From: Synechococcus sp. MEDNS5
Lineage (GTDB): Bacteria; Cyanobacteriota; Cyanobacteriia; PCC-6307; Cyanobiaceae
Reading direction: 5' to 3'
Length of the DNA: 64,000 bases
NCBI RefSeq assembly: GCF_014279875.1
Contig: NZ_CP047952.1
Coordinates: forward strand, 1,178,001-1,242,000
Shown here: positions 1 to 64,000 of the stretch, one piece after another
Numbering within the stretch: position 1 is the first letter of the stretch
Layout: every line of letters begins with the position of its first letter
The notes under the pieces: generated by a model
The model's input: the letters and a program-made list of their open reading frames with translations, nothing else
Databases searched by the model: none
Told to the model about the DNA's origin: nothing
Translations under genes and position numbers: made by a program

Positions 1-614
1 GTCGTTCTTCTGGAGAGGTGATCTCAAAAGGGACGCTGATGGATCTTTTGGCCGTTCAGGGGAAGGGACTGATCAGTTGTGGCAGCGAACGTGGACGTGT
101 GGTGGTGAATGACAGGGCTTACGAAGGAACCATCCATCTTTTAAACAGAGGCAAGGGCTGGACCGCTATTAATCAGATCAACCTCGAGCGCTACGTGGCC
201 TCCGTTGTCGGAGCTGAAATGCCTTCGCACTGGAACGGGGAAGCACTGAAAGCGCAAGCTGTGGCTGCACGTTCTTATGCCCTCGTGCATGTGATTCGTC
301 CAGCGACGGATGACTGGAATCTTGGCGACACAACGCGATGGCAGGCTTACGCCGGCCTGATGAGCAACACCGCGTCGACCCGTGAAGCTGCCTCCGCCAC
401 CAGTGGCATCGTCCTCAGTTTTCAGGGAGGGCTGGTGGAATCACTGTATGCAGCAACCCGGGAAATCTCGACGGAAGCCCACGGTCATCTAGGTGCCAGC
501 ATGAGCCAGCATGGAGCTCAGAAACTGGCCGAGGAGGGTTTGCGCTTCAACGAAATCCTCGGCAGGTACTACGTCGGAGCATCTCTGGCGAGGATCAGAA
601 CCGATGGGGAATGA
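1..614 (+). CDS. SpoIID/LytB-domain protein, 5' end cut off by the window
   Basis: The frame is open from base 3, so the gene starts upstream and only about the last 200 residues are visible. The block EALKAQAVAARSYAL followed later by SMSQHGAQKLAEEG is the typical SpoIID core. Members in sporulating bacteria bind or cleave peptidoglycan glycan strands; in cyanobacteria the role is unproven but probably in cell-wall remodelling. The stretch between the two blocks (about 60 residues, including GLVESLYAATREI) is shorter than in Bacillus SpoIID, where a longer segment separates them, so this is a compact version. The stop overlaps the start of the next gene by 11 bases, which suggests co-transcription. 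Domain call good; cellular role inferred. Confidence 0.85.
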   Translation, partial: RSSGEVISKGTLMDLLAVQGKGLISCGSERGRVVVNDRAYEGTIHLLNRGKGWTAINQINLERYVASVVGAEMPSHWNGEALKAQAVAARSYALVHVIRPATDDWNLGDTTRWQAYAGLMSNTASTREAASATSGIVLSFQGGLVESLYAATREISTEAHGHLGASMSQHGAQKLAEEGLRFNEILGRYYVGASLARIRTDGE

Positions 615-1500
615 ACATTTCTGGACAGCAGCGCTAAACCAATCCAGCCAGGCGCTTGAGCATGGAGCGCTGATCCCTCTGACGACCTCCCGGTTGCCGT
701 GTCCAGGGCCGGGCGGCGAACAATTCGAACTGCGTCAACTCAATGCCCGGCTACCCAGACACCATCGGCCGGAGGGACCTAAGCCGAATCCCTTCAGTCC
801 CTGGGATCCAGAACTCGAAATCGATTCGATCGGGGGCGACCATGTGCTGATTCTCAACAAATACCCCGTTCAGACAGGCCACTTGCTCCTGATCACCAGG
901 CAATGGGCGTCGCAGGTTCACTGGCTTACCCACACAGACTGGAACGCACTGGTGCGGGTTGACCGCGACACCAGTGGATTGTGGTTCTTCAACAGTGGGC
1001 CTAAGGCTGGAGCGAGCCAACCGCACCGACATCTGCAGTTGCTGCGACGCCAGAGCGGTGAAAAGACGTGCCCTCGCGAAAGCTGGTTTCTCCACATCCT
1101 CGAAGGAGGCAACACAGTCGAGACGGCCGTGAGTCGCGATCCACTGATCGGCAGTTGCGCCGTAGTGCAGCGTCCCAACCTCTCCGACCCAGAGCAGGAG
1201 TCCCGCGCTTTGCACGATCTGTATCGCTCCCTCGCGATGACGCTGGCCCTTGGCGATGCTGATGCGGAGCAACCTCCTCGGGCTCCTTACAACCTTCTGC
1301 TCACTCCAAAGTGGATGGCCTTGATCCGGCGCAAAAAGGAGCGAGCTTCAGGATTCAGCCTCAACGCCCTTGGTTTCGCCGGGTATCTTCTCGCCACTCA
1401 GAACTCAGATCTTGGCTGGTTGGAGCACAACGGAGGTGAACGGCTACTCCAGGAGGTTGTAAGCCGAATCAGTGATGCCACGGATGACAGTGAGTCCTGA
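604..1500 (+). CDS. ATP adenylyltransferase / Ap4A phosphorylase-like HIT-superfamily protein
   Basis: About 298 residues. The motif PHRHLQLL with His141 and His143 is the HIT-type nucleotide-binding signature of the Ap4A phosphorylase (Apa1/Apa2) family, which splits diadenosine tetraphosphate with phosphate into ATP and ADP. The preceding ILNKYPVQTGHLLLITR segment and the C-terminal APYNLLLTPKWMALI region also fit that family. An upstream in-frame ATG at 511 lies inside the SpoIID gene; the ATG at 604 overlaps the SpoIID stop and gives a family-like N-terminus, so I prefer it. It precedes a sigma factor gene on the same strand. Likely role is turnover of dinucleoside polyphosphates made by tRNA synthetases under stress (family knowledge). 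Confidence 0.82.
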   Translation: MGNEHFWTAALNQSSQALEHGALIPLTTSRLPCPGPGGEQFELRQLNARLPRHHRPEGPKPNPFSPWDPELEIDSIGGDHVLILNKYPVQTGHLLLITRQWASQVHWLTHTDWNALVRVDRDTSGLWFFNSGPKAGASQPHRHLQLLRRQSGEKTCPRESWFLHILEGGNTVETAVSRDPLIGSCAVVQRPNLSDPEQESRALHDLYRSLAMTLALGDADAEQPPRAPYNLLLTPKWMALIRRKKERASGFSLNALGFAGYLLATQNSDLGWLEHNGGERLLQEVVSRISDATDDSES

Positions 1501-1555
1501 ATGACGACTGGATGGGATGAGGCCCTGCCGAGACAGGGGATCACGAAACCAATCC

Positions 1556-2152
1556 ATGAAGAAGCAAACAATCCAACGCAACCAGAGGGTGAAAGAGCAT
1601 TTGCAGCTCGTTATTCCAATTGCAAGGCACTACGCCAGACGTTGCGGAATCGACGCCGATGACTTGAAACAGGTGGGTCTCATGGGCCTGCTTCGAGCGG
1701 CGGAGAACTTCAACGCAGAACGCTGCACACCATTCAAGGCATTCGCCAAACCGCATATCCGCGGCGCCATCCTCCATTATCTGAGAGACGACGCATCGGT
1801 CGTGCGCTGTCCAAGACGGTTGCAGGAAAGCACAGGCAACACAGATCCAGGAAAGCATCGGTCTGGAGCCGTGCTTCGAAGGGTGTACTGCTGCGATGAG
1901 ACCCTTGCGGACTCTCGGCACGAGACCACCCAAGAAATCGAGCAGCTGGAGCGCTCAAGACTGATTCAAGACACCCTGAATGCGTTGGGTGGCCCTGAAC
2001 GATCAGCCATCCAGGACGTTGTCCTCGACGGCCGCAGCCTCAGAGCCGCAGGGAGAATGGCCGGGGTCAGTGCCATGACCATGCAACGACGCGTGAAGCG
2101 AGGCTTAGAGCAGCTCCGTTTGAAGCTCGAACCTCAGCTCTGGGCAGACTGA
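1556..2152 (+). CDS. Alternative (group 3-like) RNA polymerase sigma factor
   Basis: About 198 residues. Region 2 is clear: ARHYARRCGIDADDLKQVG, then GLLRAAENFN and TPFKAFAKPHIRGAILHYLRD, which should carry core binding and -10 recognition. The C-terminal 60 residues (GPERSAIQDVVLDGRSLRAAGRMAGVS in parts) form a region 4 helix-turn-helix. The long N-terminal region 1 of housekeeping sigma is absent, and the linker between regions 2 and 4 is short. Start: the frame also has an ATG at 1517, but MKKQTIQ at 1556 leads directly into region 2 and is chosen. No anti-sigma factor is adjacent; an RsbW-like protein lies 60 kb away in this window. Regulon unknown. Confidence 0.85.
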   Translation: MKKQTIQRNQRVKEHLQLVIPIARHYARRCGIDADDLKQVGLMGLLRAAENFNAERCTPFKAFAKPHIRGAILHYLRDDASVVRCPRRLQESTGNTDPGKHRSGAVLRRVYCCDETLADSRHETTQEIEQLERSRLIQDTLNALGGPERSAIQDVVLDGRSLRAAGRMAGVSAMTMQRRVKRGLEQLRLKLEPQLWAD

Positions 2153-2316
2153 TCACGTTCGATTTGCTGTTCAAGGGTGGAGATGGCGGCAGAAACGGCC
2201 GCCAGCTGACGCTCAAGTCCATCGCGCCAGAAGCGAAGCATGCGCAACTTCCGTGATTTCTGCTTGTGCTGCCACTCAGCATCGGCACAGGGCATGCAAT
2301 CGAAAGGAGGGAACAT
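2134..2316 (-). CDS. Small conserved-type hypothetical protein (60 aa)
   Basis: Convergent with the sigma factor gene and overlapping its last 19 bases. The protein starts MFPPFDCMPCADAEWQ and continues as a charged, probably coiled helix (KQKSRKLRMLRFWRDGLERQ, then a LEQQIERDQ tail). The two cysteines spaced CMPC could hold a metal or a disulfide, but nothing more can be said. Overall composition looks like a real small cyanobacterial protein rather than a chance frame; a longer overlapping frame on the same strand (2067-2339) has unnatural composition and is not accepted. Function unknown. Confidence 0.6.
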   Translation of the reverse strand: MFPPFDCMPCADAEWQHKQKSRKLRMLRFWRDGLERQLAAVSAAISTLEQQIERDQSAQS

Positions 2317-2426
2317 GGGATGAGCGCTGTTGACACCATCCTGCCGAGAGAAAATCCAAGGCGCGGGGTCGTAGGCGACTTGGCGGTTTTAGATCTGACG
2401 ATTAAGTTTGGAACTTGCGCTATCGC

Positions 2427-4082
2427 ATGCGCCCTCCGAGGATCCAGTCTCGCGTGTCTCGCCGAATCTCACAACTGGTCCTAATCGGCGTCTCAGTTGG
2501 GATTTGCACGGCTGTGGAGATTCGCCCGGCCCATGCGTATGTGCCTCTGATGGCGGGTCAACGAGCCAGGCCTTTGAATGGCACATTTAATAATGTGCCG
2601 GTCCTGCATTCCAATCAGCCGGAGATTGTTAAGGGCCCAGGAATTCTAGTCAACACAGCACCTGGACAAGCCATTGCAGCAGAAACAAACCAACCTTTAA
2701 AGAACGCTACTTATACCTTCAATGGTGAGTTCGGTGTACACATGCACCATAAGTATTACCCGCAAGATTCCAGCAAATTGGGAGGACGGAGGGCCAGAGG
2801 CCTTTTGACTGTGGCTGCGATCGCTATTAACCCAGGATCAACACCGGTCACACTGCGATTTGAGCAGGGTTCAGTGAAAAATAGCTTTGAAGCGCCCTAT
2901 CAAGCCAATCGCCTGATGGGTGTGAAGCCCCTCGGTCGAAGGCCCTGGAACACAGGACCAGGCGATGCGACTGCCGTACAAATTCTTCGAAGAGAGCTCG
3001 ATCGCCGTCTTCCCGAGACAGTGGTCATTCCACCAAATAGTAAAAAAGTGATCGTGAGCAGCGTTCTTCCTGCACGCGGAATCATGAATGGGCTGCTCCG
3101 TGGAAATAGCGATGGACCATTTCAGATGGCAGTGATCGCTGCCGAAGAAACAAAAGACGACAATGAATTGATTGCTGTACTCAACAAAGGTCGCCTCGCT
3201 CCTGGCCGAATCTATCTCAATCGAGTGAGAGAGATTCAAGCGGGAACAATCTTTTCTCGTGTTGCTGGCGTCGCTTTAGGTGATGAATACAAGGCTTCAA
3301 TAAGGCACGATCTTGATCAGGGTCCTTTGCACGTGCCGTTCACAAGTACGCGAAAGCATCATTTTGGAACTCGTGAAATTCAAGTCAACCAATTAACGAC
3401 CAAGATGGTCGATTCAGCTGTCAATAACGTTGGCACCTACGGCGTTCGTTTTGATGTAGAAATGAATCTTTCCGGAGAGGGTCCGCATGACCTTGTCCTG
3501 AGTCATCCAGTCGCTTCTGGTCGTCCAGCATTCACTGCCTTTCGAGGTTCGATTGGTATCAAGACAGACGAGGGATATCAGGAGGTTCATGTTGGTATGC
3601 GCTCTGGGCAGAGTCTTTCCATTGCCAAACTCAATCTCAAAGGAAGCTCTCCCAACAAGGTCACGGTGAGTGTTGTGTATCCAGCGGATGCCACCCCAGG
3701 TCACCTGCTGAGCGTGGTTCCTGACACCCAGCTCGCCATGCTCAGGCAACGGGAAGAAATGCTGGAGGCAGCACGCAAGGCTCAAGCCGCTGCCAAAGCA
3801 CGCAAAGTTCGTCCTGCCACTCCCCCTCCGGCAGTCACTGCCAAACCGAAACCAACAACCACAAATCCAGCACCAAAACCCGCCACAAAGCAAAACACTC
3901 CGAAGCCCAACACGTTTACGCCGCCGCCGCCACCGCCGGTCATCGTGGCACCACGTGGTGGACTCAATCCGATGTCTCCGGCGATGATCATGCCCCAACG
4001 GGTGAACAGCTCACTGGAACAGCGTTATCGCGAGGCGATCAAAGCCCAGCAAGAATGGCTACGACGTCTCCAAGGTCGATAG
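2427..4082 (+). CDS. Secreted DUF3370-family protein with proline-rich tail
   Basis: About 551 residues. A signal peptide is visible: a basic start, the hydrophobic stretch LVLIGVSVGICTAV, and a likely cleavage after AHA at about residue 37. The body (from YVPLMAGQ to roughly residue 430) matches what I know of DUF3370, a cyanobacterial family of unknown function that is probably exported. Residues about 440-470 are Ala/Lys/Arg-rich and followed by a Pro/Thr/Lys-rich linker with a run of seven prolines, typical of wall-spanning or surface regions, and then a short helical end. The in-frame TTG at 2415 is an alternative start; the ATG at 2427 is preferred. No operon partner is obvious. Confidence 0.8.
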   Translation: MRPPRIQSRVSRRISQLVLIGVSVGICTAVEIRPAHAYVPLMAGQRARPLNGTFNNVPVLHSNQPEIVKGPGILVNTAPGQAIAAETNQPLKNATYTFNGEFGVHMHHKYYPQDSSKLGGRRARGLLTVAAIAINPGSTPVTLRFEQGSVKNSFEAPYQANRLMGVKPLGRRPWNTGPGDATAVQILRRELDRRLPETVVIPPNSKKVIVSSVLPARGIMNGLLRGNSDGPFQMAVIAAEETKDDNELIAVLNKGRLAPGRIYLNRVREIQAGTIFSRVAGVALGDEYKASIRHDLDQGPLHVPFTSTRKHHFGTREIQVNQLTTKMVDSAVNNVGTYGVRFDVEMNLSGEGPHDLVLSHPVASGRPAFTAFRGSIGIKTDEGYQEVHVGMRSGQSLSIAKLNLKGSSPNKVTVSVVYPADATPGHLLSVVPDTQLAMLRQREEMLEAARKAQAAAKARKVRPATPPPAVTAKPKPTTTNPAPKPATKQNTPKPNTFTPPPPPPVIVAPRGGLNPMSPAMIMPQRVNSSLEQRYREAIKAQQEWLRRLQGR

Positions 4083-4116
4083 CCTTCCAGCCCTAAGGGC
4101 CAAACGTTTCGTAGAT

Positions 4117-5142
4117 ATGCCAGGCAAACGGATCAGCCTCGAACTCCCTGAACATCTCGTTGATCGGCTTGATCAGCTGCGCAGGGAATGGCATGCCCGT
4201 TCAAGGGGTGCCTGCCTGGAACGACTGCTTGAAGAAATCTTCGAAGCCGAAGCTGAGGTTTCACCCTCTGAGTCTCAGGACGATGGCGTCATCACCTCAA
4301 GCAATGCCACCAGCCTGGATGGTAGTGATCCTGTCTACGACGAGGACAGGGCCATTGTGCTGGTTGGGTCCCGGCACAACAGTTCCACAGTGGAGAGTGA
4401 TGATCCCATCAACTCGGCTCCACCCACGCCCCAACGAACCGCGGGAACCAACGGGGGTGGAATCGATCTTCCAGGGTTTGTCAGAAATCGGACAGCTGCG
4501 ATTCGATCCAGCTTGGAAGTCACGCAAACGTCCGTCGATGCACCAGTGGTGCCAACGATCAGCGAAAGCCAACTCCAGGCATGGTCTGACAGTGCACTGC
4601 AGCACTGGATGAATCTTTACGGTTCATCCCCAGGCGAAACAGTGATGGAAGCGGTCATGCTCTGGATGGCCAGGGATATCTGGCCGCAGATTGATGGCAG
4701 CGAGGGGCGAACGTTCACCTGGTCTCAGGTGAAGAATGCGATGGATCAAATCTGTGGCAACTGGCCTGTGCAGACACCACGATTTGAACAGGTGATCGTC
4801 GCAGCAGCGGTGCTGGAAGACCCATTTGCCACAGCAACGGTCACTGATCGGATTCCAACGTTGATTCGTCGATTTGTGAACCGGTTCAAACGCAGCCGAA
4901 AGGTCACGTCCTTCGAAACCCTTGAATCAACCATGACGCTGCATGGAGCCTTACGACAACTTGAACTGCCAACCCAAGCAGGGCAATCGTTGACCTTGCG
5001 CACGATTCGCGATGCTTATAAACGAAAGGCTGTTGAGGTCCATCCCGATTCAGGCGGATCGACTGAAGCAATGCGCCGCTTGAATGAGGCCTATCAGATG
5101 CTCAAGGAGTTGTATCGCCAGAAAGATCAGGCTGAGGGATAG
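4117..5142 (+). CDS. Ribbon-helix-helix / J-domain fusion protein
   Basis: 341 residues. Residues about 4-45 (KRISLELPEHLVDRLDQLRR, then ARSRGACLERLLEEIFEAE) look like a ribbon-helix-helix DNA-binding motif. An acidic, Ser/Thr-rich linker runs to about residue 130. A middle domain (about 145-260) is predicted helical and not recognised. The last 70 residues are a J domain: helix II, then His309-Pro310-Asp311, then the helix III segment MRRLNEAYQMLKELY. The HPD tripeptide is what stimulates DnaK-type ATPases. No zinc-finger or G/F region is present, so this is not a classical DnaJ. Inference: it recruits Hsp70 to a DNA-bound or RHH-dimerised target. Single gene, no close partner. Confidence 0.72.
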   Translation: MPGKRISLELPEHLVDRLDQLRREWHARSRGACLERLLEEIFEAEAEVSPSESQDDGVITSSNATSLDGSDPVYDEDRAIVLVGSRHNSSTVESDDPINSAPPTPQRTAGTNGGGIDLPGFVRNRTAAIRSSLEVTQTSVDAPVVPTISESQLQAWSDSALQHWMNLYGSSPGETVMEAVMLWMARDIWPQIDGSEGRTFTWSQVKNAMDQICGNWPVQTPRFEQVIVAAAVLEDPFATATVTDRIPTLIRRFVNRFKRSRKVTSFETLESTMTLHGALRQLELPTQAGQSLTLRTIRDAYKRKAVEVHPDSGGSTEAMRRLNEAYQMLKELYRQKDQAEG

Positions 5143-5640
5143 AAACGCGCAAGCAACACCCAACCCTGGATCTCAATAGTCTCTTTTGCGACGCTTATTG
5201 AGTCCCAGCTTTTGTCTTATATGGGTCGCACGAGGTATTTCTGTGATCAATCGTTTTTCTTGCAGTTTTAATTGAATCGACAAGGTGTTTCGACAAGGTG
5301 TTGTGTTGGAGGTGGAGATCTCACTGTTTTGGGGTGACAAATTAGTTTTTTCTCGCACGATCGCAGATCGCAGGCGTATCACAGGTCCATTTTTGGCGAT
5401 CATGCGTCCAAGGGGTTTTGAACCGCTCAAATGGCTTTAGCGCAAAGGGCTAATTAGCTGGCGTACCTGCTGTAGACACAGTGACGCAGCTTCGATTGAA
5501 GTTAGCTCTGGCCGGACAGTCGGCCGAAGCAAGTATTCTCGAGAGTCTCGCATAAGAAATTAACTGAGTCCCGTTTAGCGTCTGACCCGAGACGCATGGA
5601 CAGAATCAGTGCTCTGGCATTTGGCTGGCTGTGGTGCATT
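5143..5640. other. Gene-free interval of about 500 bases
   Basis: No convincing coding region. The minus-strand frame at 5173-5430 has atypical composition and no ribosome binding site. The interval is more AT-rich than the flanking genes and contains a 13-bp tandem repeat at 5277-5302 and a short GGCCG/CGGCC hairpin at 5510-5525. It is long for so compact a genome, so an unannotated small RNA is possible, but I recognise no known family. Confidence 0.5.
5277..5302. repeat. Perfect tandem duplication, 13 bp x 2
   Basis: TCGACAAGGTGTT occurs twice head to tail without a gap. It lies in the gene-free interval between the J-domain gene and apcD. Two copies only, so replication slippage is the simplest origin; a regulatory role is not supported by anything else seen. 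Confidence 0.85.
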
Positions 5641-5666
5641 AAAAAAGGCCCTCGTCTGAGGGCCTT
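5641..5666 (-). terminator. Intrinsic terminator of apcD
   Basis: Read on the minus strand, AAGGCCCTC and GAGGGCCTT form a 9-bp stem with a 4-base loop, followed by a run of Ts. It begins 25 bases after the apcD stop, so it should end the apcD transcript. Confidence 0.9.
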
Positions 5667-5690
5667 GAGCCAATGAATGGACAACCGCAA

Positions 5691-6185
5691 TCAGGTGCTG
5701 GTCTGCATTCCCTGAATCAGAAAATCAAAATAGGGTCCGGCAAGTCTCTGTTGATCATCGGAGAGAAGAACCAAAGAAGCCTCGCGCATTGCTCGCATGG
5801 CATCCACCATTCCAGGCATGGGAACGCCAAGGCTGTTGTACATCTCACGCGCCCCGACCAGACCGATCTGTTCAATCATCTCGGTGCTGCCGGCAAGAAC
5901 GCCGTAGGTCACAAGGCGCAGATACCAGCTGTAATCCCTCAGGCATTGGGCACGCTGTTTCTGTCCATAGGCGTTACCACCGGGAGCGACATACTCAGGG
6001 CGGAGACTGAATAACTGCCGTGCCGATTCATCAACAATCTTCTTCTCGTTGTCAGACAGAATCCGAACCACAGAAAGACGGACGGACCCCTGGCTGAGAA
6101 ACTCCACAATCGAGTTCAGCTCACCGCTGCTGGGGTAGCGCAGATCGTCATCGGCTTTGAGGATCAGATCCCTTACAACGCTCAT
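5691..6185 (-). CDS. apcD: Allophycocyanin alpha-B chain (phycobilisome core terminal emitter)
   Basis: 164 residues from MSVVRDLILKADDD, the family's usual length. ApcD replaces one ApcA subunit in the phycobilisome core and passes excitation energy on, mainly towards photosystem I. The bilin-attachment cysteine is Cys81 in the context QCLRDYSWYL, preceded by the conserved PGGNAYG. The N-terminus and RYPSSGEL match ApcD rather than ApcA or ApcF. In-frame upstream starts exist (TTG at 6206, ATG at 6197); the ATG at 6185 gives the family N-terminus. The gene stands alone, away from other apc genes, and ends in a strong terminator. Its bilin would be made by PcyA, encoded in this window. Confidence 0.92.
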   Translation of the reverse strand: MSVVRDLILKADDDLRYPSSGELNSIVEFLSQGSVRLSVVRILSDNEKKIVDESARQLFSLRPEYVAPGGNAYGQKQRAQCLRDYSWYLRLVTYGVLAGSTEMIEQIGLVGAREMYNSLGVPMPGMVDAMRAMREASLVLLSDDQQRLAGPYFDFLIQGMQTST

Positions 6186-6265
6186 GACGGCTGGCATGCT
6201 GGACAAAGTTTAAAGCTCCTGAACCCCGGCCATGGATGTGAGGTCGGGGGTGTTACGCCTTTGCA

Positions 6266-7666
6266 ATGACATCACGCCCTGATTCACCAACGCCAGGCCT
6301 GACCATCACGGTTCAGGGAGAGGATCTCGATCAGCAGGGACGGGGAATCGCACGCTGGAATGGCTGGGTGGTCACGGTGCCGGAACTGATTCCTGGGGAG
6401 GATGCCAGCGTTCAGCTGTTGCAACGGCAGCGACGGCTGTGGCATGGCAAAAAGATCCAGAGCATTCAACCCTCACCCGATGCCCGGCGACCGCCGTGCA
6501 TCCTTGCCCATGCTTGTGGCGGATGCACTCTCCAGCACATCAGCGTTGATGCGCAGAACCATTGGAAACAGGACCACCTCATCGCCACCCTCCAACGAAT
6601 CGGAGGAGTCACGGCCTTGGTTGGGCCCTTGATCAGTCCCGAGGCTGAATCCCTCGGATATCGCAATCGAGCGCTGATTCCGATTCAACGCGGCGAAGGA
6701 GGACTCCGGCTCGGCTACTACCGCCGAGGGAGTCATCGCATTGTCAACCTGAATCACTGTCCGGTTCTCGACCCGCGGCTGGATGCCTTGATTGAGCCCA
6801 TCAAAACCGATCTGGCCAAGACCAACTGGCCAATCGATTCTGATTTGAGGGGTAAGCCGGGTCTCCGGCATCTCGGACTGCGCATCGGCGTGCGAACTGG
6901 TCAGGTTCTGATCTCGCTTGTTGCAGCAACAGAGCATCTTCCAGGACTGGACCAACTCGCTGCGCGGTGGATGCAGCGTTGGCCACAGCTGAATGGGGTC
7001 ACTCTGAATGTGCAACCCAAGCGCAGTAACACTGTGCTCGGCGACTTGACCCTCTGCATTCAGGGGCATGACGTGATTGAAGAGCACTTCTGCGGACTGT
7101 CGCTGGAGCTCAAAACCACCACGTTCTTTCAGGTGAACACCGCACGGGCGGAACAGGTTGTCACGATGATCCGCGACTGGATCAAGGCTTCAGCTCCGTC
7201 AGCCAGTGTGATCGATGCATATTGCGGCATCGGAACCATTGCCCTGCCGTTGGCGGCCGCAGGATTGAACGTGCTCGGATTGGAAATCAATCGAGCCTCA
7301 GTGATCCAAGCTCAAGAGAATGCGCGCCGCAATGGGCTTAAGAACGCTTGCTTTCTTGATGGCGACGTCGCGGAACATCTTCAGAAACTCCTGCCCATCC
7401 ACCAGGTGCTTGTTGTCGACCCTCCCCGAAAGGGGCTGACCCCGGAGGTCTTGCAGATGATTCTGGCGATCCCGCCTTCCTTCTTGATTTATCTGAGCTG
7501 CGATCCCGCGACCCTGGCCAGGGATCTGCAACAACTGACGGGCCCTGATGGGCCTTATCGGATTGAACAGATCAAGCCTGTGGATTTCTTCCCCCAAACC
7601 TCCCATCTGGAATGCCTGGTCATGCTGGTTCGCGTCAGCTCCGAAGCTCCACCTCAAACTGCTTGA
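6266..7666 (+). CDS. rlmD: 23S rRNA (uracil-5-)-methyltransferase, RlmD/RumA family
   Basis: 466 residues. An N-terminal TRAM-like domain is followed by the iron-sulfur cysteines Cys78, Cys84 and Cys87 (CILAHACGGC). The C-terminal half is a SAM methyltransferase: VIDAYCGIGTIALPLA binds SAM, DPPRKGL is the DPPR motif, and Cys412 in LSCDPATLARDL is the catalytic nucleophile that attacks uracil C6. Whether the product is m5U747, m5U1939 or both cannot be read from sequence. Divergent from apcD and convergent with pheT, overlapping its 3' end by 32 bases. Confidence 0.9.
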   Translation: MTSRPDSPTPGLTITVQGEDLDQQGRGIARWNGWVVTVPELIPGEDASVQLLQRQRRLWHGKKIQSIQPSPDARRPPCILAHACGGCTLQHISVDAQNHWKQDHLIATLQRIGGVTALVGPLISPEAESLGYRNRALIPIQRGEGGLRLGYYRRGSHRIVNLNHCPVLDPRLDALIEPIKTDLAKTNWPIDSDLRGKPGLRHLGLRIGVRTGQVLISLVAATEHLPGLDQLAARWMQRWPQLNGVTLNVQPKRSNTVLGDLTLCIQGHDVIEEHFCGLSLELKTTTFFQVNTARAEQVVTMIRDWIKASAPSASVIDAYCGIGTIALPLAAAGLNVLGLEINRASVIQAQENARRNGLKNACFLDGDVAEHLQKLLPIHQVLVVDPPRKGLTPEVLQMILAIPPSFLIYLSCDPATLARDLQQLTGPDGPYRIEQIKPVDFFPQTSHLECLVMLVRVSSEAPPQTA

Positions 7667-10091
7667 TCAGAGCTTGACGCACCCTTTCATGCACTGGCTG
7701 GATCTGGTCATCGGTGAGGGTGCTGTCCTTGCCGCGGTAGCGCAGACGGAACGCCTGACTGCAGCGGTCTTCACCCAACTGCTTGGCTTCGAAGCGATCG
7801 ATCAGTTCGACCGATTCCAGCAAGGGCTTGCCTGCCTTGCGAATGGCTTGGAGCAACTCACCGGACTGGAGGGATTTTGAAACCACCATCGCCAGATCTC
7901 GCTCGGACGCTGGCAGGTTGGAATAAGGCTTGAACTGCGGGACCCAGCGGTTACTACGCGAAGCGGCATTGAGAAGCAGTGCCGTGTCGAAATCAAAGAG
8001 GTACGTCTGTGATGGCAACTCAAACGTTTCGCAAAGCGACGGATGCAGCTGTCCGAAGCATCCCAGGGGTTTGCCTTCCACAACGACCGTGGCGGCACGG
8101 CCTGGATGCAGACGATCATCGTCTGTGAGGCAACGGTCCAGGCTCTCAATTCCCAGGGACGAGAAGAGAGAGCCAAGGATGCCTCGTGCCTCGTAGTAAC
8201 TCAGAGGCGACGATTTTCCGCTGGTGCACCAGCGGGAAGAGCGTCGCTCACCACAGATCACTCCACCGAGGCGGGATTGTTGGAGAACGCCACTGAAATC
8301 GGGAGAGAAGACATTGCCGATTTCAAACAACCAACAACCGGGTTGAGATGCCTGCAGATTGCGCTGGCAGATTTCGAGATGCTCCTGCCAAAGCGCCGTA
8401 CGCAGATGGCTGGTTTCGGCTAGCAGAGGATTGCTAATAGCAATTCTGGCCTTATCGGTGGCGTCCGCACCGGTGAGAGAGAGTGTTGTGACCTCCTGGA
8501 GCCCGAGCGCACACAGGCGCTGACGCATGCGACGTTCAGCCTGCTGCCCAAGGGAGAGCTGTCCAGGTCGTAACGGATCGGGCAAGTGAGATTCAAAGTG
8601 ATCGAACCCCACCAGACGAGCCACCTCTTCAATGAGGTCCACTTCACGCAGGAGGTCGAGGCGTCGGGACGGAGGAACGACCACATCCCAGCCGTCCTCG
8701 GTTGACGTGAGTGAGCACCCAAGGGACTTCAGGCAAGCTTCAACACGAGCATCATCGAGGTCCTGAGCTTTTGAATCAGCGGCTGTAGGTGCCAGTGGTC
8801 CCAGCAATTGATGCAGGGCGCTGCGGCGAAGCTCCACCACGGGAGCAGGGCCTGGATCTGAAGCACACTGCCAGGTTTGTCCGATTTCGGCTCCCAACAT
8901 CGATTCGAGAAGGGATAGAGCGCGACCTGCAGCCAACAGAGTGATTTCCCGCGGCAACCCTTTCTCGTAACGACTGCTGGCATCCGTGCGTTGACCAGTG
9001 GCGCGGCTACTGCTGCGCACAGAGGCTGGCGTGAAGAGCGCTGATTCTAACCAGATGCGCTTTGTTTGCTGGCTCACACCGCTGTCCGCGCTTCCCATCA
9101 CGCCAGCAATGGCGACGGCCCGATCGCAGCACGTCACCACCTGAACCCTGGAGTCGAGCGTCAGGTCACGGCCATCCAAACCGCGAAAGGGTTCTTGCTC
9201 GCGGGCCTGACGGAGGCCGAAGTCGGATGCAGTGATGGGTTGACCGCAAAGGGACTCGAGGGCATCGGCGTCAAATGCATGCAGAGGCTGGCCCTGTTCC
9301 AGCATCACCAGATTTCCGATATCCACTACGGCATTGACCGGCTTGACCCCGGCGCGTTGGAGGCGCTGTTGAATCCATTGAGGAGAGCAGCATGAGCCAT
9401 CGAGTTTCTTGATTTCGGTCACGGCGTAAATCCCGCCTTTCTGCATGGCCACGGCCGATGCAGTGCTGGGATTCAGTGAATGAATTGCGGGAGGTGCTGC
9501 TGTCTCAGGAAGAGACAGTTCAGCGTCGGTCAGGGCCGCCACTTCACGGGCGATGCCTGTCATTGAAAGGCCGTCAGGGCGATTGGCTGTAATTGCCAGT
9601 TCAAGAACGGTGTCGTCGAGCCCAAGCACTGGGGCGATCGATGCGCCGGGCGCTGGAACCTCAGAAACCAGGTCCTCGAGGATGGCAATTCCGTCGACAT
9701 CAATGGATTGCCCAAGCTCTGCGAGGGAGCAAATCATGCCCTGACTGCTTACCCCTCTCAGCTCACCGGACTTGATTGTGAGATTCACCGCAGGAAGCAC
9801 AGCTCCAACGATGGCCACCGGCACATGGATCCCTGCGCGCACATTGGCTGCACCGCAAACGATCTGAAGCGGAGCATCAGCCCCCACATCCACCGAGCAC
9901 ACACTCAACTTATCGGCATTTGGATGCTTGTTTTTCTCAAGCACATGACCCACCACAACGCCCTGGGCCAGAAGGCTGAGATCCTCGAGCTCCTCTACCT
10001 CAAATCCAGCCATGGACAGCCGATCCCCCAGCTGAACGGCAGGCTCATTCACCTGAACCAGATCCTTCAGCCAGGAGAGGGAAACCCGCAT
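7635..10091 (-). CDS. pheT: Phenylalanyl-tRNA synthetase beta subunit
   Basis: 818 residues, standard length. Domains in order: the tRNA-binding EMAP-like domain (about 40-150, with VVVGHVLEKNKHPNADKLSVC in parts), B3/B4 editing domain (about 210-370), B5 domain (about 420-490), the catalytic-like core, and the C-terminal anticodon-binding FDX-ACB domain (PYSNLPASERDLAMVV onward). It pairs with PheS, encoded elsewhere, as an alpha2beta2 enzyme that charges tRNA-Phe. Start is the ATG at 10091 giving MRVSLSWLKDLV, the usual N-terminus. The 3' end overlaps rlmD on the opposite strand. Confidence 0.95.
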   Translation of the reverse strand: MRVSLSWLKDLVQVNEPAVQLGDRLSMAGFEVEELEDLSLLAQGVVVGHVLEKNKHPNADKLSVCSVDVGADAPLQIVCGAANVRAGIHVPVAIVGAVLPAVNLTIKSGELRGVSSQGMICSLAELGQSIDVDGIAILEDLVSEVPAPGASIAPVLGLDDTVLELAITANRPDGLSMTGIAREVAALTDAELSLPETAAPPAIHSLNPSTASAVAMQKGGIYAVTEIKKLDGSCCSPQWIQQRLQRAGVKPVNAVVDIGNLVMLEQGQPLHAFDADALESLCGQPITASDFGLRQAREQEPFRGLDGRDLTLDSRVQVVTCCDRAVAIAGVMGSADSGVSQQTKRIWLESALFTPASVRSSSRATGQRTDASSRYEKGLPREITLLAAGRALSLLESMLGAEIGQTWQCASDPGPAPVVELRRSALHQLLGPLAPTAADSKAQDLDDARVEACLKSLGCSLTSTEDGWDVVVPPSRRLDLLREVDLIEEVARLVGFDHFESHLPDPLRPGQLSLGQQAERRMRQRLCALGLQEVTTLSLTGADATDKARIAISNPLLAETSHLRTALWQEHLEICQRNLQASQPGCWLFEIGNVFSPDFSGVLQQSRLGGVICGERRSSRWCTSGKSSPLSYYEARGILGSLFSSLGIESLDRCLTDDDRLHPGRAATVVVEGKPLGCFGQLHPSLCETFELPSQTYLFDFDTALLLNAASRSNRWVPQFKPYSNLPASERDLAMVVSKSLQSGELLQAIRKAGKPLLESVELIDRFEAKQLGEDRCSQAFRLRYRGKDSTLTDDQIQPVHERVRQALIKQFEVELRS

Positions 10092-10218
10092 GGGGAAACG
10101 TGACGTCGGTGGTGGATCCTACGGACTCTTTCGTGCTGGGAGGGTGATCAAAGAGTGGGGGGCTGCACTGTAGAGTTGTTGTTTGTCACTCGCTTCGCAA
10201 GCGCGGCGTAACGTCCTT

Positions 10219-10413
10219 ATGGCCAAGAACAAGGGCGTCCGGATCGTTGTCACTCTTGAGTGCACCGAATGCCGGTCCAGCACCGAAAAACGTTCCCAGG
10301 GTGTGTCTCGATACACCACTGAAAAAAACCGTCGGAACACCACCGAGCGATTGGAGCTCAAGAAGTTCTGTCCACACGACAACAAAATGACGATTCACAA
10401 AGAGATCAAGTGA
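10219..10413 (+). CDS. rpmG: 50S ribosomal protein L33
   Basis: 64 residues starting [18 protein letters not shown]. The two cysteine pairs (CTEC present; the second reduced to a single Cys in KKFCPHD) and the Tyr/Thr-rich middle match bacterial L33. The open frame reaches back to 10183, but the ATG at 10219 gives the family start. First gene of rpmG-rpsR-RNase. Confidence 0.95.
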
Positions 10414-10463
10414 TCTCTCGAATTTGAAATTTCTGTCCAAACTTCTTCTCCAACAGCATCGCA

Positions 10464-10685
10464 ATGTCCAGCTCCTTCTTCAAGAAGCGTCTTTCACCGA
10501 TTAAGCCCGGCGATCCCATTGACTACAAAGATGTGGATCTGCTCAAGAAATTCATCACTGAGCGCGGCAAAATTCTTCCTCGTCGCCTCACTGGCCTGAC
10601 GGCAAAACAGCAGCGTGACCTGACGAACGCTGTAAAGCGTGCTCGAATCGTGGCGCTCCTGCCATTTGTGAATCCAGAGGGCTGA
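10464..10685 (+). CDS. rpsR: 30S ribosomal protein S18
   Basis: 73 residues. The core from [18 protein letters not shown] through [16 protein letters not shown] to the [13 protein letters not shown] end is the S18 signature. It binds S6 and 16S rRNA in the platform. It lies 50 bases after rpmG, and its 3' end carries the ribosome binding site of the next gene. Confidence 0.96.
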
Positions 10686-10688
10686 TTT

Positions 10689-12746
10689 CTGGCGACCGCT
10701 GACTTCAAACCCGGTGACCTCGTCGGGATCAGCGACCTGAAATCTCCTCAACTCGCTGTTGTTCTCTCTGTTCAAGGCAGCAAGCGTCGTCTGAGCGTTG
10801 GTTTTAGGGCTAAAGAGCAAGTCCTACCGGCCCGCCGAATCACCCTGATTGCCCCCAGCCCGCCTTCCACCGATGTGGCAGTCAAGCTGGGGGTTTTTCC
10901 ATGGGAATTCGACGAGCAAGACCTGTCCAAAGCCTGTCTCACGCGTCGTGAATGGGGCCAGGCATGGGTCTTGTTGAGCGAATCAAGTGAGACTGTCGAA
11001 CTGTCGGAATTTGCTGATCTCGTTCATGGGTCCCGGGATGCTCTGCATTGCGCATCCACCTGGCTGTGCCTTGAAAATGGCGATGATCTGTTCCGTTTCA
11101 AGCAAGGCAGGGTGAATCCGAGATTGCTTCCTGAGGTTCGCTCCAGGCGACTCGAGAGGCGACGGCAGCAACTTGAGCAAACCCGGTTTCAGTGCTGGAT
11201 GGACTATTTCGGCGCCAAGCAGGGCACTGACCACCAAGAGCTCGATCAGCTCCATCACGAATGGATTGAACAGCTCATTCGTTTTTGCGCCGGCACCATC
11301 AGCCTCGACGACCTCTCAACTGAGCTTCGTCAGTCCTTGGTGATGTTGCGTTTGGATCAAAGCCGCGGAGATGTCCGTGAGCGACTCGTAAGCCTTGGTC
11401 AGCTGGATCCTCACCAGCTCACATCCATGGCCGGCACGCCTTGGACTGACGGCTTCAATGCTGAGCTCACTGCTGAAGCCGAGCGCCTGATTCTGCTCAG
11501 CCTTGAGGATCAACCCGGTGATTCAGAGCGTATTGATCTCACCCATCAGCCTTGCGTCACCATCGACGATGCCGAGACAAGGGATATCGACGATGCCCTA
11601 GGGCTCGAGCGACTGGCTGATGACCAACTGCGGATCTGGATACACATCGCAGATCCAGGTCGTTTGATCACAGCCGGCTCGCCCCTTGATCTGGAAGCAC
11701 GCCGCAGGGGCAGCAGTTTGTATCTGTCCAGGGGAATTCTGCCGATGTTCCCATCGAACCTCTCAACCGAGGTGTTCAGCCTTAAAGCAAGCCGGCGAAA
11801 CGCTGCCTGGAGCACATGGGTTGATCTTGATTCCACGGGGGACGTCAACGCCAGCGGGATCTGTCGAAGCTGGGTGAATCCTCGCTATCGGCTCACCTAC
11901 GACGACGCCGACGAACTGATTGATTTCGCGCCACCGGAAGAAGCCGATCTCTCTGATCTTCACGCACTTCTTGCCACCAGGCGTCACTGGCGTATGGAAC
12001 GGGGAGCGTTGTTGATGGATTTACCGGAAGGCCGCATCCGTTGTCGTGATGGTCAGCCAACTGTTGAGATCACCGAGCCCAGTCCGTCACGCGAAATGGT
12101 TGCCGAAGCGATGATCCTCTGCGGCACCGTTGCTGCCACCAAGGGCATCGACAATGCCCTGGCGCTTCCGTTCCGAAGCCAGCTACCTGCAGAGCTGCCA
12201 ACGCCGGCTCAACTTGAAAGTCTGGGCGACGGTGCGGTGCGGTTTGCCGCCATCAAGCGCTGTCTCAGTCGCGGGTTGATGGGAACCACACCGGCAGCCC
12301 ATTTCAGCCTTGGTGTTCCTGCTTATACCCAGGCCACATCACCGATCAGACGCTATGGCGATCTGTTGGTGCAGCGGCAGATTGCCGCCATGCTTTCCCT
12401 GGATGGACATGATGACCCTCTGGATAAGGAGTCATTGCAGACTCTTCTTCAACAGCTTGAAACGGCTGTTCGCGAAGGACTTGCCGTGACCCGGGAAGAT
12501 CAGCGGCACTGGCAGCAGGTTTGGTTCGAGCATCATTCCAGTGAACGTTGGCCGGTTGATTTTCTGCGTTGGTTGCGTCCACAGGATCGGTTGGGACTGG
12601 TGCGTATCGAAGAGCTTGCCCTTGATCTTGCTGCTACCTGTCCACCAGACAGTGAACCCGGTGATGGGCTGGTGCTGAGCGTGGCAGGAGTTGATTCCGT
12701 TCGCGATCAGCTCCATCTGGTCGCGGACGTCCGTGGGACTGGTTGA
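10689..12746 (+). CDS. RNase II/RNase R family exoribonuclease, probable CTG start
   Basis: About 685 residues if read from CTG at 10689. The RNB catalytic domain is evident: TIDDAETRDIDDALGLER holds the metal-binding aspartates, followed by LSRGILPMFP and the TSPIRRYGDLLVQRQI motif. It degrades RNA 3' to 5'. The first ATG/GTG start in frame is the GTG at 10875, but the frame is open back to the rpsR stop, and those 62 codons encode a sensible nucleic-acid-binding segment (FKPGDLVGI, then VQGSKRRLSVGF) like the N-terminus of cyanobacterial RNB proteins. AGAGGG at 10676-10681 sits 7 bases before the CTG. Start is inferred; the family call is firm. Confidence 0.88.
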   Translation: MATADFKPGDLVGISDLKSPQLAVVLSVQGSKRRLSVGFRAKEQVLPARRITLIAPSPPSTDVAVKLGVFPWEFDEQDLSKACLTRREWGQAWVLLSESSETVELSEFADLVHGSRDALHCASTWLCLENGDDLFRFKQGRVNPRLLPEVRSRRLERRRQQLEQTRFQCWMDYFGAKQGTDHQELDQLHHEWIEQLIRFCAGTISLDDLSTELRQSLVMLRLDQSRGDVRERLVSLGQLDPHQLTSMAGTPWTDGFNAELTAEAERLILLSLEDQPGDSERIDLTHQPCVTIDDAETRDIDDALGLERLADDQLRIWIHIADPGRLITAGSPLDLEARRRGSSLYLSRGILPMFPSNLSTEVFSLKASRRNAAWSTWVDLDSTGDVNASGICRSWVNPRYRLTYDDADELIDFAPPEEADLSDLHALLATRRHWRMERGALLMDLPEGRIRCRDGQPTVEITEPSPSREMVAEAMILCGTVAATKGIDNALALPFRSQLPAELPTPAQLESLGDGAVRFAAIKRCLSRGLMGTTPAAHFSLGVPAYTQATSPIRRYGDLLVQRQIAAMLSLDGHDDPLDKESLQTLLQQLETAVREGLAVTREDQRHWQQVWFEHHSSERWPVDFLRWLRPQDRLGLVRIEELALDLAATCPPDSEPGDGLVLSVAGVDSVRDQLHLVADVRGTG

Positions 12747-12754
12747 ACACGGAA

Positions 12755-13117
12755 TCATGCCAGTAGTGCCCGGAGACGTCGTGCGAGTGCTTCAAGGGGA
12801 GCGCCATCAGTAGGGGCTGAGCACCGTTCACCGGTCTCCCCGTTCATCCAGACCGGGTGCTGTCCGTGCCAAAGGATCGGTCGTGCGGGCTGATCAGCCC
12901 AAGAAAGGGTGAGATTGAGATCGGCTCCGCTGCGATAGAGCTCCAACTCGAGATCATTGTCCTCGAGACGAATCCCATGGGTATCGCGGCATTCGATCCT
13001 GCCGCAGTAGTCCTCAATGGTTGCACTTTCCTCTGAAACAACTGCATGGAGCAACGGCTTGCGACACAGATCAGCCGCTGCTGCGATCAGGGTTTCAAGC
13101 GGCGCACAGGACGCCAT
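12755..13117 (-). CDS. Hypothetical protein, last gene of the pgl operon
   Basis: 120 residues from MASCAPLETLI. The ATG at 13117 follows the stop of the CIA30 gene by one base, so translation is probably coupled. Sequence shows an alternating hydrophobic/charged pattern (LELELYRSGADLNLTLSW) that suggests beta strands, then RPILWHGQHPVWMNGETG and a short helical end. No signal peptide or membrane segment. I do not recognise the family; the position after CIA30, pgl and gnd is the only clue. Confidence 0.65.
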   Translation of the reverse strand: MASCAPLETLIAAAADLCRKPLLHAVVSEESATIEDYCGRIECRDTHGIRLEDNDLELELYRSGADLNLTLSWADQPARPILWHGQHPVWMNGETGERCSAPTDGAPLEALARRLRALLA

Positions 13118-13118
13118 C

Positions 13119-13691
13119 TCAGAAGGCTTCAATCGAACGGATCAACAGCTGGATGGATCCAGATCGATAGCCGGGGTTGGCCTCGCCGTCGTCACCGAAT
13201 CGCGAATGAAGCAGCTGAAGCCGCGTAATGCAAGAGGAATCAAATCGGAGTGGCAGCTTGATTGGACTCGCCCTCACTACGGGCTTGAGCTGGTCAAAGG
13301 GAATCTCAACCACCGTTGTGCCATTCGACTGGGTCGGCACGGTCGACACCCATCGCAACCCGCCAGGAATGAGCTCCGTCAGGCCGAGAACGCCGTCGCG
13401 GCAGGCCACCGCAAACTTGAAGCTCCGCCCCTGACCATCCAGGGATAGTCGAAGACCACTGAAAGCAGTCAGATCCAAAGGCGGCTTGTAGACCGGAGAG
13501 CGGCAACTGACGAAGCCACCGCCTTCACTCACCACTTCACCTTCGAGTAGGAGTCCGTCATCGGTGACACGACAGCTGGCTTGACTTGACCCACCCATGA
13601 TCGTGTCATTCAAATTGGACCAGGCATGGAAGGTCTCCCCAGATGCAATCACACGGATCTGGGGTGCGGGTTGGGGTGGTGGCGTCGTCAA
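13119..13691 (-). CDS. CIA30-family protein (NADH:ubiquinone oxidoreductase intermediate-associated protein 30-like)
   Basis: 190 residues. The hallmark W-x-x-x-NDT-x-MGGSSQ occurs near residue 25-36 (AWSNLNDTIMGGSS), followed by a beta-sandwich pattern with FVSCRSP and GLRLSLDGQGRSFKF. CIA30 proteins are carbohydrate-binding-like jelly rolls; in eukaryotes one assists complex I assembly, in cyanobacteria the role is open. The start appears to be TTG at 13691, overlapping the pgl stop as TTGA; no ATG is available before the core motif. Overlap with pgl suggests translational coupling. Confidence 0.82.
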   Translation of the reverse strand: MTTPPPQPAPQIRVIASGETFHAWSNLNDTIMGGSSQASCRVTDDGLLLEGEVVSEGGGFVSCRSPVYKPPLDLTAFSGLRLSLDGQGRSFKFAVACRDGVLGLTELIPGGLRWVSTVPTQSNGTTVVEIPFDQLKPVVRASPIKLPLRFDSSCITRLQLLHSRFGDDGEANPGYRSGSIQLLIRSIEAF

Positions 13692-14404
13692 AGACCTCGG
13701 GATGCAGCCTGATCAGCGAGCACAAGAATCTCCATGCTCGGTGATACAAGTTTCGCAGGGGTCCGTTCGGACGATTCCGAAGGGTCAATCAGGCGAGACA
13801 GTGCCTGATGCTTGCCTTCTCCACTGACAAGGAACAGCACTTTCCTCGCTGCACTCAACACAGGCGCTGTGAGTGTGATCCGATCAAGTCCCTTGCCACG
13901 GCCAATCGTTGTCCATTGATCACGCACCGTCGGAGCATCCGTTCCCGGAAACAGCGAAGCGGTGTGACCGTCATCACCAAGTCCGAGAAGCATGAGATCA
14001 AACACCGGCGGATTTCCTTCACAGACCTTGTTTACCAATGAAGCAAAAGCCTCCGCACTGGCTTCTGCTGTGGGTAGTTCCACGGTGGGAACAGGATGAA
14101 AGCAGGCACGTGAGCCTGGGTGACCCGCCTTCAGAAGTGTGTTGCGCAGCATCCGAGCATTGCTGGATTCATCATCAGCGGCGACCCAACGTTCATCTCC
14201 CAGAAAGACATCCACACGGTCCCAGGGCAGGTGTGCTTCACCGAGAAGGTCGTAGGCACGGGCGGGAGTGCTGCCGCCCGAGAGGGCAATCTGAGCGCGA
14301 TCACGCTGATCGAGAGCCAAATCAATGGCAGCACCAATGTGATCAGCGGCGCGGCGGGCCAGATCCTGTGGATCTGAGGCCCGCTCGATGCGATAAGAGG
14401 TCAT
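13688..14404 (-). CDS. pgl: 6-phosphogluconolactonase
   Basis: 238 residues. ALSGGSTPARAYDLL binds phosphate, FLGDERWV and LGLGDDGHTASLFPG are the conserved active-site segments of the DevB/Pgl type. It hydrolyses 6-phosphogluconolactone, step two of the oxidative pentose phosphate pathway. It follows gnd by 10 bases on the same strand, so steps two and three are made together. Zwf, step one, is not in this window. Confidence 0.93.
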   Translation of the reverse strand: MTSYRIERASDPQDLARRAADHIGAAIDLALDQRDRAQIALSGGSTPARAYDLLGEAHLPWDRVDVFLGDERWVAADDESSNARMLRNTLLKAGHPGSRACFHPVPTVELPTAEASAEAFASLVNKVCEGNPPVFDLMLLGLGDDGHTASLFPGTDAPTVRDQWTTIGRGKGLDRITLTAPVLSAARKVLFLVSGEGKHQALSRLIDPSESSERTPAKLVSPSMEILVLADQAASRGL

Positions 14405-14414
14405 CGGTCTGAGC

Positions 14415-15833
14415 TCAGTTCAACCACTCAGTGTGGAAGATCCCGTCTTTATCGACACGCTCATAGGTGTGCGAGCCAAAGCAATCGCGCATGGCTTGAA
14501 CCAGGTTCTGAGGCAAACGCGAGGTGCGATAGCTGTTGATGTAATCGAGAGTGCTGCTCAGGCAGGGAACGGGGATTCCAGCTTCGGCAGCACCAGCCAC
14601 CACCTTGGCCAACCCTGGCAGTCGGCGGTTGACCTGCTCTGCAAACCAGGGATCGATCAGCAGGTTGGCCAACTGAGGATCAACGTTGAACGCATCCTGA
14701 ATGCGTTTCAGCAGCCGGGCACGGATGATGCAGCCACCCTTCCAGATCTGAGCAATCGAAGGCATGTGGAGGTTGTAATTGTGCTCGGCAGATGCGATGC
14801 GCAACAGCTCCATCCCCTGGGCGTAGCTGGCCATGCAAGCCAGAACCATGGCATCCATCAGTGGTGCCATGCCATCGGCGGGGGTTCCCATGTCGAAGGA
14901 CTTGATTGCTGGGCCCTTGAGAATCGGCTCTGCCTTGATCCGCTGTTCCTTCATGGAACTCATCACCCTCCCGTTCAAGGAGGCGTAGATCGTGGGCACG
15001 GATGCCCCCATCTGCAGAGCACTTACCACAGTCCAGAGGCCCGTTCCCTTCTGGCCGGCCTTGTCCTGGATTTTCTCCACCAGATCGGCTCCGTCATCGG
15101 GATCTTTGGTGCGCAGGCACACTTCCGTGATCTCAACGAGGTAGGAGGAAAGCTCTTCAGTGCTGTTCCAGTGGGCGAAAACGTCGGCCATCTGGGTGCC
15201 GTTCATGCCACCCACCCGCTTCATCAGGTCGTAGCCCTCAGCGAGGATCTGCTCAATTCCGTATTCGATGCCGTTGTGAACGGTTTTCACGAAGTGACCT
15301 GAACCACCCGGACCGATGTAGGTCACACAAGGGCCGTCCTCCACCTGGGCAGCCATTTTTCGAACAAGGCTCTCAATAGCGTCGTAAGACGCTTTGGTGC
15401 CTCCAGGCATCATGCTCGGCCCTTCAAGAGCACCTTTGGCGCCACCTGAAACGCCCATGCCGATGAAACCGAAGCTTTTGCTCTCCAGCTCAGCGACGCG
15501 ACGTTCTGTGTCGTGATATTCGGAATTTCCACCATCGATCAACAAGTCACCCTCTTCGAGGAAAGGGGAAATCTGCTGAATCACGGCATCAACAGGGCCT
15601 CCGGCCTTCACCATCATCAGGATTCGACGGGGGCGCTCCAGCTTGTTGACGAAGTCTTGGAGGTCTGTGGCGCCTTGAATGTTCTTGCCGGCACCGCGCC
15701 CAGACAGGAACTCCTCCGTTTTGGAGTAGGTGCGGTTGTAAACAACGCTTGAAAAACCGTTGTTCTCGGCATTGAGGACGAGGTTCTCCCCCATCACTCC
15801 GAGACCGATCAGACCAAAGTGGGCCTTGGACAT
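14415..15833 (-). CDS. gnd: 6-phosphogluconate dehydrogenase (decarboxylating)
   Basis: 472 residues from MSKAHFGLIGLGVMGENL, whose GLGVMG is the NADP-binding turn. Substrate residues are in the GGSGHFVKTVHNGIEYG-type block (here PGGSGHFVKTVHNGIEYG) and QKGTGLW. It oxidises 6-phosphogluconate to ribulose 5-phosphate with NADPH and CO2. The frame also has an ATG five codons upstream at 15848; the chosen ATG leads directly into the fold. Ribulose 5-phosphate feeds the epimerase encoded by rpe at 19.8 kb. Confidence 0.95.
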   Translation of the reverse strand: MSKAHFGLIGLGVMGENLVLNAENNGFSSVVYNRTYSKTEEFLSGRGAGKNIQGATDLQDFVNKLERPRRILMMVKAGGPVDAVIQQISPFLEEGDLLIDGGNSEYHDTERRVAELESKSFGFIGMGVSGGAKGALEGPSMMPGGTKASYDAIESLVRKMAAQVEDGPCVTYIGPGGSGHFVKTVHNGIEYGIEQILAEGYDLMKRVGGMNGTQMADVFAHWNSTEELSSYLVEITEVCLRTKDPDDGADLVEKIQDKAGQKGTGLWTVVSALQMGASVPTIYASLNGRVMSSMKEQRIKAEPILKGPAIKSFDMGTPADGMAPLMDAMVLACMASYAQGMELLRIASAEHNYNLHMPSIAQIWKGGCIIRARLLKRIQDAFNVDPQLANLLIDPWFAEQVNRRLPGLAKVVAGAAEAGIPVPCLSSTLDYINSYRTSRLPQNLVQAMRDCFGSHTYERVDKDGIFHTEWLN

Positions 15834-15920
15834 GGTCACTTCAACCATTCACTGGCGTTAGTGTGACCACGTCACCGAGGTTCGGCTGCAACCTGGATAA
15901 CCTCTGTCAGGAATGAGTGA

Positions 15921-17216
15921 TCAGATCACCGTTCCATCGGGAATCGAGGCGTTCTTTACGACAACGACGATGCCGTTACGAATGTAGAAGCCATGCTCAG
16001 GGCGATCAGCTTCTTCGACGTGATCCTTGTTGACGATGGTGACGTTGCTGCCGATGCGGGCGTTCTTATCGAGAATCGCTCGCTTCACAGTCGTTCCCTT
16101 GCCGACACCCAGAGGGATGCCCCCCCGTTCCTTCAAAACAGCCCTTTCATTGGATGATTCGAAGAAATCCGAACCCATCAACAGAGAGTCCTGAAGAACC
16201 ACTTCGTCCTCAACGCGGCTTCTCACCCCAAGCACCGAGTGGTGGATGCTGCAGGACTTGAGAATGGAACCTTCACCGATGATTGAATCGGTGATTTGAG
16301 AGTCCACCAGCTTGCTGGGAGGCAAATACCGAGGCCTGGTGTAGATCGGAAACTCTGCGTCGTAAAAACTGAACGGCGGTGAAGGCTGCTGCGTTAAGGC
16401 CAAATTGGCCTCATAGAACGCACCTATGGTGCCGATATCTTCCCAATAATCATCGAAGACGTAACTCTTCAGACGATCTCCACGCTCGAGTGCTTCGGGG
16501 ATGACTTCCTTGCCGAAATCTTTATGGGTTGGATTTTGGTGAAGAAGATCGAACAGGGTGTCACGACTAAAAACATAAATGCCCATGGAGGCGAGGTAAG
16601 GGCGCTCCTTCGCCGACTCAGCACTCAGTCCAAATCTGGAGGTATCAACAGCCATCTCTAAAAGAGAGTCACCCTTGGGCTTTTCCCTGAACTCCAGGAT
16701 CTGACCCTCTTGGTCGGTGCGCATCAGACCAAAAGCTTCTGCCTGTTTGGCGTCAACGGGGAGGGCCGCGACGGTCAAGTCAGCGCCGGTGCTGCGGTGG
16801 TGATTGATGAACAAGCTGTAGTCCATGCGGTACAGCTGATCACCCGAGAGGATCAGATATTCGTCAACGTCCCACTCCTGAAACAACCACTGGTACTTGC
16901 GAACAGCATCAGCCGTTCCTTCAAACCATGAAGGACTTTCAGGAGTCTGTTGAGCAGCCAGAACCTCGACGAACCCTTGACCGAAGCCAGCCGACAAGTT
17001 GTAGGTCTGGCTGAGGTGTCTGTTGAGAGAGGCACTATTGAACTGCGTCAACACATACATCTTGTTGATGTTGGAGTTGATGCAGTTGCTGATCGGAATA
17101 TCAATCAGTCGGTACTTACCAGCGAGTGGAACTGCGGGCTTCGCCCGCATTTTGGTGAGGGGGTAGAGACGCGTTCCTGCGCCCCCCCCGAGAATGATGG
17201 CCAGAACGCGCTTCAT
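15921..17216 (-). CDS. glgC: Glucose-1-phosphate adenylyltransferase (ADP-glucose pyrophosphorylase)
   Basis: 431 residues. The N-terminal nucleotidyltransferase begins [30 protein letters not shown] carries the catalytic Asp, and FREKPKG the glucose-1-phosphate site. The C-terminal beta-helix ends with the activator-site segment found in plant and cyanobacterial enzymes, which are switched on by 3-phosphoglycerate and off by phosphate (family knowledge). It makes ADP-glucose for glycogen. Lies between hemA and gnd on the same strand with short gaps. Confidence 0.96.
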
Positions 17217-17310
17217 GCCGCCCCCGCAGATCGGCGTTGCGGAGCAAACTTACCGGACTTTTCCCATTCTCAACCGGGTGATGGGCAAGATCCGCCAAGA
17301 ATGGTGCGAA

Positions 17311-18627
17311 TCAGTTCTGGACTGAGTCTTCGTCGGCTTGCAGATCAAACAGGCGCTCCACGACTGAGAGAGCGTTTTGACGATCAGAACGCGGCTGAGG
17401 GCTTCTGAGCGCGGTGACAGGTGTATGCAGAATTTTATTGATGATGCCCTTGCTGAGGGCTTCCACAACCTTGCGTTCCCGTGCTGAAAAATCCGGGCCC
17501 ATGCGACTGAGTGCTTTCATCAGCTCCTCAGACCGGATGGATTCCATAGAGGAACGCAGGCGATTGATTGTGGGAACCGCTTCCAGGGAGTCCCACCATT
17601 CAAGGAACTGCCGTCCTTCCTCATCCAGAAGCCCTTGGGCTTCTCTAGCAACCTGCTGACGGGCCTCTTGGTTGCGTTCCACCACCTCTTTGAGGTCGTC
17701 GACGTCATGAGCTTCAACGCCCCCAAGACCCACCACATCCGCTGCGATATTGCGTGGAACACCGATGTCGATTAATCGAAGTGAGCTCCGTCTGTTCAGG
17801 GTCGCTAGACGCTGGGCATCAATAATCGGATCGTCAGCAGCTGTACTGGTGAAGACCAGAGAACAAGTGCTCAAGCAATGATCGAGATCCTTCAGCGGTC
17901 TGCACTGGACAGGAAGGGTCGGGAAATCTGCAGCGAGAGCTTCGGCTCTCGCGACCGTTCGATTCAGCAGGACAACACCGGAAGCACCTTTCGCCTGGAG
18001 ATGTTGCAGCAGCAGACGGCTCATCCTGCCTGCCCCGACCACGGCGACCTGCTCATCTTCAAGCGTGACAAGTTCGTCGAGACCGCGGGTCTGACCAAGC
18101 TTGAGCTGGGCCAATTCAACAGCAGCGGAACTGATTGACACGGCTCCTGTGCCGAGATTCGTTTCCGAGCGGACGCGTTTACCGGTACTGACGGCCTGGG
18201 TCAGAAGCCGGTTCAAAATTGGGCCAAGGGACTTGTGCTCCTGGCCGAGACGCATCATTTTCTTGACCTGGGAGAGAATCTGCCCCTCGCCAAGAACCAG
18301 ACTGTCGAGCCCTGCAGCTACACGCAGCAGATGCGCGACCGCATCTTCGTGGTGGTACGCAAAGAGGTGGGGCTTCAGATCCCCTGTCTGCAGACCGGAG
18401 TGACCACTGAGAAACTCCCTTACGGCACTAATCCCCAACTCAGGATTGCGGACAAGCGTGTAAATCTCAAGACGGTTGCAGGTGCTGAGAATCGAAGCCT
18501 CCAGCACCTGGTCATGACCGCGCAAGTTCTGAAGGGATTCCTCCATGGTTTGCTCAGGGATGCTGAGCTTTTCGCGCACTTCAACCGGTGCCGTTCGATG
18601 ACTGAGGCCGACAACGGCTATGTGCAT
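17311..18627 (-). CDS. hemA: Glutamyl-tRNA reductase
   Basis: 438 residues. N-terminus MHIAVVGLSHRTAPVEVREK and catalytic Cys50 in LSTCNRLEIY are diagnostic; the NADPH domain has VVGAGRMSRL. It reduces glutamyl-tRNA to glutamate-1-semialdehyde, the committed step for haem, chlorophyll and bilins. In the window it sits downstream of glpX (gap 30 bases) and upstream of glgC. The C-terminal dimerisation domain ends in a typical variable tail. Substrate flow from here reaches PcyA, Gun4-assisted Mg-chelatase and ChlP, whose genes are also in this window. Confidence 0.96.
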   Translation of the reverse strand: MHIAVVGLSHRTAPVEVREKLSIPEQTMEESLQNLRGHDQVLEASILSTCNRLEIYTLVRNPELGISAVREFLSGHSGLQTGDLKPHLFAYHHEDAVAHLLRVAAGLDSLVLGEGQILSQVKKMMRLGQEHKSLGPILNRLLTQAVSTGKRVRSETNLGTGAVSISSAAVELAQLKLGQTRGLDELVTLEDEQVAVVGAGRMSRLLLQHLQAKGASGVVLLNRTVARAEALAADFPTLPVQCRPLKDLDHCLSTCSLVFTSTAADDPIIDAQRLATLNRRSSLRLIDIGVPRNIAADVVGLGGVEAHDVDDLKEVVERNQEARQQVAREAQGLLDEEGRQFLEWWDSLEAVPTINRLRSSMESIRSEELMKALSRMGPDFSARERKVVEALSKGIINKILHTPVTALRSPQPRSDRQNALSVVERLFDLQADEDSVQN

Positions 18628-18657
18628 GGAGAAATCCCTTGTTGCGTGAAAAAGAGG

Positions 18658-19662
18658 TCAGCTCAGCGCGATGCTCTGAGCCCCATCTTTGATGTGCACC
18701 GTGTTGGTGAAGCGGCAGGTGTTGTCGAGGTTGCTGATCACCAGGCTGCTTGTACGTGTGCAGTCCGACTCGAATTTAACGCCGTGGAACAGGAGGCCAT
18801 CAGTGATACCACTACCGGCAAACACCACGTGCTCTCCAGAGGCCAGCTCTTCAGCTTCATAAATCTTGTCGGGATCTGCAATACCCATTTCAGCCAAACG
18901 GGCGAGATTGCCCTCTTTGGTGAGATCTGCCCACTCCTTGGTCTGCGCTACTGCGGGGTCGTACACGAGCTGACCCTGGAAGTGACCGCCAAGAGCGCGC
19001 ATAGCCGCAGCGGAGATCACGCCCTCGGGGGCAGCACCGATGCCCATCAAGCAGTGGGTTCCCGTACCAGCGAATCCACAGGCGATCGCAGCCTGCACAT
19101 CACCATCAGAAATCGGCTGAACCCGAGCGCCGGTGGCGCGGATTTCAGCGATCAGATCCTTGTGACGTGCACGATCCATCACCACGATGGTGAGTTCACT
19201 TGCCGCCATCCCCAGACATTCGCTGAGAATTTTGATGTTTTCAGTGGCTGACTTGCGGATATCCACCTTGCCTTTGGCTGCCGGAGGAGCCGCCAGCTTC
19301 TTCATGTAGAAGTCCGGAGCATTGAAAAGACCACCGCGATCTGAGGCAGCCAGAACGGCCATGGAGCCCCTCTGGTTGTTGGCACACAGATTTGTTCCTT
19401 CGCAGGGGTCGACGGCGAAGTCGACTCCCGGGCCGGACCCACTGCCGACTTCTTCACCGATGTAGAGCATGGGAGCTTCATCACGCTCCCCTTCACCGAT
19501 GACGATGCGGCCTTGCATTTGGATCTGACCCATGCGCTGACGCATGGCTTCGACAGCTGCGGCATCGGCTTCATCCTTTTTGCCGAGACCAGTGAGGCGG
19601 GCGGAGGCGATAGCCGCCTGCTCAACGACCTCGAGAATTTCCTGGATGAGAGTGCGATCCAC
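18658..19662 (-). CDS. glpX: Class II fructose-1,6-/sedoheptulose-1,7-bisphosphatase
   Basis: 334 residues. [18 protein letters not shown] and [12 protein letters not shown] carry the metal and phosphate ligands of the GlpX-type enzyme. In cyanobacteria this dual enzyme performs both FBPase and SBPase steps of the Calvin cycle. Start is GTG at 19662 giving [17 protein letters not shown]; no ATG fits better. Divergent from rpe (143-base gap), another Calvin/pentose-phosphate gene. Confidence 0.94.
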
Positions 19663-19805
19663 GGGAGTGCGGCGGGGGGGACGAACGCGGAGAGTGTCAG
19701 CTCACTGGGCTTGGTGCCACTGGGCTTTTCACTCAAAAGCGCGGCTCACTGTATCAGCGACTTCCGCACTCTTTACAATCGACTGGTCTCAGCAGTCTTC
19801 CCGTC

Positions 19806-20489
19806 ATGAGCACCAAGTCCCTGGTGGTCTCCCCATCCATCCTTTCAGCGGATTTCTCACGACTCGGCGAGGAGGTCAAAGCTGTTGACCAAGCCGGCGC
19901 TGATTGGATCCACGTCGATGTGATGGACGGACGCTTCGTTCCCAACATCACCATCGGTCCCCTGATCGTTGAAGCTTTGCGACCGGTCACGACCAAGCCC
20001 TTGGACGTGCATCTGATGATCGTTGAACCGGAAAAGTACGTTCCTGATTTCGCCAAGGCCGGCGCGGACATCATTTCGGTTCAGGTTGAGGCATGCCCAC
20101 ACCTGCATCGCAACCTGGCTCAGATCAAGGATCTTGGCAAGATGGCGGGTGCCGTTCTGAACCCCAGCACCCCACTGAGCACCCTGGAGTATTGCCTCGA
20201 ACTTTGTGATCTGGTGCTGATCATGAGCGTGAACCCAGGTTTTGGTGGACAGAGCTTTATCGAAAATCAGGTTCAGAAGATTCGTGATCTCCGTCGCATG
20301 TGTGATGAGAAAGGTCTGGATCCCTGGATTGAAGTGGATGGTGGCGTGAAAGGTGGAAATGCCTGGAAAGTGATTGAAGCTGGTGCGAATGCCATTGTGA
20401 GCGGCTCCGGAGTGTTCAATCAGGCCGATTACGCGACCGCCATCCAAGGCATCCGTGACAGCAAGCGCCAAGAAGCTGTGTTGGTTTGA
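19806..20489 (+). CDS. rpe: Ribulose-phosphate 3-epimerase
   Basis: 227 residues. TIM-barrel markers: [16 protein letters not shown] at the start, [16 protein letters not shown] with the metal His and Asp, [23 protein letters not shown] and EVDGGV near the end. It interconverts ribulose 5-phosphate and xylulose 5-phosphate for the Calvin cycle and pentose phosphate pathway. Transcribed away from glpX. A very stable hairpin follows 16 bases after the stop. Confidence 0.96.
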
Positions 20490-20505
20490 ACTCCGGGGCT
20501 CTGAT

Positions 20506-20547
20506 TTTGCTGGATCGTCAACTTCCAAAGTTGGCGCATCCAGCAAA
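20506..20547 (+). terminator. Long hairpin after rpe (terminator-like, no U tract)
   Basis: TTTGCTGGAT at 20506-20515 pairs with ATCCAGCAAA at 20538-20547, and an inner CGTCAACTT pairs with AAGTTGGCG around a 3-base loop. In all about 19 pairs, with one bulged C and one G-U. No run of T follows on either strand, so a classic intrinsic terminator is uncertain; it may protect the 3' end of the rpe mRNA. Confidence 0.65.
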
Positions 20548-20859
20548 CCACCGCCTTCAAATTTCAAAGAAAATCACAGTAATCATCATCACTCTCTGCC
20601 TCCCTTGCCTGGATCGCTAATGCCGAAAGGGGCAAAAGGATGGCGAGTCCGACAAATAATTCCATGAAATGGATGCATCAAATCCAATGATGATTAACCA
20701 TGCTGAAGTGTTCTGCACCAATTAATACCTTTTTCGAATTGTATTCAAACGATCATTTTTCCTACAGCTTTTTATTTGTTGACATTCTCCATTCGGTTGC
20801 GGGTGTTACATCATGTCGGTAGATCGGCTAATTAGTTTTGAATTTCACGATTTAGCTCA
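20548..20859. other. AT-rich gene-free interval with possible promoter
   Basis: No coding region found. The stretch is clearly richer in A/T than the surroundings. TTGACA at 20779-20784 could be a -35 box; the nearest -10-like TTACAT at 20806 is 21 bases further, longer than ideal. It could drive the small ORF at 20860. Otherwise I see nothing. Confidence 0.4.
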
Positions 20860-21078
20860 ATGTCTTGGGAACGAAATTTGATGATGGCCAGGACTCGTCT
20901 GGGCTCTTCAACCGTACGGATGAATGAAGGCGATTACAGGATTTGTGACAGCGATCATCACTGCAGGATCGTTTCCGAGCTTTCAGTAGCTGATAAGGCG
21001 TTCAGGTTGCAAGAACAAGGTTATCGAGATTCGTTTCCCAGAATTTTTGAATCAATTGATCGATCATCCACTTGCTGA
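20860..21078 (+). CDS. Small hypothetical protein (72 aa)
   Basis: Reads MSWERNLMMARTRLGSSTVR and continues with a polar sequence ending IFESIDRSSTC. In-frame ATGs at 20881 and 20884 are alternative starts; the sequence GGGAACG before them could act as a weak ribosome site. It contains DSDHHC and a final Cys but no recognisable domain, signal or membrane segment. It stands alone in an AT-rich region with a possible promoter upstream. The balanced amino acid composition argues for a real gene, but the evidence is modest. Confidence 0.5.
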   Translation: MSWERNLMMARTRLGSSTVRMNEGDYRICDSDHHCRIVSELSVADKAFRLQEQGYRDSFPRIFESIDRSSTC

Positions 21079-21096
21079 ATCACGAGGTTGACCGGA

Positions 21097-22137
21097 TTAG
21101 GCATCAAAGAACCAGCCATAGCTGTGCAATCCGATACCAAGCAGGTTGACTCCGATGTAACAGACAACAATCACAACCAAACCCAACGATGCAACCAAAG
21201 CTGGCCGCCGTCCCTGCCAGCCGCGGCTTAGACGAGTGTGCAGATAAGCGGCATAAACCAGCCAACAGATCAAAGCCCAGGTTTCTTTGGGATCCCAGCT
21301 CCACCAGCTGCCCCAGGCCTCATTGGCCCAGACAGCACCACTGATGATTCCCACTGTCAAAAGCAGAAAGCCCACGGTGATGGTTCGATAACTCAGGCTG
21401 TCGAGCTGTTCACTTCGAGTGAAATCAAGCGATGACAGCTGCAGTTCCGGCGACGTGCGCAATGCAACGGAAGCGTCATTCCCAGAGATTGCAACGGCTC
21501 TTCGATAGGCACCAGTACCGATCGAGCTGCTGCGCAGCTCCAATTGTTGACCGCGATCCGTAACAAGCACAGCAACAGACAGCAGTGATCCCACCAGAAG
21601 GGCGGCATAACTCACCATGATCACGCTCACATGCATCACCAACCAGCTGCTGCGAAGAGCAGGAACCAAAGGGGAGGCTTGTTGCAACTGATCAGGCAGG
21701 GCGAAGCTGGCGAAGGCGATACACCCCAGACCCATGGGTGTTGCGGATGCAGCCACAAGCGGTGAAGCCCACTGACGTTCCACCAACAACTGGGTGAGTG
21801 TGCAAGCCCAGGCAAGGAAGCACAGCGATTCGTAAAGATTGCTGATCGGGAAATGGCCGGATTGCCACCAACGCAACACAAGCTGCGCAGTCAAGAGCAG
21901 ATTGGCCAAGCCCAAGAGAGAGCGCACGCCACTGGAGCTGCGACCGTTGGACAGGGCCCAGAAGCACCACGGAAGGGCCGTGAGCAGCAAAGCAAACGCT
22001 GCCAACCCCAATAACAGCACCGGTTCTGAAGCAATGGATTGCAGATCGAAACTCCCCAAAGCAGCCAACAGACGATCAAGAGTGACTTGATTCTGCCGGG
22101 AAGGATCAGCGGCTGGCTTGCCGCAGCAGAAAACCAC
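21097..22137 (-). CDS. ccsA: Cytochrome c biogenesis protein CcsA (System II)
   Basis: Up to 346 residues with about eight hydrophobic segments. The tryptophan-rich haem motif [11 protein letters not shown], with the following [18 protein letters not shown], is the CcsA signature; [13 protein letters not shown] carries a conserved external-haem His. With CcsB it delivers haem across the thylakoid membrane and attaches it to c-type cytochromes (c6, cytochrome f). The start is uncertain: the frame opens with GTG at 22137, overlapping lptFG by 32 bases, and the first 17 residues look unlike the family; a TTG about 24 codons on is possible. Last gene of the lpt cluster. Confidence 0.9.
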
Positions 22138-23272
22138 CTCCAGCCAGAGAAATCAAAACAGGAGACCATGCAGCCAGCAGTGGCGGAAGGGTGCCTTTCA
22201 CTCCAAGGGAACTGAAGCTGAAACTCAGCACGTAGTACACAAGAATCAACACCACGCTGATCCCGAAGCCCTGACTGCGGCTTGTACGGCTGTTGGGCTT
22301 CGCTCCCAAGCTGGAGCCAATCAGGCCGAAAACCAGGCAGGCCATTGGCAAAGTGAATTTCTCCTGAATTCTCACTTGAAGCCGCCGTGCTTCCTTGATA
22401 TCACCAGCCTGTTCAAGCAGCTCCTTTGCACGAAGCGCTTCAGCAACCGTCATGTTGTTAGCATCCTTCGGCAACTGGGCGATGCGGATTGGTGCTGCGC
22501 TGAGCGGATAAAGATACTGATCAAAATCAGCAGATGTCGTACTTCCAGATGGAGTGAGTGTGAGAATCTGACCATCGAAGAACTGCCATTTAGCTTGGCG
22601 TTCGTTCCAGACAGCACGATCGGCCACAAGCATTTGGGTAAAGCCAGCACGGGTGAAATCAAGGACGGTGACTCCACTCATCACACCATCGAGAAACTGA
22701 CGGGCATAAAACAGTTGAGCCAATCCTTTGCTACTGCTGCCATCGGGGTCTTCAATTCGTCCGAAACGGGAATACACGATGTTGCTTCCCTTTTCTGTGG
22801 CAATGGCCTTCCCAAGGGCACGACGCAGAGTTATTTCAGCGGAACGGTTTGCTCTCGGCACCAGTACATCGTTGAAGACGAAGGTGAGGCCTGACATCAC
22901 CAGTGCCAGAATCAAAGCAGGCACAATCATGCGTGTAGCTGTTACACCCACGCTGCGCAGGGCGGTGAGCTCACTGTTGGCTGACAAACGGCTATAGGCC
23001 AGAAGCGACGCCATGAGCGTGGCCATCGGGAATGAGATCACCAAAAAACTGGGCAGCCGTTGCAAAAGCACTTGAACCGCAATCGCCACGGGGAGACCCG
23101 ACTCAACGATCTGTCGCACCAGTTCGAACATCACCCCCACGGAAAGGGAAACCACGGTGAATGCTGCAATCGCAAACAGCAGTGGACCCAGTAGCTCGCC
23201 GATCAACCAACGATCCAATAAGGGAATCCGCTGGACGAGACGTCGGATGGAGGCCTTGACGGATTCGATCAC
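22106..23272 (-). CDS. LptF/LptG-family lipopolysaccharide export permease
   Basis: 388 residues with three N-terminal and three C-terminal membrane helices (for instance [20 protein letters not shown] and [19 protein letters not shown]) around a periplasmic beta-jellyroll domain, the YjgP/YjgQ layout. It extracts lipopolysaccharide from the inner membrane, driven by LptB. Cyanobacteria often have a single LptFG-type gene, so naming it F or G is not justified. Start ATG at 23272 overlaps the lptB stop by four bases, so the two are coupled. Confidence 0.9.
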
Positions 23273-23997
23273 AGTTGGAATCCCTCACCGAGATAGTGAC
23301 GACGGACGAGCGGGTCGTGAGCGACCTGCTCAGACAAGCCGGAGGCCAAGATGCTTCCGTCGGTGAGGATGTAGGCACGATCAGTGATCGCCAGGGTTTC
23401 ACGCACGTTGTGGTCGGTAATCAAAATTCCCATGCCCCGCTGCCGCAGGGAGTGGATGAGTTGTTGAAGATCGGCAACGGCAAGCGGATCCACGCCGGCA
23501 AAGGGCTCGTCTAAAAGCAGGTAGCGGGGGCCTTCCAAGCCCACGGCAAGGGCACGGGCTACCTCACAACGTCGCCGTTCACCACCAGATAACTGATAAC
23601 CGCGACGGTTGAGGAACGCTTCGAGATGAAAATCCCGGATCAACTGTTGAAGACGTTCCCGGGACTGAACACCGGTCAGCCCACTTTGATCGAGCACCAA
23701 CTGCAGGTTCTCCCGCACCGTGAGCTGACGAAAGACACTGGGCTCCTGAGGTAGATAGCCGATCCCGAGACGGGCACGCTGAGGCATGGACAAGTTGGCG
23801 ACGGGATGGCCATCCAGCAGAACCTCTCCGCAGTCCGGCCGCAGCAAACCGATCACCAGGTTGAAGCTGGTTGTTTTGCCAGCACCATTCGGACCCAACA
23901 GCCCGATCACTTCTCCAGGATCCAAACTGAGGGTGAGATTTCTGACTAAGGGTCTCCCTCCCAGCGTGAGAGACACGCCATTGAGGCTCAAACTCAT
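23269..23997 (-). CDS. lptB: LPS export ABC transporter ATPase
   Basis: 242 residues. Walker A GPNGAGKTT, Q-loop LPQEPSVFRQLTV, signature LSGGERRR, Walker B LLLDEPFAGVDP and switch His in LITDHNVRETL are all present; the DHNVRETL ending is characteristic of LptB. It powers the LptFG permease next door. The start overlaps the lptA stop by four bases. Confidence 0.94.
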   Translation of the reverse strand: MSLSLNGVSLTLGGRPLVRNLTLSLDPGEVIGLLGPNGAGKTTSFNLVIGLLRPDCGEVLLDGHPVANLSMPQRARLGIGYLPQEPSVFRQLTVRENLQLVLDQSGLTGVQSRERLQQLIRDFHLEAFLNRRGYQLSGGERRRCEVARALAVGLEGPRYLLLDEPFAGVDPLAVADLQQLIHSLRQRGMGILITDHNVRETLAITDRAYILTDGSILASGLSEQVAHDPLVRRHYLGEGFQL

Positions 23998-24479
23998 GGC
24001 GTTAGGGGTGTCTGTGCAGGCTGGTCTGGGCGCAGAATCATGGTGGATCTCACTTGCCCGCCCTGGTTAGGAACAGCCAAAGCCCGTTCATCATCAAGGT
24101 TGTAGGTGACTCTCTCTGCTTGCAGAGTGCTGCCATCGTCCTGGATCACATCCACATCACCACTGAGAACCAGTCGCCCTTCCCGACTGAAGTATTGGGC
24201 TTGCCGTGATGTGGCAACCATGCCCCTGGCGGGGTACACGATCCGAACATTGCCGGAAGCGGTGACCACACCTGTGACATTGTCGGCACTCTGGCTGTCC
24301 GACTCGATGGTGATCAGGCCATCATCAACCGGCTTGGCATCATCGGCTGGCGCCGGCAGGGGCTGAGAACGCACCAGCCCAACGGACGCCATTGCCAGCG
24401 CATACACGAGCAGACGTGTCAGGGCTTGGATGGCAGTGATCGAACGCGGCTTGAACAACTGTGCCTGACGAATGACCAT
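23994..24479 (-). CDS. lptA: LptA/OstA-like periplasmic LPS transport protein
   Basis: 161 residues. A hydrophobic export segment at about 20-37 (TRLLVYALAMASVGLV) is followed by the OstA fold: ITIESDSQSADNVTGVVTASG and TSRQAQYFSREGRLVLSGDV are the repeating beta-strand motifs. It would form the periplasmic bridge for LPS. First gene of lptA-lptB-lptFG-ccsA on the minus strand, with only seven bases between it and the DUF309 gene upstream. Confidence 0.85.
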   Translation of the reverse strand: MVIRQAQLFKPRSITAIQALTRLLVYALAMASVGLVRSQPLPAPADDAKPVDDGLITIESDSQSADNVTGVVTASGNVRIVYPARGMVATSRQAQYFSREGRLVLSGDVDVIQDDGSTLQAERVTYNLDDERALAVPNQGGQVRSTMILRPDQPAQTPLTP

Positions 24480-24486
24480 GGAACAT

Positions 24487-24861
24487 TCATGATCTCACGG
24501 GATCATTCGAGCGAGAGAGGGTTGGGGGCGGAAAGTCGTCCGGGTTACCTTTATTTTGCAGTGCTTGCAGGCGAGCACTGGCCACACTGTGAAGCGCCAT
24601 GAGATCAAGGCCCAAAGCCGTCGGCAGAGATGCTTTGAGGCGACCGATGCCCTCACCGAGAAGGATGGTTGCACCGCGGATATTACCTCTTTCGAGGTGC
24701 ACATGGGCTACTGCAATTTGAAGGATGCCCTGAAGCAGTCGCCGGTCTGGGTTGACCTGTTCATGCCAGAGCTCCTCAAAGGCATCATGGGCTTCGTACC
24801 AGGCTCCTGAGTTGAACAACTCAAGAGCGATGGTGAAACGAGGATCGTCGACAAGATTCAA
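24487..24861 (-). CDS. DUF309 protein
   Basis: 124 residues. The helical signature FNSGAWYEAHDAFEELWHE, then RRLLQGILQIAVAHVHLERGN and a repeated amphipathic helix, is that of DUF309, a small all-helical family of unknown function common in cyanobacteria and plants. Start is TTG at 24861, overlapping the typA stop as TTGA. Probably co-transcribed with typA upstream and the lpt genes downstream. No catalytic role is established for the family. Confidence 0.82.
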   Translation of the reverse strand: MNLVDDPRFTIALELFNSGAWYEAHDAFEELWHEQVNPDRRLLQGILQIAVAHVHLERGNIRGATILLGEGIGRLKASLPTALGLDLMALHSVASARLQALQNKGNPDDFPPPTLSRSNDPVRS

Positions 24862-26660
24862 CGCTTGGCCATCTTCTTGGCAGGGAGTTTGCGAAGACGG
24901 ATGGACTCCGGCGTGACCTCAAGCATCTCGTCGGGGCCGATGTACTCCAGGGCTCGTTCCAGCGTCATCTGTACAGGAGACTGGAGCGTGTCGAGCTCTT
25001 CAGCGCCTGCTGAACGCATGTTAGTGAGCTGCTTGGCTTTGCAGACATTGATCTCTAGGTCCTGGGGACGATTGTTCTCGCCGATGATCATTCCTTTGTA
25101 AACCTTCGTTCCCGGTGAGATAAAGAACTGCCCACGATCTTCAGCATTTTTGAGAGCGTAGAAGGTTGCCGTTCCTTCCTCGAATGCAATCAGCACACCA
25201 TTTCTACGGGTATCAAATTCACCCATCATCGGTCTGTACTCGAAGAAGGAGTGGCTCATGATTCCCTCTCCCCTGGTGGCACGGATGAACTCTCCCCTGA
25301 AACCAATCAGACCACGGGATGGAACAACAAATTCCAGTTGGGTGCGCCCATCCTGGCCAGTCTCCATGTTTTGCATTTCGCCCTTTCGAGTTCCAAGTTT
25401 CTCGATGCAGGAGCCAACAGCCTCTTCCGGCACATCCATGACCAGTGTCTCCACAGGTTCACAGGGAGTGCCATCGATCGTGCGGTAGATCACCTGAGGC
25501 TGGGACACCTGGAATTCGTAGCCCTCGCGACGCATGGTTTCGATCAGGATTCCAAGGTGAAGTTCACCGCGGCCACTGACGGCAAAGCGATCTGGAGAAT
25601 CGGTGTCCTCCACCCGCAGTGCCACGTTTGTGAGGAGTTCTCGTTGCAGACGGTCTCGGACCTGACGACTCGTGACGAACTTGCCCTCTTTGCCAGCGAA
25701 GGGTGAGTCGTTGACCACGAAGGTCATCTGGAGAGTGGGCTCATCCACTTTGATCAAGGGAAGTGCCGTTGGCTCATCAGGGCAGGCGATGGTCTCCCCA
25801 ATGTTCACGTCATCAAAACCTGCAACGGCGACGAGATCTCCTGCTGAAGCAGTCTCGATTTCAACCCGTTGCAAGCCTTCGAAACCGAGAAGCTTGCTGA
25901 TGCGTCCCTTCTTGACGATTCCGTCATCTTTGATCAGCGCAGCATTTTGCCCCTGCTTGATCATGCCGTTGTGAACACGACCAATGATGATTCGACCAAG
26001 AAAATCGGAATAATCAAGGGTTGTGATCTGAAGCTGAAGAGGCTTCTCGGGGTCACCAACCGGGGGCGGAACATGGCGCAGGATGGCATCAAACAGCGGA
26101 CGCATGTTTTCGCTGTCTGTCTTCATGTCTGGCTTGGCGAAGCCTCCTAAGCCACTCCCGAACAAGTAGGGAAAGTCGCACTGATCGTCGTCAGCACCCA
26201 ACTCGATGAACAGATCCAACACCTTGTCGACCGCTGTTTCGGGGTCGACGCGGGCTCGATCGATCTTGTTGACGAACACGATCGGGCGCAGTCCCTGCTC
26301 GAGAGCCTTTTTCAGCACAAAGCGGGTCTGGGGCATGGGGCCCTCGTTGGCATCAACGATCAGCAGACAACCGTCGACCATGCCGAGCACCCGCTCAACC
26401 TCGCCGCCGAAGTCGGCGTGGCCAGGGGTATCCACGATGTTGATGCGCGTGTCGTTGTAGGTGACCGCTGTGTTCTTGGAAAGAATGGTGATGCCGCGCT
26501 CACGCTCCAGATCATTGGAGTCCATCACGCAGGTGGGCACGGCCTCGTTGTCCCGGAAGATGCCCGACTGGGCCAGCAGAGAGTCGACCAAGGTCGTCTT
26601 GCCATGGTCAACGTGGGCGATGATCGCGATGTTGCGAATCGCCTTTTGCTGGGCGCTCAT
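24858..26660 (-). CDS. typA: GTP-binding protein TypA/BipA
   Basis: 600 residues from [22 protein letters not shown]1 [10 protein letters not shown]3 [11 protein letters not shown] and G4 NKIDRARVD place it with translation GTPases; the C-terminal part ([20 protein letters not shown]) and the TypA-specific C-domain separate it from LepA and EF-G. It binds the ribosome and is needed under stress and low temperature. The open frame extends 122 codons further upstream, but that part is composition noise antisense to the U32 gene; the ATG at 26660 gives the family start. Confidence 0.95.
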
Positions 26661-26724
26661 GGGGGTCCGTGTTGGGGGCGAAGGGTCGCTGGGACGCCCG
26701 TAGGCGCAGCCGGTGAAGACTATC

Positions 26725-29289
26725 TCAACGTGAGATCGATGGAGTCCCCTGTGCACGATTCGCGCGAAGACTGCCCCGGGTGACACCGAGACGATGCTCA
26801 ATCTGTTCGCGGCGCCACACCTCAGCGGAGGGCATACGGCCTTGCAGTGCATCGCCGTACAACAGCACTCGCCGCTTGGTGGCTTCAGCATCTTCATCGA
26901 GCAGGTCAAGGCGGAAATGCCGCAGACCGCGCGCGCACATGGCTGGAAATGCCTCAATGCCTGTCTGTGCGGTTCCGTTGAACAAGGTGTTGCGACATCC
27001 GAGGTCTGCTCGAAGAGGATGCTCAATACCGCTGCGGTCTTTCAGCAGAACGGTATGGGTCTCACAGGGTCTGCCGCAATCCGTGTGATCGTGCCCATCA
27101 GAGAGCAATGCGCAGAACAGGCAATGCTCCATATGGAAGAGAGGCATGTGCTGGTGCAGCACAACCTCCAGACGATCAACAGGGGCGTTCTCGGAGAGCT
27201 CAAGCAATTGCTGGAGGTTTAAGTCGCAACTCGCTGTGACCCTTTGCAGTCCCCAGTGCTCAAGAAACCAGAGAAGGCTGAGGGGATTGGCCACATTCAG
27301 GCTGAAATCGCCTCGGCAAGGCGCTGCATCGCAGAGACGCTCGAGCTGATCGGCATTGCGCACAAGAAAGCCATCGGGGTTGGCGCGCACAAGTGGATCC
27401 AATGTCCACCCCTCATCGGGACGGATCACCTTGGGGCCGGTCAACCAGATGCCATCACTCCAGCAACCCCGGGCTATGGCAACGGCCTCTTTGAGCTCAC
27501 GGGGCAGCTCCAGGTCGGCGACGACCCCTTGAATCGGCGTTGCGTCGCCAAGTTCCATCAAGCTCTTGAGCTGGTCGAGACTTCTCACCAGCACAGTGAG
27601 CCGAGGAGGCTGATCCCCTGTATCGGCCGGCAGACGGTTGATGCAGCTCCGGATCAGCTGACGTCGTTCATCTCGATTGGAAGCTGCAATGCCTTGTCGT
27701 TGTGTTGTCCCGGCGTTCCCCGGGACAACTCCCGCCTCAGCCATCGCTTGAAGCAGGGCTCGACGGAGACGGTTGAGTTCGCCGATTGGCTGAAAAAGCG
27801 ACTCAGAGAGATCAAGCCGCAGATGCTCAAGTCGCCAGCCTGTTCCTCCAAGACGTCCGAGCTGAGCGATCAGACGCTCACGATTGAGACCGTGATCCTT
27901 GGCTGGCTCGAGCAAGCGATCACTGAATACCGCCAGTGGCTGGCCCTTTGACCACTGCGGTAACTCCAGTTCGAGCACCAGCGGCTCACCGATTCGCCCG
28001 CGCACGAACAGAGAAAGCGGAACATCCTGAGGAGGGGTTTCTCGACCGGCTCGGCGGCTCCAGGTGGATTGCCACTGGGGATCACTGGTAAGCCAAACAG
28101 GGGCTCCCGGACGGAGCCCCCTTGGATCAACACGGCCTGGCCCCAGCTTCAGGCGCCAGCTGCCTTCTCCGGAAGACACAGATTCCATGATTCTGCCGCC
28201 CACCTCTCGGGGAACCTGAAAGGCCCCGCCCTCTGATGCAGCCACTTCCAGCACGACGCCCTGACCGCGGAGGGGCTCGTTCTCAGCCTGAACCTCGATC
28301 CAGCCGCGGGGATGCACCTTGACCAGATGACCGAAGGACGGACCGCGCTTCTTGCTCCAACGACCATGCACCAGAGCTGCGTGGTCAATGCCTTCAAGCC
28401 ATCCAGTGCTCAGGCCCCGTGAAAAACCGAGTTCCAGCTGAAGTCGAGTGGTATCTGGGTCGTCAAGGACACCGTCAATGGAGCGGCGATACACATCGGT
28501 AACCGCAGCTACGTAGGTCGCACTTTTGAGCCTTCCCTCAATCTTGAGGCTGCTGATGCCGATCCTCGCGAGTTCGGGGATCAGAGACCATGCAGCAAGA
28601 TCCTGGGGTGAGAGCAAATAGCGTTGGTCGCCGAGGTCACGCTCCTCACCATCCACGATGAACTGGTAAGGGAGTCGACAAGCCTGGGCGCATTCCCCCC
28701 GGTTGGCACTGCGTTGACCAAGAGATTCGCTGGTCAGGCACTGGCCTGAGTAGGCCACACACAGCGCGCCGTGAACAAAAACTTCGAGCGGCACATCTAG
28801 CTGACGTTTCTTGAGCTGTTGCTGGACTCGTTCCAGGTCTTTCAGGGTGAGTTCCCGTGCCATCACAACCCGCTCGCAACCAGCAGCGGCGGCTTGAGCC
28901 ACACCTGCGGCACTGGTGACCGACATCTGGGTTGAAGCATGCAATGCCAGGCCGGGCACGAGCTCTCTGGCGAGAAGACAGAGACCAAGGTCCTGCACGA
29001 TCAAGGCATCAACCTCGGCCATCCAGCACTCCACCAGAAGCTCGGAGACCTGCTCGAGCTCCTCGGTGAACACCAAAACGTTGAGGGTGAGAAACCCCTT
29101 GACTCCTCGCGCATGCAACCAGCCCATGATCTCGGGGAGGTCACGAATGTTGAAATTTTCAGCTCGCAGCCGGGCATTGAAAATCTCAACCCCGAAATAC
29201 ACCGCGTCGGCCCCTCCAGCAACGGCAGCCTTGAGGGCATCCCAATCTCCAGCAGGTGCCAGCAGTTCCGGTAGGCAGGGCATCGTCAC
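26725..29289 (-). CDS. U32-family protein (collagenase-like / RlhA-like)
   Basis: 854 residues, the long form. The N-terminal TIM-barrel-like domain begins ELLAPAGDWDALKAAV; the U32 signature EVFVHGALCVAYSGQCLTS is at about residue 160-180, followed by the cysteine cluster NRGECAQACRLPY that likely binds an iron-sulfur centre. Family members include RlhA, which hydroxylates C2501 of 23S rRNA, and tRNA-modifying TrhP; the old peptidase label is doubtful. Start is GTG at 29289, which overlaps the VanY stop as GTGA; an ATG at 29283 is equally possible. C-terminal region has a second Cys set (CLFCALLSDG, CGRPC). Confidence 0.86.
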   Translation of the reverse strand: MTMPCLPELLAPAGDWDALKAAVAGGADAVYFGVEIFNARLRAENFNIRDLPEIMGWLHARGVKGFLTLNVLVFTEELEQVSELLVECWMAEVDALIVQDLGLCLLARELVPGLALHASTQMSVTSAAGVAQAAAAGCERVVMARELTLKDLERVQQQLKKRQLDVPLEVFVHGALCVAYSGQCLTSESLGQRSANRGECAQACRLPYQFIVDGEERDLGDQRYLLSPQDLAAWSLIPELARIGISSLKIEGRLKSATYVAAVTDVYRRSIDGVLDDPDTTRLQLELGFSRGLSTGWLEGIDHAALVHGRWSKKRGPSFGHLVKVHPRGWIEVQAENEPLRGQGVVLEVAASEGGAFQVPREVGGRIMESVSSGEGSWRLKLGPGRVDPRGLRPGAPVWLTSDPQWQSTWSRRAGRETPPQDVPLSLFVRGRIGEPLVLELELPQWSKGQPLAVFSDRLLEPAKDHGLNRERLIAQLGRLGGTGWRLEHLRLDLSESLFQPIGELNRLRRALLQAMAEAGVVPGNAGTTQRQGIAASNRDERRQLIRSCINRLPADTGDQPPRLTVLVRSLDQLKSLMELGDATPIQGVVADLELPRELKEAVAIARGCWSDGIWLTGPKVIRPDEGWTLDPLVRANPDGFLVRNADQLERLCDAAPCRGDFSLNVANPLSLLWFLEHWGLQRVTASCDLNLQQLLELSENAPVDRLEVVLHQHMPLFHMEHCLFCALLSDGHDHTDCGRPCETHTVLLKDRSGIEHPLRADLGCRNTLFNGTAQTGIEAFPAMCARGLRHFRLDLLDEDAEATKRRVLLYGDALQGRMPSAEVWRREQIEHRLGVTRGSLRANRAQGTPSISR

Positions 29290-30038
29290 CGACCGTCAGC
29301 CAACCTTCGTGCCGGTTCGAACGCGCGCAAGGCCTCTGACGATCCTTCAAAACGCCAATGCCAGGGCTCATAGCTCACCCCCTGGGGATTGACGACCGGA
29401 AATGAAAGCGTGAAGTGGTAACTGGCTGCGTGATCCTGCAACCAACGGAAGGCGCGCGTGTTTTCAAAGGATTGCGCGAGGTTTGTGGCGGGATCTTCAC
29501 CGTCCCCGAGATCAACGGCAAATCCAGTGCTGTGTTCGGAATAGCCCGGTGGTGCAGAGACCTTGGCCCGTTCGGCCGCAGATTGATTGCGTTCCGACTT
29601 CACATCAAAAAAGATACTTTTTTGGAGGTCGTGGGACCGGTAGCCGCTGAGAAGACGCAGATCCACACCATCCGAAGCCGCTGATCGACGCATGGCATCG
29701 AGCGCCAGAGCCGCATCACGGTGCAGTTCAATTCCTGCCTCCACCGGCACAAGGACATCAACGCCGGCCTCGGGGTAGGGAAAGTGCCCAAGCAAACGCC
29801 CGTCGCCCGAGGGACGGGCATCAATCCCCTCAACTGATGCAGGGGGGCGAGTCCCATTCAGCCACTCAGGTACAAACAGCACCGTGGCAAGGGATGCGGA
29901 GAACACCAGTCCGCATGCAAACAGCAGACCTAAACCACCACGACGTTTCGGTGAAGCCGATCGGCTACGACGCGCCACCGGGATATCGTCGCGGTTGACA
30001 TCGCGGGATCTGCTGCGGCTGGCGACAGCCCGTGACAC
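29286..30038 (-). CDS. VanY-type D-alanyl-D-alanine carboxypeptidase (M15B)
   Basis: 250 residues. A basic cytoplasmic start is followed by one membrane anchor (LGLLFACGLVFSASLATVLF, about 36-55), so the enzyme faces the periplasm. Zinc ligands: SEHSTGFAVDLG (His and Asp) and EPWHWRFEG (His), with the SGYRSHDLQ substrate segment. It trims the terminal D-Ala from peptidoglycan stem peptides. In cyanobacteria this is wall maturation, not vancomycin resistance. Start is GTG at 30038. Its stop overlaps the U32 gene. Confidence 0.88.
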   Translation of the reverse strand: MSRAVASRSRSRDVNRDDIPVARRSRSASPKRRGGLGLLFACGLVFSASLATVLFVPEWLNGTRPPASVEGIDARPSGDGRLLGHFPYPEAGVDVLVPVEAGIELHRDAALALDAMRRSAASDGVDLRLLSGYRSHDLQKSIFFDVKSERNQSAAERAKVSAPPGYSEHSTGFAVDLGDGEDPATNLAQSFENTRAFRWLQDHAASYHFTLSFPVVNPQGVSYEPWHWRFEGSSEALRAFEPARRLADGR

Positions 30039-30147
30039 GACGTTTATTGCAGTGTTGTTTCGATCGTAAGGGGGGGCGCCAGTGCAACCCTCGCTTAGGC
30101 CTCAGCGGTGATAGCTTTTCAATAACAATCCAGCGGAGTGAGCTGAG

Positions 30148-31521
30148 ATGCTGAGAGTTGCCGTCGTCGGAGGTGGTCCGAGCGGATCTTGCGCAGCCGA
30201 GATTCTTGCCAAGGCTGGCATCAGCACCTGGTTGTTTGAGCGAAAACTCGACAACGCCAAGCCCTGTGGAGGCGCGATTCCCTTGTGCATGGTTGAAGAA
30301 TTCGACCTGCCGGAATCGATCATCGACCGCAAAGTGCGGAATATGAAGATGATTTCCCCCTCCAACAAGGAGGTTGATATCAAACTTGATCCCCTCGGGT
30401 ACGACGACAATGCCTACATCGGGATGTGCCGCCGGGAGGTCTTCGATGCCTACATGCGCAATCGCGCTGCTGAGCTCGGTACAACTCTGATCAACGGCCT
30501 TGTTCAGAAAATTGATACCGGCAGCGCACGTCAGGGTCCTTACACACTTCATTACGCCGACTACAGCTCCGGTGGTCCTACCGGTGAACTCAAGACCCTT
30601 GAGGTGGATTTGATCATCGGTGCTGATGGAGCCAATTCCCGTGTCGCCAAAGCCATGGATGCCGGCGACTACAACGTGGCGATCGCCTTCCAGGAACGCA
30701 TCAAACTGCCTCCCGAGGAGATGACGTACTACGAGGATCTGGCCGAGATGTACGTCGGAACCGATGTGTCTCCAGATTTTTATGCGTGGGTATTCCCCAA
30801 ATACGACCATGTGGCCGTTGGAACTGGGACCATGCAACAAAATCAGTCCCTAATCAAGGGGCTGCAGAAGGGAATTCGTGAGCGAGCCCGTAAGCGTCTC
30901 TTCAAGGGCGAGGTGATCAAGGTGGAAGCCCATCCGATTCCAGAACATCCAAGACCACGTCGCGTCGTTGGCCGGATGGCCCTGGTTGGTGACGCCGCCG
31001 GTTACGTGACCAAGAGTTCTGGTGAGGGGATCTACTTTGCAGCGAAAAGTGGCCGGATGTGTGCGGAAGCCATCGTTGAGATTTCAGCGAACGGCACCCG
31101 CATACCCACGGAAAAAGAGATCAAATCCACTTATCTCAAACGCTGGGATCGAAAGTACGGAGCTACCTACGCCGTTCTCGACATTCTCCAGCGGATTTTT
31201 TATCGCAACGATGCGGCCCGCGAAGCATTCGTGGAAATGTGTGATGACCGCGATGTGCAGAAACTCACTTTCGACAGTTATCTGTACAAGAGGGTGGTGA
31301 TGATGAATCCCTGGCAACAGATCAAACTCACCCTGCGCACGTTCGGAAGTTTGCTCCGAGGCGAAGCTCTTGCCCCAGCGGGCTATGACGCCGTACCTTC
31401 CGCTGTGGGGCGTTCAGAGGGGGATTTTCTTGCCGATGAAGCAGCACAGGCCATCAAGGCTCAGGTTCACAGTGGGGCAACAACAGAGCCGAACGAGCGA
31501 CCCACCGTTACCACAGGCTGA
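30148..31521 (+). CDS. chlP: Geranylgeranyl reductase
   Basis: 457 residues. The FAD-binding motif VVGGGPSGSCAAEILAKAG opens the protein; NAKPCGGAIPLCMVEEF and LVGDAAGYVTKSSGEGIYFA are the conserved ChlP blocks. It reduces the geranylgeranyl tail to phytyl for chlorophyll a and tocopherol. Start ATG is preceded by GAGTGAGCTGAG, which can pair weakly with 16S rRNA. Divergent from the VanY gene with a 109-base gap that should hold its promoter. Confidence 0.96.
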   Translation: MLRVAVVGGGPSGSCAAEILAKAGISTWLFERKLDNAKPCGGAIPLCMVEEFDLPESIIDRKVRNMKMISPSNKEVDIKLDPLGYDDNAYIGMCRREVFDAYMRNRAAELGTTLINGLVQKIDTGSARQGPYTLHYADYSSGGPTGELKTLEVDLIIGADGANSRVAKAMDAGDYNVAIAFQERIKLPPEEMTYYEDLAEMYVGTDVSPDFYAWVFPKYDHVAVGTGTMQQNQSLIKGLQKGIRERARKRLFKGEVIKVEAHPIPEHPRPRRVVGRMALVGDAAGYVTKSSGEGIYFAAKSGRMCAEAIVEISANGTRIPTEKEIKSTYLKRWDRKYGATYAVLDILQRIFYRNDAAREAFVEMCDDRDVQKLTFDSYLYKRVVMMNPWQQIKLTLRTFGSLLRGEALAPAGYDAVPSAVGRSEGDFLADEAAQAIKAQVHSGATTEPNERPTVTTG

Positions 31522-31522
31522 A

Positions 31523-31568
31523 TGGCCCCCAGCTTGATCTGCGATCAGCGGATTCAGCTAGGGGGGTC
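31523..31568. terminator. Possible bidirectional terminator between chlP and glyS
   Basis: GGCCCCCAGCT and AGCTAGGGGGGTC form an imperfect stem, with an inner TGATC/GATCA hairpin. It lies between the convergent chlP and glyS stops. No T tract on either side, so the call is tentative. Confidence 0.45.
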
Positions 31569-31576
31569 ACGCAATT

Positions 31577-33736
31577 TCAAGTCTGAATGTTGTCGAAACG
31601 GGCCAGTACGGATGCTTGATTGCGCAGCACGCCCAACAGGTTGAGTCGATTGCGCCTTACTGAAGGATCGTCGGCCATCACCATCACACTCTCGGCCCCA
31701 TCAAAGAAGGCTTCCAGGGTGCGGGCAGCACCCTGGAGTTTCTGAGCCAAGCCTTCGTAATCTCTTGCTAGAGCGAGTGGACTCAGAGCTTCGAGTTCCA
31801 CCAGCAGCGCAGCTTCGCTTGCTGAATCGAAGAGTGCAGCATCCACGACGCCTTCAACAGAGAGACTCGAGTGAGGCAGATCACCTTTGTCGGCTAATCG
31901 GGTTGCACGCTGGACAACGGCCTGAAGATCTTGCAAACGTCCAGAATTGCGCAGATTTTTCAACAGCAGCAAGCGATCTCTCGCATCCACTGGATCCTCC
32001 AGCAAGCGGTCAGTACTGACCCCATCCCCGCTGACTGCCTGCACCAGATCGATCGGAAATCCATCCTCTTCGAACTGGGACACCATCCGCTGACAGAGGA
32101 GCTGTCCAAGATCCTCGGCCAGGACTGAGGCTTCAACCTTGAAATCTGGGAAACGCTCAACCCAGTGCGTTGCCGCGATTCCAAAGAGTGACTGGAGTGG
32201 AAGTCTCCAGCCTCGATTCCAGAGGATCTGAACAATTCCATTGCCTGCTCGCCGTAGGGCATAGGGGTCAGAGGATCCCGTCGGGCGCTGCCCCTTGGCA
32301 AAGATGCTCAACAGCAACTCGATCCGTTCCGCTAGAGCCAACAGGGCTCCTGCATCACTGGTTGGAGGAGCATCACCAGCACCAGCAGGCTGGTAGTGCT
32401 CTGCTACCGCCAGTGCCACTTCACGGGCTTCTCCTTCCTCAAGAAGGTATTTGCCGCCCATCAAACCCTGCAGCTCAGGGAATTCACCCACCATCTGGCA
32501 GACGAGATCGTGTTTGCATAGATGGGCAGCGCGTCTGGCATGGCTGGCGATGGTCCCCTCGAGTTGAAGCGAGAGAAGCAATTGATCCATGACCCAGCTG
32601 ATCCGCTCGCTTCGGTCGAGAAGCGTTCCCAATCCCTCCGCAAACGTGACCCTTGCCAAGCTGAGTCGCCGTTGCTCACTGGACTGACGCCGATCCACGG
32701 TGAGGAAGAATTCGGCATCAGCCAGTCGGGCTCCAAGAACGCGTTGGTTACCGCTGACAATGGTGACTGAAGCGGAATCCAACCCATTGCCCACGAGAAG
32801 GAATTCCGGCTTGAGAACATTGCGGGCCTGAAGCTGCAGGGGGTCATCGACTGCCTGTCGATGCCGCAGCGGGACGTAACGCTGATGGGCCTTCATCACC
32901 GTGACAATCACTTCCGGTGGCAGCTCAAGGAAGCGATCCTCAATCTTGCCTTTTAGTACTGAAGGTGATTCAACAAGATCAACAAGCTCCTGAAACAGAG
33001 AGTCCGGGCAATCCGCTTGTCCACCACAGCGCTCGGACTCAAGCGCAATCGCAGCGCGGATGGTTTCAGCCCGTTGATCCCGGTTCACCATCACCCCAGC
33101 TCCATCCAGTTGTTCCAGAAGTTCCTCGGCGGACTTCACCTCCTTCAACGGTTGATGCAGACGATGACCACGGCTCCTACGACCACTGGTCACCACAGGA
33201 TCAGCGGCATCCAGAGTTACAGGGATCACTGAGTCACCAAGCAGAACGACAAGCCAGCGAACCGGTCGACTGAAGCGCTGCTCACCACGCCCCCAGCGCA
33301 TGAATCGACGGCCCTGAAGAACATCGATCCAACGGGGAACACACTCGCCGAGCAGAGCGGAACTGGGCTGGCCTGGGGTCTTGACCCGTGCGAATAAACA
33401 AGGGCCTTTCGGCGTGTCCTTGGGCTGGAGATCCTCTGGATCGACACCGCAGCGTTTGGCAAAACCGATGGCAGCAGGTCCAGGCCGGCCATCGACCAAA
33501 GCCTGGGAGACAGGTGGTCCTTTACGGTCTTCCTCCAGATCAGGCTGCGAATCGATCAGGTCCTTCACAACCACAAGCAGCCGACGCGGCGTTCCCGTCA
33601 CCGACAGCTCACCGTGCGCGAGCCGCAAATCGTTGAGATCACTGTGAATCCTCTGCTCCAATTGCCGAAGGGCCGAGGGAACAAAATCGGCGGGCAGTTC
33701 TTCAGTGCCGATCTCAAGCAGAAACGTGTTCGCCAC
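31577..33736 (-). CDS. glyS: Glycyl-tRNA synthetase beta subunit
   Basis: About 719 residues. N-terminus FLLEIGTEELPADF and the HD-like and C-terminal anticodon-binding parts (ARDRLLLLKNLRNSG, then DPSVRRNRLNLLGVL) are those of bacterial GlyS, which works with GlyQ as alpha2beta2. The open frame begins 38 codons further up, but that extra segment is unlike the family and overlaps the sir upstream region; GTG at 33736 gives the normal N-terminus. Divergent from sir. Confidence 0.94.
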   Translation of the reverse strand: MANTFLLEIGTEELPADFVPSALRQLEQRIHSDLNDLRLAHGELSVTGTPRRLLVVVKDLIDSQPDLEEDRKGPPVSQALVDGRPGPAAIGFAKRCGVDPEDLQPKDTPKGPCLFARVKTPGQPSSALLGECVPRWIDVLQGRRFMRWGRGEQRFSRPVRWLVVLLGDSVIPVTLDAADPVVTSGRRSRGHRLHQPLKEVKSAEELLEQLDGAGVMVNRDQRAETIRAAIALESERCGGQADCPDSLFQELVDLVESPSVLKGKIEDRFLELPPEVIVTVMKAHQRYVPLRHRQAVDDPLQLQARNVLKPEFLLVGNGLDSASVTIVSGNQRVLGARLADAEFFLTVDRRQSSEQRRLSLARVTFAEGLGTLLDRSERISWVMDQLLLSLQLEGTIASHARRAAHLCKHDLVCQMVGEFPELQGLMGGKYLLEEGEAREVALAVAEHYQPAGAGDAPPTSDAGALLALAERIELLLSIFAKGQRPTGSSDPYALRRAGNGIVQILWNRGWRLPLQSLFGIAATHWVERFPDFKVEASVLAEDLGQLLCQRMVSQFEEDGFPIDLVQAVSGDGVSTDRLLEDPVDARDRLLLLKNLRNSGRLQDLQAVVQRATRLADKGDLPHSSLSVEGVVDAALFDSASEAALLVELEALSPLALARDYEGLAQKLQGAARTLEAFFDGAESVMVMADDPSVRRNRLNLLGVLRNQASVLARFDNIQT

Positions 33737-33813
33737 AGCACGCGGATAACCAAGAGTCGACTGTATTGGAAGCCGCTTCGCTAGCTTCAGTTGGTCGATG
33801 CAGCTCTTTGCCG

Positions 33814-35574
33814 GTGAGTCAGTCCAGTGTGGAATCCGCCACGGAATCAATCACTGCCAGGCTGCCGAAGGCTGAGCAACGCAAGCTTGACAGTCGTCAT
33901 CTGCGGGATCCCCTGCTCGATGAACTCGCGAACGAACTCCCCTACTTCAGTGAAGACGCCCTTCAGTTGCTGAAATTCCACGGGAGCTACCAACAAGATG
34001 ACCGGGATAAGCGAGAGAAAGGAAAAGACAAGACCTGGCAGATGATGCTGCGGCTACGTAGCCCTGCTGGTCGGATCCCTGCGCAGTTGTTCCTGGCCAT
34101 GGATGACCTTTCCAATCGCCTGGGCGATGGAACACTGCGTGCCACGACACGTCAAGCCTTTCAGATGCATGGCATCCCGAAAGGAGATTTGAAAGAAGTG
34201 ATTGGAACCATCGTCGAAAACATGGGCTCCACGCTGGCGGCCTGTGGAGATATCAACCGGAACGTCATGGCGCCGGCTGCGCCTTACGCCAGAGGCGCTT
34301 ACCCCGCGGCACGTCAATTGGCTGATGAAATTGCGGATGTTCTCAGTCCCGAGGCTGGTGAGGCCTCTTATCTCGACTTATGGATCGATGGTGACCTCAG
34401 TTATCGCATCCGCCCTTCGCGAACGGTGAAGGCAGCCCGGTCACGTCAGCGCGATTCCGGCATTTTTTCGGGTAGCAACGACGAGCCTCTCTATGGGGAC
34501 ACCTATCTCCCAAGAAAGTTCAAGGTGGCCGTGACGGTCCCTGGAGACAATTCCGTTGACCTTCTTACCCAGGACATCGGCCTTGTGGCCTTCACCGATA
34601 CCTCAGGTGCCCTAATCGGTTGCAATGTTTATGTGGGAGGCGGTATGGGCCGCACCCACAACAAGGAAGAGACTTTTGCGAGAGTCGCCGACCCCCTTGG
34701 TTATGTCGCAGCAAGCGATGTCCTTGATCTGGTGCAGGCGATCCTGGCCCTGCAGCGAGATCACGGTGATCGGCAGATCCGCCGGCACGCCAGGATGAAA
34801 TACCTGCTTCATGACAAAGGCGTGTCCTGGTTTAGGACCGAGCTAACGCAGAACTACTTCCGTGGTGATCTGAAGGGTCTCCGCAACGAGCCGAAAGCGA
34901 AACTCAGTGATTACCTCGGCTGGCACCGACAGCAACCTGGTGTTTGGTTTGTTGGTATCCCTCTGCTCTGCGGACGCCTTGAGGGTGCATTCAAAGCTGG
35001 TCTTCGCGAGATCGTTGATCGCTACCAGCTTGAACTGCGTTTAACGCCCAACCAGGACGTGCTTCTTTGCAACATCGGCAGCTCTCAGCGCAATTCCGTG
35101 CGCGACGCGCTGTCGGACCTTGGGGTTCAAACGCCGGAGGCACCGCCACCGCTGGCACGTCATGCCATTGCCTGCCCTGCCTTGCCAACCTGCGGACTTG
35201 CCATCACAGAGTCGGAGCGCATCCTCCCTCAGGTTCTTGAGCGTCTGGATGCACAACTCAGCAAGCTCGAAATCGAGAAGTCATTGCTGTTTCGCATGAC
35301 GGGATGCCCCAATGGTTGTGCTCGTCCTTACATGGCAGAACTCGCTCTTGTTGGCAGCGGTGTCAACCAGTACCAGTTGTGGCTCGGTGGAAGTGCCAAT
35401 CTGCAACGCCTGGCGAAGCCTTTCCTGCAACGCATGCCGCTGGATGAGCTCGAAAACACTCTGGAACCGCTATTTGTGAGCTGGAAGGACGCTGGTGGAC
35501 GAAGAGGCTTTGGTGATCACGTGAGCCGGCTCGGTGACGAACGGGTTGCCGAACTGCTCGCTTCTGCGCATTAG
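33814..35574 (+). CDS. sir: Ferredoxin-sulfite reductase
   Basis: About 586 residues. The siroheme/4Fe-4S ligands are in ACPALPTCGLAITESER (C-x5-C) and TGCPNGCARPY (C-x3-C). The active-site arginine and lysine segments TTRQAFQMHG and GDINRNVMAP are present, typical of plant-type sulfite rather than nitrite reductase. It reduces sulfite to sulfide with photosynthetic ferredoxin. The frame opens with TTG at 33766; I prefer GTG at 33814, which gives MSQSSVES and leaves room for the divergent promoter. The stop overlaps the convergent VanX gene. Confidence 0.92.
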   Translation: MSQSSVESATESITARLPKAEQRKLDSRHLRDPLLDELANELPYFSEDALQLLKFHGSYQQDDRDKREKGKDKTWQMMLRLRSPAGRIPAQLFLAMDDLSNRLGDGTLRATTRQAFQMHGIPKGDLKEVIGTIVENMGSTLAACGDINRNVMAPAAPYARGAYPAARQLADEIADVLSPEAGEASYLDLWIDGDLSYRIRPSRTVKAARSRQRDSGIFSGSNDEPLYGDTYLPRKFKVAVTVPGDNSVDLLTQDIGLVAFTDTSGALIGCNVYVGGGMGRTHNKEETFARVADPLGYVAASDVLDLVQAILALQRDHGDRQIRRHARMKYLLHDKGVSWFRTELTQNYFRGDLKGLRNEPKAKLSDYLGWHRQQPGVWFVGIPLLCGRLEGAFKAGLREIVDRYQLELRLTPNQDVLLCNIGSSQRNSVRDALSDLGVQTPEAPPPLARHAIACPALPTCGLAITESERILPQVLERLDAQLSKLEIEKSLLFRMTGCPNGCARPYMAELALVGSGVNQYQLWLGGSANLQRLAKPFLQRMPLDELENTLEPLFVSWKDAGGRRGFGDHVSRLGDERVAELLASAH

Positions 35575-36305
35575 TGGCCATCCACTCGGCCATAGATGGC
35601 CATTGAAGTCTTTACGGTCCAAGCCCACAGCTGATCGCCATAGCTGAAATGCCACCATTCATTGGGGTGTCGGACAAATCCGGCATGGGCCATGGCTCCA
35701 TGCAGCGTTGACCGACGCCGATGCCAGAGGAATTCAGAACTCTTGGGATTGGCACTTGCAGCAGATTCATAGTGATCTGGCAGGGACTGAGGGCCAATGG
35801 CATCAATCTCTCCCCCCATCAACAGGGACGATCCATAGGCATCGGCCAGCGTTAGATCGATCGCTCCCCCCGTGCTGTGAGGGGGTGGCATCGAAAGGTC
35901 ATCACTGGGCGGTGCCCAGAAACGACCAACATCGCGCTGCACGTCCTCCAGCTCCAATGCCCAGTGCGGCATGGTCGGTTGAAGGCCTCGACGCACACAT
36001 TCCTCCTTGACTGCGTGCTCGACCATGAAGGCTTGAACACTGACGGGTCGCCAGGCATCAAACACAAGCAACTGGATCGGACCGATCTCGGGATCCTGAT
36101 GCTGGGTGAGATGGTTCTGCGCTTGGACGAGACGGGTCAACACGCTCGAGCGCACCCTGAAGGGATCACACAGATGTCCGTAAGGGGCACCAAGTTCTGC
36201 GTAGGGATGGGGATCAAGACAGAGAAACGAACCTCTGAGGGACTCCAGCGGTTCGCCGCAATCCTTGATGGCCACGTCACTCCAGGGCCGGCGCATCGGA
36301 GGCAT
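35571..36305 (-). CDS. VanX-type D-alanyl-D-alanine dipeptidase (M15D)
   Basis: 244 residues, ATG start at 36305. The zinc site is PPHSTGGAIDLTLADAYG (His, Asp) and NEWWHFSYGDQL (His); DAWRPVSVQAFM holds the conserved substrate Arg. The enzyme cleaves free D-Ala-D-Ala. With no VanH/VanA genes near, a role in recycling wall dipeptide is more likely than glycopeptide resistance. No signal peptide, so cytoplasmic. Ends three bases into the sir stop on the opposite strand. Confidence 0.88.
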   Translation of the reverse strand: MPPMRRPWSDVAIKDCGEPLESLRGSFLCLDPHPYAELGAPYGHLCDPFRVRSSVLTRLVQAQNHLTQHQDPEIGPIQLLVFDAWRPVSVQAFMVEHAVKEECVRRGLQPTMPHWALELEDVQRDVGRFWAPPSDDLSMPPPHSTGGAIDLTLADAYGSSLLMGGEIDAIGPQSLPDHYESAASANPKSSEFLWHRRRSTLHGAMAHAGFVRHPNEWWHFSYGDQLWAWTVKTSMAIYGRVDGH

Positions 36306-36338
36306 TCAAACCAAAAGAACTGTATTTTGTTGAGTCGT

Positions 36339-38870
36339 TCAGTTCAACTGAGCAGCTGCGGTGACTCGATTGCGTTGATCATCGAGCAGAGAGCGAAGCA
36401 CTGGGTGATCGCTCAGATCAGGATCGTCGCGGAGGATATCCGCGGCCTCGTCCCGGGCCTCCTCAAGGACTGACCCATCATCGGCCAGGCTCGCCAAGGC
36501 CAGGTCTGGCAAACCGGATTGGCGAGTCCCCAACACTTGCCCGGGGCCACGAAGCCTCAGGTCCATCTCGGCGATCTCGAAACCATCCGTCGAGCGGACC
36601 AACACCTCAAGTCTCTGCCTGGCCAAGGGATTGCGACTGTCGTTGATCAACAGGCATCGGGATGCTGCAGCACCGCGACCGACCCGCCCTCGCAGCTGAT
36701 GAAGCTGTGCCAGTCCGAAACGATCGGCATGGTCAATCATCATCACGCTGGCCTCAGGAACATCCACACCAACCTCAACAACAGTGGTGGACACCAGAAT
36801 CTGCGTTTCCCCGCGCGCGAAAGCTTGGATCACCGACTGCTTCTCCGCACTCGGCAGGCGTCCATGCAACAGCCCGACCTTGAGATCCGGAAACACCTCG
36901 TCTTCAAGCTGATGATGCACATCAACAGCAGACCTCAAGTCCATTTTTTCAGACTCCTCCACAAGCGGAAGCACCACGTAGGCCCTCTGGCCTCTCTCAA
37001 CCTCCTCACGGATCATGCTGTAGGCCTGATCACGCTCTGAGCCTGCCAACATCGTGGTCTTGATCGGCGTGCGTCCCGGCGGGAGTTCATCGATCTGACT
37101 GACATCCAGATCTCCATGAAGTGACAAAGCCAGCGTTCGCGGAATCGGTGTCGCCGTCATCGTGAGCAGGTGGGGCTGGAGACCTTTGCCGAGAAGTCGA
37201 TTGCGTTGACGAACTCCGAAGCGGTGTTGCTCATCCACGACCACCAGTCCCAGTCGGTCGAATGCAACTGGATCTTCCAGTAGGGCATGGGTACCCACGA
37301 GAACCTTGCAGGCCCCTGAAGCCACATCAGCGAGCATCTGCCTCCGTTTCTTGAGAGGCGTCGAACCGGTGAGCAACTCCACCGTGACATGCAACGGAGG
37401 GAGCCACTGGCAGAGACTGCGGTAATGCTGTTCCGCAAGCACCTCAGTGGGAGCCATCATGGCTCCTTGCCAACCGGCCTGAATGGCCTTGAGCAAGGCA
37501 GCAACAGCAACAACGGTTTTCCCACTGCCAACATCACCCTGCACCAGCCTGGCCATCGGCTCCGAACGTTCGAGATCTTCATCGATCTCCGCCAGCACTC
37601 TGTTCTGTGCATTTGTGAATTGGAACGGGAGATTATCCAGGAACCGACCCAGGAGACCGTCGCGATCTGAGGCGATCCTCAGTGATGGTGCTGTTCGCTG
37701 ACACAGTGCCGCCCTGCGCTGCATCAATCCGAGCTGAAGCAGCAGAAACTCATCGAAGACAAGACGGTGACGGGCCTGCTGAAGCTGCTCGGATGTCTCC
37801 GGTCGATGAATCGCCGTCAGCGCCTGGTGACGATGCAGCAGATGCCGGGCCTGGCGTCTCTGAGGTGGCAGTGGCTCAGGCCAGAGGCGTACCGATGGCA
37901 GGGCCGCCTCCACCAGGGTTCTGAAACGATCGGCTGTCAGTCCTTCCGTCAGGGAGTACACCGGCAACAGCCTGCCGATTCGTTTTGATTGCAGTGGAGC
38001 TTGAGCATTCTCCATCACTTCAATCAGCGGATCTTGAAAGCTCAGGCCGTACGCACCTTCCTTGACCAGACCACTCACAGCGACGGTGGCTCCATTGGGA
38101 TAAAGCCTCGTCTGACCATGGAGATAGGAGGGATTGCTGAAGCGGCGACCTGCCAAGAAACGACTGACCTTGATCCGTCCAGTGGGGTCCTGAAGCTGCA
38201 GTTCGATTATGGAGAGATTGGGGTTTCTCGGACTTGTGAAGCCGTGGCAGCGACGGACGGTGGCAACGATGGTGGCTGTTTCACCTGGAACCAAGGCTTC
38301 GATCCGGCGCAAGGCGGAGTAGTCCACATAGTCCCTTGGGTAGTGCAGCAACAAATCTCTGACCACCAGAAGCCCGAGGCTGGCCAGGCGTTCCGCCTGC
38401 TTGGGGCCGATGCCACGGACCCGTGACAGCGGTGCGTCAAGGGGCATGACTCCCTGGTGGTTCCCTCGAGCTGCTGTGCTGCTGGTGGCAACCTTCAATT
38501 TGGGAGGTGCCATCGCTCGCGTGGGTTCCAGACGCTGACGCAGGGCATGGAGCCACTGCCTCACCGTGGTGACAAGGCGCCGGCGCGCTGCATCACTGAG
38601 GGAGGAATAGGACTGAAAATCGTTGGAGAATGCCTGAAGGCGATCCTTGCAATCTGGCGGGAAAGGAATTCCTGGTGGTCCCCCCAATTCACGACTCAGG
38701 AAACTGTGAAATGTCTCCTGCCGGCCCTGAACATTGACGAATCCACGCTCCGCCTCAAGCGACAGCGCCTGCTGAAGCGGACGAATCCAAATCTGAAAAC
38801 GCTCCAGGGCCTGATGATCCAGGCCAGAACTCAATGGCGCGGAGGGGTCTCCGTTCGGTTGGGCCACCAA
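36339..38870 (-). CDS. recG: ATP-dependent DNA helicase RecG
   Basis: 843 residues. The wedge/OB domain (about 150-330) precedes helicase motifs: I GDVGSGKTVVA, II VVDEQHRFGVRQR, III MTATPIPRTLAL, VI QLRGRVGRGAAAS, and the RecG tail LRLRGPGQVLGTRQSGLPD. It remodels stalled replication forks and Holliday junctions. The N-terminal 150 residues are an extension seen in cyanobacterial RecG. Start is TTG (38870) or the adjoining GTG; a GGGAGG sequence lies about 10 bases upstream. It overlaps the end of the next upstream gene by 40 bases. Confidence 0.93.
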   Translation of the reverse strand: MVAQPNGDPSAPLSSGLDHQALERFQIWIRPLQQALSLEAERGFVNVQGRQETFHSFLSRELGGPPGIPFPPDCKDRLQAFSNDFQSYSSLSDAARRRLVTTVRQWLHALRQRLEPTRAMAPPKLKVATSSTAARGNHQGVMPLDAPLSRVRGIGPKQAERLASLGLLVVRDLLLHYPRDYVDYSALRRIEALVPGETATIVATVRRCHGFTSPRNPNLSIIELQLQDPTGRIKVSRFLAGRRFSNPSYLHGQTRLYPNGATVAVSGLVKEGAYGLSFQDPLIEVMENAQAPLQSKRIGRLLPVYSLTEGLTADRFRTLVEAALPSVRLWPEPLPPQRRQARHLLHRHQALTAIHRPETSEQLQQARHRLVFDEFLLLQLGLMQRRAALCQRTAPSLRIASDRDGLLGRFLDNLPFQFTNAQNRVLAEIDEDLERSEPMARLVQGDVGSGKTVVAVAALLKAIQAGWQGAMMAPTEVLAEQHYRSLCQWLPPLHVTVELLTGSTPLKKRRQMLADVASGACKVLVGTHALLEDPVAFDRLGLVVVDEQHRFGVRQRNRLLGKGLQPHLLTMTATPIPRTLALSLHGDLDVSQIDELPPGRTPIKTTMLAGSERDQAYSMIREEVERGQRAYVVLPLVEESEKMDLRSAVDVHHQLEDEVFPDLKVGLLHGRLPSAEKQSVIQAFARGETQILVSTTVVEVGVDVPEASVMMIDHADRFGLAQLHQLRGRVGRGAAASRCLLINDSRNPLARQRLEVLVRSTDGFEIAEMDLRLRGPGQVLGTRQSGLPDLALASLADDGSVLEEARDEAADILRDDPDLSDHPVLRSLLDDQRNRVTAAAQLN

Positions 38871-39961
38871 TGGGTTTGAACCTCCCTGGCGCTGCTGCGA
38901 CGTTGCCAGTGTCGCTCCTTAACCACAAAAGTGGAGAGAGCACGCCGTTGATTCTGGATGCGTCCGCGGCAACGGCGCAAGGATCGATCATCGAATTCCA
39001 GTTCGGAGCTGCGCAGAAGTAGGCAAAGCGTTTCGTAGGCGTGCTGATCACCAGTGGTGGGCAGCGGCAGCTGGAGTTTCAAAAGATTGGAATGGGTGGC
39101 TTCCGATGGAAGCTGACCGGTCATGGCCGCATCCAGCAGTTGGATAGGCAGCAGACTTCTGATGATTCCCGCACGCATCAGCTCCACGTTGAGGGCATGG
39201 GACAGGTTGCGCAGACGTCGACTGAGGCCAGCATCAATCCCCTCCATCCAGACCAGAAGAGCGCTCGGTGACGTTGGCATCAACTGATCCGACCCAGTGA
39301 CATCCGCCATCAAAGGGGGGGCTTCAGATCCCATCGCATCACTCGAAGACTCTTGGGCATCCCTGGGGTCCATGGCCTCACCAGCGAGCACGAACAGAGA
39401 CCGGAGCAGGTCAAGCTCCGTCGTCTCCTGTGAAGGAGGTTGCTCATCGTTCGCGGGCTGCTCCATCTCAATGTCAGTCCTCTCGTCAGTGGTCACCCTC
39501 CCTGGGAACAGACCATCAATCAGATCTGAGCGTTCCAGGGGAAGAGACAGGCCGAGATGAACTTCCTCACAGGCAACAGTCGGAGCCGGTGACTCAGATG
39601 AACTGCTCAGTGCCTGGACCTGGAGGAGTTGGTTGCGTTGTGCTTCGTGGCGCAGACGATCCGCCGTAATGATTAGCTGCTCAACAGTGAGGAGAGAAGA
39701 CGTTCTCTGAACAAGCGCATCCACACGACGATGCAGTTCTTCGACTCCTTCAGCTCTGCGGATGCTTGCGTCGACACTGCGAGCGCAAAGCAGATGCTTG
39801 ATGGCTGTACGAGCAGCTCCGGACAGCTGGTCTCGGACGATCTGAAGATAGAGAGCCTGTTCCCGGTAAAGAGCTGGTGCCAGGGACCGGCATCGGCAAC
39901 CCAGACGCTCCAACTGGAGGTCTGGGTCGTGGCAATGGCGACTCTCCGAATCAGCCTTCAA
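38831..39961 (-). CDS. Hypothetical protein coupled to recG and tsf
   Basis: 376 residues. The N-terminal 120 residues are helical and basic (DQLSGAARTAIKHLL, HRRVDALVQRTSSLLTVEQLI), then an acidic, Ser-rich stretch (about 130-215), then a helical domain with ALLVWMEGIDAGLSRRLRNLSHALNVEL in parts, and a basic C-terminus rich in Arg and Trp. No signal, membrane or catalytic motif that I recognise. It begins with TTG two bases after the tsf stop and runs 40 bases into recG, so all three are probably co-transcribed and this gene may be translated by coupling. Function unknown. Confidence 0.75.
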   Translation of the reverse strand: MKADSESRHCHDPDLQLERLGCRCRSLAPALYREQALYLQIVRDQLSGAARTAIKHLLCARSVDASIRRAEGVEELHRRVDALVQRTSSLLTVEQLIITADRLRHEAQRNQLLQVQALSSSSESPAPTVACEEVHLGLSLPLERSDLIDGLFPGRVTTDERTDIEMEQPANDEQPPSQETTELDLLRSLFVLAGEAMDPRDAQESSSDAMGSEAPPLMADVTGSDQLMPTSPSALLVWMEGIDAGLSRRLRNLSHALNVELMRAGIIRSLLPIQLLDAAMTGQLPSEATHSNLLKLQLPLPTTGDQHAYETLCLLLRSSELEFDDRSLRRCRGRIQNQRRALSTFVVKERHWQRRSSAREVQTHWWPNRTETPPRH

Positions 39962-39963
39962 GA

Positions 39964-40623
39964 TCAGCCCTTGGTCATCGAAGCCACTTCAGCGGCAAAG
40001 TCATTCTCCTCGACTTCGATGCCCTCACCAAGGGTGTAGCGCGTGAAGCGGCGTACCTTCACGTTTTCTCCGATCTTTCCGGCTGTCTGCTTCACCAGTT
40101 CAGCAACAGTGAGGGAGCTGTCTTTGATGAAAGGTTGCTCCATCAGAGCAAGTTCCTTGAGGCGCTTGTTGATCCGACCTTCGACAATCTTCTCCTTCAT
40201 CTGCTCGGGCTTGCCATCGAGGTCGTCACGACCCATTTCGATGGTCTTCTCGCGTTCGCGGATCTCAGCAGGGATTTCATCGGTGTTGACGTATTCCACT
40301 CCTGGGCAGGCAGCCACCTGCATGGCCACGTCTCTGAGGAGCTCCTGGAACATGTCACCTCGGGCGACGAAGTCGGTTTCGCAGTTGACTTCAACAAGCA
40401 CACCGACCCGTGCTCCGGTGTGGATGTAGCTACCGATAGCGCCTTCAGCAGCAGTGCGACCAGACTTTTTCTCTGCGCTAGCGATGCCTTTCTGGCGAAG
40501 CCATTCGATGGCTTTGTCAGCATCGCCGTCAGTGGCTGCAAGTGCTTTCTTGCAATCCATCATTCCAGCGCCGGTCTTGTCGCGCAGGTCCTTAACGAGC
40601 TTGGCGGATACGGCAGCGGCCAT
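39964..40623 (-). CDS. tsf: Elongation factor Ts
   Basis: 219 residues from [21 protein letters not shown], the signature start; the [10 protein letters not shown] segment is the second EF-Ts hallmark. It exchanges GDP for GTP on EF-Tu. The frame is open ten codons further up, but that part lies in the intergenic hairpin region. This is the short cyanobacterial form. Follows rpsB through a terminator-like hairpin. Confidence 0.96.
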
Positions 40624-40651
40624 CAGAAGAGAAGGAGGGGAGGATTTGGGC

Positions 40652-40686
40652 AAAAAGCCGCCTTTCCAAACATTCGGAAGGGCGGC
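40652..40686 (-). terminator. Terminator/attenuator between rpsB and tsf
   Basis: On the minus strand an 11-bp stem (GCCGCCCTTCC with GGAAAGGCGGC, one G-U type mismatch) has an 8-base loop and is followed by TTTTT. It lies 24 bases after the rpsB stop and 29 before tsf. Since the two genes usually form one operon, partial read-through is likely. Confidence 0.85.
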
Positions 40687-40709
40687 GTGAACATAGCGGC
40701 TCGCGGGAC

Positions 40710-41429
40710 TCAGCCTTCGCTGTCGTCACCACCACGCTGCTCATTGGAGCCGTGACGGCCTTCATTGATGGCATCGGCCAAACGGCTCAGCACCAGCTGG
40801 ACGGAACGCACAGCGTCGTCGTTGCAAGGAATGGGAACCTCGCAGAGATCCGGATCGCAGTTGGTGTCCAGCATCGACACCAGGGGGATATCCAATTTGC
40901 GGGCCTCGAGCACTGCGTTTGTTTCACGCCGCTGATCGACCAGCACCACCACATCGGGGAGACGACGCATGTTCTTGAGGCCACCCAGATACTTCTGGAG
41001 ACGGTCAAGTTCACGACGAAGAACGGCGCCCTCCTTCTTGGGACGCATGGCGATCGCTCCGCTGGCCTCCATCCGCTCCAGATCCTTGAGGCGGTCGATT
41101 CGGGCTTTCATCGTGGTCCAGTTGGTCAGCATGCCGCCCAACCAGCGTTGGTTGACGTAGGACCCACCGCAGCGCAGGGCTTCCTGAGCCACCACTTCAG
41201 AGGCTTGTTTCTTGGTTCCTACGAACAGGAAACGTTTGCCGCTTCTTGCAGCGGAACGAACCCATTTGTAAGCGTTGTTCATGCAGACAGCAGTCTGCAC
41301 AAGGTCAATGATGTGAACTCCGTTGCGCGCGCAATAGATGTAGCGCGACATTTTGGGATTCCAACGACGGGTCTGGTGTCCAAAGTGGGCACCAGCTTCC
41401 ATCATCTCAGCGAGAGTGACAACAGCCAT
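40710..41429 (-). CDS. rpsB: 30S ribosomal protein S2
   Basis: 239 residues from [21 protein letters not shown]. The block [22 protein letters not shown] and the [12 protein letters not shown] segment are S2 hallmarks; the end is a short acidic tail. It joins the small subunit late and is needed for S1 binding. The frame is open ten codons upstream, but the ATG at 41429 is the family start. The 134 bases before it presumably hold the promoter. Confidence 0.97.
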
Positions 41430-41563
41430 GATTGATTGAGGTTTCGGGTTGGCCTCCACCTGTCAGGGATCACATGGATGGCTTGAAGCCACACCACGGT
41501 CAGCACCCGAAACAGACAGGTGTGTGGTTTGAGAGAACACCTTGAATTTATCAAACGGACTGC

Positions 41564-42496
41564 TCAACGCAGACCGATGGCCTTGGCTTCGCTGTACAAC
41601 GCCTCAACACCAAGACGATTCAAGGGAAGGCGCAACAGCTCCAGGGCCAGAGAGGGCTGTCCGCGATGAATGAGCCAGGAAAGAAGCGGTTTGAGTGATC
41701 GCTCATTGACCAGCCCGCCGAGGGTTAAAACCGACCACAGAACCCTGTGCATCCATGTGAACTGGATGATTATGCGCACTCTGCGGCTGGGGTGCTTTCT
41801 GTAGAAGACAAGTCCCATCCGTGCCCGCTCTCTCTCCACACGAATGAGATCGGGGATTTGTTCAAGCCGGAAAGCGGGATGCCAGTGATAGCCGACAGCA
41901 TCAGGGCAGCGAACCAGTGCAACACCCATCTGTCTCAGACGTTCACCCAGTTCGAGGTCCTCCCAGCCATAGAGCCGGAATCCCGTATCAAAAAGGCCTG
42001 ACTGCTCGAGAACGGAGCGGTCGATGGCGACATTACCGGTTGCGAAATAAGCCCAGGAGAGATCCCTGAGCTTGTGTCGCTCATGCGTTGGATGCTCAAA
42101 ATTCGCAGTATTGATCACAGCGCCGTAGGTGAAGCACAAACGATTTCCGCTACGACGCCATGCTGCTGTGAGCGCCTTGGCATGACTGGCGAGAAATGCT
42201 GGTGTGACGACGAGATCACTGTCAATGAAGACAATGACGTCACCGCGAGCGTGGCTGACGCCACGGTTCCGACCTTCAGCGGGTCCACCGTGGCTCTGTT
42301 CGATCAGACGCACGCTGGGGAAGCGACTGCTTGAGGCTCTCAACCAGTCGGGCGTTCCATCGGTGGAGCCGTCATCGACAACGACCACCTCATAATTTTC
42401 GATCTCCCCACAGGGACTCTGCCCTTCCAGTGCAAGCAAGCACTTCTCCAGGATCGGGCGTCGGTTGTAGGTGGGAATGACGACGCTGATGAACAT
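41564..42496 (-). CDS. Family 2 glycosyltransferase
   Basis: 310 residues. VVIPTYNRRPILEKCLLALE opens a GT-A fold, VVDDGSTDGTP binds the nucleotide, and IDSDLVV is the DxD-like metal motif; GWEDLELGERL is the usual ED acceptor-side acidic pair. No membrane segment, so it acts at the cytoplasmic face on an envelope polysaccharide or lipid. The donor and acceptor are unknown. It stands alone between rpsB and a small basic protein, separated from the latter by a strong terminator. Confidence 0.88.
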   Translation of the reverse strand: MFISVVIPTYNRRPILEKCLLALEGQSPCGEIENYEVVVVDDGSTDGTPDWLRASSSRFPSVRLIEQSHGGPAEGRNRGVSHARGDVIVFIDSDLVVTPAFLASHAKALTAAWRRSGNRLCFTYGAVINTANFEHPTHERHKLRDLSWAYFATGNVAIDRSVLEQSGLFDTGFRLYGWEDLELGERLRQMGVALVRCPDAVGYHWHPAFRLEQIPDLIRVERERARMGLVFYRKHPSRRVRIIIQFTWMHRVLWSVLTLGGLVNERSLKPLLSWLIHRGQPSLALELLRLPLNRLGVEALYSEAKAIGLR

Positions 42497-42538
42497 CCGC
42501 GCTTCACGGTGATCCGATTGAAGTCAGCCTAAGGGCAC

Positions 42539-42565
42539 AAAAAAAGAGGGGGTAACCCCCCTCTT
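42539..42565 (-). terminator. Intrinsic terminator of the small basic gene
   Basis: On the minus strand AAGAGGGGGG and CCCCCTCTT form a hairpin with a 3-4 base loop, followed by a run of seven Ts. It starts 17 bases after the stop of the 51-residue gene. Confidence 0.92.
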
Positions 42566-42581
42566 ACAGAAAAGCCCGAAC

Positions 42582-42737
42582 TCAATCGGCGGCGCCACCA
42601 TTGTTGGCTGTGCCCGTAACACCGTTGCCGGCACCTTCGCCCCGACCGTCATTGCGCATCTTGCGCTTCTTGAACTTGCGCGCGTAGGCGCGGTTGCGCT
42701 CCTGCTTTTCTTTCTTGAGATTTCTGCGCTTGGCCAT
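42582..42737 (-). CDS. Very basic 51-residue protein
   Basis: Starts MAKRRNLKKEKQERNRAYAR and continues KFKKRKMRNDG, then a Gly/Asn-rich tail ending GGAAD. The first 35 residues are nearly all Lys, Arg, Asn and Glu, suggesting an RNA- or ribosome-binding helix; the tail looks flexible. No family is assigned. It has its own intrinsic terminator 17 bases after the stop, which supports expression as a separate unit. Alternative: a ribosome-associated factor; this is inference from charge only. Confidence 0.75.
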   Translation of the reverse strand: MAKRRNLKKEKQERNRAYARKFKKRKMRNDGRGEGAGNGVTGTANNGGAAD

Positions 42738-42772
42738 GCGTTGGTTGAACCTTTGGCGGTTATCCGATCAAT

Positions 42773-43504
42773 CTACTCAATGGCCTGGAAGAGGCGACCG
42801 TCTTCCATCCGCACCAGCCGATCAGCCACATCGAGAATCCTGGGGTCGTGGGTGACCATGAGCACGGAGCAGGACTGTTCACGCGCCAGACGCTTCAACA
42901 GTTCCACCACTTCTCGCCCCGTTGCGCTGTCGAGGGCGGCCGTGGGTTCATCAGCCAGGAGGAGTTTGGGCCTGGCGGCAAGCGCTCGGGCGATGGCCAC
43001 GCGCTGTTTTTGTCCTCCCGAGAGATCGTGAGGAAGTTTGCTGAGCTCGTCGTCCAGACCAACGGCACGCAACCACTCCCTGGCTTGATCCCGTCTGGCC
43101 CGATAGCTGAATCCGGGGAGGAGATCGGATCCCATCTGAACGTTCTGTTCCGCAGTGAGGCAACGGAGAAGATTGTGGCCCTGAAAAATCATTCCGATTC
43201 GGCGACGAAGCTTCTGCCGCTGGCCCCGTCCAGCGCCCTGTAACTGCTGAGCGAACACGCGAACGTCGCCTTGCTGCACCTGACGCAAAGCCCCGATCAA
43301 AGTAAGCAGCGTGGTCTTTCCACATCCGGAGGGTCCTGTCAGAAGCACTACTTCACCAGCAGCGATCTCCAGATCCACTCCCTGCAACACCTGCCGTCGG
43401 GTTGATCCCTTGCCATACCAGTGGCTCAAGCCATTGATGCTCACACTGAGCTCCTGGCGGGAACCTTGCCTCTGAGTTGACTCTGAAAGCGTGGTGCTCG
43501 ACAT
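42773..43504 (-). CDS. devA: ABC transporter ATPase, DevA type
   Basis: 243 residues from MSSTTLSES. Walker A GPSGCGKTT, signature LSGGQKQRVAIARAL, Walker B LLLADEPTAALD, switch His in MVTHDP. Best fit is DevA, the ATPase of DevBCA exporters (MacB-like). In heterocyst formers DevBCA exports envelope glycolipids through TolC; this organism looks unicellular, so another lipid or compound is moved. The start overlaps the devC stop by one base. Confidence 0.88.
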   Translation of the reverse strand: MSSTTLSESTQRQGSRQELSVSINGLSHWYGKGSTRRQVLQGVDLEIAAGEVVLLTGPSGCGKTTLLTLIGALRQVQQGDVRVFAQQLQGAGRGQRQKLRRRIGMIFQGHNLLRCLTAEQNVQMGSDLLPGFSYRARRDQAREWLRAVGLDDELSKLPHDLSGGQKQRVAIARALAARPKLLLADEPTAALDSATGREVVELLKRLAREQSCSVLMVTHDPRILDVADRLVRMEDGRLFQAIE

Positions 43505-44676
43505 CAAAAGATCTCCGCCGGGTCGGCATCCACGAGGCGCCGCATCGCCAATCCTGCTGAGGCCATACACATGATCAGAATCATTGTGAACACTGTGAAC
43601 GCTCTGTTGAAATCCATGGCAACGGGAAGCTGGGTTGCATTTCTCACGAGCAGATACAAACCTTGGCCGGCGGCATAGGCCGGAAGGTATCCGAATAGGG
43701 CAAGCAGCAATCCTTCACGCACCACAACACCGAGAAGAGTGAAAAGCCGGTACCCCATCGCCATCAACGTGGCGTATTCAGGCAGGTGATCACTCACATC
43801 GGAATAAAGCACCTGGTAAACGATTACGCACCCCACCACGAAACCCATCGCAGCTCCGAGAGTGAAGATGAAGCCAATGGAGGTGCCGGTTTTCCAATAA
43901 TTCTGCTCAAAATCAATGAAACCTTGTTTTGTCAACACGGTGACATCGTCAGGAAGCAAGATCTTTAGACGCTCCATAACAAGTTCAGGGTCTACATCAG
44001 CGTTGAGACGAATCAATCCAACCTCGATGCTTCCAGGGGGAGTATTCGGGAGCAATTCACGGAACGTTTCGCTGCTGGTGAGAAGATTTCCATCGGCTCC
44101 GAAGGACGTACCGAGCTCGATCAAGCCTGCAACACGAACACGTTTGCCAGCAATTTCGCTGTCCACAACACGGCCTTCGCGGAACCACTCAGCAACTGGT
44201 CCGAACTCCGGTCGCGATCGTTCATCAAAGAGAACTCGGCCTTTTTGGGTGAGCTTCCCAGCTTTGGGCGCCAGCGTCGGATCGGTAAACAAAGGATCAC
44301 CGGGTTCAAAGCCAAGAGCAAGAATGGATCGTGTTCCACGGGTTTCTGGATTTCTCCAGAGGAGCAAGTTCCAATTCACGGGAGTAATGCCTTCCACTTC
44401 CGGAAGCGCCATGGCCTGAACCAGCCGCCTTTTAGGAAAGCCAGCCATACTCACGGAACTGGTTGATCTCGGGCTGATTAAAACGATGTCGGCATCGAAT
44501 AATCGATGCACAGTGACACTGGCATCAAACAATCCGTCTCGGAATCCGAGCTGCATGAACATCAGGATTCCAGCGAAACTGATGCCAGCCAGAGCGACAG
44601 CCAAGCGCACAGGCTGTCGGATCAACATCAGCGAGGCCAGGGGAATGCCTCGGCGGCTCCAGAACCCACCGCTCAT
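43504..44676 (-). CDS. devC: ABC transporter permease, DevC type
   Basis: 390 residues. One N-terminal membrane helix (VRLAVALAGISFAGILMFMQLG), a large periplasmic domain and three C-terminal helices (IGFIFTLGAAMGFVVGCVIVYQ in part) match the MacB/DevC fold. It forms the membrane channel of the DevBCA exporter. ATG at 44676 overlaps the devB stop by four bases. Confidence 0.9.
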   Translation of the reverse strand: MSGGFWSRRGIPLASLMLIRQPVRLAVALAGISFAGILMFMQLGFRDGLFDASVTVHRLFDADIVLISPRSTSSVSMAGFPKRRLVQAMALPEVEGITPVNWNLLLWRNPETRGTRSILALGFEPGDPLFTDPTLAPKAGKLTQKGRVLFDERSRPEFGPVAEWFREGRVVDSEIAGKRVRVAGLIELGTSFGADGNLLTSSETFRELLPNTPPGSIEVGLIRLNADVDPELVMERLKILLPDDVTVLTKQGFIDFEQNYWKTGTSIGFIFTLGAAMGFVVGCVIVYQVLYSDVSDHLPEYATLMAMGYRLFTLLGVVVREGLLLALFGYLPAYAAGQGLYLLVRNATQLPVAMDFNRAFTVFTMILIMCMASAGLAMRRLVDADPAEIF

Positions 44677-45578
44677 GAGGTTTTGAAGCGCGCGATCACT
44701 TTCAAGCCGGCTAACGATGCAACCCGGAGTGCTGAGTCGCGATCAAGACTGACCTGAACCTCCACCACCCTGGCGTCAGCATCACCGGTGGGGTTCGTGG
44801 ACAACACCTCCCGCTGCCTCACCTGAGGGCTGATGCGCTCGACGCGCCCTGTGAGACGTCCTTCGAAACCACCGTTCTCACTGACAAGCGTCACGGGATC
44901 ACCAACGGCAATTCGGTTGATGTCGGATTCATACACTTCAATTAATGCTTCCATCGATTGGCTGGCGCCAACCTCAAGCACGCCATCTCCATCGGGGCGC
45001 TCGCCCACCCGGGTGTGCAGCCTGAGAACTGTTCCGTCAATCGGTGATCGAAGCTCACTGTCGACCAGATCAGCCTCAAGGGATCGGCGTTCAGCGATTA
45101 GTTCAATGCGCTTGCGCTCCGCCAAAGTCAATTCGTTCTGCTTCTCTTCGAGAATCACCATCGAAGCGGCACCGACTTTGGCTGCTTCTGCGTAGCGAGC
45201 AACCTCTCGGCGTCGCAAGGGGATTTCTGTATCGATCGTGCGAATCTGAGCATCAAGAGCCTCCAGATCAGCTTCGATCTGTGGACGGCTATCGAAAACA
45301 GCCAGCACCTGGCCACGAGTGACCGTATCTCCTTCATTCACAAGAAGCTTGGACACTCGGGGGGTGCCACCGAACCCGCTGATCGGTGCCGCGAGACGGC
45401 GAATCTCTCCAAGAGGACGAAGCCGCCCCAAGGCAGCCACAGCCTCCGGTGCACGCGGTGATTCGGTCTGAGGAGCCTCCTTTACAACAGTGCCAGGCCT
45501 TTGGAGAAACGCGACACTGCCAGCAATCACAAGGATCGAGAGCGTCCCGACCCCGATCCATAGAGAGCGCTTCGACAT
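44673..45578 (-). CDS. devB: Membrane fusion protein, DevB (HlyD) type
   Basis: 301 residues from [20 protein letters not shown], which is a membrane anchor. Then a lipoyl-like segment (LLVNEGDTVTRGQVLAVFDSR in part), a coiled-coil hairpin (DLEALDAQIRTIDTEIPLRR onward) and the second lipoyl half SPIDGTVLRLHTRVGERPDG. It bridges DevC to an outer-membrane channel. The open frame begins 39 codons earlier inside pcyA; the ATG at 45578 overlaps the pcyA stop as TAATG and is chosen. Confidence 0.9.
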   Translation of the reverse strand: MSKRSLWIGVGTLSILVIAGSVAFLQRPGTVVKEAPQTESPRAPEAVAALGRLRPLGEIRRLAAPISGFGGTPRVSKLLVNEGDTVTRGQVLAVFDSRPQIEADLEALDAQIRTIDTEIPLRRREVARYAEAAKVGAASMVILEEKQNELTLAERKRIELIAERRSLEADLVDSELRSPIDGTVLRLHTRVGERPDGDGVLEVGASQSMEALIEVYESDINRIAVGDPVTLVSENGGFEGRLTGRVERISPQVRQREVLSTNPTGDADARVVEVQVSLDRDSALRVASLAGLKVIARFKTS

Positions 45579-46312
45579 TACGGGCAATCTGGTTCGTCGA
45601 AAAGCAGCTTTTCGATGTAGCGGTCGGCCCAGTCCGTCCCGAAGGCTTTCTCCAGAACCCGACGGGTTTTGTCGTTGCGTTTCTGTTGCTGGCAATACGA
45701 CACCTGCCCGTGGTATCTGGCGATCGTAAACGGATCGCTGGAAGCCGTTGGTTGTGCACGCTCCACGGCACGACTCAAGATGCCCAGATAGGTTTCAACA
45801 AGCCCCACAAACCAATCCTCCTCCTCGCGATTGGCAGGACGGATAAAGCGCACGAAGGGCGAAAAAATCGTGGCCCAGGCTGGGAGGTCACGCACCTGTT
45901 CGAAGGCGGGACTATTGATGTTGCTGAGAGCTTCGTTGATGGCAGCGGGCAAATGTTCACCCACTGGCGAAAGATCAACGATCGCCGCGGAAATCCCAGC
46001 TGGACTGGCAACGATGTCGGCTCCGAACACGGGGAGATCGAAGCGTGGGTCGGGAAAGAACACGCAGTGGAGGATTTGCAGGCCCACCCCCAGTCGGGCC
46101 GTTTCAAGATGCAGCTTGCGAAGACCGCGACAGCGGTGCACCTCGTTGCGTATGAACAACGCCTCCCCATCAAGACTGCCGATGATCTCCTCTAGATCCG
46201 CAGGAACTGCAAGATCCTGCAGATCGGGAAGCCCCTCGCGACACTGACGGATGCGAGCGGCTAGGGACATCACCAACGGATGAAGCTCCGGGCCGCTCGA
46301 GGACTCAGGCAT
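45578..46312 (-). CDS. pcyA: Phycocyanobilin:ferredoxin oxidoreductase
   Basis: 244 residues, family length. Catalytic residues are present: His68 and Glu70 in RKLHLETA, His82 in [10 protein letters not shown] and Asp99 in FGADIV, equivalent to His74, Glu76, His88 and Asp105 of Synechocystis PcyA. The C-terminal [13 protein letters not shown] block is also typical. It reduces biliverdin to phycocyanobilin with four electrons from ferredoxin, making the pigment bound by ApcD and ApcF. Start ATG at 46312, 24 bases from the divergent M16 gene. Its stop overlaps devB (TAATG), so it leads a pcyA-devBCA operon. Confidence 0.94.
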
Positions 46313-46336
46313 CAATCCGATCCGTCATTGCACAGA

Positions 46337-47644
46337 ATGGGACTTTGCCACGCGACCCTGACAGCGATCTCATCCGGTCCTGCACTGGAATACCTCACTC
46401 TTGCGAACAAAAGCACCCTGGTGTCGGCAGAACTGCCGGGTGCGGGTCTTACCTGCCTTGATTTCTGGTGTCGGGGGGGAAGCTTCTGGGAACGCAAGGG
46501 AGAAGAGGGCATGGCTCATTTTCTCGAACACATGGTGTTCAAGGGGAGTGAGCAGTTGCAACCAGGAGACTTCGATCGCCAAATCGAAGCCCTCGGCGGC
46601 AGCAGCAATGCCGCCACCGGTTTCGATGACGTGCACTTCCATGTTCTTGTTCCACCCAAGGAGACAGCCGCAGCGTTGGACCTGCTGCTTGATCTGGTTT
46701 TGAACCCCTCCCTCGATCAGGGTTCTTTCACCATGGAACGTGAGGTGGTGCTGGAGGAAATCTCCCAATTCCGCGACCAACCCGATGATCTTGTGTTCCA
46801 AAGCGTGCTGGAACTCTGCTTGCCCAAACACCCCTATGGCCGCCCAGTCCTAGGGCTCGACTCCAGCCTGAAAGCGATGGACCCCTCGGGAATGCGTCGC
46901 TACCACCAACGCCGTTACCAGGGGCCGAACTGCTGCCTTGCCGTTGCTGGAGCCATTCCCAATGACCTCATCAACCAAGTGAGAGGAAGTGCGCTCACGG
47001 CATTGAGCAATGAGGCTGATGCCGCAGCTCCGAACCCTTATGCCCAAGGCAGCCGCTCAGCGGAGCAGCTGCCTTTTCAAAGCGGAAGGGAATGCCAGAG
47101 CTTTGCGAGACTTGAGTCAGCACGCCTCCTGATGGTCTGGCCAACCGCTGCGGCTTCTGACCCTATTGGGGTGGCGGGGGCGGACCTGGCGACCACGATC
47201 TTGTCCGAAGGGCGTCGGAGCCGGCTGGTGCAACGTCTCCGCGAAGATCTGCAGATCGTCGAGTCCATCGACATGGACGTGACGACACTCGAGCAGGGAA
47301 GTCTGGTGATGCTTGAGGCCTGCTGCCCCGAAGACCAACTGCAACGGGTTGAACAGGAAATCAGAGAGGAACTTCAGCGCAGCGCCGAGAAACCCGTGCT
47401 CGAGGAGGAACGAAAGCGGGCTTTCCAAATGGTGGGCAATGGATACCGATTCAGCCTTGAAGCCCCGGGCTCGGTGGCGGGCTGCGCGGGCTCCCAGGCC
47501 GTCTGGGGACGACAGCGTCAGCTGCTCGAACCTCTCAAGGATCTCGAACAGTGGAGCGCGACAGCCCTGCAGGAGTGTGTGATGCAGCGGCTCCAGCCAG
47601 ACCAGGCATGCACTTTGATCGCTCGCCCTTCGGAATCAGCATGA
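46337..47644 (+). CDS. M16 zinc metallopeptidase, catalytic subunit type
   Basis: 435 residues from MGLCHATLTAIS. The inverted zinc motif HFLEHMVFKG (H-x-x-E-H) and the downstream glutamate in the EREVVLEEISQ segment show a working site. M16 peptidases cut peptides inside a two-part clamshell, here probably shared with the next gene. The open frame begins at 46280, but the ATG at 46337 lies just past the divergent pcyA start and gives the family start. No signal peptide, so cytoplasmic. Overlaps the next gene. Confidence 0.9.
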   Translation: MGLCHATLTAISSGPALEYLTLANKSTLVSAELPGAGLTCLDFWCRGGSFWERKGEEGMAHFLEHMVFKGSEQLQPGDFDRQIEALGGSSNAATGFDDVHFHVLVPPKETAAALDLLLDLVLNPSLDQGSFTMEREVVLEEISQFRDQPDDLVFQSVLELCLPKHPYGRPVLGLDSSLKAMDPSGMRRYHQRRYQGPNCCLAVAGAIPNDLINQVRGSALTALSNEADAAAPNPYAQGSRSAEQLPFQSGRECQSFARLESARLLMVWPTAAASDPIGVAGADLATTILSEGRRSRLVQRLREDLQIVESIDMDVTTLEQGSLVMLEACCPEDQLQRVEQEIREELQRSAEKPVLEEERKRAFQMVGNGYRFSLEAPGSVAGCAGSQAVWGRQRQLLEPLKDLEQWSATALQECVMQRLQPDQACTLIARPSESA

Positions 47645-48897
47645 ACGGCACCACTGGGGTGGTCATCGACCCGGTCGCAACCACCGGAGTCCTTTCGGCA
47701 AAGCTCTGGATCCGTCGCGGCAGCGGTGAAGATCCCGTTGGCCAGCGCGGTGGACATCAACTTCTCGGATCCGTTCTCAGCCGTGGCTGTGGACCGCTGG
47801 ACCATGTCCAGCTGGCGGATTTAGTTGAAGGCTGCGGGGCAGGGCTTCGTTGCGATACCCACGAAGATGGAATCCTGATCAGCCTCAAATGCACGCAAAA
47901 CGATGCCGACAGGCTGCTGCCGATCCTTGGGTGGATGCTGCAGCGTCCCCATCTGAACCCGGCTCAAATTGCGTTGGAAAAGGAGCTCAGCCTGCAGGCC
48001 CTCCAACGACAGCAGGAGGATCCGTTTCAGCGAGCCTTTGATGGCTGGCGACAGCTCGCCTACGGCAAAGGTCCCTATGGACACGACCCTCTTGGCGTCG
48101 CTGTCGATTTGGAGGCCCTTGATCAAAACCACCTGGTAGCCCTTGCAGCCGCAATCAACGATGGCGGATCCGTTCTGGCCCTCTCCGGAACGATTCCTGA
48201 AGGACTCCAGGACATCCTGCAGGGCTGGGGGGATGGAGCACTCCAAGGACGCTCGCAGGGGGAATCAGCCTTGGACAACGGTTCAGAGTTAACGAGCCAG
48301 TCGTTAACTCTGAACCGCGTTGAGACCGAACAGGTTGTGCTGATGCTCGGACAGGCCACGCTGCCCCACGGCCATCCGGATGATCTGGCCTTGAGGGTGC
48401 TCCAGGCCCATTTGGGATCGGGGATGTCGAGCCTTCTGTTCAGACGTTTACGCGAAGACCATGGTGTCGCTTATGACGTGGGACTTCACCATCCAGCAAG
48501 GCAGCGTTCCGCTCCCTTCGTGATGCACGCATCCACCGGGGTGGAGCGGGCGCGGCTAAGCCTCGAACTGTTGATGCGGAGTTGGGACGAGCTGTTGGAC
48601 TCCGTGATTGCACAAACTGATCTCGATTTGGCGATGGCCAAGTTCCGGGGTCAGCTGGCCCACGCGTCCCAGACCACAGGCCAGCGGGCTGAGCGTCGCG
48701 CCCAGCTCCGAGCGCTTGGGCTTCCGGACGATCACGATCGTCGTTGTGTCGATCAACTCAACAGCCTCAGTGGTGTTGCACTCAGAGCAGTGGCCTTGCA
48801 GCACTTGAAGAAGCCGATCCTCAGTCTGTGTGGACCCGCTTCCTCCCTGCGCATGCTCGAATCCGTTTGGAGGCACGGACCGTTTCATTCAGCTTGA
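47608..48897 (+). CDS. M16-family partner lacking the zinc motif
   Basis: 429 residues. The fold matches the preceding gene: TGVLSAKLWIRRGSGEDP, then GQRGGHQLLGSVLSRGCG where an active enzyme would have H-x-x-E-H; here the residues after His are Gln-Leu-Leu-Gly, so zinc binding is lost. Such inactive subunits pair with catalytic ones (as in mitochondrial processing peptidase). Start is ATG 47608 or the ATG 47641 that overlaps the upstream stop as ATGA; the former keeps the first beta strand. A 17-bp inverted repeat lies at 48279-48317 inside the gene. Convergent with sipA. Confidence 0.87.
   Translation: MHFDRSPFGISMNGTTGVVIDPVATTGVLSAKLWIRRGSGEDPVGQRGGHQLLGSVLSRGCGPLDHVQLADLVEGCGAGLRCDTHEDGILISLKCTQNDADRLLPILGWMLQRPHLNPAQIALEKELSLQALQRQQEDPFQRAFDGWRQLAYGKGPYGHDPLGVAVDLEALDQNHLVALAAAINDGGSVLALSGTIPEGLQDILQGWGDGALQGRSQGESALDNGSELTSQSLTLNRVETEQVVLMLGQATLPHGHPDDLALRVLQAHLGSGMSSLLFRRLREDHGVAYDVGLHHPARQRSAPFVMHASTGVERARLSLELLMRSWDELLDSVIAQTDLDLAMAKFRGQLAHASQTTGQRAERRAQLRALGLPDDHDRRCVDQLNSLSGVALRAVALQHLKKPILSLCGPASSLRMLESVWRHGPFHSA
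48279..48317. repeat. Perfect 17-bp inverted repeat inside a coding region
   Basis: CGGTTCAGAGTTAACGA at 48279-48295 is the exact reverse complement of TCGTTAACTCTGAACCG at 48301-48317, with the 5-base spacer GCCAG. It lies in the M16 partner gene and is translated as a Ser/Leu/Thr-rich stretch. A further CAAC/GTTG pair could extend the stem past a 2-base bulge. Confidence 0.95.
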
Positions 48898-49116
48898 AGC
48901 TTGATCTCCGATGGGAGCCAGTACGTCTGTCCCCAGGAGAAACGTTCCTCGGGAAAAACGCACCGCGACAGTCTCTCCGTGATGGAGAGCAGTCACCGTT
49001 CCCACTTCATCAAGATCCACCAGATCGGGTGGTCGCAGCATCGGCATCGGATCCGCTGACTTCAGAAAGGGCTGGGCGCGAAGCAGTCGTACTTGGTCAC
49101 CAATGGAAACGGCCAT
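48889..49116 (-). CDS. SipA-like regulatory protein (DUF3148)
   Basis: 75 residues from MAVSIGDQVRLLRAQP. The conserved core KSADPMPMLRPPDLV and EVGTVTALH with a final VRFSRGTFLL segment identifies the DUF3148/SipA family, small SH3-like barrels. In Synechococcus elongatus SipA binds and activates the NblS histidine kinase, which controls high-light and nutrient-stress genes; carried over here by family. The open frame continues upstream to 49281, but the ATG at 49116 is the family start. Divergent from bioY and overlapping the M16 gene end by nine bases. Confidence 0.85.
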   Translation of the reverse strand: MAVSIGDQVRLLRAQPFLKSADPMPMLRPPDLVDLDEVGTVTALHHGETVAVRFSRGTFLLGTDVLAPIGDQASS

Positions 49117-49172
49117 AGGAGCTGGGCAATGTGTTCCTCTTACAGCAGGATGGTGCCAGCTGACGACTGCCC

Positions 49173-49745
49173 GTGAGGGCTTTGGCCACATGGAGCGGCG
49201 CTGTCGCCGGTCTGTTCCTGATTCTGGTGGGCAGCCTGATCCAGGCGGCTCTGGTGGTTCCCCTGCCTGAGCTGCCTCCACCTGTGTTGCCTTTGCCCAG
49301 CACCTGGCAGGTGCCGGCGCTGCTTTTGTGTTCTCTGGTTGCAGGACCTCGCGCCGGTGTGATCGCCTCTGTTGCTTACTTAACCATCGGCCTTGTGGAT
49401 CTGCCTGTGTTTTATGGCGGTGGCGGCATTGCTTACGTGCTCACGCCTGGATTCGGATACCTGGCGGGATTCATCCCGGCCGCATGGTTGACCGGTCGAT
49501 TAGCCATGCAGAGCGGCATGAATGACATCCCCCGGCTCACGCTGGCTGCCATGGCCGGTTTGCTCATCATTCAGCTCTGCGGGCTGCTCAATCTCCTTTT
49601 GGGTGCAGGACTCGGTCGCTGGCAGCAACCCCTGGCTGAGCTGTTGTTTAGCTATAGCCTCGGCCCCTTGGTTGCGCAGCTGGCCCTTTGCTGCGCAGCA
49701 GGTTTATTGGCCCGTTGCATGCGCGGTCTGTTGTGGGTGGAATGA
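49173..49745 (+). CDS. bioY: Biotin transporter BioY
   Basis: 190 residues with about six membrane helices. VLPLPSTWQVPALLLCSLVAG and the glycine-rich AYLTIGLVDLPVFYGGGGIAY, LTPGFGYLAGFIPAAWLTG are the BioY hallmarks. It is the substrate-binding membrane component of an ECF-type biotin importer; it can work alone or with shared EcfAT. Start is GTG at 49173. First gene of bioY-lspA-PBP-GTPase. Confidence 0.92.
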   Translation: MRALATWSGAVAGLFLILVGSLIQAALVVPLPELPPPVLPLPSTWQVPALLLCSLVAGPRAGVIASVAYLTIGLVDLPVFYGGGGIAYVLTPGFGYLAGFIPAAWLTGRLAMQSGMNDIPRLTLAAMAGLLIIQLCGLLNLLLGAGLGRWQQPLAELLFSYSLGPLVAQLALCCAAGLLARCMRGLLWVE

Positions 49746-50248
49746 ACGCAACCGAAAGCGCCGTCAGAAGGAAACGCCGTTCGCTACGGCGAGAAACACT
49801 GCTCTTGATCAGCGTTGGGATGGTGATCCTTGATCAGTGGAGCAAGCACTGGGCTCGTTCCGCATTGATCCTCGGCAGGCCAGTGCCGTTCATCCCCGGC
49901 TTTCTGCAGCTTCGTCTCGTGCACAACACAGGTGCAGCCTTCAGTTTGTTCACAGACTCCACTCTGGTTCTCGGCGTTCTGAGCCTGCTAGTGACGCTTG
50001 GAGTCACGGCATGGATCTGGAGTCAGCCAAAGCGTTGTTTCTGGATGGGTCTTGCTTTGGCATTTCTGCTTGGAGGAACCCTCGGCAATGGCATCGATCG
50101 TTGGCGCCTCGGCCACGTCACCGATTTTCTTGAACTGGTGCCGATCCAGTTTCCGATTTTCAACTGGGCTGATGTCGTCATCAATTTCGCAGTTGTCTGC
50201 TTCGCCGTCGATGCCTTCCGTGAACGCCATGGCCAAGTTGACTCCTAA
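49742..50248 (+). CDS. lspA: Lipoprotein signal peptidase (signal peptidase II)
   Basis: 168 residues, four membrane helices. Active-site aspartates: the first in LGNGIDRWRLGHVTDFLEL and the second in FNWADVVINFAV. LVHNTGAAFSLF is also conserved. It cleaves the signal peptide of lipoproteins after lipid attachment. The ATG at 49742 overlaps the bioY stop (ATGA). A basic stretch precedes the first helix. Its 3' end overlaps the next gene by 20 bases. Confidence 0.95.
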   Translation: MNATESAVRRKRRSLRRETLLLISVGMVILDQWSKHWARSALILGRPVPFIPGFLQLRLVHNTGAAFSLFTDSTLVLGVLSLLVTLGVTAWIWSQPKRCFWMGLALAFLLGGTLGNGIDRWRLGHVTDFLELVPIQFPIFNWADVVINFAVVCFAVDAFRERHGQVDS

Positions 50249-52388
50249 GCAACAGGCTCCAGCGCGGCTGACGATCCATCAGCATGATCGCCCCGATCAA
50301 ACCCTTCACCTTCACGGGGAGGGATATCGCATCGGTCGCGATCAAGCGCTGGAGATCTGCATTGAGCATCCCGCCGTCAGCCGCCAGCACGCCGTACTTC
50401 AGAAGCGCAATCGGCAGTGGTATCTCCTGGATCAGGGTTCCACCAACGGCCTCTGGTGGCGAGGACGCAGGGTTAAGGAAATCGAATTAAACGACGGCGA
50501 CCAGATCAGCCTGGCTCCCGCCACGGAAGCAGGAGCCCCATCCCTGCAGTTTGAAAATCCAGCTGACCGGGGTGGACAACGCATCCGGCGCTGGCTTGGG
50601 ATCGGACTCCTGCTGGCTCTGGGGGGATCGGGTGCTCTGCTTCTTCTTGCTGGTCTGGATGTGCCCGTCCGTGGCCGACTGGCCACTGTGCGTGGACCTG
50701 TGGCCATCTACGACGGCAACAACAAACCTCTCGATTCCGTTGATTCCAGTCGTCATCGGGAATTGGCCACTCTCGCCGACTTTTCACCATCGCTGATCAA
50801 CGCCCTACTCAGCAGTGAGGACAACCGTTTCTGGTGGCACCCAGGGGTTGATCCCATTGGAACCGTGCGTGCGTTCGCCACCAACCTGACCGGTGGACGG
50901 GTTCTGGAAGGGGGCAGCAGCCTCACCCAGCAACTGGCCAGAAGCCTGTACCCGGATCTGGTTGGCGAGGGGGACACCCTGGGCAGGAAATGGAGAGAAC
51001 TGCTGGTCGCCCTGCAGCTGGAGAGTCGCTTCAGCAAGGGTGAACTGCTCTTGAGCTATCTCAACAGGGTGTACCTCGGGGTGGGGTGGGGTTTCGACGA
51101 TGCCTCCCGAACCTTTTTCAATAAATCAGCTGGGTCGCTCACGGTGGAGGAAGCAGCGCTGTTGGTGGGCCTCTTGCCCTCGCCCAATGGCCACGACCCT
51201 TGCCAGTTTCCGCAGAGAGCTCTCGAAGCCCGAAACAGAGTTCTGAACAAGATGGCGGATGCCGGGCGGCTCTCCCTGGATGCAGCGCGCGCGGCCCGTC
51301 GCCAGCCCATTCAGCTGGCCAAAAATGCTTGCAGCAAAGAGGCCACACGTCGCTCCGCTCCCTTTTACACCGATCAGGTCAGGAGGGACTTAACGGCTCT
51401 GGTGGGCCCCGAGGTGGCAGCTGAGGGCAACTTCCTAATCGAAACCCACCTCGATCCGGTGCTTCAGAGCGTGATTGAACGACGCCTGCGCAACCTGATC
51501 AGGAATGCCGGCGGGTTGGGTGTCAGTGAGGGCGCTGCCGTCGTGATCGACAGTCGCAGTGGTGGTGTGCTCGCAATTGCCGGTGGACGCGACTACCGCT
51601 TCAGCCAGTTCAACCGTGCCTCCATGGCCATGCGACAGCCAGGAAGCACTTTCAAGCTCATGACTTACCTGGCAGCGCTGGACCGGGGAGTGAAGCCCAC
51701 TGAGAGCATCGACTGCAGCGCCATGGAATGGGGTGGACAGCGGTTTGAAAGTCCCTGCAATGGTCGTCTCACGCTCACCAGCGCTTTCGCATCAAGCAGC
51801 AACACGGCAGCCCTGCGCCTCGCCAAGCGTGTGGGACTGGAACAGGTGGTTCGTCAGGCCCGGGCCTTGGGCATCACCACCCCTCTCGATCCCGTCCCTG
51901 GATTGGCGCTGGGACAGAGCGAAGTGCGCTTGATCGAGCTCACCAGTGCCTACGCCGCCGTGGTCAACAAAGGCGAATGGAAACCACCCACCACGATCCG
52001 CCGCTTGATGGATGCTGAAACCTGCCGGCAGGACAATCTGCGTGGATGCGGCAGTCTCACTGGGGCGGAAGACAACAGCCTGAATGCCGGACGTCAGGCC
52101 ATCCGCCCGGACGTTGCCAAACAAATGCAGGCGATGCTGCGAGCGGTGGTGAGAAATGGAACAGGCACCGGAGCGTCCCTGGGAGGAGAAGAAGGAGGAA
52201 AGACCGGAACCACCAATGACGGACGCGATCTTCTGTTCATCGGCTACGAACCAAGCCGTCACTGGGTGCTGGGAATCTGGCTTGGCAACGACGACAACAG
52301 TCCCTCGGCCAGCTCGAGTGCGCTGGCAGCATCTCTGTGGGGGGAAATCATGCGTTCTGCAGGACGCGGCGGGCTGAATACGCGATAA
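50229..52388 (+). CDS. FHA-domain class A penicillin-binding protein (PBP1A-like)
   Basis: 719 residues from MAKLTPKQQAP. An N-terminal FHA domain (about 15-105: GYRIGRDQALEICIEHPAVSRQHAVLQ, DQGSTNGLW) is followed by a membrane anchor (LGIGLLLALGGSGALLLLAG), a glycosyltransferase family 51 domain with catalytic Glu in SSEDNRFWWHPG and QQLARSLYP, and a transpeptidase: SxxK in PGSTFKLMTY, SxN in ASSSNTAAL, KTG in GEEGGKTGTTND. It builds and cross-links peptidoglycan. FHA domains bind phosphothreonine, so its activity or placement may be tied to Ser/Thr kinases. Overlaps lspA. Confidence 0.94.
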   Translation: MAKLTPKQQAPARLTIHQHDRPDQTLHLHGEGYRIGRDQALEICIEHPAVSRQHAVLQKRNRQWYLLDQGSTNGLWWRGRRVKEIELNDGDQISLAPATEAGAPSLQFENPADRGGQRIRRWLGIGLLLALGGSGALLLLAGLDVPVRGRLATVRGPVAIYDGNNKPLDSVDSSRHRELATLADFSPSLINALLSSEDNRFWWHPGVDPIGTVRAFATNLTGGRVLEGGSSLTQQLARSLYPDLVGEGDTLGRKWRELLVALQLESRFSKGELLLSYLNRVYLGVGWGFDDASRTFFNKSAGSLTVEEAALLVGLLPSPNGHDPCQFPQRALEARNRVLNKMADAGRLSLDAARAARRQPIQLAKNACSKEATRRSAPFYTDQVRRDLTALVGPEVAAEGNFLIETHLDPVLQSVIERRLRNLIRNAGGLGVSEGAAVVIDSRSGGVLAIAGGRDYRFSQFNRASMAMRQPGSTFKLMTYLAALDRGVKPTESIDCSAMEWGGQRFESPCNGRLTLTSAFASSSNTAALRLAKRVGLEQVVRQARALGITTPLDPVPGLALGQSEVRLIELTSAYAAVVNKGEWKPPTTIRRLMDAETCRQDNLRGCGSLTGAEDNSLNAGRQAIRPDVAKQMQAMLRAVVRNGTGTGASLGGEEGGKTGTTNDGRDLLFIGYEPSRHWVLGIWLGNDDNSPSASSSALAASLWGEIMRSAGRGGLNTR

Positions 52389-52395
52389 CAGGCGA

Positions 52396-53991
52396 ATGAA
52401 ACAGCAGACCCGCTGGCTATTGGCAGGAGCTGCGGCTTTGGTCGCACTGATGGTGATTGGCCTGGTGCTTCAGGCCATCCGTAACCTGCTTTGGGATCTC
52501 AGCTATTGGTTGCCACCATGGCTCGTTGGGCCCGTGCTTCTCATCGGTGCCGTGCTTCTGGTGGCCGCACTGATCCAATTGGGTGTTCCGTGGCTGAAAT
52601 GCTGGAAGCAAGGACGCCATGCCCAGGACTCGAAGTCACACAAGCCAGCGCCACCGAGCAATCGACGGGACGCAGCCCGTCAAAGCCTCGACAGTGTGGA
52701 CCGACTTCTAGCTCGACTGCAGGACGATGTCGCCCGCCGATCGTTGCTGGAGGAGCGGGAGCGCGTGGCCCGACAACTCGACCGTGGCGATCTGGAAGTG
52801 GTGGTGTTTGGAACCGGATCAAGTGGAAAAACATCCCTGATCCGTGCCCTGTTGAAGGACATCGTTGGCGACGTGGGGGCATCCATGGGTTCCACCAGTG
52901 AAAGCCGCTCCTATCGCCTGAGGCTGAAGGGATTGGAGCGAGGCGTGCTTCTTGTGGATACGCCTGGAATCCTTGAAGGAGGCCAGGACGGACGCACCCG
53001 CGAGCAACAGGCCAGACAACGGGCGTCGCGCGCTGATCTGATGCTGGTCGTCGTGGATGGTGATCTGCGCAGCCAGGAACTGGCCATCGTTCAGAGCCTC
53101 TCTGGACTTGGCAAAAGGCTCCTCCTCGTGCTCAACAAGTGCGACCTCCGCGGGGAGGAAGAGGAGCGACGGCTGATGCTGCTCCTGCGTGAACGCTGCC
53201 TGGGTTGGCTTCCACCCGACGATGTTGTCGGGACCAGTGCAGCCCCCCAGTCGTTACCAAGACCAGGACAGAAACCCTGGCAGCCCCCCGCAGAGGTTGG
53301 GCAACTGCTCAGACGCCTCGCTGTCGTCCTGCATGAGGACGGCGAAGAGCTCCTTGCTGACAACATCCTTCTCCAGTGCCGATCGCTCGGTGAAACCGGC
53401 CGCAACCTTCTCGATCAACAGAGAGAAGAGGAAGCCCGACGCATTGTTGATCGCTACACGTGGATCAGCGCAGGTGTAGTGGCAGCCACTCCCTTACCGG
53501 GAGTGGATCTGCTGGGTACAGCCGCGGTCAATGCCCAGATGGTGATGGAGGTCGCTGGTGTTTTTGGCATTCAGCTCACCCGCACAAGGGCCCAAGACCT
53601 CGCCCTCTCCGTGGGCAGAACTTTGGCAGGTCTCGGTGTCGTCAAAGGTGGGGTGGCCATCATTGGAACAGCACTGAGTGTGAACCTTCCAACGCTCCTG
53701 CTTGGTCGAGCCGTGCAAGGGGTCGCAGCTGGATGGCTCACCAGAATTGCCGGTGCCAGCTTCATCACATTCTTTCAACAGGATCAAGACTGGGGCGATG
53801 GTGGCGTCCAAGACGTTGTTCAGAGGCATTACGACCTCAACCGTCGTGATCGCTCACTGCGGGAGTTTCTTGAGACAGCGCTCCGACGGGTGGTGGATCC
53901 TCTCCAACAAGAGGCGAAGAAACGACTGCCGCCCCGACCAGGGCTTCGGGCGGAGGCGGACGCATCGGACCGCGGCTATCGAGAATCGTGA
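52396..53991 (+). CDS. GTPase with C-terminal DUF697 domain
   Basis: 531 residues. Two N-terminal membrane segments (LLAGAAALVALMVIGLVLQA and VGPVLLIGAVLLVAALIQLG) precede a GTPase domain: G1 GTGSSGKTSL, G3 VDTPGILEG, G4 LNKCDLRGE. The C-terminal DUF697 segment (VVAATPLPGVDLLGTAAVNAQM onward) has further hydrophobic parts. Members are widespread in cyanobacteria and plastids, role unknown; the link to the PBP gene eight bases upstream suggests envelope work. The end overlaps a small gene on the opposite strand by 155 bases. Confidence 0.9.
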   Translation: MKQQTRWLLAGAAALVALMVIGLVLQAIRNLLWDLSYWLPPWLVGPVLLIGAVLLVAALIQLGVPWLKCWKQGRHAQDSKSHKPAPPSNRRDAARQSLDSVDRLLARLQDDVARRSLLEERERVARQLDRGDLEVVVFGTGSSGKTSLIRALLKDIVGDVGASMGSTSESRSYRLRLKGLERGVLLVDTPGILEGGQDGRTREQQARQRASRADLMLVVVDGDLRSQELAIVQSLSGLGKRLLLVLNKCDLRGEEEERRLMLLLRERCLGWLPPDDVVGTSAAPQSLPRPGQKPWQPPAEVGQLLRRLAVVLHEDGEELLADNILLQCRSLGETGRNLLDQQREEEARRIVDRYTWISAGVVAATPLPGVDLLGTAAVNAQMVMEVAGVFGIQLTRTRAQDLALSVGRTLAGLGVVKGGVAIIGTALSVNLPTLLLGRAVQGVAAGWLTRIAGASFITFFQQDQDWGDGGVQDVVQRHYDLNRRDRSLREFLETALRRVVDPLQQEAKKRLPPRPGLRAEADASDRGYRES

Positions 53992-54088
53992 TGAGCCCTA
54001 GATAAAGCAGACCGATCAGGATCGACACGGCCCCTGTGAAAACCGCAATCCATTTCCCTCGTTGTTGTTGCGATTCTGTCCCTGACAT
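53837..54088 (-). CDS. Small single-span membrane protein
   Basis: 83 residues from MSGTESQQQRGKWIAVF. A membrane segment (IAVFTGAVSILIGLLYLGLITIL) is followed by the Pro-rich DSRGPMRPPPPEAL. The start overlaps the stop of the PLP decarboxylase upstream as TGATG, a strong sign of translation coupling. The last two thirds are antisense to the end of the GTPase gene, and the region after the proline stretch may be shaped by that. The N-terminal 45 residues are the well-supported part. Function unknown. Confidence 0.65.
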   Translation of the reverse strand: MSGTESQQQRGKWIAVFTGAVSILIGLLYLGLITILDSRGPMRPPPPEALVGAAVVSSPLVGEDPPPVGALSQETPAVSDHDG

Positions 54089-55533
54089 CAGTGCAGACTC
54101 CGCCCGATCGATTGGTTGATGCGCATCCCCAGATGATCGATCAGCGCGTCAGACGTATGGGGATTCCCGAGCACCACTTTGATGTGGTGGAGGCCTCTGT
54201 ATTGGGGTCTTGACACCATGATTTGTTCATCGAGAAGTCCCTGACGGAGACGAGCTGACCAACGTTCACTTCGGTCAGAGTCTGCGTTTTTCGGTACACA
54301 GGTCAAGAGATGGAGCGGGCCAGAAAGAAGATCCAGCGCTTGGTCGTCGAGGCATTGCTGCAACCGCTCTCTGCGTGCCACAGCCTTCACCAGAAGCGAG
54401 TTGATTCCAACCATCCCAAGTTGACGCAATCCAAGCCAGAGCTTGAGAATTTCCGCCGGTCTGCTGCCTTGCAATCCCATCTCACCACCGTGAGCACCAA
54501 CGGAAGCAGGCTCCATGTAAGGCAGTCCGGTTCCGAAAGCAGCGTGCAGTGTGGACGTATCGCGAACCAGCAACAACGAGGAGGTTTTGGCGATCCCGAG
54601 CAGTTTCTGGGGATTGACGGTGATTGAATCGGCTTCAGACAATCCGTTCACCAATTCGCGGGTTTCCCCGGAGAGAGCAAAAACAGCGCCGATGGCACCA
54701 TCCACATGCAGCCAGGTGCCATGGGTTTGGGCAATCGTCCCGATGGCCCGCAAGGGGTCAATCGCACCACGCACTGTCGTTCCAGCTGTGGCGACGATGG
54801 CCAAACACGGACGCTGCTTAGACGCGAGACGGTGGAGTTCCTCTTGCAGAACATCCAACCGCAGACATCCATTGGCATCCACGGGGATTCGCCGCAAAGC
54901 ATCAGCACGAAGCCCCATCACCCTGCAGGCCTTGGCCAAGGAGACATGGGCGTCATCGCTTGTCAGAACGACAGCGTCAGAAACACCATTCAGCCCCAGG
55001 GAATGACGAGCTGTGACCAGCGCGGTGAGGTTGCTCAGAGTGCCTCCGCTGGCAGCGACGCCCCCTGATCCCATGGGGAGGTCGAGACAGGACGCAAACC
55101 ATCCACAGAGTTGACGCTCCAGCTGCGAAAGACTTGGTGACAGTTCCTCAGCCAGAAGGTTGTTGTTCAGTCCTGCACAGATCAGCTCTGCTGCGACCGA
55201 GGCTGTATTGGGTGGAGGATCCAGATGGGCCAAGGCACCTGGATGGGATGGCTGGTAAGCACCATCCATGACCTGCTGAAGATCATCGAGAAGATTTTGC
55301 GCTCCAAGTCCTTCCGTCTCAGGGAAAGCATCAGGGAGCAACCGCAACGAAGGCAGGGGAGACCGCTGATTGGCAGAACCAAACCAGCCGCAAAGTTGGG
55401 CGCAGGCCTCCTGCAGAAATGTCTGCAACTGAGGGTCCAGGCCATCGGGCGAAGCGAAGGGGGCCAATGGGTCCAACGCTTCTGAAGATGACCGAGCGGG
55501 GCCGTGCAAGAAAGAGTCGCGATCAAAAACCAT
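54088..55533 (-). CDS. Pyridoxal-dependent decarboxylase, group II (aspartate/diaminobutyrate/tyrosine type)
   Basis: 481 residues from MVFDRDSFLHGPARS. The fold-type I decarboxylase blocks are clear: ASGGTLSNLTALVTARH, TSDDAHVSLAKA, the PLP-stacking LHVDGAIGAVFALSGE, and the lysine in TVNPQKLLGI (usual family context DPHKW or NAHKW, so Gln replaces His here). The substrate cannot be told; candidates are aspartate, glutamate, 2,4-diaminobutyrate or an aromatic amino acid. A TTG at 55563 opens the frame, but the ATG at 55533 is preferred. Divergent from tadA, and coupled to the small membrane protein. Confidence 0.85.
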   Translation of the reverse strand: MVFDRDSFLHGPARSSSEALDPLAPFASPDGLDPQLQTFLQEACAQLCGWFGSANQRSPLPSLRLLPDAFPETEGLGAQNLLDDLQQVMDGAYQPSHPGALAHLDPPPNTASVAAELICAGLNNNLLAEELSPSLSQLERQLCGWFASCLDLPMGSGGVAASGGTLSNLTALVTARHSLGLNGVSDAVVLTSDDAHVSLAKACRVMGLRADALRRIPVDANGCLRLDVLQEELHRLASKQRPCLAIVATAGTTVRGAIDPLRAIGTIAQTHGTWLHVDGAIGAVFALSGETRELVNGLSEADSITVNPQKLLGIAKTSSLLLVRDTSTLHAAFGTGLPYMEPASVGAHGGEMGLQGSRPAEILKLWLGLRQLGMVGINSLLVKAVARRERLQQCLDDQALDLLSGPLHLLTCVPKNADSDRSERWSARLRQGLLDEQIMVSRPQYRGLHHIKVVLGNPHTSDALIDHLGMRINQSIGRSLH

Positions 55534-55615
55534 TGTCACCTTTGGTGGCACATTGGATGGCAATCAGAGATTCACGGCTGTGCGGGCGGATCCGGTTCAG
55601 TTCACTCAACAGGGG

Positions 55616-56101
55616 ATGCACGCTTGGATGCAGCGGCTGCTCAACCGAGCTGAGCGCGTGGGTGCCACTGGAGAGATTCCTGTGGCGGCTGTACTTCTCG
55701 ATCAAGCAGGGCGGTGCATTGGCCACGGATCCAATCGCAGGGAAACCCACAGAGACCCCCTCGGACATGCGGAGTTGATGGCGCTGCGTCAGGGCGCCTT
55801 GCTCCTTGGCGATTGGCGCATGAACCACTGCACCCTGCTGGTGACCCTGGAGCCATGCCCGATGTGTGCGGGAGCACTCGTTCAGGCCAGGGTGGGACAG
55901 GTGATTTTCGCTGCCAGAGACCGCAAACGCGGTGGGCTAGGCAGCACGATCAATCTCGCTGATCATCACTCCGCGCACCACCACATGCGAGTGGTGGGCG
56001 GAGTGATGGAAGAGGAGGCCTCGTTACAACTGGCGAGCTGGTTCAGGCAGCGACGCAGGAGCCCTGGCGAAAGCGAGGAAGCTCCGACTCAAACAAATTG
56101 A
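55616..56101 (+). CDS. tadA: tRNA-specific adenosine deaminase
   Basis: 161 residues from MHAWMQRLLNRAERVG. The zinc site is GHAELMAL (His, catalytic Glu) and EPCPMCAGAL (two Cys). It converts A34 of tRNA-Arg(ACG) to inosine, an essential wobble change. The open frame reaches back to a TTG at 55553; the ATG at 55616 is the family-like start. Its last 59 bases overlap the aminotransferase gene on the other strand. A guanine deaminase of the same fold is the only alternative, but the length and motifs fit TadA. Confidence 0.92.
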   Translation: MHAWMQRLLNRAERVGATGEIPVAAVLLDQAGRCIGHGSNRRETHRDPLGHAELMALRQGALLLGDWRMNHCTLLVTLEPCPMCAGALVQARVGQVIFAARDRKRGGLGSTINLADHHSAHHHMRVVGGVMEEEASLQLASWFRQRRRSPGESEEAPTQTN

Positions 56102-57242
56102 GCAGACGGTTCACATTCTCAGGAGTGGAGTTGTAGCCCATTAGGCCAATTCTCCAGATTTTCCCTGCCAGAACGCCAAGACCACCGCCAACTTCAATGC
56201 CGTGGGAGTTAAGAAGATGGGAGGAGAAGGCTTTCCCATCCACATCGTCGGGAATCCGAACGGTCGTGAGTGTGGGCAGTCGTAGGTCCTCGGGAACGTG
56301 CATTGAAAGGCCGAGCGATTCCAGTCCATGCCAAAGCGCTTCAGCATTGCGGCGATGGCGTGACCAGGCATTGTCCAGACCTTCCTCTGCAAGCAGACGT
56401 AGGGCTTCACGCATGCCGAAGTTCATGTTCACCGGCGCCGTGTGGTGATAAACCCTGTCACTCCCCCAGTACTGGTTCAACAGGGAAACATCCAGATACC
56501 AATTAGGAACCTTGTCCTTTCTGGCAGCGAGCTTGGCTTCCGCACGAGGACCCATGGTGAACGGTCCCAAGCCTGGGGGGCAGCTCAGACCCTTCTGGCT
56601 GCAGCTGTAGGCCATATCCACCTTCCATTCATCGAGATAGAGGGGGACACCTCCGAGTGATGTGACCGTGTCCAGGAGAAGAAGACAGTCGTGCTCACGG
56701 CAGAGATCACCAACGCCCTCCATCGGTTGGCGCACCCCTGTGGAAGTTTCAGCGTGCACCATGGCCAGCACTGCAGGCTTGTGATGCTGCAGTGCAGAAG
56801 CCAACTCATCGAGCGTGAACGCCTCGCCCCAGGGTTTTTCGATGACGCGGACATCAGCCCTGTATCGGCCAGCCATGTCGGCCAGGCGATTCCCGAAATA
56901 CCCTTTAACCGCAACCAAGACACGATCGCCAGGCTCAACCGTGTTCGCCAACGTGGCTTCCATCGCGGCACTCCCGGTGCCGCTCATGGGCAAGGTGAGG
57001 CGATTGTCCGTCTGCCAGGCGTAACGGAGCAATTCCTGGACCTCACCCATCAGGTCAACGTAAAGGGGATCGAGATGACCGATCGGCGTTCTTGCCAGAG
57101 CTGACAGAACAGTCGGATGGGCGTTTGAGGGACCTGGACCTAATAAAAGGCGGTCAGGCGTGTTGATAGGTCCAACGGATTGGCGATGGCGCGATTCAAC
57201 CTGGGGAAGAGAGTGCGTCATCGGCTGGACGGGAACCATCAT
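56043..57242 (-). CDS. Alanine/serine-glyoxylate aminotransferase
   Basis: 399 residues. LLLGPGPSNAHPTVLSAL opens the AGT-like fold; the PLP lysine is in SCSQKGLSCPPGLGP, and LDTVTSLGGVPL binds the cofactor. It transfers an amino group to glyoxylate, probably from alanine or serine, removing glyoxylate from photorespiration; the donor cannot be read from sequence. Several ATGs crowd the start (57242, 57239, 57221); the first is given. Convergent with tadA and downstream of apcF on the same strand. Confidence 0.9.
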   Translation of the reverse strand: MMVPVQPMTHSLPQVESRHRQSVGPINTPDRLLLGPGPSNAHPTVLSALARTPIGHLDPLYVDLMGEVQELLRYAWQTDNRLTLPMSGTGSAAMEATLANTVEPGDRVLVAVKGYFGNRLADMAGRYRADVRVIEKPWGEAFTLDELASALQHHKPAVLAMVHAETSTGVRQPMEGVGDLCREHDCLLLLDTVTSLGGVPLYLDEWKVDMAYSCSQKGLSCPPGLGPFTMGPRAEAKLAARKDKVPNWYLDVSLLNQYWGSDRVYHHTAPVNMNFGMREALRLLAEEGLDNAWSRHRRNAEALWHGLESLGLSMHVPEDLRLPTLTTVRIPDDVDGKAFSSHLLNSHGIEVGGGLGVLAGKIWRIGLMGYNSTPENVNRLLNLFESELPRFRQGSCVAA

Positions 57243-57336
57243 TCAATGGCCGAAGCCTACGCATCGATCGGGCCGATTCGAGCCAGAAAGCTCTGTTCCG
57301 ATGCCGCTTGAAACGTACGGAAATTCCTTGCAGCAA

Positions 57337-57861
57337 TCAGCGTTGGCGAACGTCACTGGCAGCGAGCCCTGCAGCCATGTGCTCAAACGGAGCGCGCGCC
57401 AGGCCAAGGCTATTCGGGGGAACGCCCTCAGAAACGAGACGTTCGCAGAGAACATCAGCGAGAAGAACCATGCTTCTCACCGTCGGACCAGTCGGCACAC
57501 CCAAGCTTTTGTATGTATCGTCCAGCCCGTTCAGAACTCTCTCGTTCAGGATCGTGCTGTCTCCGGCGATCAAGGCGTAACTGGCGTAGCGCAAGAAATA
57601 ATCCATGTCGCGAAGACAGGCCGCAAGTCGCCGTGTTGTGTAGGCGTTGCCACCGGGAAGGAGCAGTTCCGGATCCCCTTGAAACAGGCGCTGACTGGCT
57701 TCACGGACGAGATCAGCCGCTTCACGGTTGATCAACTCAACAGCCTTCAGCCTGATGGTGGATTCAGCCAGATAGTCCTCGATCCGATCAATGGCAGATC
57801 GATCCAGGTAACGGCCGAGCTGGTCGTACCGACCGATCAATCCGGTGATGGCATCGCGCAT
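57337..57861 (-). CDS. apcF: Allophycocyanin beta-18 chain
   Basis: 174 residues. MRDAITGLIGRYDQLGRYLD and LNGLDDTYKSLGVPTGPTVR match ApcF; bilin Cys82 is in ACLRDMDYFL, and Asn72 in PGGNAYTTRR is the usual methylated position of beta subunits. ApcF replaces one ApcB beside the linker ApcE and tunes energy transfer to photosystem II. The C-terminal 20 residues are longer and less conserved than in ApcB. It lies apart from apcD, with glnA divergent 214 bases away. Confidence 0.93.
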   Translation of the reverse strand: MRDAITGLIGRYDQLGRYLDRSAIDRIEDYLAESTIRLKAVELINREAADLVREASQRLFQGDPELLLPGGNAYTTRRLAACLRDMDYFLRYASYALIAGDSTILNERVLNGLDDTYKSLGVPTGPTVRSMVLLADVLCERLVSEGVPPNSLGLARAPFEHMAAGLAASDVRQR

Positions 57862-58002
57862 GCAGAACCCTGGCCACGTTGGCCGGAAGCTAACACCAGC
57901 CTCGGTGCGAAACCGCTTCCAGCGCGTGGGATCCCGGGAACTTGACAGAAACGGTTACCAAGCTGGCAATCCGACCGAATGAATTTCCATGAGAGAAAAA
58001 CT

Positions 58003-58044
58003 GTACTGATTGATACAAAACCTGTGCACGGCGATCCCTACGTT
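58003..58044 (+). promoter_or_regulatory. NtcA-activated promoter of glnA
   Basis: GTACTGATTGATAC at 58003-58016 is a perfect GTA-N8-TAC NtcA box. TACGTT at 58039-58044, a TAN3T -10 element, follows after 22 bases, the canonical spacing of NtcA class II promoters. The glnA ATG is 32 bases further on. Confidence 0.9.
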
Positions 58045-58075
58045 CAATTCGCTATCCCATAAATCACTGACGCCA

Positions 58076-59497
58076 ATGGCTACCACCGCCCAGGACGTGC
58101 TCCGTCAGATCAAGGATGAAGGCATTGAGCTGATTGATCTCAAGTTCACCGACCTCCACGGCAAGTGGCAGCACCTCACCATTTGTTCCGATCTTCTGGA
58201 TGCGGAGTCCTTCAACGAAGGTCTTGCCTTTGACGGATCCTCCATCCGCGGATGGAAGAGCATTGATGCGTCAGACATGGCAATGGTTCCTGATCCATCA
58301 ACGGCCTGGATTGATCCGTTTTACAGCCACAAAACATTGAGCATGATCTGCTCGATTCAGGACCCTCGGACGGGAGACCCGTACGACCGCTGTCCCCGAG
58401 CCCTGGCTCAAAGAGCATTGGCTTACCTGGCCGGCAGTGGCCTTGCTGATACGGCCTTCTTCGGGCCGGAGCCGGAATTCTTCCTCTTTGATGACGTTCG
58501 CTACAACTCCAGTGAGGGAGGAAGCTTTTACAGCGTTGACACCATTGAAGCCGCCTGGAACACAGGACGGCTCGAAGAAGGCGGCAATCTCGGCTACAAG
58601 ATTCAGTTGAAGGAGGGATATTTCCCCGTTTCACCCAACGACACGGCGCAGGACATCCGCTCCGAGATGCTTCTGTTAATGGCCCAACTAGGGATCCCCA
58701 TCGAAAAGCACCACCACGAAGTGGCTGGTGCTGGACAGCACGAACTGGGCATGAAATACGCACAGCTGATTCAAGCTGCGGACAACACCATGACCTACAA
58801 ATACGTTGTTCGCAACGTGGCCAAGAGATACGGCAAAACCGCCACGTTCATGCCCAAACCGGTGTTTAACGACAACGGCAGCGGCATGCACGTGCATCAG
58901 AGCCTCTGGAAAGCCGAGCAACCTCTGTTCTTCGGCGAGGGCACGGATGCCAACCTGTCCCAGACTGCACGCTGGTACATCGGCGGAATTCTGAAGCACG
59001 CACCTTCGTTCCTGGCATTCACCAACCCCACGACCAACAGCTACAAGCGCTTGGTGCCGGGCTTCGAAGCTCCTGTCAATCTCGTTTATTCGGAGGGCAA
59101 TCGCTCAGCGGCAGTGCGGATTCCTCTGACAGGTCCAAACCCCAAGGCCAAGCGCCTTGAGTTCCGCTCGGGAGACGCATTGGCAAATCCCTACCTGGCT
59201 TTCTCCGCCATGATGATGGCGGGCATCGATGGCATCAAGAATCAGATCGACCCGGGTGCTCCCACCAATGTGGACCTGTTCGAGCTTTCTGCTGAGCGTT
59301 TGAGTGAGATCGCCACGGTCCCAGCATCTCTTAATGGTGCCCTCGAGGCGCTGAACGCCGATCACCACTACCTCATGGAAGGTGGCGTGTTCACCAAGGA
59401 CTTCATCGATAATTGGATCGACTTGAAGTACGAAGAGGTGCAGCAGCTACGCCAGCGTCCGCACCCCCACGAATTCACCATGTACTACGACGCCTGA
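58076..59497 (+). CDS. glnA: Glutamine synthetase, type I
   Basis: 473 residues from [19 protein letters not shown], standard for GSI. Key blocks: the [18 protein letters not shown]-terminal signature, [12 protein letters not shown] metal Glu, [12 protein letters not shown] with active-site residues, and NRSAAVRIP. It assimilates ammonium with glutamate and ATP. In cyanobacteria it is regulated by NtcA and by inactivating factors IF7/IF17 (family knowledge). A frame open from 58010 runs through the NtcA box and is not the start. Confidence 0.97.
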
Positions 59498-59506
59498 ATC
59501 CAGGCG

Positions 59507-59776
59507 TTAGCGGTGCCGCAACTGAGCCATGGCGCTGTCGTGGAGATGTTTCTCATGCATTCTTCGACGCGCCCACACCGTCTGCTGAGCAGAAGCACTG
59601 CGCTGATCCAGTTCCTGGTGACTTTCAAGCTGCACTTGGGCTGCTTCTGCGCGGGCAACCTCCTGAGCATGGTGATCCGCCCAAGCCAAATACTCTGCAG
59701 CAGCTCGTTGCCGACGCTCCAGCACGTTGGTGGAGTACTTGATGCTTGGAGCTGTGGATTGAGATTGGATCATCAT
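59507..59776 (-). CDS. Small helical protein with a perfect ribosome binding site
   Basis: About 89 residues. Almost entirely Ala/Glu/Gln/Arg-rich helix: ERRQRAAAEYLAWADHHAQE, ARAEAAQVQLESHQELDQ and a His/Arg tail. No domain recognised; it may form a coiled coil. It starts at one of three consecutive codons, GTG 59779, ATG 59776 or ATG 59773, after the textbook Shine-Dalgarno AAGGAGGT at 59781-59788, stronger than most in this window. That and the composition support expression. Convergent with glnA. Confidence 0.75.
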   Translation of the reverse strand: MMIQSQSTAPSIKYSTNVLERRQRAAAEYLAWADHHAQEVARAEAAQVQLESHQELDQRSASAQQTVWARRRMHEKHLHDSAMAQLRHR

Positions 59777-59780
59777 CACG

Positions 59781-59788
59781 ACCTCCTT
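59781..59788 (-). promoter_or_regulatory. Full Shine-Dalgarno sequence
   Basis: Minus-strand AAGGAGGT lies 4 to 7 bases before the ATGs at 59776 and 59773. Most genes here have weak or no such site, so this one stands out and fixes the reading direction of the small helical gene. Confidence 0.85.
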
Positions 59789-59925
59789 GGTTCGATGATT
59801 TGATTCTGTAGCAATAGCTACCGATTTCGCTTCTTCTTCACAGATCTTTCTCTGGAAGCTCCAGTCACAGCCACGGCGAGCGCCAGGATCAACTGGAATG
59901 ATTCAGCTTGTTCAGGCTCTCCGCC

Positions 59926-60996
59926 ATGGCGCCCAGCTTCACCGAGATTGCATATCGGACCCTTCAGCAGGGACGGAGCCTCGCGGGGTTGGTCCATAAG
60001 GAACTGAGCACCAAGGTGATGGAGGTGGTGGCACCAGACGTTGTACCGCAGACGCAGCCCGTACCGGGCGAGATGATGGATGCTCTCAGGCAGTCGTTGA
60101 ACACCCTTCACGACCGCGATTGGCTGGATGCCGAGGAGGGGATCTATCCGCAGTCGCTTCTGTTTGATATTCCATGGCTGGACTGGGCAGAACGCTACCC
60201 ACGGGTATGGCTTGATCTTCCTTCCAACTGGGCACGTCGCAGAGCGAGAGACGTTCAGGATCTTCCGGATCTGTCGGATCGGGACCTGTATCCCGACTAC
60301 TACCTCCAGAACTTTCACCATCAAACCGATGGTTATCTCTCAGATCATTCCGCAGAGCTCTACGACCTCCAGGTCGACATCCTGTTCAATGGTGCCGCTG
60401 ATGCGATGCGTCGCAGGATCCTTCCATTCCTGCTGAATGGTCTGAAACACTTCTCCAACCGCTCACAGGCGAACCTGCGCGTGCTCGATGTCGCTACAGG
60501 TACTGGACGAACCCTCCATCAGATTCGAGCCGCACTGCCCCAAGCGACGCTCGTCGGGGTGGACCTATCTGAGGCCTACCTTCGTCAAGCCAATCGGTGG
60601 TTGAACCAGGGCCGCAGCAGCCTTGTTCAGCTTGTGCAAGGAAACGCCGAACGGATGCCTTTTGATCAGGGTGGATTTCAGGCTGTGACCTGCGTCTTTC
60701 TGATGCACGAAATGCCCGCTGATGCCAGACAGGCCGTCCTTCAGGACTGTTATCGACTTCTTGAACCTGGTGGGGTCCTGGTACTCGCCGACTCCGTTCA
60801 GTTGAAGGATTCCCCCCAGTTCGATGTGGCCATGGACAATTTTCGACGCGTGTTTCACGAGCCTTACTACCGCGATTACATCAGTGATGACATCGATCAG
60901 AGGCTGGTGGACGCTGGTTTCTGCAATGTGCAGGCTGAATCTCACTTCATGGCACGCGTGTGGTGTGCCACCAAGCCAGATACCGCCACGAAGTGA
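59926..60996 (+). CDS. SAM-dependent class I methyltransferase
   Basis: 356 residues from MAPSFTEIAYRTLQQ. The C-terminal half has the SAM motif VLDVATGTGRTLHQIRAAL, then VGVDLSEAYL and a FLMHEMPADARQAVL block like ubiquinone/menaquinone-type methyltransferases. The N-terminal 150 residues (WLDLPSNWARRRARDVQDL and a tyrosine-rich DRDLYPDYYLQNFH) are specific to the cyanobacterial and plastid version. Substrate unknown. The frame opens with TTG at 59908, but the ATG at 59926 is preferred. Follows a small minus-strand gene; the next small gene is 67 bases downstream. Confidence 0.85.
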   Translation: MAPSFTEIAYRTLQQGRSLAGLVHKELSTKVMEVVAPDVVPQTQPVPGEMMDALRQSLNTLHDRDWLDAEEGIYPQSLLFDIPWLDWAERYPRVWLDLPSNWARRRARDVQDLPDLSDRDLYPDYYLQNFHHQTDGYLSDHSAELYDLQVDILFNGAADAMRRRILPFLLNGLKHFSNRSQANLRVLDVATGTGRTLHQIRAALPQATLVGVDLSEAYLRQANRWLNQGRSSLVQLVQGNAERMPFDQGGFQAVTCVFLMHEMPADARQAVLQDCYRLLEPGGVLVLADSVQLKDSPQFDVAMDNFRRVFHEPYYRDYISDDIDQRLVDAGFCNVQAESHFMARVWCATKPDTATK

Positions 60997-61063
60997 TTCC
61001 CTGACAGACCGCCTTGCTTCGGTGGTGGAACCCCATAAGGTGCAAAGACTTGAGTGTCCGCCG

Positions 61064-61381
61064 ATGACGAATCCTTTCAGGATCCGCTGGTTGCATGGCT
61101 GGACTTTTCAGCTGGTGTTGATGGAAGGCAAGGTTCAGGTTGAAGCACATGGCTTCGGCATTTGTTTGCGCACCGCGGTGCACCCGGGCGAAAGCCCCCA
61201 GTCCGCAGCAGATCGCCTTGTCCTCGCGGAAGATCGTCGCCGCAGAGCCCTTCACCAGGCCTGGATCAAAGGCCAGATGCTTCCCGACAGCAACACATCG
61301 GATCTCCCTCCTCTCGATGGAGCCCTTCCCGAACCTCCCGATTCCCTGGTTGTCGTTCAGCAGCCTGTCGTGGCGGCCTGA
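61064..61381 (+). CDS. Hypothetical protein (105 aa)
   Basis: Starts MTNPFRIRWLHGWTFQLVL. Beta-like N-terminal half (HGFGICLRTAVHPGESPQ), then a helix LVLAEDRRRRALHQAWIKGQ, then an acidic, Pro-rich tail. No domain recognised. The open frame extends upstream into the methyltransferase gene, where it is noise; the ATG at 61064 is chosen. Probably co-transcribed with the methyltransferase. Convergent with the next gene, one base between stops. Confidence 0.65.
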   Translation: MTNPFRIRWLHGWTFQLVLMEGKVQVEAHGFGICLRTAVHPGESPQSAADRLVLAEDRRRRALHQAWIKGQMLPDSNTSDLPPLDGALPEPPDSLVVVQQPVVAA

Positions 61382-61382
61382 A

Positions 61383-61643
61383 TCAACTTCGGCCTAACCA
61401 CCATCCGATCAGGAGTCCAGGCCCGCCCCATCGCAGGGCCTTCCAGAAGCGTTGACCTCGTTCTCGACTGAAAAGCCAACGAAATCCCTCTGGGTCGGCG
61501 TCAACACACCGCTGAAGCAAGCGGCGTTGTTGCTTACGCCGTCGGGATGTGAGATCAGAATGTTCCCAGTTTCTGGGCTGCAGACCTGCCAGCCGGCTCA
61601 AATGGTGGAGTGGTCGTTGATGAAATCGGTGAGGCTTGGTCAC
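61383..61643 (-). CDS. Small basic protein with C-terminal membrane segment
   Basis: 86 residues starting MTKPHRFHQRPL. The first 60 are very basic (SRRRKQQRRLLQRCVDADPE), the last 20 end in GGPGLLIGWWLGRS, a short hydrophobic stretch that could insert in a membrane or pack against one. No domain known. Its start overlaps that of the next, divergent gene by about 24 bases, so one of the two starts may lie further in. Confidence 0.6.
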   Translation of the reverse strand: MTKPHRFHQRPLHHLSRLAGLQPRNWEHSDLTSRRRKQQRRLLQRCVDADPEGFRWLFSRERGQRFWKALRWGGPGLLIGWWLGRS

Positions 61644-61946
61644 CGCCGCTACGCGTCGCCCATTCAGACTAGAAAGAGCTTCTCGCAGGTATCAGCGTTG
61701 ACAGTGAATCTCTGGCCTGACGGTGCGGTGGATCAAGCAAAGGCTTTGCATCAGTCACTCAGCATTGGAGACCGCGATTGGCACCGGTTGAAATCGAATG
61801 CGGATCGTCGCGGAGCTGAGCTGCTTGCAGCAGCGATTACGCAGCTCCTCCAGAATGGAGAAAGAGGAGATGTAGAAGCGCTGACTGAACAGGCTCTGGG
61901 ATGGATCAGACGAGAACTGAAAGATCCCGGCTGCCCACACCGTTGA
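61620..61946 (+). CDS. Hypothetical protein, possibly DUF6439
   Basis: 108 residues if started at ATG 61620; a TTG at 61698 (82 residues) would avoid the overlap with the minus-strand neighbour and is as plausible. The core GAVDQAKALHQSLSIGDRDWHRLKSN, then RRGAELLAAAITQLL and the end ALGWIRRELKDPGC, resembles a small helical cyanobacterial family (I believe DUF6439, from memory). Function unknown. Its end overlaps the RsbW-like gene on the other strand by 41 bases. Confidence 0.65.
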   Translation: MKSVRLGHRRYASPIQTRKSFSQVSALTVNLWPDGAVDQAKALHQSLSIGDRDWHRLKSNADRRGAELLAAAITQLLQNGERGDVEALTEQALGWIRRELKDPGCPHR

Positions 61947-62370
61947 CAATGCTGGGAGATCGCCGAGGTCGGCGACACGCCAGCTGCACCCTGTTACCGC
62001 GTGAGCTCCAGCGGATGTCATCAAAACATTGGTGCATGAGAAATAAGCCCCGCCCATGATCCGCATCCAACTGCTCAGGCAGGCAGGCGATGCGCGCGGG
62101 GCCGGGAAGCCCATTGCCCTCATCTTGAATCTGCCAGATCAACCAGTTGGGAGTGAGAATCCGACGAATGCGCAGACATTTGCCAGGATCACCGGCATTG
62201 CCATGACGCACGGCATTGACGATGGCTTCCTGCAATCCGAGCTGCAACCTGCAAGAGGTTTCCTGGCAATCAACAGGCTCGAGAAGCAGCTCCAGGAGAG
62301 GGCTCAGCTGCAACGTTGACGGGAGGATGAAATCAGCCCACCGAAAGACAGGCAGATAGCGGCTGAACAT
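61906..62370 (-). CDS. RsbW-like anti-sigma factor / Ser kinase (HATPase_c_2)
   Basis: 154 residues, ATG at 62370. The GHKL ATPase motifs are present: N-box LGLQEAIVNAVRHGNAG, G1 IQDEGNGLP, G2 GRGLFLMHQCFDDI, with the ending SRGNRVQLACRR. Such proteins bind a sigma factor or phosphorylate an anti-anti-sigma serine. No STAS partner or PP2C phosphatase is nearby. The only sigma factor in the window is 60 kb away; any link is speculation. Confidence 0.82.
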   Translation of the reverse strand: MFSRYLPVFRWADFILPSTLQLSPLLELLLEPVDCQETSCRLQLGLQEAIVNAVRHGNAGDPGKCLRIRRILTPNWLIWQIQDEGNGLPGPARIACLPEQLDADHGRGLFLMHQCFDDIRWSSRGNRVQLACRRPRRSPSIVNGVGSRDLSVLV

Positions 62371-62451
62371 TCGGACTGATCCATCCTTCTTCGACCATAA
62401 CGAGGGGAGAAGGCCATGCCAAACACAAGGAGATGAAGGCCTCCCCAGGAT

Positions 62452-63168
62452 TCAGATCCTGGGCTGAAGTCCTGGATGGGACAGCAACGCATCCATCAGA
62501 CGAACACCTCGAAGCTGATTGATCAATGGCATGTGCCCTTCCGGAGCCTCCATAGACCACTGGAAAGCACCTGGATACCGGGTCCAAGTGCCGTCAAGCT
62601 TCCAGCCGATTCTCGGCCAAAGCCTGTCATATCGACCATCCAAAGCCTTCAGCAAGCGTGCCTGAACCGTGAAGCCGAAGCGTCCCTGCGAGTAGGCGAT
62701 CCAGAGACGATCCAGAGTGGCCAGGTCAAGTCCCTCCATGGGTGGTACCTCGCTGAAATACACGTAACCCCGCTTCTCGGCCTGATCCCCCGCAAGCTCA
62801 CGCAACACGCAGCTGGTCAGACGATCGGCTTCTTCGAAGTCTTCATCAAGCAACGCTCGCTGCATTGGGCTGTAGTCGATACCTCGAGCCGAGGGAGTCT
62901 CGAACCAACCATCGGATTCAACTCTGGGAATTCGAGCCAGAGCCTCAGGTTGATGCCGGCGAAGAACTTGGAGAATCCAGCCAGCGGCCCAGTCGTCACC
63001 ACTTGGCTCGTAGGGCTTTAGAGCCTCAGCTGCAACAGCAGCCAAGGCATCAGCAGCCTTTTCCAAAGCAACAGCTGTCGCGCGACGCTGGCGGGCTGAG
63101 CCGTTCGCGAAGCGGTCGAGGAGCTTGTCGATGCTGAGATCTTGGGTTGGAGTTCTTCCGGAGAGCAT
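62452..63168 (-). CDS. GUN4-domain protein
   Basis: 238 residues. The N-terminal 80 residues form an all-helical extension (DKLLDRFANGSARQRRATAVA in part), then the GUN4 core: GIDYSPMQRALLDEDFEEAD, YVYFSEVPPMEGLDLATLDRLW, SQGRFGFTVQARLL and FQWSMEAPEGHMP. GUN4 binds protoporphyrin and Mg-protoporphyrin and stimulates Mg-chelatase at the start of the chlorophyll branch. Cyanobacteria have several GUN4-fold proteins; this has the full core, so Gun4 itself is likely. Divergent from mnmH (40-base gap). Confidence 0.88.
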   Translation of the reverse strand: MLSGRTPTQDLSIDKLLDRFANGSARQRRATAVALEKAADALAAVAAEALKPYEPSGDDWAAGWILQVLRRHQPEALARIPRVESDGWFETPSARGIDYSPMQRALLDEDFEEADRLTSCVLRELAGDQAEKRGYVYFSEVPPMEGLDLATLDRLWIAYSQGRFGFTVQARLLKALDGRYDRLWPRIGWKLDGTWTRYPGAFQWSMEAPEGHMPLINQLRGVRLMDALLSHPGLQPRI

Positions 63169-63207
63169 GACGTCCTGCCGGCTCGGCAGGTTCGACGTTG
63201 GCCCACT

Positions 63208-64000
63208 ATGTCAGGCATGGGCATCACGACAGCAGTCAGTGTCGAGTCATTCCGCGAAGCGGCAGGTCCGCTGGTCGACGTTCGCACGCCAAGGGAGTTC
63301 CATCAGGGACACTGGCCCGGAGCCATCAACAATCCTCTCTTCACGGACGAGCAGCGTCATGAAGTCGGGCTCACTTACAAGCAGCAGGGTCGCCATGCGG
63401 CCATCCAACTCGGTTTAACCCTTTGCGGCCCTCGCCTAGGGGATCTGTCGGAAGCCCTTACCCGGAGTGCCGGGGGACCAGCGCAACCCTTACGCCTCTA
63501 CTGCTGGCGAGGCGGGATGCGCTCCAACAGCATGGCCTGGCTGGCAGGCTTAAGTGATCATCCGGTGTGCCTGCTTGAGGGCGGATACAAACGCTACCGG
63601 CAGTGGGTGCTGCAGAGCTTTGAGGCGCCCTGGCCTCTCAAGGTGCTCGGAGGACGAACAGGCACCGGCAAGACAGACCTGCTTCTGGAGCTTGAACGCC
63701 AAAAGGTGGCAGTGGTGGACCTCGAAGGCCTCGCCCATCACCGCGGAAGTAGTTTCGGCAATCTCGGATTGCCGGAGCAACCAAGCACGGAGCATTACGA
63801 GAATCGACTGGCCGAGACGCTTGAAGGACATGCTCGCCGAAGAGCCTCGGAAATCTGGCTCGAGGCCGAGAGTGCTCAGGTTGGCCGCTGCAGAATTCCC
63901 AGGGCCCTGTTTCAGCAAATGCAGAGGGCCCCTGTTCTTGAGATCCGCCGCAGTGATAAGGAGCGGATCGATCGTCTCGTGGGCGTGTACGCCGTTCACG
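63208..64000 (+). CDS. mnmH: tRNA 2-selenouridine/geranyl-2-thiouridine synthase, 3' end cut off
   Basis: The frame is open to the end of the window, so only about 264 residues are seen. A rhodanese domain comes first (PLVDVRTPREFHQGHWPGAI; catalytic Cys in LYCWRGGMRSNSMAW), then a P-loop domain with GGRTGTGKTDLL. This pairing is specific to MnmH (SelU), which converts 2-thiouridine at tRNA position 34 to 2-selenouridine via a geranylated form. ATGs at 63208 and 63217 are both possible starts. Whether this organism uses selenium (SelD) cannot be seen here. Confidence 0.9.
   Translation, partial: MSGMGITTAVSVESFREAAGPLVDVRTPREFHQGHWPGAINNPLFTDEQRHEVGLTYKQQGRHAAIQLGLTLCGPRLGDLSEALTRSAGGPAQPLRLYCWRGGMRSNSMAWLAGLSDHPVCLLEGGYKRYRQWVLQSFEAPWPLKVLGGRTGTGKTDLLLELERQKVAVVDLEGLAHHRGSSFGNLGLPEQPSTEHYENRLAETLEGHARRRASEIWLEAESAQVGRCRIPRALFQQMQRAPVLEIRRSDKERIDRLVGVYAVH

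Follow-up and report, generated by a model that had tools for sequence, protein, structure and literature searches.

The perfect 17-bp inverted repeat that we analyzed in Synechococcus sp. MEDNS5 lies within the gene of an M16-family peptidase partner and, judging from sequence comparison, is probably the footprint of one recent short-range template switch, a mutation that corrects a quasipalindrome, on the branch of this genome. It shows two marks of such a mutation: the perfect repeat is specific to one lineage (1 of 30 aligned orthologs), and one arm has clustered substitutions that match the other arm, with four in 7 nt against none. The most fitting reading of the hairpin is that of a neutral footprint in an unconstrained linker, left by an already known class of mutation. 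The features concerned are given below in positions of the window, i.e., the whole stretch of 64,000 nucleotides that was analyzed. We call a base private when it differs in this genome from the bases of all four nearest relatives (L005 to L008).

46280..47644, + strand: upstream M16 peptidase with an HFLEH (HxxEH-type) motif, from Pfam and the translation.
47641..48897, + strand: M16-family peptidase partner, putative inactive subunit, 418 aa (Pfam PF05193, E 8.7e-16; PF00675, E 6.6e-05).
48235..48327, + strand: hypervariable inter-domain linker, 93 bases used in the hairpin comparison (approximate bounds, from the alignment of 30 orthologs).
48279..48295, + strand: left arm of the repeat, the putative recipient, with private bases at 48289, 48290, 48292, and 48295.
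48289..48295, + strand: minimal patch of 7 nt that would have been rewritten; it affects residues 217-219, which now read L-T-S.
48296..48300, + strand: loop of 5 bases.
48301..48317, + strand: right arm, the putative template, with private bases at 0 of 17 positions.

The start of the partner gene and the stop of the M16 gene upstream of it overlap, and the solved relatives of its product include 3hdi, 5hxk, 3gwb, and 3amj_B ("zinc peptidase inactive subunit"). Reading the translation by eye, we found the HxxEH motif to be missing; we take this motif to distinguish active-type from inactive M16 subunits. With M16 domains, no HxxEH motif, and an adjoining active-type M16 gene, the protein is, by its sequence, an M16 inactive partner, and the placement of the repeat in such a subunit by an earlier note on this DNA holds. 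That note had also spoken of a conserved enzyme gene. This is right for the gene as a whole but not for the site of the repeat, which is a hypervariable linker. Mean column conservation is 0.38 over the repeat versus 0.76 over the whole gene, and the linker is among the gene's least conserved parts, with 19 of the 406 windows of 13 residues scoring lower. In the alignment of 30 orthologs, the residues encoded by the repeat (213-226) stand directly before the conserved TEQVVLMLG motif. The AlphaFold2 model, whose alignment took in 22 of the 30 ortholog rows (22 sequences; mean pLDDT 75.1), gives residues 197-227 a pLDDT below 50 and predicts them to be unstructured. Changes in the linker would be expected to cost little.

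Recomputed as reverse complements, the arms (48279-48295 and 48301-48317) are 17 nt long and 100% complementary, with a spacing of 5 nt. The resulting hairpin sequence of 39 bases lies in the open frame of the ORF at 47641-48897, as first described, and encodes N213-G-S-E-L-T-S-Q-S-L-T-L-N-R226. The very stable RNA hairpin proposed in the note was recovered in silico: the predicted fold of 48259-48337 has an energy of -36.5 kcal/mol, while shuffled sequences average -19.3 (sd 3.23; z -5.33), and 0 of 200 shuffles fold as well. This is the longest perfect inverted repeat with a loop of 3 to 20 in the examined 400 kb of this genome (G000), the runner-up having arms of 15 bp. Eight second-order Markov sequences of 400 kb each contained no perfect repeat of at least 14 bp, and with uniform bases one expects 0.0026 repeats with arms of at least 17 bp per 2.436-Mb genome. 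Within one genome, a 17-bp repeat is thus unlikely to arise by chance. If hundreds of genomes were scanned, such a repeat could conceivably turn up by chance, perhaps in about one of several hundred. The claim that neither chance nor codon constraint would be expected to produce the repeat is borne out in that neither readily explains it; codon constraint was rejected because the sequence is not common to the relatives.

The ortholog search matched 112 of 119 genomes, and the best 30 loci were aligned (own genome and locus, L004, included in both counts). The alignment with relatives advised in the note showed the hairpin to be lineage specific. It is absent in 29 of the 29 other aligned orthologs, among which the longest perfect arm in the linker is 5 to 8 bp, and a conserved hairpin at the relatives' linker is rejected (0 of 29). 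According to the note, coding constraint would be suggested if every relative had this sequence codon for codon; the relatives differ. The closest of them, L005 (genome G025), has 92% protein identity and is the sister of L004 with support of 100/99, and the end branch of L004 in the tree is short (0.03). Synechococcus WH7803, another relative, is 83% identical. The genome search for further copies of the 17-mer that the note had suggested, allowing up to 3 mismatches, returned no other copy bar one place with 3 mismatches; the reversed control pattern has 2 places within that limit.

These comparisons bear on the proposal that the repeat is an inserted palindromic mobile element or recognition site, which we consider scarcely credible. 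The perfection of the arms would fit it. Against it, the repeat is present as a single copy in the genome, its 29-base core was found with up to 3 mismatches in this genome only among the 31 of the genus (0 of the 30 others), and the viral contigs scanned do not contain the exact repeat. Moreover, the linker has the same length in L004 and L005, so that nothing has been inserted relative to the closest relative. The idea of an inserted palindromic element, which the note had raised, is therefore not upheld, and a dispersed palindromic element of the MITE or REP type was rejected on the single copy and the lack of an insertion relative to L005. A sequencing or assembly artefact is also highly improbable. 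The repeat is known from the assembly of one isolate, but this is a single-contig genome with a completeness of 99.98, the reading frame is intact, and the differences from L005 lie in both arms.

The distribution of changes suggests which arm is the older one. Private bases occupy 26 of the 1254 sites of the gene; four of them are in the left arm, and none is in the right arm or in the loop. The 7-nt window with these four is the sole one of the gene to hold as many, and all four are the complement of the right arm, completing the pairing. The left arm of this genome matches the reverse complement of the relatives' right arms better than it matches their own left arms: 14/17 versus 9/17 for L006, 14/17 versus 8/17 for L007, 12/17 versus 8/17 for L008, and 11/17 versus 10/17 for L005. 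Since the right arm has no private bases and the left arm is better predicted from it, the right arm appears old, and the inner part of the left arm appears to be a copy of it. Identity to L005 is 10/17 in the left arm and 11/17 in the right arm. Because both arms differ, one event from an L005-like state would be insufficient, which implies right-arm changes either along the branch to L005 or before it. In the relatives, the two segments are complementary at 8, 7, 7, and 4 of 17 positions, a modest level to be read with the weak alignment of the left arm in the hypervariable linker. L006 has CAGAG/CTCTG in pairing register, which by its sequence is a possible priming stem, and the outer 10 bp of the hairpin may have been partly present before the event.

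The same data could be explained by chance, i.e., by point substitutions of the usual kind in a linker that evolves fast, which would have turned two partly complementary segments into a perfect repeat. We regard this as possible but rather unlikely. The poor conservation of the linker is in its favor, and stems as long as the outer one (10 bp) are common, 26 repeats with arms of at least 10 bp having been counted over the 400 kb. Four complementary matches are a coincidence of 1 in 81 if the new bases are random, a value that has to be read knowing that the repeat was chosen as perfect. With a local rate of ten times the mean of the gene, a cluster of four changes in 7 nt has a probability of 0.038, and the hairpin was selected from a large scan. 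On the other hand, chance has to contend with a whole-genome expectation of about 0.003 and with private changes confined to one arm, and in the 369 kb aligned to G025 no other repeat of this genome with at least four arm differences exceeds 12 bp.

How could a template switch have produced the repeat? The linker would already have contained two segments that were partly complementary. While the DNA was being replicated, the nascent strand would have switched to the right arm, possibly by fold-back or by invasion of the sister duplex, and at least 7 bases of the right arm would have been copied as their reverse complement into the left arm before the return to the original template. We infer that the four private bases stem from this one event. 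Length and frame would have been kept, two or three residues of the disordered linker would have become L-T-S, and the mutation would have been tolerated because the linker is unconstrained.

The hairpin could alternatively have been selected as an RNA or DNA structure between the two domains, with a role special to this lineage in ribosome pausing or in the stabilization or processing of the mRNA. The predicted fold is very stable, and it would stand at a domain boundary, where a pause might help co-translational folding. Yet all 29 aligned relatives lack the hairpin, which speaks against a selected role common to the genus. The linker of a few of them folds with mild stability (z as low as -2.59), but no perfect arm there is longer than 8 bp. 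A search of 47500-49200 with the covariance models of Rfam 15 gave 0 matches up to E = 1, which also led us to reject a described RNA family. We thus consider selection for the hairpin very unlikely. A function of the hairpin is unlikely in general, and a role in pausing or processing is suggested by the predicted fold alone. Termination of transcription, put forward in the note, did not find support, since neither strand has a T run after the stem and the repeat is not one of the six terminator-like sites listed for 46000-50500. An intrinsic terminator was rejected: the stem is followed by CGTTGAGACC on the + strand and by TTGTCCAAGG on the - strand, with no T run.

This genome and G025 were also scanned for further repeats and template switches. 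Close inverted repeats in ORFs with arms of at least 9 bp number 69 in 400 kb of this genome, versus 25 mirror and 20 complement repeats, and 50 in 400 kb of G025, versus 20 and 21. This excess over the controls, 2.4- to 3.5-fold in both genomes (stretches L066-L105), could result from mutational bias or from mRNA structure. A strict scan of the two genomes, in which the template was required to be present in the other genome, gave no excess for changes in this genome (20 versus 26 mirror and 33 complement) and a modest one for changes in G025 (44 versus 31 and 25). The copies it found were of at most 8 bases (G000) and 10 bases (G025), and the six best cases listed do not include the M16 site. 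A looser scan ranks the M16 repeat first. With arms of at least 11 bp and at least four differences in an arm, it counted 4 reverse-complement cases in this genome and 3 in G025, which is too few to test, versus 1 and 0 for mirror and 0 and 1 for complement controls; this count excludes repeats perfected by fewer changes, such as those of 15 and 13 bp. It is quite doubtful that this lineage perfects imperfect coding repeats by template switching unusually often, with the M16 hairpin as the clearest trace and the repeat at 55964-56008 (see below) as a possible second. If this were true, frequent switching would rewrite hypervariable protein linkers in multi-residue jumps.

Other inverted repeats were noticed along the way. 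At 55964-56008, in the ORF at 55553-56101, there is a near-perfect one with arms of 18 nt, 94% complementarity, and a loop of 9 bases. The ORF appears tadA-like from its translation, and in the G025 counterpart of the repeat, which differs in both arms, complementarity is lower. Outside the window, repeats at positions 1149352 (13-bp arms) and 1398792 (15-bp arms) of the contig are perfect in this genome and imperfect in G025, a comparison that is biased by the choice of perfect repeats in this genome.

If the repeat was left by a template switch, it would be a clear marine picocyanobacterial example of a perfect coding hairpin that arose without selection for the hairpin, and it would illustrate that neighboring residues can change at once by such a mutation. 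It also suggests that a striking palindrome within a gene should be compared with its relatives before it is called an element or a regulator. In the open literature searched, mostly titles and the beginnings of abstracts, no title reported such mutations in cyanobacteria.

The process itself has been described elsewhere. Template switching between the arms of imperfect repeats is established in Escherichia coli with thyA and lacZ reporters (PMC7202029). As in those quasipalindrome mutations, a templated change of one arm would have made an imperfect repeat more perfect; unlike in that mutation assay, our case comes from a comparison of species, and the earlier imperfect repeat is weakly visible. 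In coding genes of Saccharomyces cerevisiae, template switches were inferred from perfect repeats of 7 to 16 bp, the single 16-bp case not being statistically evaluated in that study (PMC8604942). This homogenization of arms resembles the M16 case in combining a perfect coding repeat with clustered substitutions on a branch and amino acid changes, but the yeast events are at the level of strains, whereas ours is cyanobacterial, has an arm of 17 bp, and is at the level of species. The hairpins of RNA genes attributed to template switching (PMC8794818) similarly indicate that a perfect stem can arise in one event, while the M16 hairpin is in the linker of a protein. Finally, the mitochondrial palindromes of Nematomorpha (PMC6649704) are also perfect inverted repeats within coding sequences, but they are numerous, reach 284 bp, and occupy conserved protein regions, whereas the M16 repeat is single, short, and located in an unconserved linker.
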